The translations under genes were made by a program, and so were the position numbers. Under the pieces are notes generated by a model that saw only the letters and a list, made by a program, of their open reading frames with translations, had not been told where the DNA came from and ran no database searches. Below, one piece after another: positions 1 to 32,098 of a stretch of 32,098 bases of DNA (position 1 is its first letter; each line of letters starts with the position of its first letter). The DNA comes from an uncultured Pelagibacteraceae bacterium (GTDB lineage Bacteria; Pseudomonadota; Alphaproteobacteria; Pelagibacterales; Pelagibacteraceae), in NCBI GenBank assembly GCA_902518835.1, contig CABYHH010000010.1, positions 1-32,098 on the forward strand, given 5' to 3'.

Positions 1-704
1 ATTGCTGGGAGCATTAACAAAGAATAAATAAAAATATTAATTTTTGTACTTTCCACCCCATTTGTCAGTGGGAGCATTGGAATATTGGCTTTTTTATAAT
101 CATCAGATTTATATAAACTTAAGGCCCAAAAATGAGATGGAGTCCAAAAAAATATTATCAAGAAAAAAGTTAATGGTTCAATTGACAAAGAACCTGTTGC
201 AATAGTCCATCCAATAACTGGAGGGAAGGCTCCAGCTGCTCCACCTATTACAATATTCTGAGGTGTTCTTCTTTTTAACCAAATTGTATAAACGAAAACA
301 TAAAATAAAATTGTTAAAAGTAATATTGCAGCTGAGATTCTATTTGTAAAATAATCTAGAGCTACTACAGAAATTATAGATAAAGTAACACCTAAAATAA
401 GCGCTTGGTTTCTATTAACCTTACCAGTCGGTATTGGTCTTAGACAAGTTCTTGACATTAAAGCATCTAGGTCTGACTCATACCACATGTTTAATGCCCC
501 AGCTGCTCCTGCGCCTAAGGAAACTAATAAAATGCCGATTATGGCATCTTTAGTTGAAACAAGATTTGGTGAAGTTAATAAACCAACAGCACAAGTAAAA
601 ATTACTAATGACATTACTCTTGGCTTCATTAACTTAAATAATTCAGAAAAATTAAATAAATCTTCCTGACTTAAATTTCTTTTTTTAGCCTTTGAATTAT
701 TCAT
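1..704 (-). CDS. ctaB: Protoheme IX farnesyltransferase (heme o synthase), 3' end outside the window
   Basis: Transfers a farnesyl group to heme b to make heme o, the precursor of the heme a needed by the oxidase encoded just upstream; an integral inner-membrane enzyme of the UbiA superfamily. Reading the minus strand from the ATG at 704 gives an open frame to the left edge, about 234 residues of an expected 290-300, so the C-terminus is missing. Visible family marks are the first Asp-rich motif NMWYESDLDALMSRT followed by RPIPTG, a central FFWTPSHFWAL stretch, and a second Asp motif YKSDDYKKANIPMLP. Most of the rest is hydrophobic membrane helix. It starts 20 nt after the ctaD stop, so it is probably cotranscribed with ctaC-ctaD. 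In related bacteria ctaG and ctaE often follow; they would lie beyond the left edge. Confidence 0.95.
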   Translation of the reverse strand, partial: MNNSKAKKRNLSQEDLFNFSELFKLMKPRVMSLVIFTCAVGLLTSPNLVSTKDAIIGILLVSLGAGAAGALNMWYESDLDALMSRTCLRPIPTGKVNRNQALILGVTLSIISVVALDYFTNRISAAILLLTILFYVFVYTIWLKRRTPQNIVIGGAAGAFPPVIGWTIATGSLSIEPLTFFLIIFFWTPSHFWALSLYKSDDYKKANIPMLPLTNGVESTKINIFIYSLLMLPA

Positions 705-724
705 TAATTTTTTTAGCTATAATA

Positions 725-3174
<2,450 letters not shown>

Positions 3175-3183
3175 TTACCTAGC

Positions 3184-3189
3184 TATATA
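3184..3189 (-). promoter_or_regulatory. Possible -10 element of ctaC, very close to the start codon
   Basis: On the minus strand a TATATA hexamer ends 9 nt before the ctaC ATG at 3174. If it is a real -10 box, transcription would start about 2-3 nt before the ATG, giving an essentially leaderless mRNA. The same spacing recurs before purD, tldD, typA and the HAD-IIA gene. The base composition makes such hexamers common by chance, so this is tentative. Confidence 0.3.
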
Positions 3190-3233
3190 AAGCTCTTTTA
3201 TAAAAATTACACTTTAGTTTTCGCGACAATTTA

Positions 3234-3935
3234 TCAATTAATCACATAATTTATGATTGAAATTGCTGATATCACAGCAGTTTCTGATCTTAAAATATTT
3301 TCATTAATTTTTATTGGCTGCACACCTTTGAAAGCAAGAATCTCTTCTCTTTCAGCTTCTGAAAAATCACCCTCAGGACCAATAATGATACAAACTGGCC
3401 TATCGGTAAGTTTTGATTTATCAATTTTATTATTAACTGAATTTAAATCTGTAAAAATTAAATCTACTGAATTTGCTTTCAAAAAGTTATTTAAGCTTTG
3501 AGTCTCCTCAATTATTGGCACATTGATGCGGTTTGATTGTTCACTTGCTTCAATAATAATTTTTTTTAGTCGCTCTTTATTAATTTTTCTAACTATTGTT
3601 CGGTCAAAAATAATTGGTAAAAATTTTGTAATGCCTAATTCTGTTGCTTTTTGAATCATAAAATTTTGATAGTTTGATTTAATAGGAGAAAAAGCTAACC
3701 ATAATTCTTTAATACTTTCTTTTTGCCTTAGTTGCTTAGTAATTTTAAATTCAATAATACTTTTTGATTGACTCAAAACTTTTGCTTCCCATTCACCATT
3801 ATTATTAAATAAAGAAAAAACTTCATTTTCTTTTACTCTCATTACTTTGCTTAAATAGTGTGATTGGGATTTATCCAATTTATCAGTCATGTCAGTAGAT
3901 AATGACGCTGAAAAAAATAATCTAATATTACTCAT
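3234..3935 (-). CDS. rsmE: 16S rRNA (uracil1498-N3)-methyltransferase
   Basis: Methylates N3 of U1498 in the decoding region of 16S rRNA using S-adenosylmethionine. The 233-aa protein has the RsmE architecture: an N-terminal PUA-like RNA-binding part (SHYLSKVMRVKENEVF, about residues 26-41) and a C-terminal SPOUT knot with the diagnostic IIGPEGDFSEAEREE loop (about 184-198) and NILRSETAVISAIS near the end. QKATELGITKFLPI and EASEQSNR are also typical. It lies upstream of ctaC on the same strand with a 59-nt gap and may be cotranscribed. Its ATG is only 17 bp from the divergent ATG of the haloacid dehalogenase gene, so promoters of the two genes must lie within each other's coding starts. Confidence 0.95.
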   Translation of the reverse strand: MSNIRLFFSASLSTDMTDKLDKSQSHYLSKVMRVKENEVFSLFNNNGEWEAKVLSQSKSIIEFKITKQLRQKESIKELWLAFSPIKSNYQNFMIQKATELGITKFLPIIFDRTIVRKINKERLKKIIIEASEQSNRINVPIIEETQSLNNFLKANSVDLIFTDLNSVNNKIDKSKLTDRPVCIIIGPEGDFSEAEREEILAFKGVQPIKINENILRSETAVISAISIINYVIN

Positions 3936-3952
3936 TTGTGTTAAGTTAGTTT

Positions 3953-4618
3953 ATGAAAAATATTAAAGCAATAATTTTTGATGCATATGGCACATTGTTT
4001 GATGTCAATTCAGCTGCCGAAAAATGCAAAGATAAAATTGGAGATAAATGGGAAGCTTTTGCAAATTTTTGGAGAACTACGCAACTAGAATATACCTGGC
4101 TTAGAAGTTTAATGAAAAGACACAAAGATTTTTGGCAAATTACAGAAGATAGTTTAGATAAATCTATGAAAACTTTTAATATTGATCCTAAAATGAAAAA
4201 AGAATTATTGAATTTATATAAGGTTCTTTCACCTTTTAAAGAAGTTCCAAAAACGCTAAAAACATTAAAAGAAAGAAATTTTAAATTAGCTATACTTTCA
4301 AATGGGACTCCTTCTCTCTTAAATGAACTGGTTAAGAGTAATAACTTAAATGATTTATTTAATGATTTATTTTCTATTCAGGAGGTAGGAATTTATAAAC
4401 CTGACTCAAAAGTATACGACATGCCTATTAAAAAATATAAAATTGAAAAAAATGAAGTTGTTTTCTTGAGTGCAAATACATGGGATGTTTCAGGTGGAGG
4501 GAATTATGGCTTTAACTCGATTTGGGTAAATAGAAATAATAGTATTTTTGACAATTTAGATTACAAACCGCGAAACGAAATAAAAAATTTAAATGAACTA
4601 ACAAAATTAATTAAATAG
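3953..4618 (+). CDS. HAD-family L-2-haloacid dehalogenase (haloacid dehalogenase type II)
   Basis: Predicted to hydrolyse short (S)-2-haloalkanoic acids, such as 2-chloropropionate or haloacetates, to hydroxy acids in the cytoplasm. The 221-aa length fits the type II family. Compared from memory with L-2-haloacid dehalogenase numbering, the known active-site positions are all present: Asp10 and Thr14 in FDAYGTLFD, Arg41 in FWRTTQLEYTW, Ser116 in LSNG, Lys149 and Tyr155 in KPDSKVY, and Ser173, Asn175 and Asp178 in SANTWD, the later ones shifted by a constant two residues. The conserved WVNR follows. It is first in a plus-strand cluster with CDGSH, pirin and quinone oxidoreductase genes. The physiological substrate is not shown by sequence; a different small phosphate or halide substrate remains possible. 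Confidence 0.85.
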   Translation: MKNIKAIIFDAYGTLFDVNSAAEKCKDKIGDKWEAFANFWRTTQLEYTWLRSLMKRHKDFWQITEDSLDKSMKTFNIDPKMKKELLNLYKVLSPFKEVPKTLKTLKERNFKLAILSNGTPSLLNELVKSNNLNDLFNDLFSIQEVGIYKPDSKVYDMPIKKYKIEKNEVVFLSANTWDVSGGGNYGFNSIWVNRNNSIFDNLDYKPRNEIKNLNELTKLIK

Positions 4619-4623
4619 GAAAC

Positions 4624-4863
4624 ATGAATAAAGGACAAAGAGCTGGCGAAGGAGCGATTGCAGTAAACGTTGAGCGCGATAAATCATATTATTGGTGTAG
4701 TTGTGGTAAAAGCTCTAAACAACCCTTCTGTGATGGCTCACATAAAGGAACAGAATTCAATCCTGTGGTATATAAAGCTGAGTTAACAAAAAAAATGTTT
4801 TTTTGCGCTTGTAAACAGACTAACAGTCAACCTTTTTGTGACGGTTCACATAACAAAAAGTAA
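4624..4863 (+). CDS. Tandem CDGSH-type iron-sulfur protein
   Basis: A 79-aa soluble protein made almost entirely of two CDGSH motifs, each expected to bind a [2Fe-2S] cluster through three Cys and one His. Motif 1 is CSCGKSSKQPFCDGSH (Cys25, Cys27, Cys36, His40). Motif 2 is CACKQTNSQPFCDGSH (Cys61, Cys63, Cys72, His76). Unlike mitochondrial mitoNEET there is no membrane anchor. Such proteins are thought to act in Fe-S or redox transfer; the partner is unknown. It starts 5 nt after the dehalogenase stop, with a weak AGGAA just before the ATG, and a pirin gene follows 38 nt later, so it probably belongs to one operon. Confidence 0.93.
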   Translation: MNKGQRAGEGAIAVNVERDKSYYWCSCGKSSKQPFCDGSHKGTEFNPVVYKAELTKKMFFCACKQTNSQPFCDGSHNKK

Positions 4864-4901
4864 CATTGAAAATTCAAATTTAAGGATTAATTTAATAAAA
4901 A

Positions 4902-5735
4902 ATGACAATTGAAGTAGATAAAATTATAGACCCAATTCCCGCTTCCGATGGTGCTGGGGTAAAGTTAAAAAGAAGTATTGGTGTTGAACCAAATTATTTT
5001 GATCCTTTTTTAATGTTAGATGAATTTGGTTCTGAAAATAGCGAGGATTATATTGCTGGATTTCCCCCTCATCCACATAGGGGCATTGAAACAGTTACTT
5101 ATATGCTTGCAGGTGACTTTGAACATAAAGATAGTACTGGTGGTGAAGGAAGAATGACTGCTGGTGATGTGCAGTGGATGAAAACAGGAAGTGGAATAAT
5201 TCATTCTGAAATGCCTACAATGAAAGAAGGTAAACTTCACGGATTTCAATTGTGGATAAATATGCCAGCTAAATTAAAAATGAGTAAACCAGAATACATT
5301 TATATTGATGCTGATAAAATGAGTGTTCACAAAGATGATGACAAGCAAGTAAAAGTTATCGCCGGTAAGTTTGAAAAAGCTGAAGGTCCGGTCAAGAAAC
5401 ATAATATTGATCCTACTTATTTTGATGTTGAGTTAAAAAAAGAAAAAGAATTTAATTACAGCCTACCCTCTACTCACAACACATTTATCTACTTGATTGA
5501 TGGAGAAATAAAAATTGGTGAAAAAAAACATGATAAGGTTAAAGATAGTACTTTAATTTTACTATCAAAAGGTGAGACTTTAAAAGTTAGAGCACAAACT
5601 AATGCGAAGTTCTTGGTCATTTCTGGAAAACCTATTAATGAGGAAATAGCTAGAGGCGGGCCTTTTGTAATGAATACTAAATCTGAGATTTTGCAAGCTG
5701 TTCAAGATTACCATAATGGTACATTTGTAAAATAA
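4902..5735 (+). CDS. Pirin family protein (bicupin metalloprotein)
   Basis: The 277-aa protein is a full-length pirin with an N-terminal metal-binding cupin and a C-terminal cupin. The iron ligands of the family are visible at His57 and His59 in PPHPHRG, and His101 and Glu103 in IIHSEM, almost exactly the positions in characterised pirins. FDPFLMLDEF, GDVQWMKTGSG and the C-terminal ARGGPFVMNT are also typical. Some bacterial pirins have quercetin dioxygenase activity and others bind regulators or enzymes; the sequence does not tell which applies. The stop is 2 nt before the quinone oxidoreductase ATG, which supports cotranscription and a redox or quinone-linked role (inference). Confidence 0.93.
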   Translation: MTIEVDKIIDPIPASDGAGVKLKRSIGVEPNYFDPFLMLDEFGSENSEDYIAGFPPHPHRGIETVTYMLAGDFEHKDSTGGEGRMTAGDVQWMKTGSGIIHSEMPTMKEGKLHGFQLWINMPAKLKMSKPEYIYIDADKMSVHKDDDKQVKVIAGKFEKAEGPVKKHNIDPTYFDVELKKEKEFNYSLPSTHNTFIYLIDGEIKIGEKKHDKVKDSTLILLSKGETLKVRAQTNAKFLVISGKPINEEIARGGPFVMNTKSEILQAVQDYHNGTFVK

Positions 5736-5737
5736 AC

Positions 5738-6709
5738 ATGAAATCAATTAAAATTGAAAAATTTGGTGGACCTGAAGTCCTCCAAATTCAAGATATAGAA
5801 GTTGGGAAACCTGGGCCTAAAGAAGTTATAATTAAAAATTTATCAATTGGTTTAAATTTTATAGATATTTACCATAGGACAGGTCTTTACCCAATTCCAC
5901 TTCCAAGTGGTATTGGTCTTGAAGCTTGTGGGGTAATTGAGGAAATCGGATCTAAAGTAAGTTTATTCAAAATTGGAGATAGAGTTACACACGCATCAAT
6001 GCCAATCGGTGCTTATTCAGAAAAACAAATTATGCCAGAGGATAAACTCATTTCAGTTCCTGAGGGTATCTCTGATGAAGTTGCATCGTGTATTACATTA
6101 AAAGGAATTACTGCAGAATATTTATTACATAGAGCCTATCCTTTAAAAAAAGGTGATAGAGTTTTATACCATGCGGCGGCAGGTGCTCTTGGTCAAATTT
6201 TATGTCCATGGGCAAATGCTCTGGGTGCTGAAATAATTGGAACCGTTGGATCAAAAGATAAAGAGGAAATTGCAAAAAAAAATGGCTGTCATCATGTAAT
6301 AAATTATTCTGAAAAAAACTTTGTTGAAGAGATAGAAAAGATTTATGGAAAGAATGGTATTGACGTAGTCTATGATGGAGTTGGTGTTAAAACATTTAAA
6401 GGATCGATAGAAACATTGAAAATTAGAGGAATGATGGTGGCCTTTGGGAATGCTTCTGGCTATGTAGATACACTGGACATTAAAAAAGATATCAATGCTA
6501 AAGGTTTATTTTTTACTCGACCCTCTATTGCTCATTATACAATAAAACGCGATGAGCTTATTGAGTCAGCAAAGAAAGTTTTTGACGCAATTTTAACAAA
6601 AAAATTTAGTGTTGAAATTTCAAAAAGATATTCTCTTCAAAATGCTGGACAAGCTCACAAAGATTTAGAGGCAAGATTGCTTACTGGGCCAGCAGTAATT
6701 ATTCCTTAA
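5738..6709 (+). CDS. NADPH:quinone oxidoreductase, zeta-crystallin type (MDR superfamily)
   Basis: A zinc-free medium-chain dehydrogenase/reductase of 323 aa, expected to reduce quinones or other enones with NADPH in the cytosol. The N-terminal GroES-like domain contains NFIDIYHRTGLYP and GLEACGVIEEIG. The Rossmann domain has the nucleotide-binding AAAGALGQILCPWAN (about 147-161), then GTVGSKDKEEIAKK and YDGVGVKTF. The zinc-ligand cysteines of alcohol dehydrogenases are absent, as expected for the quinone reductase branch. It ends the dehalogenase-CDGSH-pirin-reductase run, and its stop overlaps the convergent DUF2721 gene by 11 nt. It resembles Qor, but substrate specificity is uncertain. 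Confidence 0.9.
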   Translation: MKSIKIEKFGGPEVLQIQDIEVGKPGPKEVIIKNLSIGLNFIDIYHRTGLYPIPLPSGIGLEACGVIEEIGSKVSLFKIGDRVTHASMPIGAYSEKQIMPEDKLISVPEGISDEVASCITLKGITAEYLLHRAYPLKKGDRVLYHAAAGALGQILCPWANALGAEIIGTVGSKDKEEIAKKNGCHHVINYSEKNFVEEIEKIYGKNGIDVVYDGVGVKTFKGSIETLKIRGMMVAFGNASGYVDTLDIKKDINAKGLFFTRPSIAHYTIKRDELIESAKKVFDAILTKKFSVEISKRYSLQNAGQAHKDLEARLLTGPAVIIP

Positions 6710-7106
6710 ATTGAATATCCATATCAGATAAGTGAAGTTTAAGAGCTTTAGTTGATATTTGAATCTCTCTTATAAAAAATACTATTGATATCATCATCGA
6801 CAAACAACACGATCCAAAAATAATTCTCGCAATAAAAAGTTCTTGAAGATAAAGACCAAACACTGTGAGCATATTGAATAAGAAACCAAAAGCAGCGAAC
6901 AAAATACTATATTTCAAAACAACGACTCTGCTATCTAAGTTAATTAATTGATCTTTCCACTCTGGTGGTGTGTGTTTCTCAAAAACATACTCGTCATGAA
7001 TTTTTCTTATTAACGAGCTTAAAGTATGAAATCTGTTAGAATACACACCCATAATTAATGGGATAGCAGGAAACATAAGTGCAGTTACTGTATAATCTAT
7101 ATTCAT
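6699..7106 (-). CDS. DUF2721 family membrane protein
   Basis: A small inner-membrane protein of unknown function. From the ATG at 7106 it is 135 aa: MNIDYTVTALMFPAIPLIMG, then a cytoplasmic-looking segment with NRFHTLSSLIRKIHDEY, then two hydrophobic helices (roughly 67-92 and 97-118) and a short charged tail. The helix-loop-two-helix layout and the N-terminal ALMFPAIPLIM stretch match DUF2721. An upstream in-frame TTG at 7127 would add seven residues, but it falls inside a perfect palindrome and has no advantage, so the ATG is preferred. Transcribed away from ubiA, convergent with the quinone oxidoreductase. Confidence 0.75.
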   Translation of the reverse strand: MNIDYTVTALMFPAIPLIMGVYSNRFHTLSSLIRKIHDEYVFEKHTPPEWKDQLINLDSRVVVLKYSILFAAFGFLFNMLTVFGLYLQELFIARIIFGSCCLSMMISIVFFIREIQISTKALKLHLSDMDIQFKE

Positions 7107-7113
7107 GCGAATC

Positions 7114-7130
7114 AGATTGATTATCAATCT
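7114..7130. promoter_or_regulatory. Perfect inverted repeat in the DUF2721/ubiA divergent gap (possible operator)
   Basis: AGATTGAT-T-ATCAATCT: two perfect 8-base arms around one central base, 8 nt upstream of the DUF2721 ATG and 27 nt upstream of the ubiA ATG. The size and symmetry suit a dimeric DNA-binding regulator. No regulator gene is adjacent. Chance occurrence in A+T-rich DNA is possible. Confidence 0.4.
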
Positions 7131-7140
7131 TGCCTTTGTT

Positions 7141-7154
7141 ATTTACAAGTAAAT
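7141..7154. promoter_or_regulatory. Second inverted repeat immediately before ubiA
   Basis: ATTTAC-AA-GTAAAT: 6-base perfect arms with a 2-base centre, ending 3 nt before the ubiA ATG and 10 nt from the first palindrome. It would overlap any ubiA transcription start or ribosome-binding region. Tentative. Confidence 0.3.
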
Positions 7155-7157
7155 TTT

Positions 7158-8027
7158 ATGAACCAAATCAATTTATTTGTAGATTTAACAAGACTTAAAA
7201 AACCAATAGGATTTATGTTGCTTTTTTGGCCTTGTTCTTGGGGTTTAACATTAGCATACGATTTTACAAAAAATTATAATCTTTATTTTTTTTATTTACT
7301 TTTATTCTTCCTAGGTTCTGTTTTAATGAGATCTGCTGGATGTATAATTAACGATATTGTTGACAAAGAATTTGATAAAAAAGTTTCCCGAACTAAACTT
7401 AGACCTATAGCTTCAGGCCAAATCTCAATTTTTCTTGGATGTATTTACGCTATGATTCTATGTTTAATGGCTTTATTAGTTTTGATTAACTTTAATTATC
7501 TTACAATCATTTTGGCTTTCTGTTCTATGCCACTTGCGTTTACCTATCCATTAATGAAGAGATTTACTTATTGGCCACAACTATTTTTAGGAATAACATT
7601 TAATTATGGTCTGATTTTAGGATGGACCTCTGTAGAAAATCAAATAAGTATTTTACCGTTTATTTTATATTTTGGAGCCATATTTTGGACACTTGGATAC
7701 GACACAATATATGGGTATCAAGATATTGTTGATGACGAAATTATAGGAGTAAAATCTACCTCAATAAAATTTAAAGATAACCCAAAAAAATTCATATTTG
7801 CATGTTACTCACTCACTATATTGTCGTATCTATTAATAGGAATAATTATGGAATTTAATTACTTTTATTATCTAGGTGCAGTTTTAATAATTGCACATTT
7901 ATTTTTCTATCAATTAAAAAATTTCGACTCTAAAAATATAAATCTATGTCTTAAAATTTTTAAGAGTAACAATTTTTTTGGTCTAATTGTTTTCTTGTCT
8001 ATTTATCTTGGAAAATTAAATATATGA
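7158..8027 (+). CDS. ubiA: 4-hydroxybenzoate polyprenyltransferase
   Basis: Attaches the polyprenyl tail to 4-hydroxybenzoate, the membrane-committing step of ubiquinone synthesis. At 289 aa it is of normal length with about eight hydrophobic helices. The two Mg-prenyl-diphosphate motifs are clear: NDIVDKEFD (residues 65-73) followed by SRTKLRPIASG, and GYDTIYGYQDIVDDEIIGVKS in the middle. The combination of RSAGCIINDI and YGYQDIVDD distinguishes it from heme o synthase. It starts the ubiA-msbA-waaA-lpxK-lpxL run and overlaps msbA by 4 nt (ATGA). Placing ubiquinone and lipid A genes together may be for packing rather than function. Confidence 0.95.
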   Translation: MNQINLFVDLTRLKKPIGFMLLFWPCSWGLTLAYDFTKNYNLYFFYLLLFFLGSVLMRSAGCIINDIVDKEFDKKVSRTKLRPIASGQISIFLGCIYAMILCLMALLVLINFNYLTIILAFCSMPLAFTYPLMKRFTYWPQLFLGITFNYGLILGWTSVENQISILPFILYFGAIFWTLGYDTIYGYQDIVDDEIIGVKSTSIKFKDNPKKFIFACYSLTILSYLLIGIIMEFNYFYYLGAVLIIAHLFFYQLKNFDSKNINLCLKIFKSNNFFGLIVFLSIYLGKLNI

Positions 8028-9766
8028 AAGCAAGTCTCATAATTAAAAGATTATATAAAGATTATTCAAAAAAATTTTTAAATAAAATATTATTTTCTGC
8101 TTTTTTTTCTATATTAGTCGCAGGTAGCACTTCTGGAATAGCATGGTTATTAGACCCAGCAATAAAAAAAATTTTTATAGATAAAGACGAGACATTAATT
8201 TTTTTAATACCAGCTTTTATAATTGTCGTTTTTGCAACAAAAGGAATATCTCTTTATCTGGCAAAATCGACAATGATAAGTGTAGGTGAAGAAATAAAAA
8301 AGATACTTCAATTTGACATGGTATCATCTTTAATTAAAGCAGATACCAAACTTATAGATACGAAACATTCTGGAAAATTTATATCTAACCTTACCTTCGA
8401 TGTAACACATATTACAAATATGCTTAGTGATGCTATTCTTGCGTTATTTAAAGACAGTTTAACTCTTGTTGGACTTTTAATTGTGATGTTTTATCAAAAT
8501 TGGAAATTATCTCTTATTTCAATTGTTATGATACCTCTGGCTAGTATAGCTGCAAAAACTTTGGGTAAAAGAATTAGCAAAGTTGCAACAGAAGCTCAAG
8601 AAAGATCTGGTTTTTTAAATTCATATTTAATCGAATTATTTAAAAATCACAAATTGATTAAGATATTTCAAAAAGAATATTATGAAATAAATCGTTCGGA
8701 TAAACATTTGGAGATACTTAAAGATAAAAATGCAAAAATTAGAACTGTTTATGTCAGGGTGTCTCCTATAATGGAGACATTTACTGGTATAATGATCGCA
8801 ATATTAATTTTTTACTCTGGTAAACTAATTATAAATGAAGAAATAGATATAAATAATTTTTTTTCATTTCTTGCTGCAATGATGCTTGCTTATCAGCCTG
8901 TAAGATCTTTAGCTACAATAAACATGGCCGTCAACCAAGGTTTATCAGCTGCACGAAGAATTTTACCAATTATCGATAATGAAAATGAAATAAAAGATAA
9001 TAGAAATGCGAATGAGCTAATTATAAAAAATTCAGATATAAAATTTGAAGATGTTTCTTTTAAGTATGATGATAAGAACGATGATTTAGTTTTAAATAAA
9101 ATTAATCTTGAGATTAAAGGTGGAAAAATGTCAGCTTTAGTAGGTCATAGTGGTTCGGGTAAATCAACTATATTAAATTTAATTCCAAGATTTTATAACA
9201 TTAAGTCTGGTGATATTAAAATTGATAATCAATCTATATATGAAACAAAAATAAAATCTCTCAGGAGTCAAATTTCTTTAGTTAGTCAAGACACAACTTT
9301 ATTTGATGACACTATTAGAAATAATATTGCTTATGCAAATATGGATGCAAGTGAAAATGACATAAAAGAAGCAGCTAGATTATCTCATTGTGAAGAATTT
9401 ATAAAAGAACTTCCAAATAAATTTGAGACAATCATTGGTGAAAATGGCATAAGGCTATCTGGTGGTGAAAAACAAAGAATATCCATAGCAAGAGCAATGC
9501 TAAAAAAAACACCTATAATCCTGCTTGATGAGGCTACTTCTTCTTTAGACTCTGAAACAGAGGAAAAAATACAAAATGCTCTTAATATTTTAATAAAAGA
9601 CAAAACAACAATTGTTATTGCTCATAGACTCTCGACAATACTCAATTCAGATAAAATTTTTGTAGTAGAAAAAGGGGAAATTTTAACATCAGGTAGACAT
9701 GAGGAGCTTATAAAAAATTCTGATCAGTATAGAAGTTTTTATGAAAAACAAGTTAGAAAAGAATAA
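8024..9766 (+). CDS. msbA: Lipid A export ABC transporter, ATP-binding/permease protein
   Basis: A 580-aa half-transporter, working as a homodimer to flip lipid A-core across the inner membrane. The N-terminal ABC exporter domain has about six helices (residues 20-310). The C-terminal nucleotide-binding domain has Walker A GHSGSGKST (about 374-382), Q-loop VSQDTTLFDD, signature LSGGEKQR (about 478-485), Walker B IILLDEATSSLD and switch AHRLST. The neighbourhood of waaA, lpxK and an acyltransferase supports MsbA over a generic multidrug exporter. It overlaps ubiA by ATGA and touches waaA as TAATG, implying translational coupling. Confidence 0.9.
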   Translation: MKASLIIKRLYKDYSKKFLNKILFSAFFSILVAGSTSGIAWLLDPAIKKIFIDKDETLIFLIPAFIIVVFATKGISLYLAKSTMISVGEEIKKILQFDMVSSLIKADTKLIDTKHSGKFISNLTFDVTHITNMLSDAILALFKDSLTLVGLLIVMFYQNWKLSLISIVMIPLASIAAKTLGKRISKVATEAQERSGFLNSYLIELFKNHKLIKIFQKEYYEINRSDKHLEILKDKNAKIRTVYVRVSPIMETFTGIMIAILIFYSGKLIINEEIDINNFFSFLAAMMLAYQPVRSLATINMAVNQGLSAARRILPIIDNENEIKDNRNANELIIKNSDIKFEDVSFKYDDKNDDLVLNKINLEIKGGKMSALVGHSGSGKSTILNLIPRFYNIKSGDIKIDNQSIYETKIKSLRSQISLVSQDTTLFDDTIRNNIAYANMDASENDIKEAARLSHCEEFIKELPNKFETIIGENGIRLSGGEKQRISIARAMLKKTPIILLDEATSSLDSETEEKIQNALNILIKDKTTIVIAHRLSTILNSDKIFVVEKGEILTSGRHEELIKNSDQYRSFYEKQVRKE

Positions 9767-11022
9767 TGTTTTTTATTTACCAGATTTTCATTATATTAAT
9801 CCTCTTTTTTTCACCTTTTATAATATTAGTAAGATTAATAAAAAAAAAAGAACATAAAAAAAGATTTCTTGAAAAGTTTTGCTTACCTTCCAAAAAAAGA
9901 AGCGAAGGTAAACTTATTTGGATACATGCTGCAAGTGTTGGAGAATTTTTAAGTGTTGTACCCATAATATATAAATTAGAAAAAAATAAAAAAATTAAAA
10001 CTATTCTAATAACAACTTCTACTTTGAGCTCATTTAGGATATTTTATAATTACAAATTTGAAAAAACCATACACCAATTTTTTCCTATTGATTTTTTTTA
10101 TTTTTCACAAAAATTTTTGAATTATTGGAAACCGTCTATGGCTATATTTATAGACTCGGAAATTTGGCCAAGTATGTTTAAGACGCTTAAAAAAAATACT
10201 ACTCCTTTATTATTGGTAAATGCAAGAATAACAAAAAAATCTTTTAAAAGATGGAATTTATTCAATAAATTTTCAAATAATATTTTTCACAATCTTGAGG
10301 CTGCATTCCCACAAAATAATGAAACAAAAAAATATTTAAAAAAACTTGATGTAAAAAAAATAATTGAATGTGGCAATCTTAAATTTTGTCAAACTCCAAA
10401 CTTGAAAAATGTTAATTTAGATAAATCTTTTTTAGCATCAATAAAAAAAAGATTGATTTTTTGTGCATCAAGCACTCATCCGGGTGAAGAACTTAATATA
10501 ATGAAAAATCATCTATTCCTGAAAAAAAAATATAAAAATTTGTTAACTATTATCATCCCAAGACATGTGGAAAGAGTTGGTTCAATTTTTCAGAATATGA
10601 AAGAATTAAATCTTAAAGGTATAGTTCATACTTCGAATAAAAAGATTGATTACAAAACAGATATTTATCTTGTAGATACTTACGGAGAAACTCAAAAATT
10701 TTTTAATGTCTCAAAAATAACCTTTATTGGTGGTTCTATGATTAATCATGGAGGTCAAAATCCTATAGAGCCAGCCAGGTTTGGACTAAATATTTTGCAC
10801 GGACCTTATGTTCGAAATTTCAAAGATGTATATAAATTTTTTCATAAACAAAGAATTGCATATGAATTTACTGGCTTAAAACAGCTGATAAAGATTTCTG
10901 ATAAGCTTTTATTAAATAAAAAAAAAAATAAAATTGATTTAAAAAAAATAGGTAAATCTATTCTAAAAAAAAATTTATATGAAATTAACAAAATTTTAAA
11001 TAATGAAATTAAAAAAACCTAA
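9766..11022 (+). CDS. waaA: 3-deoxy-D-manno-octulosonic acid (Kdo) transferase
   Basis: Adds Kdo from CMP-Kdo to the lipid A precursor at the inner membrane. The 418-aa GT-B glycosyltransferase begins with a hydrophobic anchor (about 1-24) and has the catalytic-base motif IHAASVGE (Glu60), then SEIWPSMF, VNARITKKSF, CASSTHPGEE, IIPRHVERV and GGSMINHGGQNPIEPA, all in family order. Lysine content is very high, and the C-terminal part carries an 11-A run (10918-10928) inside coding sequence. It overlaps lpxK by 20 nt. One or two Kdo additions cannot be decided from sequence. Confidence 0.95.
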   Translation: MFFIYQIFIILILFFSPFIILVRLIKKKEHKKRFLEKFCLPSKKRSEGKLIWIHAASVGEFLSVVPIIYKLEKNKKIKTILITTSTLSSFRIFYNYKFEKTIHQFFPIDFFYFSQKFLNYWKPSMAIFIDSEIWPSMFKTLKKNTTPLLLVNARITKKSFKRWNLFNKFSNNIFHNLEAAFPQNNETKKYLKKLDVKKIIECGNLKFCQTPNLKNVNLDKSFLASIKKRLIFCASSTHPGEELNIMKNHLFLKKKYKNLLTIIIPRHVERVGSIFQNMKELNLKGIVHTSNKKIDYKTDIYLVDTYGETQKFFNVSKITFIGGSMINHGGQNPIEPARFGLNILHGPYVRNFKDVYKFFHKQRIAYEFTGLKQLIKISDKLLLNKKKNKIDLKKIGKSILKKNLYEINKILNNEIKKT

Positions 11023-11953
11023 ATTTTGGGATTACAAAAGACCGAATTATATTTCAAATCTATTACTTCCATTATCTAAATTGTTAGAATTTGCATTAAA
11101 ATTTAAGAAAAGAAATAAAAAAAAAATTGGATCGACAAAAACAGTATGTATTGGAAATATATACTTAGGAGGAACAGGTAAAACTTCCATATCAATAGAA
11201 ATTAAAAAGATACTAGATAATTTAAATTTTAAGGCTTGTTTTATTAAAAAACAATATTCTAATCAATTAGATGAACAAAAATTATTAAATAAATCTGGCA
11301 AAACATTTATCAATAAATCACGATCTCAAGCATTGATTGAAGCTAATAAAGAGAATTACGAAATAGCAATTTTTGATGATGGTTTACAAGATGGTGAAGT
11401 AGCCTACGATCTTTCTTTTGTTTGTTTTAATAATAAAAATTTTATTGGAAATAGCAGAACTATTCCTGCAGGTCCATTGAGAGAACCCTTAAGAAATATC
11501 AAAAGTTATAAAAACGTTTTTTTTGTTGGAAACGACGAAAATACTGAGAATTTAGAAAAATATTTAAAAAAATTTGATATGAATTTAAATTTTTACAACT
11601 CAAAATATAAAATTTTAAATCTAAGTAAATTTAATTTAAATGATCAATTTATTGTTTTTTCAGGTATTGGTAATCACTATACTTTCGTTGAAATGTTACA
11701 AAAAAATAAATTTAAAATTTTTAAAGATTTTGAATTTCCAGATCATTATAATTACAATGAAGTAGATATAAATAAAATAAAAGAATTTGCAGAACAAAAT
11801 AATTCTAAGATAATAACTACTCATAAAGATTATTTAAGACTTAATGAAGGGATTAATGCGTCAATTAATTTTGTGGAAATTGAAATAGAAATAACGCAGC
11901 TAGAAAATATAAAAAAAAAATTAATTGATTTGATTCCAGATGAAAATAATTAA
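11003..11953 (+). CDS. lpxK: Tetraacyldisaccharide 4'-kinase
   Basis: Phosphorylates the 4' position of the lipid A disaccharide, giving lipid IVA. At 316 aa it is normal length. It has the unusual P-loop GNIYLGGTGKTS (about 51-62) of LpxK, FDDGLQDG, the characteristic IPAGPLREPL, FSGIGNHYTF and FPDHYNYNEVD, then TTHKDYLRL near the C-terminus. It begins within the end of waaA (20-nt overlap) and ends 14 nt inside the acyltransferase gene, so translation of the three genes is probably coupled. A 10-A run occurs at about 11117-11126. Confidence 0.95.
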   Translation: MKLKKPKFWDYKRPNYISNLLLPLSKLLEFALKFKKRNKKKIGSTKTVCIGNIYLGGTGKTSISIEIKKILDNLNFKACFIKKQYSNQLDEQKLLNKSGKTFINKSRSQALIEANKENYEIAIFDDGLQDGEVAYDLSFVCFNNKNFIGNSRTIPAGPLREPLRNIKSYKNVFFVGNDENTENLEKYLKKFDMNLNFYNSKYKILNLSKFNLNDQFIVFSGIGNHYTFVEMLQKNKFKIFKDFEFPDHYNYNEVDINKIKEFAEQNNSKIITTHKDYLRLNEGINASINFVEIEIEITQLENIKKKLIDLIPDENN

Positions 11954-12809
11954 ATTTCTTAAATATTTAATCGAATTTACTTTTATCATATTTTTTTTTA
12001 TTATTTTTAAAATAATAGGAATTAAACTTTCAACTTACATATCAGGAAAAATTTTTTCAATTTTCGGGCCACTATTTAGATCAAAAGAAACTATTAATAA
12101 AAACTTAAGAAAAGTTTATCCTGAAATAACCGAGTCTGAAATTAAAAGAAAAAGTAAAAATATGTGGGAATATTATGGAAAAATATTTGCTGAATATCCT
12201 TTTTTAAGTCACTTTAGAAATGACAAATCTAAATATAAAATTCAAATAATTGGAGAAGATGAAATAGACATAATAAGGAAAACAAATGAAAATGTAATTT
12301 TTATTTCAGGACATTTCGATAATTTTGAATTAATGGCAATGATACTTGAAAAAAAAGAAATTAAACTTGGAGCAATTTACAGACCTTTGAATAATTACTT
12401 AATGAATGGTATCATTGAATTTTTAAGGAAAAAATATATTTGTAAAAATCAAATAAAAAAAGGAAGATCGAGCACCAGAGATCTTTTAAATTTATTTAAA
12501 AAAGGTTATTCAATTGCATTAATGATAGATCAAAGAGTTAGTGAAGGTTTAAAGATTAATTTTTTTGGAGAAAAAGCTTATACAACAACAATACCAGCTC
12601 AATTTGTGAGAAAATTTAATTGTAAAGTTGTTCCTCTTCATATTGAGAGAGAAGGAACAAATAATTTTAAAATAACTATATCTAAACCTTTCAAGTTTAA
12701 TAAGAATGACAGTTTAGAAAAAATCACCGAAGAACTTAATATCTGGCTTGAGGATGTGATTAAGAATAGTAGATCAAATTGGATTTGGTCACACAATAGA
12801 TGGAAGTAA
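11940..12809 (+). CDS. lpxL: Lipid A biosynthesis acyltransferase, LpxL/HtrB type
   Basis: Adds a secondary acyl chain to Kdo2-lipid IVA. The 289-aa protein has an N-terminal membrane anchor (about 10-30), the acyltransferase catalytic HxxxxE motif SGHFDNFE (His125, Glu130), then GAIYRPLNN, KKGRSSTRDL, MIDQRV and FFGEKAYTTTIPAQFVRKF, in family order. The C-terminal ENSW-like end is SRSNWIWSHNRWK. It is last in the lipid A run. LpxL versus LpxM cannot be separated from sequence alone; a single such gene visible here suggests one secondary acylation, though another may exist elsewhere. It ends 1 nt from the convergent DUF2093 stop. Confidence 0.88.
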   Translation: MKIIKFLKYLIEFTFIIFFFIIFKIIGIKLSTYISGKIFSIFGPLFRSKETINKNLRKVYPEITESEIKRKSKNMWEYYGKIFAEYPFLSHFRNDKSKYKIQIIGEDEIDIIRKTNENVIFISGHFDNFELMAMILEKKEIKLGAIYRPLNNYLMNGIIEFLRKKYICKNQIKKGRSSTRDLLNLFKKGYSIALMIDQRVSEGLKINFFGEKAYTTTIPAQFVRKFNCKVVPLHIEREGTNNFKITISKPFKFNKNDSLEKITEELNIWLEDVIKNSRSNWIWSHNRWK

Positions 12810-12810
12810 T

Positions 12811-12999
12811 CTAGCCTTTTTCTCTTTTTTTTGAGGCTTCAACATATGAATAATAAGGCTCTTGAAGCTCAACATTCCAATAACGCAATTCATCAAGTTT
12901 TATTGGTTTTCCCGATATTGCACATAACACATGATCTCCCTCTTCCAATATCTGAAAGTTATTTGGTAGATATTTTATTTTAGCTAATTTTTTATACAT
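12811..12999 (-). CDS. DUF2093 domain small protein
   Basis: A 62-aa protein, typical of alphaproteobacteria, with unknown function. The match rests on LCAISGKPIKLDELRYWNVE followed by QEPYYSYVEASKKRE, the family core, and an N-terminal AKIKYLPNNFQILEEGD. No membrane segment or signal peptide is visible. It is convergent with lpxL (1-nt gap), and its ATG lies only 23 bp from the divergent purD ATG, so its promoter must lie within purD coding sequence. Confidence 0.8.
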   Translation of the reverse strand: MYKKLAKIKYLPNNFQILEEGDHVLCAISGKPIKLDELRYWNVELQEPYYSYVEASKKREKG

Positions 13000-13014
13000 T
13001 TATGGTTTATAAAT
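12999..13014 (+). promoter_or_regulatory. Possible purD promoter -10 region within a 13-base shared element
   Basis: The 13-mer TTTATGGTTTATA (12999-13011), continuing AAT, contains a -10-like TATAAA (13008-13013) 9 nt before the purD ATG at 13023. The identical 13-mer lies on the other strand 10 nt before the HAD-IIA ATG at 21261. Shared sequence at near-equal distance from two operon-first genes suggests a common promoter or regulator site. With so short a distance the transcript would be nearly leaderless. Confidence 0.4.
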
Positions 13015-13022
13015 AACTATAC

Positions 13023-14288
13023 ATGAACGTTGGAATAATAGGAAGCGGAGGTAGGGAAAGCTCTATTTGTTTTAGTTTAAAAAGATCAAAAAAGATAAAA
13101 AATATTTTTGCTATGCCAGGAAATGCTGGGACTGCACTTATTTCAAAAAATTTAGATATTAATATAGATAATTTTCAAGAAGTTAAAGATGCTGTAAAAA
13201 ATAACAAAATTGATCTACTCATCGTTGGTCCGGAAAAACCACTTGTTAATGGTATAGTCGATTTTTTAAATGATACTGGTGTAAAAATATTTGGACCTAA
13301 TAAAGCAGCTTCACAATTAGAAGGCTCAAAAATTTTTACAAAAAAACTTTGTGAGAAATATAAAATACCAACTGCTAAATTCGGTATATTTCAAAACTCA
13401 GATGAAACAATAAAATTTATTGATAAAACTAATTTACCAATTGTTATCAAAGCAGATGGTTTAGCTGCAGGCAAGGGTGTTTATATCTGCGAAAATAAAG
13501 ATGAGGCACGTAATGCTATTGATGAGATTTTTAGAGGAAAATTTGGTTTTGCAAAAAATATTTTAGTCGAAGAATTTTTAGATGGTGAAGAAATGAGTTT
13601 TTTTGTTTTGACCGATGGAGTTTCAATCAAATGTTTTGAGACAGCTCAAGATCATAAAAGAGTGAATGAGGGCGATAAAGGAAAAAATACTGGAGGAATG
13701 GGAGCATATTCACCATCCCGGCTAATTAATAAAGATTTAGAGGAAAAAATTTTGTATCAAATAATTAATCCAACACTTAAAGGATTAAAAGAAATGCAAA
13801 TTGAATATAATGGTTTTCTTTATGCAGGTCTAATGATTAAGAATGATGAACCTTATCTAATTGAATATAATGTAAGAATGGGTGACCCTGAGTGTCAAAC
13901 TATTTTACCCAAACTTAAAACAGACTTGTTAGAGATTCTTTTATCTTGTTGCGATAAAAAATTAAGTAAAATTAATTTTGAATGGTATCAAAAAAAAAGT
14001 TTGAGTATTGTATTATGCTCAAATGGTTACCCAGATAATTATAAAAAAAATTCAGTAATTAAAAATATAAAGAACATTAAAATTGATGAAAATAATTTAT
14101 GTTTCCATGCAGGCACTAAATTAAAAGATGGTAAAATAATATCAGTTGGGGGCAGGGTTTTAAATTTTGTATCTATGGCTGAAAGTTTTTTTGAGGCTAG
14201 AAAGAATGCAATACAAAATATAGAAATTTTAAATTGGCAGGATGGTTTTTACAGAAAAGATATTGGATATAAAGTAATAAATAAATGA
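13023..14288 (+). CDS. purD: Phosphoribosylamine-glycine ligase (GAR synthetase)
   Basis: Joins glycine to 5-phosphoribosylamine with ATP in purine synthesis. The 421-aa ATP-grasp enzyme opens with IGSGGRESSICFSLKRS, then KIDLLIVGPEKPLVNGIVDF, EGSKIFTKKLC, VIKADGLAAGKGVYIC (ATP-binding, about 142-157), AQDHKRVNEGDKGKNTGGMG, and metal-binding YNVRMGDPECQ. No fused PurM or PurN domain is present. It overlaps rsmD by ATGA. Confidence 0.97.
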   Translation: MNVGIIGSGGRESSICFSLKRSKKIKNIFAMPGNAGTALISKNLDINIDNFQEVKDAVKNNKIDLLIVGPEKPLVNGIVDFLNDTGVKIFGPNKAASQLEGSKIFTKKLCEKYKIPTAKFGIFQNSDETIKFIDKTNLPIVIKADGLAAGKGVYICENKDEARNAIDEIFRGKFGFAKNILVEEFLDGEEMSFFVLTDGVSIKCFETAQDHKRVNEGDKGKNTGGMGAYSPSRLINKDLEEKILYQIINPTLKGLKEMQIEYNGFLYAGLMIKNDEPYLIEYNVRMGDPECQTILPKLKTDLLEILLSCCDKKLSKINFEWYQKKSLSIVLCSNGYPDNYKKNSVIKNIKNIKIDENNLCFHAGTKLKDGKIISVGGRVLNFVSMAESFFEARKNAIQNIEILNWQDGFYRKDIGYKVINK

Positions 14289-14851
14289 GAATAATCTCCG
14301 GTTATTTTAAAGGAAAAAAATTATTACAACCCAATGATAGAAATACAAGGCCTCTTAAAGACTTAGCAAAAGAGTCTATTTTTAATGTCTTAGAACACTC
14401 GAATAAATTTTCATTTGAACTTAAGAATTCAAATATTCTTGATTTATTTTCAGGTATTGGTTCATTTGGTTTAGAAGCACTATCAAGGGAAGCTGGTTTT
14501 GTGAGTTTTGTTGAAAATTACTCAAATGTAACAAAAATTCTTAAAAAAAATATAAATAATTTAAATCAATCAAGAAAATCTGAAATTATCGAGAAGGATA
14601 TCTTTAAGGATTTAAATTTCAATAATCTTAATCGAAAATATGATTTAGTATTTATTGATCCACCATTTAAGGAAGAAAAAGTAAATAAACTTTTATATGA
14701 AATATTTAAAGCAAAAGTTTTAAACTCTAAAGGAATAATAATAATTCACAGAAAGAGCAGAGAAAGCCATATTTTTCCAAAAGAAATTATTATTAAAGAT
14801 AAAAAAACTTATGGAATATCACAAATTTTCTTTTGTAATTTTCAAGAATAA
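14285..14851 (+). CDS. rsmD: 16S rRNA (guanine966-N2)-methyltransferase
   Basis: Methylates N2 of G966 of 16S rRNA in the assembled 30S subunit. The 188-aa protein has the RsmD start RIISGYFKGKKL, TRPLKDLAKESIFNVLEH, SAM-binding LDLFSGIGSFGLEALSREA (about 56-74) and the catalytic motif FIDPPF (about 121-126). The usual (T)RPTxDRVREA sequence here reads RPLKDLAKES, a modest divergence. It is translationally coupled to purD by a 4-nt overlap and overlaps the convergent pgi stop by 10 nt. Confidence 0.93.
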   Translation: MRIISGYFKGKKLLQPNDRNTRPLKDLAKESIFNVLEHSNKFSFELKNSNILDLFSGIGSFGLEALSREAGFVSFVENYSNVTKILKKNINNLNQSRKSEIIEKDIFKDLNFNNLNRKYDLVFIDPPFKEEKVNKLLYEIFKAKVLNSKGIIIIHRKSRESHIFPKEIIIKDKKTYGISQIFFCNFQE

Positions 14852-15999
14852 AACAATTTTTTTGTCTCTTTTTTAATTAACTCAACGGATGGTTGATCAA
14901 AAGGATTTATTTTAAGTGCTCGACCTAATAATATAGTTTCTAAGATGAAATAACAAAAAATTTCACCAAGAGTTTTTTCGTCTCTTTTTTTTAATGTAAA
15001 ACTTCTAAATGGAATATTTCTTAATCTAAATACATTTTCAGTTGCATTTTTTTGTTTTAACATAATTTCGTTTATTTTTGCAGAACCAAGGTATCTATAG
15101 CTACTTAAAAGCTTATTTTTGTCAAGTTTATCTGATTGTTTTTGACCACAGTAAAAAAAAGTGAAAAAATTATTTTTAAACCCATCAAGATAAAGTTGCA
15201 TTACGCTATGATTATCTTTTGGCATATTTGATATTATAGGCAAAATTCCTTTTCCTTTTTTTCCTAAACTTTCTGCTACTAGTTGTTGATACCACTGAAA
15301 TAAATAATTGGATTTTTGATCATAATTTAAGATGATAGAATTAAACTTTTTAACTTTAGAAAAATGTAAAATTGAGTTGGTATTTTGAATTAATAAATTT
15401 AAATATTTTTTATTCTGAATTAGATTATTAAATTGTCTAAATTTATTTGGATTTAAACCCATTAACTCTGCAGGTAACATACCCACTTCAGATAAGACCG
15501 AGTATCTGCCTCCAATAAAATTATTATGATAAATTATTTCAGCTTTAAGTTTACTTGCTAACTCATAAAGATAACTTTTCTTATTTTCAGTAATAAAAAT
15601 GTTGTTATCTTTTTTTTTAATGTAAATATTTGTGTTTGAAATAGTTTCTAATGTATTTCCAGACTTTGAAATAATGATATTTATTTTTTTTTTACCATCA
15701 TCTTTTTTTTTTTGTGGTTCAAGATTATTTATAAAATAAAATTTTTTCTTAATTTTATCCTTCAAAAAAAAATAAATCGCTTGAGTCCCTAATATAGATC
15801 CACCCATCCCAATTATTCTAATATCTTTTTTGCTGCATATTTTTTTAATCCTACGGGAATTGAAAGAATCATTATAGTTATTTGACATTGAATTAAATAT
15901 CTCGTTTTTTTCAACAAGTATTGACTTAAATCTTTTTTTAATTTTTTTCTCACCTCCTTTTCTTAAAAAACTTTTTAATGAAATATTTTTTGTTAACAT
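14842..15999 (-). CDS. pgi: Glucose-6-phosphate isomerase, short form
   Basis: Interconverts glucose-6-phosphate and fructose-6-phosphate in the cytoplasm. At 385 aa from the ATG at 15999 it is much shorter than the 540-aa enterobacterial enzyme, but the core is there: GMGGSILGTQAIYF, ISKSGNTLET (sugar-phosphate-binding), FIGGRYSVLSEVGMLPAEL (signature 1), KDNHSVMQLYLDG with the catalytic His region, and the C-terminal NPFDQPSVELIKK with the catalytic Lys. It joins the lipoprotein stop as TGATG, which favours this ATG over the TTG one codon upstream. Coding sequence includes 10- and 11-base homopolymer tracts at 15684-15693 and 15713-15723. It is last in the HAD-ribF-ileS-lspA-lipoprotein cluster. 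Confidence 0.93.
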   Translation of the reverse strand: MLTKNISLKSFLRKGGEKKIKKRFKSILVEKNEIFNSMSNNYNDSFNSRRIKKICSKKDIRIIGMGGSILGTQAIYFFLKDKIKKKFYFINNLEPQKKKDDGKKKINIIISKSGNTLETISNTNIYIKKKDNNIFITENKKSYLYELASKLKAEIIYHNNFIGGRYSVLSEVGMLPAELMGLNPNKFRQFNNLIQNKKYLNLLIQNTNSILHFSKVKKFNSIILNYDQKSNYLFQWYQQLVAESLGKKGKGILPIISNMPKDNHSVMQLYLDGFKNNFFTFFYCGQKQSDKLDKNKLLSSYRYLGSAKINEIMLKQKNATENVFRLRNIPFRSFTLKKRDEKTLGEIFCYFILETILLGRALKINPFDQPSVELIKKETKKLFYS

Positions 16000-16328
16000 C
16001 AATTCTTATTGATTTTTTCTATAATTGATTTTTTAAAACTGCTATTGTTTTGAATTTGTTTGTTTGTATTTTCTGAACTTGAATTTTTTCCTAATATTTT
16101 TTTTAAATTAAAATCCTCCTCAGATTCCTGTTGCTCTTTTGAGTTTCCTGGTAGCGGTAATTTTGAGTAATCAGGAGGCAAAACCAAAGGATTTTTTTTC
16201 TTAATTAAAAACTCCTCAGCACTTTTAGATTTTTTATTTCCTTCAAGGCCGTCTTTCAAAGCTTGGCACGCACTTAGTCCGAACAAAATTAAAATTAAAA
16301 ATATTGAGTATTTAATAAATAGTTTCAT
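15999..16328 (-). CDS. DUF3035-type lipoprotein
   Basis: A 109-aa predicted lipoprotein: hydrophobic signal (residues 2-18), a lipobox GLSAC with the Cys at about 21, and a hydrophilic, probably disordered tail rich in Lys, Asn and Ser. The NPLVLPPDYSKLPLPG segment matches the core of alphaproteobacterial DUF3035 proteins. It lies directly after lspA (17-nt overlap), the signal peptidase that would mature it; the ileS-lspA-DUF3035 order is common in alphaproteobacteria. The role is unknown. Confidence 0.82.
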   Translation of the reverse strand: MKLFIKYSIFLILILFGLSACQALKDGLEGNKKSKSAEEFLIKKKNPLVLPPDYSKLPLPGNSKEQQESEEDFNLKKILGKNSSSENTNKQIQNNSSFKKSIIEKINKN

Positions 16329-16806
16329 TTCTTTTCTTCTCTAAAAAAACTTCATCATAAATAAGGCAAATGATGCCTATTGTTATGAAAATGTCGGCTA
16401 CATTAAATATAAACCAGTGAAATCCATTGTAATGTAAATCTATGAAATCTGGTACCGAATTATAGATAATCCTGTCAAATAAATTTCCCAAAGCTCCACC
16501 AGTAATAATTATATATGAATGTTTTTTAAGTTTTTCAGATTTTGAAATCAAAAATAACAAAATTATTACAATTAATGAAATGAAAATAGTTATCAGATTA
16601 TAAATTGTATCATCTTCAAATGATAATAGGCCAAATGCAATTCCGTCATTCCATATTAAAATGATATTAAAAAAGGATGATGAAAATATTTCTGAGCTGA
16701 AATTTTGATTACTTAGAAAAATTACATACTCTTTTGTTATTCTGTCGATCAAAAATATAATAAATAAAACAATTAATGTGATTTTATTGAAATATTTTAA
16801 AATCAT
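16312..16806 (-). CDS. lspA: Prolipoprotein signal peptidase (signal peptidase II)
   Basis: Cleaves the signal peptide of diacylglyceryl-modified prolipoproteins in the inner membrane. The 164-aa protein has four hydrophobic helices and the conserved boxes: DRITKEYV near the first helix, WNDGIAFGLL, GGALGNLFDRI with the first catalytic Asp, and FNVADIFITIG with the second (about 137). It overlaps ileS by ATGA and the lipoprotein gene by 17 nt. Confidence 0.96.
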   Translation of the reverse strand: MILKYFNKITLIVLFIIFLIDRITKEYVIFLSNQNFSSEIFSSSFFNIILIWNDGIAFGLLSFEDDTIYNLITIFISLIVIILLFLISKSEKLKKHSYIIITGGALGNLFDRIIYNSVPDFIDLHYNGFHWFIFNVADIFITIGIICLIYDEVFLEKKRNETIY

Positions 16807-19520
16807 TTAGAATGTCTGCTGCAGGGCTTGGTATCTATTTTCCAACACACTGGGCACTTCTCACCAGCTGCTTTATAAGTATTAACAACAATTTCTTTGT
16901 ATTCACCGTAAGAAATTTCTGCTTTAGAAGTAATACACAGTTCGGCAAAATCTATTTTTTGAGTTAAATCTTTAAACTTGCTATTTAAGTTTATTTTAAG
17001 TCCAGCTTCTAAACTTGAACCAATCTCTTTATTTGCTCTTTTTTTCTCTATACTTACATTGCATTTATTTCTTATATCGATCAATTCTATCCACTTATCA
17101 CTTAATTCATCATTTCGGAAATTTTCTGGGATGATTAAAAAATTTTCTAAATGAATACTTTTATTTTTTTTAGAAATTAATTGGTATATCTCTTCTGTTG
17201 TAAAAGATAATATTGGCGCAAACCATTTTATTAATATGTTTAAGATAACATTGAGTAGAATTATACATGATTTTCTTTTCTCAGAGTTTTTAGGATCACA
17301 ATACAATGTATCCTTTCTTATATCAAAATAGAAAGCGGATAAATCTACAGTACAAAAATTTAGTAACTCTTTATAAAGATTATGAAAATCGTAATTTTTG
17401 AAATATCCTTTAAAATTACGATTTAGTTTATAAATTTTATGCAACATAAATTGCTCTAACTCTGGAAGTTTTTTGATATCAATATCTTTTAAATTAATAT
17501 CATCAAATTTATCGTTTAAATTTCCAAGTAAATACCTAAATGTATTTCTTATTTTTCTATATGACTCTGAATGCTGATCTAAAATAGAATAGTCAATCCT
17601 CAAATCTTCAGCATAATTTGAAGAGGCTACCCAAATTCTTAAAATATCAGCTCCATATTTTTTTAAAATATCCTCAGGAGCAATTACATTCCCAAGAGAT
17701 TTAGACATTTTAAGACCTTTGCCATCAACTACAAAACCATGTGAAAGTATTGCCTCAAAAGGTGCTCTACCTCTAGTCCCACATGACTCTAATAAAGAAG
17801 AATGAAACCAACCTCTATGTTGATCCGACCCTTCTAAATACATAGATGCCGGCCATTTAAGATCATCTCTTTTTTCTAAAACAAAAGAATGTGTAGATCC
17901 ACTATCAAACCATACCTCAACAATATCGCTTAATTTTTCAAAATCTTTAGCATCATATTTTTTTCCTAAAAATTTTTGAGGATCGTCTGAAAACCAACAA
18001 TCTGAGCCCTCTTTCTCATAAATTTGAGCGATATTTTCAAAAACTTCATCATCTATTAAAATCTTATTATCTTTTTTATTTAAAAAAATTGGAAGTGGAA
18101 CTCCCCAAACTCTCTGCCTTGATACACACCAATCTGGCCTTGTCTCAATCATGGATCTTAGTCTTTCCTTGCCTTTGGTTGGATAAAAAGCAGTCTCATC
18201 GATTGCTTTTAAAGCTTTACTTCTAAGCTTATGACTTTCCATAGAAATAAACCACTGAGGCGTAGCTCTGTGGACCAATGGAGCTTTAGATCTCCAAGAA
18301 TGAGGATAAGAGTGTATGAGTTCCCCACTCGATAAAAGTTTTTTTTCATTTTTTAATTTTTCAATTACAACACTATTTGATTTAAAAATATGAATTCCCT
18401 CGAACAATGGAACATTACTAGTGTATCTGCCGTCTCCATCAACTGTTTCTATTGCTTTAATTCCGTTATTTATGCAAAGATTAAAGTCATCAGGACCATG
18501 GCTTGGAGCACAATGAACTATACCCGTGCCTTGCTCAGTTGTAACAAAATTACCCTCTAACATTGGAATTTCATAATCATAACCAAGATTAATAAATGGG
18601 TGTTGACAAATAGTTCCTTGAAATTGTTCACCTTTGAATTTTTTTAAATCTTTAAATTTTTTTATTCCACAATCTTTTATAACCGAGTCTTTTAATGCTT
18701 CAGAAATTACAATTTTTTTATTATAAAAATCACCTTCATCTTGAATTTCTAATATTAGATAATCTAAATTCATATTATAGGCCAAGGCTTTGTTTGCAGG
18801 TATAGTCCAGGGAGTAGTTGTCCAGATAATTATGTTACTATCATTAAGTTCTTTAAACTTTGACTGTTTCACAGAGAATGATACATAAATTGTATCAGAT
18901 CTATGATCTTTATACTCAACCTCTGCATCAGCTAACGCTGTTTTTTCGACTGTTGACCACAAAACAGGTTTAAACCCTCTATACAAACTCCCCTCTTTAA
19001 GAAACTTTCCAAGCTCACGAACTATTTGAGCTTCTGCACCAAAGCTCATAGTGGAATAATAATTTTCCCAGTCTCCAACTACCCCGAGTCTTTTGAACTG
19101 ATCTTTGTGGATTTTAATCCATTTCTCCGCAAAAGATCTGCATTCTTTCCGAAATTCAACTATCGGCACATCGTTTTTATTTTTTTTGTTTTTCTTATAT
19201 TGTTCTTCTATTTTCCACTCTATTGGCAATCCATGACAATCCCATCCCGGCACATAAACAGAATCTTTTCCATCCATTTGATGAAATTTAATAATTATAT
19301 CCTTTAAAATTTTATTAAGTGCAGTACCCATGTGAATATCACCGTTCGCATATGGCGGACCATCATGTAAAATAAATTTTTCCTCACCTTTTCTCGAGTC
19401 CCTCAATTCTTTATAAAGATCTATTTTATTCCATAGTTTAATAATTTCAGGCTCCCTAGTTGGCAAATTTGCTTTCATAGAAAATGCTGTTTTTGGAAGG
19501 TTTATTTCAGTTTTGCTCAT
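16803..19520 (-). CDS. ileS: Isoleucyl-tRNA synthetase
   Basis: Charges tRNA-Ile. The 905-aa class Ia enzyme has the HIGH box as HMGT (63-66) in PPYANGDIHMGTALNKIL, an editing domain with WTTTPWTIPANKALAYN, and the KMSKS loop GLKMSKSLGN (about residue 603). The extreme C-terminus has a compact zinc knuckle CPVCWK...CSRH, with ligand candidates Cys889, Cys892, Cys900 and His903; the family usually has four Cys, so the last is replaced by His and the loop is short. Overlaps with ribF (ATGA) and lspA (ATGA) show tight coupling. Confidence 0.98.
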   Translation of the reverse strand: MSKTEINLPKTAFSMKANLPTREPEIIKLWNKIDLYKELRDSRKGEEKFILHDGPPYANGDIHMGTALNKILKDIIIKFHQMDGKDSVYVPGWDCHGLPIEWKIEEQYKKNKKNKNDVPIVEFRKECRSFAEKWIKIHKDQFKRLGVVGDWENYYSTMSFGAEAQIVRELGKFLKEGSLYRGFKPVLWSTVEKTALADAEVEYKDHRSDTIYVSFSVKQSKFKELNDSNIIIWTTTPWTIPANKALAYNMNLDYLILEIQDEGDFYNKKIVISEALKDSVIKDCGIKKFKDLKKFKGEQFQGTICQHPFINLGYDYEIPMLEGNFVTTEQGTGIVHCAPSHGPDDFNLCINNGIKAIETVDGDGRYTSNVPLFEGIHIFKSNSVVIEKLKNEKKLLSSGELIHSYPHSWRSKAPLVHRATPQWFISMESHKLRSKALKAIDETAFYPTKGKERLRSMIETRPDWCVSRQRVWGVPLPIFLNKKDNKILIDDEVFENIAQIYEKEGSDCWFSDDPQKFLGKKYDAKDFEKLSDIVEVWFDSGSTHSFVLEKRDDLKWPASMYLEGSDQHRGWFHSSLLESCGTRGRAPFEAILSHGFVVDGKGLKMSKSLGNVIAPEDILKKYGADILRIWVASSNYAEDLRIDYSILDQHSESYRKIRNTFRYLLGNLNDKFDDINLKDIDIKKLPELEQFMLHKIYKLNRNFKGYFKNYDFHNLYKELLNFCTVDLSAFYFDIRKDTLYCDPKNSEKRKSCIILLNVILNILIKWFAPILSFTTEEIYQLISKKNKSIHLENFLIIPENFRNDELSDKWIELIDIRNKCNVSIEKKRANKEIGSSLEAGLKINLNSKFKDLTQKIDFAELCITSKAEISYGEYKEIVVNTYKAAGEKCPVCWKIDTKPCSRHSK

Positions 19521-20449
19521 TTATTTTTTTTTGCTATTAGTAGATCTTTATTAATTTGTTTTCTTAACTTAACAACACTGCTAAATTTTTTTTCTTTTCT
19601 AATAAACTTTAAAAACTCAATTGTTAGATACTTATTATATAAATTTCCAGAATAATTGAATAAATGTGCCTCTAATAATATTTTTTTTCCATTAAATGTC
19701 GGTCGAAAACCTAAATTTGCTATTCCTCTGATATACTTTTTATCTCTTTCTCTTCTTACTTTAATTGCATAAACACCGGGGCAAGCTAAAACATAATCTT
19801 TGATATCTATGTTAGCTGTTGGGAAGCCAATTTTTTTACCTAGTTGCCTACCTTTTTCAACTTTACCAGTAATAGACCAATTGCGGCTGAGATATTTGTT
19901 AGCAAAACCAATCTTTCCTTTTTCTAAATTATTTCTGATTAATGTTGAAGAGATTACTTTATTGTTCATTCTTAATGGTTGTGGTTTAATTATCTTATAA
20001 TTTGAATATGCCTCAAATTTTATTAGTTGTTTTACATTTCCTTCTCTTTTGTTTCCAAATCTGAAGTTATTACTTACAAATACATACTTTGGATCTAATT
20101 TTTTAATTAAAATATTCTTAATAAAATCTGTTGACTTAATTTTTGAAAAATTTTTATCAAATTTTTTCAATATAATGAAATCAACGCCAATTTTTTTTAA
20201 AAGTTTAATTTTCTGTAACCTATTTGAAATTCTAAAATTTTTTAATCTTTTATTAAAATACATCTTTGGTACTGGCTCGAAAGTAAGCACTCCAACTTTA
20301 GAAGAAAATTTTCTTTTAAATTTTTTTGCTAGATTGAATAATTTCTGATGGCCTAAATGAAGACCATCAAAATTTCCAATCAAGATTATTGAATTTTTAT
20401 GTTTAGGTTTTATTTGAAAATTTTTATATAAAGTAATTTTTTTCACCAT
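19517..20449 (-). CDS. ribF: Bifunctional riboflavin kinase / FAD synthetase
   Basis: Converts riboflavin to FMN, then FAD. The 310-aa protein has an N-terminal nucleotidyltransferase domain with GNFDGLHLGHQKL (25-37), LTFEPVPKMYF, FVSNNFRFGNKREGNV and ISSTLIRNNLEKG, and a C-terminal kinase domain with GKVEKGRQLGKKIGFPTANI, ACPGVYAIKV and EAHLFNYSGNLY. Both active sites look complete. It overlaps the HAD-IIA gene by 7 nt and ileS by 4 nt. The ribF-ileS-lspA order is widespread in proteobacteria. Confidence 0.96.
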   Translation of the reverse strand: MVKKITLYKNFQIKPKHKNSIILIGNFDGLHLGHQKLFNLAKKFKRKFSSKVGVLTFEPVPKMYFNKRLKNFRISNRLQKIKLLKKIGVDFIILKKFDKNFSKIKSTDFIKNILIKKLDPKYVFVSNNFRFGNKREGNVKQLIKFEAYSNYKIIKPQPLRMNNKVISSTLIRNNLEKGKIGFANKYLSRNWSITGKVEKGRQLGKKIGFPTANIDIKDYVLACPGVYAIKVRRERDKKYIRGIANLGFRPTFNGKKILLEAHLFNYSGNLYNKYLTIEFLKFIRKEKKFSSVVKLRKQINKDLLIAKKNK

Positions 20450-21261
20450 TTTAATTCTGACTGAGTGTAGTTACAAATTGTCTCGTAAGATTTAACTGTT
20501 TCTTCAAGTCCCTTATCTCTAATCTCATTTTTATGAATTCCATTTGAAATTAACAAAGAGTCGTAATTTAAAAGATTCGCACCTTTAATATCTGTATTTA
20601 AATTGTCTCCAATTGACAAAATTTTTTTTCCCTTATTTTTAAAAGACTGATTGTAAACCTCTGGATAAGGTTTACCAAAGTAAATTACATTGCCTCCCAT
20701 TTTTTCAAAAACCATTGCAACAGATCCCGCACAAAACTCACGTATATTTCCCCTATCCACAATCAAGTCTGGATTAGTACAAATCATTTTTTTCTTAAGA
20801 TTTTCCTCTAGCAAATTTTTATAATATTCTAAATCATCTCGATGATTATCGAATAGACCAGTGCATAGTAAAAATTCACAATGATTTATATTTTCAGTTC
20901 TATTTTTCTGAAAATTATTGAATAAGTCAAAATCTCTTGGAGGACCTATATGAAAAAAAGATTTATTTAAATAATTTTTTTTTAGATATTTTAAAGCTGC
21001 CTCACCAGATGTAAAAACGTGTTCTCTAATTTCCTTATCCATACCCATTTTCTCTAAAAAATATTTGACTGTTTTGTTTGGTCTCGGAGCGTTGGTAAGC
21101 AAAACATAATCCTTATTTCTTTTGGTGATCTCTTTTAAAGCGCTGATAGCTTTTTCATGTAGAATAATTCCGTTATGAATTACTCCCCATAAGTCTACAT
21201 AAAATAGTTCATATTTATCGGCAATTGAACTGAGCCCCTCTTTATCTAAATTTTTGGTCAT
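20443..21261 (-). CDS. HAD superfamily subfamily IIA hydrolase (TIGR01459-like)
   Basis: A 272-aa cytosolic phosphatase-like protein, first gene of the ribF-ileS-lspA-lipoprotein-pgi operon. HAD motif I is YVDLWGVIHNG (nucleophile Asp23), motif II region LLTNAPRPN, motif III Lys in FGKPYPEVY, and motif IV SIGDNLNTDIKGA. The DLWGVIHNG start and NAPRP are typical of the alphaproteobacterial TIGR01459 group next to ribF. The natural substrate is unknown; location suggests a possible nucleotide or flavin phosphate role, which is inference only. The ATG lies 10 nt from a 13-mer shared with purD. Confidence 0.88.
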   Translation of the reverse strand: MTKNLDKEGLSSIADKYELFYVDLWGVIHNGIILHEKAISALKEITKRNKDYVLLTNAPRPNKTVKYFLEKMGMDKEIREHVFTSGEAALKYLKKNYLNKSFFHIGPPRDFDLFNNFQKNRTENINHCEFLLCTGLFDNHRDDLEYYKNLLEENLKKKMICTNPDLIVDRGNIREFCAGSVAMVFEKMGGNVIYFGKPYPEVYNQSFKNKGKKILSIGDNLNTDIKGANLLNYDSLLISNGIHKNEIRDKGLEETVKSYETICNYTQSELKW

Positions 21262-21269
21262 AAAATTAA

Positions 21270-21284
21270 TCTATAAACCATAAA
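21270..21284 (-). promoter_or_regulatory. Possible HAD-IIA operon promoter with the 13-base shared element
   Basis: On the minus strand TTTATGGTTTATA (21284-21272) runs into a -10-like TATAGA (21275-21270), 8 nt before the ATG at 21261. The 13-mer is identical to that before purD. Any transcript starting there would have almost no leader. Confidence 0.4.
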
Positions 21285-21330
21285 GCCTCGAAATTCCTAT
21301 CTTTTTTGAGATTCTTATTTTCATCTTTGC

Positions 21331-21358
21331 CTTGAAAATGTGGGCCCAATATCTATAT
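21331..21358 (+). promoter_or_regulatory. RpoH (sigma-32)-type heat-shock promoter of groESL
   Basis: CTTGAAA at 21331-21337 (-35) and CTATAT at 21353-21358 (-10), with 18 nt between CTTG and CTATAT. This fits the alphaproteobacterial RpoH consensus, approximately CTTG-N17/18-CyTATnT. The expected start near 21365 would leave about a 21-nt leader containing the groES Shine-Dalgarno. No CIRCE repeat was found, so sigma-factor control is the more likely route. Confidence 0.75.
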
Positions 21359-21374
21359 GACAATCATATTTATA

Positions 21375-21380
21375 AAGGAG
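21375..21380 (+). promoter_or_regulatory. Shine-Dalgarno site of groES
   Basis: AAGGAG, 5 nt before the ATG at 21386. It fixes the groES start and rules out the TTG at 21332, which lies inside the -35 box. Strong sites like this are rare in the window. Confidence 0.85.
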
Positions 21381-21385
21381 ATTTT

Positions 21386-21676
21386 ATGAAATTTAGACCA
21401 TTACATGATAGAGTTTTAATAGAAGTTTTGGATAGCAGTGAAAAAACTGCTGGTGGAATAATTATACCTGACACAGCTCAGGAAAAACCTCAAGAGGGTA
21501 AAGTTGTAGCTGTTGGCAAAGGTTCGAAAACTGAAGATGGTAAATTAGTTCCAATGGATGTTAAAGTAGGTGATAAAGTTTTGTTTGGCAAATGGTCAGG
21601 AACTGAAGTCAAAATTGATGGTAAAGAGTTCAGCATAATGAAAGAGTCCGACATTATGGGTATTTCAAGTAAATAA
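21386..21676 (+). CDS. groES: Co-chaperonin GroES (Hsp10)
   Basis: Heptameric lid of the GroEL folding chamber. From the ATG at 21386 it is 96 aa, the normal length, beginning [15 protein letters not shown]. It has the mobile loop [20 protein letters not shown], the conserved [30 protein letters not shown] and C-terminal ESDIMGI. An in-frame TTG upstream would give 114 aa but overlaps the promoter and is rejected. Followed 24 nt later by groEL. Confidence 0.98.
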
Positions 21677-21679
21677 TAA

Positions 21680-23362
<1,683 letters not shown>

Positions 23363-23388
23363 TCCCCATTAATCTCAAACAAAATTCA

Positions 23389-23419
23389 AAAAGGGCAGTT
23401 AAAACTGCCCTTTTTTTTT
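23389..23419 (+). terminator. Rho-independent terminator after groEL
   Basis: Stem AAGGGCAG / CTGCCCTT (extended by TT-AA) around a short TAAA-type loop, followed by at least nine T from 23411. It lies 26 nt after the groEL stop. The A-rich run before the stem mirrors the T tail, so it might also act in the reverse direction. It is the only strong intrinsic terminator I saw. Confidence 0.9.
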
Positions 23420-23439
23420 ATAATATTTAAACTGTAGAT

Positions 23440-23556
23440 ATGTCAAAAAGATATAGTGGTAAATCTTTCAAAGATTCTAGCGTTAACAAAAAAGCTAAAT
23501 TGAGCTTAAAAGAAAAAAGAAGATTAAAAAGAGAAAAGGCAAGAAGGTCAAAATAA
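23440..23556 (+). CDS. Small, highly basic ORF (38 aa) between groEL and typA
   Basis: ATG at 23440 opens 38 codons ending TAA at 23554-23556: MSKRYSGKSFKDSSV..., then the stretch LSLKEKRRLKREKARRSK. About 17 residues are Lys or Arg against four acidic ones. A composition of this kind suggests RNA or ribosome binding, like small ribosomal or nucleoid proteins, but I recognise no family. It starts 21 nt after the T-run of the groEL terminator with no Shine-Dalgarno sequence, and a weak hairpin follows its stop. Coding status needs a conservation test: in a genome this compact, a 38-codon frame bounded by two terminator-like structures is suggestive but not proof. Confidence 0.55.
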   Translation: MSKRYSGKSFKDSSVNKKAKLSLKEKRRLKREKARRSK

Positions 23557-23600
23557 AAACCCTATTTTTCATAAATTATTAAGGTTTTTTGGGTTTTTTT
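23555..23600 (+). terminator. Possible weak terminator after the small ORF
   Basis: AAAAACCC (23555-23562) can pair with GGGTTTTT (23591-23598), which runs on into more T. The 28-nt loop contains an alternative partner, GGTTTTTT at 23583-23590. The stem is A/T-rich and the loop large, so confidence is low. Confidence 0.35.
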
Positions 23601-23626
23601 AAAGTTTTCAAAAAAAAAAATTAATG

Positions 23627-23632
23627 TATAAG
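23627..23632 (+). promoter_or_regulatory. Possible -10 element of typA
   Basis: TATAAG, 11 nt before the typA ATG at 23644, downstream of an 11-A tract (23610-23620) that could act as an UP-like element. It implies a leader of only a few bases. Confidence 0.35.
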
Positions 23633-23643
23633 AGCCAGAATTT

Positions 23644-25470
23644 ATGAGCAATAATATCAGAAACATCACAATTATAGCCCATGTTGATCATGGAAAAACA
23701 ACATTGATTGACAATTTAATGAAACAAAGTGGTTCATTCAGAGAAAACGAAGTTGTTGATGAAAGATTAATGGACTCGGGCGAACTTGAGAAAGAAAGAG
23801 GTATAACGATTTTAGCAAAACCTGCCTCTATAAATTGGAAAAGTTCTAGAATTAATATCATTGATACTCCAGGCCATAGAGACTTTGCAGCAGAGGTTGA
23901 AAGAGTTCTGAGTATGGCTGATGGTGCTCTATTACTAATAGACTCGTCTGAAGGTGTAATGCCTCAAACAAAATTTGTATTATCAAAAGCTTTAAAACAG
24001 GGGTTAAAACCTATTGTAGTTATCAACAAATTAGATAAATCTGATCAAAGAGCTAACGAAGTTCTCGATGAAACTTTTGATTTATTTGTAAATTTAGATG
24101 CAAATGAAGATCAATTAGACTTTCCAGTGTTATATGCTAGCGGTAGATCTGGCTGGGCTGACAAAGATGTGGATGGCCAAAGAAAAAATTTAAATCCTTT
24201 GCTAGATCAAATTATCGATCATGTAAAGCCGGCTGAACTTGAAAAATCAAAACCTTTCGCTATGCTTACAACTTTACTTTATGCAGATAGTTTTTTAGGA
24301 AGAAGTTTAGTTGGAAGGATTACCCAAGGAACGGCAAAAGCTAACCAAGCTATAAAGGCAATAAATCTAAAGGGTGAAAAAGTTGATGAAGGAAGATTGA
24401 CAAAAATTTTTAGATTTGAAGGAACCAAAAAAGTCCCGATTGAAGTTGGAGAAGCAGGAGATATTGTAGTAGTAGCTGGTTTAGAAAAAGCAAATGTTGC
24501 TGATACTATTTGTGATCTTGAAGTAAATGAGCCAATTAAAGCAACTCCTATTGATCCACCAACAATGTCGATTACTATAACAGTAAACACCTCACCTCTT
24601 GCAGGCACAGAAGGGAAAAAATTAACAAGCACACAAATAAGAGATAGACTAATTCAAGAAGCTCAAAATAATGTTGGTATTACATTTCAAGAAAATGAAG
24701 GAAATGACTCCTTTATAGTAAGCGGACGAGGTGAATTAATGTTAGAAATTTTGCTTACTCAAATGAGAAGAGAAGGTTTTGAAATGACAGTTAGTCCTCC
24801 AAAAGTTTTATTTAAAAAAGACGATAATGGAAATAAGCTTGAACCCATAGAAGAGATCACAATGGACCTTGATGAGGAGTATTCCTCAAAGATAATCGAC
24901 TCAATGAATAGAAGAAAAGGGAAATTAATTGAATTAAAAGATACTGGTAAAGATAAGAAAAGACTTATATTCCACGCCCCGACAAGAGGTTTAATGGGTT
25001 ATACCAGCAGATTTTTAACACTCACCAAAGGAAATGGAATCATAAATAGAATTTTTCACGATTATGGTCAATTTGAGGGAGAAATGGAAGGAAGAAAAAA
25101 TGGAGCTTTAATATCGATGGAACAAGGAAAAGCTGTGGCATTTGCGATATTTAATTTACAAGCAAGAGGTGAGATGTTTGTAACTCATAATGATCCAGTT
25201 TATCCCGGTATGATTGTTGGGTTATCTCCAAAACCTGGTGACATGATTATAAATGTTATGAAAGGTAAAAAACTGACCAATATGAGAACTCAAGGAACAG
25301 ATGAGAATGTTGTTCTTACACCTGTTAGAAAAATGTCAATAGCAGAACAGTTAAGTATTTTAAATACAGACGAAGCTCTAGAAATAACACCAGAGTCTTG
25401 TAGATTAAGAAAGGCTATTCTTGATCCTCATGAGAGAAAAAGAAAAGAAAAATCTGGTGCTGCCGCCTAA
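23644..25470 (+). CDS. typA: Ribosome-associated translational GTPase TypA/BipA
   Basis: The 608-aa GTPase binds ribosomes and aids 50S assembly and stress or low-temperature translation. Its G domain has G1 AHVDHGKTT (about 12-20), switch region ERGITILAKPASINW, G3 DTPGHRDFAAEVERVL, and G4 NKLDKSDQR. The C-terminal half holds EF-G-like domains with SGRGELMLEILLTQMRREGFE and the TypA-specific RGLMGYTSRFLTLTKGNGI and GALISMEQGKAVAFAIFNLQ. Length and motifs separate it from EF-G and LepA. The stop overlaps the convergent YczE-like gene by 4 nt. Confidence 0.98.
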   Translation: MSNNIRNITIIAHVDHGKTTLIDNLMKQSGSFRENEVVDERLMDSGELEKERGITILAKPASINWKSSRINIIDTPGHRDFAAEVERVLSMADGALLLIDSSEGVMPQTKFVLSKALKQGLKPIVVINKLDKSDQRANEVLDETFDLFVNLDANEDQLDFPVLYASGRSGWADKDVDGQRKNLNPLLDQIIDHVKPAELEKSKPFAMLTTLLYADSFLGRSLVGRITQGTAKANQAIKAINLKGEKVDEGRLTKIFRFEGTKKVPIEVGEAGDIVVVAGLEKANVADTICDLEVNEPIKATPIDPPTMSITITVNTSPLAGTEGKKLTSTQIRDRLIQEAQNNVGITFQENEGNDSFIVSGRGELMLEILLTQMRREGFEMTVSPPKVLFKKDDNGNKLEPIEEITMDLDEEYSSKIIDSMNRRKGKLIELKDTGKDKKRLIFHAPTRGLMGYTSRFLTLTKGNGIINRIFHDYGQFEGEMEGRKNGALISMEQGKAVAFAIFNLQARGEMFVTHNDPVYPGMIVGLSPKPGDMIINVMKGKKLTNMRTQGTDENVVLTPVRKMSIAEQLSILNTDEALEITPESCRLRKAILDPHERKRKEKSGAAA

Positions 25471-26114
25471 TCAAAAATTTTATCAACTAAATATAAGCCA
25501 AAAGCAACACATGGACCAATTCCAAAAGCAAATAATAAAGTCCCTATTCCAACTGTTCCTCCTAAGTACCACCCAATACTTACAACTGATATTTCCAAGA
25601 ATGCTCTAACTGCAGCAATAGGTAAATTTGTTTTTTTTTGCAGACCAATCATTAATCCATCTCTAGGTCCCGCCCCAAGATTAGAAACTAAATAAATACC
25701 TCCACCTATGCCGACAGTAATAACTGAAAAAATTGCTAAAATTAATTGATAAGTATAACTGGACGGAGTAGGAACAAATTTTATACAAAGATCAATCATC
25801 AATGCAATTATTAGTGCGTTAAATATTGTTCCCATCCCTGGTTTTTGACCAAGTGGTATCCACAAAATTAAAACTGCTATGCTAATTAAAAGTGTTATTG
25901 TTCCAATACTCAATTTAACATTTAAAGAAATACCTTGAGCTAAAACACTCCACGGAGAGGCTCCTGTTGTAGATACAATTAATAAACCTTCGCCCAGGCC
26001 AAATAACATTAAACCAAAGCATAAAAAAAAGAATGTAGAAAATTTTGGTTTGAAATTATAAGGTTTGTTAGAGCTCCAATTAACTTTTGGAATTTTTTTG
26101 ATTTTTAAAAACAT
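25467..26114 (-). CDS. YczE/YyaS-like integral membrane protein
   Basis: A 215-aa inner-membrane protein with about five hydrophobic helices. It shows the duplicated motifs of the YczE/YyaS/YitT group: FGLGEGLLIVSTTGASPWSVLAQGIS in the first half and GGIYLVSNLGAGPRDGLMIGLQK in the second (positions about 38-60 and 136-158), each followed by a helix and GTVGIGTLLFAFGIGP. The function of this family is not established; it has been linked to transport or peptide production in Bacillus. It is convergent with typA. Confidence 0.78.
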   Translation of the reverse strand: MFLKIKKIPKVNWSSNKPYNFKPKFSTFFFLCFGLMLFGLGEGLLIVSTTGASPWSVLAQGISLNVKLSIGTITLLISIAVLILWIPLGQKPGMGTIFNALIIALMIDLCIKFVPTPSSYTYQLILAIFSVITVGIGGGIYLVSNLGAGPRDGLMIGLQKKTNLPIAAVRAFLEISVVSIGWYLGGTVGIGTLLFAFGIGPCVAFGLYLVDKIFD

Positions 26115-26164
26115 TTTAATAAGTTATTTCTATTTTCATAAAAGTCTATTAAACTAGATACTAA

Positions 26165-26845
26165 ATGAAAAAATTTATAGTCATTTTATTTCTCATAATT
26201 TACCCATTTAATTCAATTGCCCACATTGGACACTATATTAAATATAATAAAATTGAGATGGAAATTTTTCGTAACGATGAACTAGTTGGTTATAACTACT
26301 ATTTTTTTAAGAGAAATGGTGAAGAAACTTTAATTACTAACCAACTCAAATTTTCCATTAAAATTTTAGGTGCTACGGTTTTTCAAGTTGAAGGATTTAG
26401 TGAAGAGAAATATATCAAAGACCAATTGGTTTCTTATAATTCTAAAACTTTGCAAAATGATAAAAAAAAATTTGTAAATCTTGTTTTTAATGAAAAAAAT
26501 AAAAAATTTGAAATTAAAGGCTCGTCTTATAATGGTGAGGCTTCATATAATAATGTAATAGGAAGCTGGTGGAATCATAAAATTCTGCAAGCTAATAGTC
26601 AAATTAGTCCAATTTCAGGAAGTATAAAAAAACAAATTGTTACTTTTGTTGGCAAAGATAAAATTAATCTTTATGGAAAAATGCACGAAGTGGATCATTT
26701 TACCCTTCAATCGCAAGATATGACTTTACCTAAAGATAAAAGACTGGATTTTAATATCTGGTTCGATCAAAAAAATTCAAGAATATTAAAAGTATCATAT
26801 TCAAGAATGGGTAACTGGGAATATAGATTTAAAAATTTTGAATAA
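26165..26845 (+). CDS. Secreted protein, DUF3108/DUF6134-like
   Basis: A 226-aa protein with a signal peptide (MKKFIVILFLIIYPFNSIA, cleavage probably after the SIA) and no later membrane helix, so probably periplasmic. The remainder reads as a beta-rich domain: NEIFRNDELVGYNYYFFKR-like strands, GSWWNHKILQ, and a closing IWFDQKNSRILKVSYSRMG. This pattern resembles DUF6134/DUF3108 proteins, which have no known function. A TAAACT -10-like hexamer lies 9 nt before the ATG. It converges on the FAD oxidoreductase gene with a 1-nt gap. Confidence 0.6.
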   Translation: MKKFIVILFLIIYPFNSIAHIGHYIKYNKIEMEIFRNDELVGYNYYFFKRNGEETLITNQLKFSIKILGATVFQVEGFSEEKYIKDQLVSYNSKTLQNDKKKFVNLVFNEKNKKFEIKGSSYNGEASYNNVIGSWWNHKILQANSQISPISGSIKKQIVTFVGKDKINLYGKMHEVDHFTLQSQDMTLPKDKRLDFNIWFDQKNSRILKVSYSRMGNWEYRFKNFE

Positions 26846-26846
26846 T

Positions 26847-27818
26847 CTATTTTGAAATCTTTTTAAATAAATCTCTTGCACTTATCCACCCAGACTCTAA
26901 TCTTGGTCCTATAAACCAGTCACCACAAACTCCTATTTTCTTTAAAGGATCCCAATAACTTTTCATTCTTAAGGGTTTTGAGTTTGATGAGTATTTCCAA
27001 CCATGATTTAGGGAATAAATTATTTTTGATTTACTGATATTTGAAAGTTTAAAAAATTTTTCTATCATAATTTTGGAATTTTCTTTTTTATACTTTTTAT
27101 TTTGATTAATTTTTTTATTTGCCCATTTAAAAGTACTTTGTAGTGTCCATAAATCATATCTTGATCGAAATCTTTTTTTGGAGTTTTCATTTCCTGCCCA
27201 TCCTAAAATTTCATCATCAAAGAAATAGCTACTATTTGATCTCTTACCCTTTTTTATTGCAATCATTGTTGTAATATTTGCATCCATTTTTAGGGGTTTA
27301 TTTATAAAAGAATTATCAATAAATTTTTTAGCAAGTTTTTTTAATTGCGGAAAAGGACAAGTTAAAATTATACTCTTAAATGATCTTATTTTGCCATCAT
27401 TAAATTCTAAATACCAAAATTTATTTTTATAATAAATCTTTTTCAATTCAGTTTGAAAATTACAACTAATTTTTTTTAGTAAATGTTTGCTTATATCGTT
27501 ATTACCATTTTTACCTATTACTTTAATATGTTTTTTATTCTCTTTTTTTTTTGAATTTAAAAAAATATGCTTACCACCCCATATTTTTAAAATCCTTTTT
27601 TTTATTAGAGCGTTTGTGAATCTCTTAAACTCTTTTGTTTTAGGTGAAAAATATTGTGTACCATGATCAAAACCAATTTTATCTTTAACTCTTTTAAAAG
27701 CAGCTCGTCCCCCTATTCCTCTTGCTTTGTCGAACAAAACTACAGAATTTTTTTTACTTAAAAGATTTGCAATAGTAGCTCCAGAAATGCCTGAACCAAT
27801 TATACAGAAGTCACTCAT
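26847..27818 (-). CDS. FAD-dependent oxidoreductase, renalase-like
   Basis: The 323-aa flavoprotein begins with the dinucleotide-binding GSGISG (8-13), followed by LFDKARGIGGRAAFKR, and ends with GVCGDWFIGPRLESGWISAR, the second FAD-contacting motif of the amine oxidase/renalase group. FDHGTQYFSP is also typical. The substrate is unknown; bacterial relatives oxidise odd dihydronicotinamide isomers or amines. It overlaps pmbA by ATGA and is the last gene of the tldD-pmbA run. Length and motifs look complete; whether it serves tldDE is unknown. Confidence 0.78.
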   Translation of the reverse strand: MSDFCIIGSGISGATIANLLSKKNSVVLFDKARGIGGRAAFKRVKDKIGFDHGTQYFSPKTKEFKRFTNALIKKRILKIWGGKHIFLNSKKKENKKHIKVIGKNGNNDISKHLLKKISCNFQTELKKIYYKNKFWYLEFNDGKIRSFKSIILTCPFPQLKKLAKKFIDNSFINKPLKMDANITTMIAIKKGKRSNSSYFFDDEILGWAGNENSKKRFRSRYDLWTLQSTFKWANKKINQNKKYKKENSKIMIEKFFKLSNISKSKIIYSLNHGWKYSSNSKPLRMKSYWDPLKKIGVCGDWFIGPRLESGWISARDLFKKISK

Positions 27819-29131
27819 TTACCAGCAACAACCATACCTTCAATCATCATTGTTGGAGAGTTTGTCGAATATTCAAATTCTAAATCATTTGCTAAAGCTA
27901 AATTTTGGAACATATCTTTTAAATTTCCTGCAATGGTTATTTCATTAATCGGATGTTTAAACTCTCCATTTTCTACTAAAAAACCAGTTGCACCAACAGA
28001 ATAATCTCCCGAAACAATGTTGCTTCCACGACCAATAGTTTCAGTTATATAAAGACATTTTGAATTAGAATTTAAAAGATCTTTAAAGGAAGTTTCCCCA
28101 TTATTAAAATAAAGATTAGTAGTTCCCCCACATCTTCCATTAGATTTAAGATTAAGCTTTTTTCCATTATATGTGTCGATCAAATAATGTTTTAAAATAC
28201 CTTGCTCAACTAAATTTAAAGTTTCAGATTTAACTCCTTCTGAGTCAAAACTTTTTGAACCTAGACCTTTAAATATATCTGGTTTATCAATAATGCTAAT
28301 TGTTTCTGAAAAAATTTTTTCATTGATTTTAGCTTTTAAAAATGAAGTTCCTCTTGAAATAGCTGAAGAAGATATTGCACTTGCAAAAGTACTTAACATT
28401 CCTTTTGCAATTCTTTTATCAAATATTATAGCAATCTTTTGACTACCTATTTTTTTTGGACTTAGCTTTCTTAATGTTAAATCAGCAGCCTTTTTTCCTA
28501 AATCTTCTGCATTGTTAATATCTTTAAGATGACATTTACGGGAGTATTCATAATCTCTCTCCATGCTTTTGTCATCTTTAGCGACAGTAACACTAGAGGC
28601 TACAAATGATGAAGTCTTATAACCTTTGCAAAAACCATCACTATTAGCCAAAATAAAATTCGATTTATCTTCTACAAAGCTAGATTCTGTATTAACTATT
28701 TTTTTATCCTTTGAGGCAGCAGCTTCGAGCCTCGACAAATATTCAACTTTTTTATCATTTTCTATGTGATCATCATCATACAAATTTAAATCTCTGACTT
28801 CACTAGCTAGTAAATCTTTATCTGGGAGCGAGTTGAATTCATCCTCTGGAGTATTTTTTGTAGTTTCGATACATTTTTCGATTAAAATAGTAAGATTCTC
28901 TTTTAATAAGTTTGATGAAGATATAGATGATTTTTTCTTACCTATAAATGTAGTAATGTCGATACCAAGGTTATCTGACCTATTAGACTCATCTAATTTT
29001 TTATTCCTAAAGTTAACTGTTTCTGAAACAGAATTACCTACATTAATGCTTATATCTGTAGCCCCTAATTTTTTTGCTAAATCTAAACAATATAAAGCCT
29101 TATTTTCTAAATATTCTCGATCTTTAACCAT
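27815..29131 (-). CDS. pmbA: TldE/PmbA, non-catalytic partner of the TldD metalloprotease
   Basis: The 438-aa partner subunit forms a complex with TldD that degrades unfolded peptides and trims microcin precursors in E. coli. Visible family blocks are LGATDISINVGNSVSETVNFRNK, the middle SFDSEGVKSETLNLVEQGIL, LKSNGRCGGTTNLYFNNG and the C-terminal GRGSNIVSGDYSVGATGFLVENGE. The HExxxH zinc motif of TldD is missing, as expected of TldE. It begins immediately after the tldD stop (no gap), and ATGA links it to the flavoprotein gene. Confidence 0.95.
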   Translation of the reverse strand: MVKDREYLENKALYCLDLAKKLGATDISINVGNSVSETVNFRNKKLDESNRSDNLGIDITTFIGKKKSSISSSNLLKENLTILIEKCIETTKNTPEDEFNSLPDKDLLASEVRDLNLYDDDHIENDKKVEYLSRLEAAASKDKKIVNTESSFVEDKSNFILANSDGFCKGYKTSSFVASSVTVAKDDKSMERDYEYSRKCHLKDINNAEDLGKKAADLTLRKLSPKKIGSQKIAIIFDKRIAKGMLSTFASAISSSAISRGTSFLKAKINEKIFSETISIIDKPDIFKGLGSKSFDSEGVKSETLNLVEQGILKHYLIDTYNGKKLNLKSNGRCGGTTNLYFNNGETSFKDLLNSNSKCLYITETIGRGSNIVSGDYSVGATGFLVENGEFKHPINEITIAGNLKDMFQNLALANDLEFEYSTNSPTMMIEGMVVAGK

Positions 29132-30544
29132 TTATAGACTGGTGCCACCAACAGTCATCTTATTAATTAATATAGAGGGTTGAGCCACTCCAACAGGCAC
29201 TCCTTGTCCTGCTTTACCACAAGTCCCAATACCTGGATCTAACATCATGTCATTCCCAACCATTGAAACTTCTTTTAAAATTGAAGGGCCATCTCCAATA
29301 AGGGTTGCTCCTTTTATTGGTGAACCAATTTTACCATTAATTATTTCATATGCTTCTGTGCAATTAAAAACAAACTTACCAGAAGTAATATCAACTTGTC
29401 CACCACCAAAACTTACTGCAAAAATTCCTTTATCTACAGACTTAATCATTTCTTCTTGAGTTTGTTTGCCACTCAACATCATAGTGTTTCTCATGCGAGG
29501 TAATACAATATGTCTATAATTTTCTCTTCTACCACTACCTGTTGATCTTGTTTTCATTAATCTTGCATTAAGTCTGTCTTGCATAAAATTTTTTAAAATT
29601 CCATTTTCAATTAATACTGTTTTTTCTGTGGGCGTACCCTCATCGTCAATTGTAAGACTTCCTCTTCTGTTGTCTAAAGTTCCATCGTCAACAATGGTAA
29701 CTCCTTCACTTGCAACTTTTTGGCCCATTAAATTATGAAATGCTGAAGTTTTTTTTCTATTAAAATCTCCCTCTAAGCCATGTCCTATCGCCTCATGAAT
29801 TAGAATTGCTGGCCAACCCGGGCCAAGCACAACCTTCATTTCTCCTGCTGGAGCTGGTTTACTCTCTAAATTTACTGAGGCTATTCTAAAAGCCTCGTCA
29901 CAAACATTTTTCCAGTTATCATCTTTCAAATAAGAGTCATAAGATTGTCTACCACCTACTCCATAAACTCCTGTCTCTTTTCTTCCATTTTTCTCTAGCA
30001 TTACTGAGACATTGAACCTTATTAATGGTCTTACATCGGTTAATGACTCCCCTCCTGACCTAATAATTTCTATGGATTTTTGTTCTCCACTAAAATTTGA
30101 AGTGACTTGTTTTACACAATTATCTTTTTTTCTGAGATAATCATTAACTTTATTTAGTATATCTATTTTTGAATTGAGTGTTTTTTCCTCTAAAGGATTA
30201 ATACTTTCATAATATTTTACATTTGATTTAGGAATAGAATAATTATAAGTGCCATTAGCTGATTTTAAAGTTGATTTTAAATTTTCAGACGATTGTTTTA
30301 ATGAATTCTTTGAAATTTCATTGGAATGAGAATAGGCAACAACTTCATCTGATACAGCCCTAAAACCAAATCCTAGATCAGAATTATAATTAGAATTCTT
30401 AATTTTATTATCATCTAATAAAATTGTCTCAGATTTAGAATTTTCTAAATAAAGCTCACCATCATCACATTTTTTAAGCGTGTTAGAGACTATATTTTCA
30501 GCCTCACTTCTAGATATGTCTGATTTTTCAAAAAAATTGCTCAT
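29132..30544 (-). CDS. tldD: TldD metalloprotease (catalytic subunit)
   Basis: The 470-aa zinc protease has HEAIGH at 250-255, the HExxxH site, and a conserved C-terminal CGKAGQGVPVGVAQPS with the third ligand Cys. YRHIVLPRMRNTMML, VSFGGGQVDITSGKFVF and LNARLMKTRSTGSGRREN are also family blocks. TldD and TldE act together; here they are adjacent with no gap. In many alphaproteobacteria tldD sits next to the coxB operon; here ctaC is 26 kb away, on the same strand. The microcin substrates are absent from this window. Confidence 0.96.
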   Translation of the reverse strand: MSNFFEKSDISRSEAENIVSNTLKKCDDGELYLENSKSETILLDDNKIKNSNYNSDLGFGFRAVSDEVVAYSHSNEISKNSLKQSSENLKSTLKSANGTYNYSIPKSNVKYYESINPLEEKTLNSKIDILNKVNDYLRKKDNCVKQVTSNFSGEQKSIEIIRSGGESLTDVRPLIRFNVSVMLEKNGRKETGVYGVGGRQSYDSYLKDDNWKNVCDEAFRIASVNLESKPAPAGEMKVVLGPGWPAILIHEAIGHGLEGDFNRKKTSAFHNLMGQKVASEGVTIVDDGTLDNRRGSLTIDDEGTPTEKTVLIENGILKNFMQDRLNARLMKTRSTGSGRRENYRHIVLPRMRNTMMLSGKQTQEEMIKSVDKGIFAVSFGGGQVDITSGKFVFNCTEAYEIINGKIGSPIKGATLIGDGPSILKEVSMVGNDMMLDPGIGTCGKAGQGVPVGVAQPSILINKMTVGGTSL

Positions 30545-30552
30545 TTATTCAA

Positions 30553-30580
30553 AACATAGTCCGTTTAGGATAATTTTCAA
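30553..30580 (-). promoter_or_regulatory. Possible sigma-70-type promoter of tldD
   Basis: On the minus strand, TTGAAA (30580-30575) and TATGTT (30558-30553) are separated by 16 nt, the -10 ending 8 nt before the tldD ATG. This gives a predicted leader of only 1-3 nt. It is the best-formed housekeeping promoter in the window, in the 90-bp divergent gap with the DCC gene. Confidence 0.45.
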
Positions 30581-30634
30581 CTAGTGTATTTTACGCATGT
30601 ACTTTACAGGCATAATTAGTAATAAAATACGATT

Positions 30635-30988
30635 ATGAAAGTTTATTTCAATAATTCTTGTAAAATCTGTAAAACTGAAATTGACTTATATAAAAAAGAA
30701 AAGATTCAAGGAATTGACTGGATTGATATTACCAACAATATTTCAGCAGAGAAAGAAACTAACAAAAATAATAAAGAACTATTAAGAAGACTTCACATTA
30801 AAGATAAGGAAAAAATTATTGCAGGAGCTGAAGCGTTTTTATTTTTATGGAAAAAAATACCAAAATATAGATTCCTTTATAAGTTTTTTAGTCTTCCAAT
30901 AATATTTAATATATTTTCTTATGGATATGAATTTATTGCTTTCTTTTTATATTTAAAAAATAAAAAACTAATTAAAAAAAAATATTAA
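30635..30988 (+). CDS. DCC-family thiol-disulfide oxidoreductase-like protein (DUF393)
   Basis: A 117-aa protein with a thioredoxin-like N-terminus: VYFNNSCKICKTEIDLYKK, with a CxxC pair at Cys10 and Cys13. The family usually begins with YDGxCxxC; here NNSC replaces DGxC. The middle matches the DUF393 pattern of small proteins (AEAFLFLWKKIPKYRFLYKF) and a hydrophobic end (about 85-108). Its substrate is unknown. The end overlaps the convergent small membrane gene by 21 nt. Confidence 0.78.
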   Translation: MKVYFNNSCKICKTEIDLYKKEKIQGIDWIDITNNISAEKETNKNNKELLRRLHIKDKEKIIAGAEAFLFLWKKIPKYRFLYKFFSLPIIFNIFSYGYEFIAFFLYLKNKKLIKKKY

Positions 30989-31261
30989 AAACTGACTTAA
31001 TAAAGACATTGAGGCAATAAACATAACAAGCACTATGGAATACATTAATAAGACAATTTTATTTTTTTTTCTTCTTAATCTGACAAAATCTTTATCATCT
31101 AAATCAGATATATCCCTGTCTCCTACTACTGGATAATCATAACTAAATCTCCAAGTACTATCTCCTAGTCTTGAGTCCAAATTATTAAAGTAATTTATCC
31201 ATGCAATTACATATTTTAGGATTAAATATAAAATTATGAGAAAGATCGTACCAAAAATCAT
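30968..31261 (-). CDS. Small two-helix membrane protein, unknown
   Basis: A 97-aa protein with hydrophobic helices at about 2-20 and 68-95 and a hydrophilic loop between them (NNLDSRLGDSTWRFSYDYPV...DLDDKDFVRLRRKKNK). I recognise no family. It follows the long coiled-coil gene by 30 nt on the same strand, so the two may form an operon and act together at the membrane. The 3' end overlaps the convergent DCC gene by 21 nt. Confidence 0.65.
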   Translation of the reverse strand: MIFGTIFLIILYLILKYVIAWINYFNNLDSRLGDSTWRFSYDYPVVGDRDISDLDDKDFVRLRRKKNKIVLLMYSIVLVMFIASMSLLSQFLIFFFN

Positions 31262-31291
31262 ATTATATAAAAACTAAACATATAATAAAAT

Positions 31292-32098
31292 TTAATTCTC
31301 ACTTTTAGCTCTTTTTCTAGCAATAAGTTGTGTTAATGAGTCAACCATCGTATCTGAAGCTTTAAAAATATCTATATTTTTAAATTCATGAGATACATTT
31401 TTTTCAGGATTAGTTTTATCTTCTATTATAATTCCTTCATCTGGAGAATTATCTTTTATATATATTAAAAGTAACCAATTATCATCCTCAGACTCATCCC
31501 ACTTAATAAATATTTCTCCATTTTCAAATCTTCTATCAATGCATCTTAAAATAGACATATGCCTTGTGATATATCTCTTATTGAGTTGAAAAACTAAGCT
31601 GCTTGCACTTCTGTAAAAACTTTCCAAAGCAAACTCGATCTTCTGTCTTCCTAAAGTGTATTCTTTTTCTTTAATTAAAAGAGTTTCTCTATCTTCATCA
31701 CCTTGAATTTTTACACCTAAGGCTTCGACTCTTTCCTTAATTTTTTGATCTCTAATTATTCTGTATTTGTCTTTTAATTGTTCTATCCTTTGTTGCAATC
31801 CAGCATAGTCCTCTCGTTTCTCTTTTAATGAAATTTTTTCAAGTCTTTCTAATTCTTTTACTTCTCGAATTCTAAATTTCTCTATTTGTTTATCTAATCT
31901 TAACTGTTTTAAAAATTTTTTTTGTCTTTCTGCTTGTTCGATTCTTAAGATAGCCTGTTCTTTTCTTAGAAATAATTTTATATCTTTTGCTCTTTGTTTT
32001 TCTAATCTAGCTTCTTCTTTTAATGCTTGCTCTTTCTGTCTAAGTCTAAGTACTTCATCTTCTTTTTTTTTATTTGCTAAAATTATTTTTTCTTTTCT
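31292..32098 (-). CDS. Coiled-coil protein of unknown function, 5' end outside the window
   Basis: On the minus strand the frame that ends at 31292 is open all the way to the right edge, giving 268 visible codons and no start. A shorter reading from TTG at 31798 (168 aa) is an artefact of looking for a start codon. The N-terminal part shown (about 110 residues) is a highly charged, heptad-like Lys/Glu/Leu/Gln/Arg helix, for example LRLRQKEQALKEEARLEKQR, then a further helix QRIEQLKDKYRIIRDQK. The last 100 or so residues form a compact domain with SLVFQLNKRYITRHMSILRCI, WDESEDDNWLLLIYI and a helix DTMVDSLTQLIARKR. I recognise no family; a scaffold or membrane-associated structural role is only a guess from composition and the adjacent membrane gene. 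Confidence 0.75.
   Translation of the reverse strand, partial: RKEKIILANKKKEDEVLRLRQKEQALKEEARLEKQRAKDIKLFLRKEQAILRIEQAERQKKFLKQLRLDKQIEKFRIREVKELERLEKISLKEKREDYAGLQQRIEQLKDKYRIIRDQKIKERVEALGVKIQGDEDRETLLIKEKEYTLGRQKIEFALESFYRSASSLVFQLNKRYITRHMSILRCIDRRFENGEIFIKWDESEDDNWLLLIYIKDNSPDEGIIIEDKTNPEKNVSHEFKNIDIFKASDTMVDSLTQLIARKRAKSEN

Follow-up and report, generated by a model that had tools for sequence, protein, structure and literature searches.

A conserved SAR11 micro-protein gene found at changing chromosomal addresses

A frame of 38 codons, lying in the gap between two genes that we take to be groEL and typA (both names recognised from sequence), is almost certainly a protein-coding gene. 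Comparative sequence data place its product in a SAR11-specific family of micro-proteins, outside known family libraries. Across relatives the gene stands behind different neighbours, and these addresses are tied to rpoB clades, as would be expected of a vertically inherited gene. The stretch of DNA analysed (the window, 32,098 nucleotides; Table 1) comes from a genome of 1.0 Mb in 42 contigs, 86% complete, whose relatives bear Pelagibacteraceae or SAR11 names.

Table 1. Features of the small gene and its flanks in the window
Feature	Position	Strand	Basis or remark
groEL, upstream neighbour	21701..23362	+	ORF list; name by sequence recognition
groEL intrinsic terminator	23388..23415	+	12-bp stem, T tail; 24 nt separate it from the ATG of the small gene
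TATAAT, possible -10 element, weak	23419..23424	+	15 nt before the ATG; across relatives barely enriched over shuffles
38-aa basic protein gene, MSKRYSGKSFKDSSVNKKAKLSLKEKRRLKREKARRSK	23440..23556	+	homologues and pN/pS
N-terminal motif codons (M[ST]KRYSGKSxKD, near-invariant)	23440..23475	+	148 distinct proteins
Codons 23-37, predicted C-terminal helix, Lys/Arg-rich, variable in length and sequence	23506..23550	+	AlphaFold2
typA (BipA-type GTPase), downstream neighbour	23644..25470	+	ORF list, conserved relatives; family name by recognition

Evidence for a coding frame

The original prediction described an ATG-to-TAA frame of 38 codons, nearly half of them for lysine or arginine, in a groEL-typA space of 281 bp. 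All three statements were verified: the frame runs from the ATG at 23440 to the TAA at 23554-23556; the groEL stop at 23362 and the typA ATG at 23644 bound a gap of that length (25% GC); and the product contains 17 lysine and arginine residues in 38 (pI 11.5, charge about +13.5). ORF length alone is weak evidence, because when the gap is shuffled with dinucleotides preserved, 205 of 2000 trials contain an ATG-initiated ORF of 38 amino acids or more on one strand or the other. In none of the 2000 shuffles was the longest ORF equally basic. It is comparative data, not length, that settle the coding question at the level of sequence.

Homologues were found in 45 of 101 related genomes, many of them incomplete; all 45, the window's genome among them, fall within the 61 congeneric genomes. 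The selection test used 46 loci from these 45 genomes, again with the window's locus, found by similarity and extracted with a looser motif, [YF]SGK. The first 12 residues, M-S-K-R-Y-S-G-K-S-F-K-D, are identical in all 46, and the Ser, Arg, Gly, and Leu codons are free to vary synonymously. The sense frame has pN 0.088 and pS 0.656, for a pN/pS of 0.13; the Jukes-Cantor dN/dS is 0.06, with dS near saturation. By contrast, the two shifted forward frames give pN/pS of 1.8 and 2.0 and contain stops in 46/46 loci. Two antisense frames contain stops in 45/46 and 46/46 loci, and the third, free of stops in every one of the 46, has a ratio of 0.33, weaker than that of the sense frame and attributed to codon complementarity.

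Together, tblastn-type conservation and this Ka/Ks-type test strongly support the coding claim. Frameshifts or stops in close relatives, or lack of amino acid conservation, had been named in advance as the findings that would count against it, and the claim survives. The frame is, as far as sequence can tell, conserved and coding under strong purifying selection. That the frame arose by chance, or that a conserved RNA structure has been taken for a gene, is scarcely credible. Frames of this length are not rare in shuffles of the gap, as noted, but the frame-specific pN/pS refutes both versions; moreover, 148 distinct proteins share the start and motif without variation, the frame is kept at other addresses as well, and the window contains no Rfam match.

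The protein family and its distribution

Residues Y5-S6-G7-K8-S9, K11, D12, and K17 are invariant over the 148 distinct proteins, and length and C-terminus vary. These proteins were collected with a motif requiring YSGKSxKD, and invariance within it is partly built in; the 46 similarity-found loci, extracted with the looser [YF]SGK, show it without that requirement. The pattern M[ST]KRYSGKSxKD occurs once in the window (0 expected by chance). Family members average 45% lysine plus arginine and are 28-44 amino acids long, with one 62-aa read-through excepted. (In this form, locus L042 of genome G040, the frame continues past the conserved part, the usual stop apparently having been lost.) Diverged members, M[ST]KRYSGKSxKDRSFxKKPKLSKK..., are present in genera g5, g6, and g7. 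AlphaFold2, given 44 family members, predicts with high confidence a C-terminal helix over residues 23-37 (mean pLDDT 94 for block 21-30 and 89 for 31-38), which agrees with the helical stretch of the original prediction. The N-terminal half is less certain (pLDDT 65-70; pTM 0.37).

Searches of family libraries named no relative. The 21 members compared with NCBIfam matched zero models; against Pfam they gave one chance-level match (RecA_C, E 0.026) and nothing else; PHROG gave no useful family match for the protein; and profile A2 found no useful match at E<=10 among 177,635 distinct PDB sequences, known ribosomal proteins included. Standard proteomics is expected to miss the protein, because full trypsin digestion, as computed, leaves no peptide longer than six residues in 147 of the 148 members.

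Profile A1 matched 306 of 397 genomes of the order at E<=10; with 22 weak rows dropped, 284 (a hand count) have a homologue at E<=1e-3. Near-complete genomes carry the gene in 122 of 151 cases across the order and in 100 of 113 within the genus (hand counts). A class-wide draw of 385 genomes produced five matches at E<0.01, all in the window's family, f1. We did not count as homologues the matches outside f1 in that draw (best E 0.012) or the weak ones in f2, its sister family (best E 0.056); profile matches to DnaK in genus g6 (E 0.008-0.05) reflect chance resemblance to a GKSFxDS stretch. A GTDB scan with a degenerate pattern for M-[ST]-K-R-Y-S-G-K-S-x-K-D found at least 119 stretches. Among the 80 matches listed, titles name Pelagibacteraceae, Pelagibacterales, or Pelagibacter in every case but one: the unplaced single cell 'Alpha proteobacterium SCGC AAA280-B11', whose locus, L238, lies beside yajQ, as in g6. 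Within the collections searched, the gene is restricted to f1, which is Pelagibacteraceae by the names of relatives. A phage-borne small protein was also considered and rejected, with 0 matches in a pattern search of IMG/VR viral contigs and 0 in a tblastn search of phage records.

The gene is not universal. At least four genomes of the genus (G138, G222, G173, and G182), 91-96% complete, have an intact region upstream of typA and no copy found genome-wide; in two of them the groEL terminator leads straight into typA. These four near-complete genomes argue against the gene being essential, and our best guess is that it is dispensable in some genomes. One genome (G007) has two copies, both behind a groEL, probably through mixed assembly.

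A changing chromosomal address

The nearest classified upstream neighbour was recorded for 185 distinct loci: groEL in 43, fabI in 20, tsaD in 16, FAA hydrolase in 15, an uncharacterised family (fam42) in 11, yajQ/DUF520 in 9, and others more rarely; for 51 of the 185 it is unclassified or a contig edge. These counts include loci from close relatives, which cannot be treated as independent. In 61 of 185 loci, among them the window's, typA is the neighbour downstream (summed over typA rows). In 89 of 186 loci the start codon adjoins or overlaps an upstream ORF's stop. (The totals of 185 and 186 differ by slightly different keys for removing duplicates.) The weight that the original prediction implicitly gave to the groEL-typA gap was therefore misplaced: many relatives carry the gene elsewhere, and the two near-complete genomes just described have groEL adjacent to typA without it.

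rpoB was searched in 30 genomes chosen by address rather than at random, and was found in 25, from which a tree was built (the rows for G037, a fabI row, and for G032 and G115 are partial). On this tree, 11 labels (ten addresses plus one gene-less genome) require 11 changes, the minimum being 10; none of 200 label shuffles was as low as 11. The tsaD, yajQ, FAA-hydrolase, fam42, and fam52 addresses each correspond to one fully supported group. Others are less clean: fabI is in two places, and groEL/helicase is intermixed with groEL/typA. Read most simply, the tree shows a gene inherited vertically and re-sited about once in each clade. Two observations stand beside this one. The rpoB of G037 (C1:70690-74746) lies in two frames with an in-frame TAG, probably a sequencing error. 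At other addresses (L054, L056, L063, and L068), a GGGCGTTCTGTT-C-AGGTGCCC-like element recurs just after the small gene and could be a structured RNA.

The loci with typA downstream raise the idea of a cis-acting leader ORF that governs typA, or that reports groEL read-through. Against this, most loci have another gene downstream, so that the ORF is not always upstream of typA; selection acts on amino acids; and 16 of 22 near-complete genomes of the genus without typA retain the small gene (hand count). Because of the relocated copies, such a leader is very unlikely and largely refuted. Functional coupling to TypA was also set aside: the small gene is missing in 6 of those 22 genomes and in 7 of 91 near-complete genomes of the genus with typA (hand counts), a weak tendency with phylogeny uncontrolled, and three of the seven have a contig edge at typA.

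Separately, a search at E<=1e-60 gave no TypA match for 22 of the 113 near-complete genomes in the genus (hand count), including G109, G113, G117, G124, G126, and G131; one TypA-less genome is 99% complete in five contigs. Other translational GTPases are still matched in the TypA-less genomes checked. Some SAR11 lineages seem to have lost TypA.

At the window's own address, the groEL terminator of the original prediction is real, with a fold well below shuffles (z -5.6), but the weak second hairpin does not stand out from shuffled sequence (z -0.68; 53 of 200 shuffles equally good). The TATAAT that follows the terminator was not reported by a sigma-70 scan. A hexamer of this kind lies near the ATG in many loci (at least 5 matches in 85 of 97 loci, versus 0.72 of shuffles); a leaderless promoter is not claimed, since hexamer scores barely exceed those of shuffles of the same 35 nt. 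Directly upstream of typA, at 23597-23640, a T-rich block is followed by TTAATGTATAAGAGCC. This arrangement recurs in relatives, with a similar form in G173 and G182, which lack the small gene, and may be the typA promoter. In other relatives (L043-L045, L064, L070, and L075) the space between groEL and typA serves as an insertion site, containing an FkbM-type methyltransferase gene, an opposite-strand DEAD-box helicase gene, or 1.5-2 kb of other DNA.

Proposed function and rivals

By analogy, we give an even chance to the proposal that the small protein is an auxiliary factor that binds the ribosome or rRNA. Like ribosomal and ribosome-associated small proteins, it is short and strongly basic, with a confidently predicted helix. 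The near-invariant N-terminal motif predicts one specific partner, and it is the one feature that argues for such a partner. On the other side stand the lack of any sequence match to known ribosomal proteins and the near-complete genomes that have no copy; the genes beside it often have no link to translation (fabI, FAA hydrolase, and fam42, for example), and a Lys/Arg-rich peptide is compositionally unremarkable in a gap of such low GC content.

In the proposed mechanism, the conserved N-terminus (KRYSGKSxKD...KKxK), probably extended, would thread over an invariable surface of RNA while the Lys/Arg helix docked on the phosphate backbone, much like short accessory ribosomal proteins. The factor would be auxiliary and non-essential, stabilising or tuning the ribosome or its assembly. 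At the groEL-typA address its expression would depend either on groEL read-through or on a short promoter that overlaps the terminator of groEL; at about half of the loci examined, a start at or next to the upstream stop codon would allow co-translation. The full version of this proposal, a hitherto unrecognised accessory SAR11 ribosomal protein encoded by a tiny, vertically inherited gene that is re-sited at the tail of a different transcription unit in each clade, is a good deal more speculative, and we hold it unlikely that all its parts are true together.

The main rival is a small nucleic-acid binder that acts on the nucleoid, in compaction like a histone tail, or on mRNA, as an RNA chaperone, rather than a ribosome component. 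Composition and predicted helix fit it equally, and some clades have RNA-related neighbours (helicase, pnp, and tsaD). The near-invariant 12-residue N-terminus, however, suggests one conserved docking surface, not generic charge, and this rival is the less probable of the two, at somewhat under one chance in three.

Comparison with known proteins is instructive for the ribosome proposal. bS22 family proteins are bound to 16S rRNA and to helix H67 of 23S rRNA; bTHX (Thx), like other small basic ribosomal proteins, is very short and Lys/Arg-rich. The SAR11 family seems to resemble it in this, and its 21 members gave only the chance-level RecA_C match described above. The bS22 of C. acnes is helical, highly basic, and 33 amino acids long, and was recognised when density left unassigned in a ribosome map was examined; bS22 and eL41 contain 55-65% positively charged residues (PMC10085706). 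As described there, bS22 (AURKAIP1/COX24-domain, with mS38 relatives; Actinobacteria and Bacteroidetes) is likewise lineage-restricted. The SAR11 family has a near-invariant N-terminal motif that could not be placed in bS22, and sequence gave no support for membership, with no such match for the 21 members in Pfam or NCBIfam or for profile A2 in PDB at E<=10. The actinobacterial bL37, also small and lineage-restricted, was annotated as hypothetical until it was seen in the ribosome (PMC10085706). Here too sequence gave no support for membership, no PDB chain matching at E<=10.

Both bS22 and bL37 show antimicrobial-like activity in vitro (PMC10085706), and the SAR11 protein is short and cationic with a helical C-terminus. 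A secreted or membrane-active cationic peptide is nonetheless improbable: no signal peptide is visible by eye, adjoining loci have no conserved processing, immunity, or export gene, and the distribution is near-core.

A search of the literature for the small-protein family found no description. A P. ubique study reports that it excluded intergenic unannotated protein-coding regions, which its supplement lists (PMC2704228), and the small ORF may already be on that list. SAR11 is one of the ocean's most abundant bacterial groups. Because its genomes are small and densely packed, a near-core gene of less than 120 bp that family libraries do not name is a gap in the parts list. The changing address is more unusual than a lineage-specific conserved small protein in itself: a vertically inherited gene that changes address clade by clade would be an unusual and checkable evolutionary pattern.
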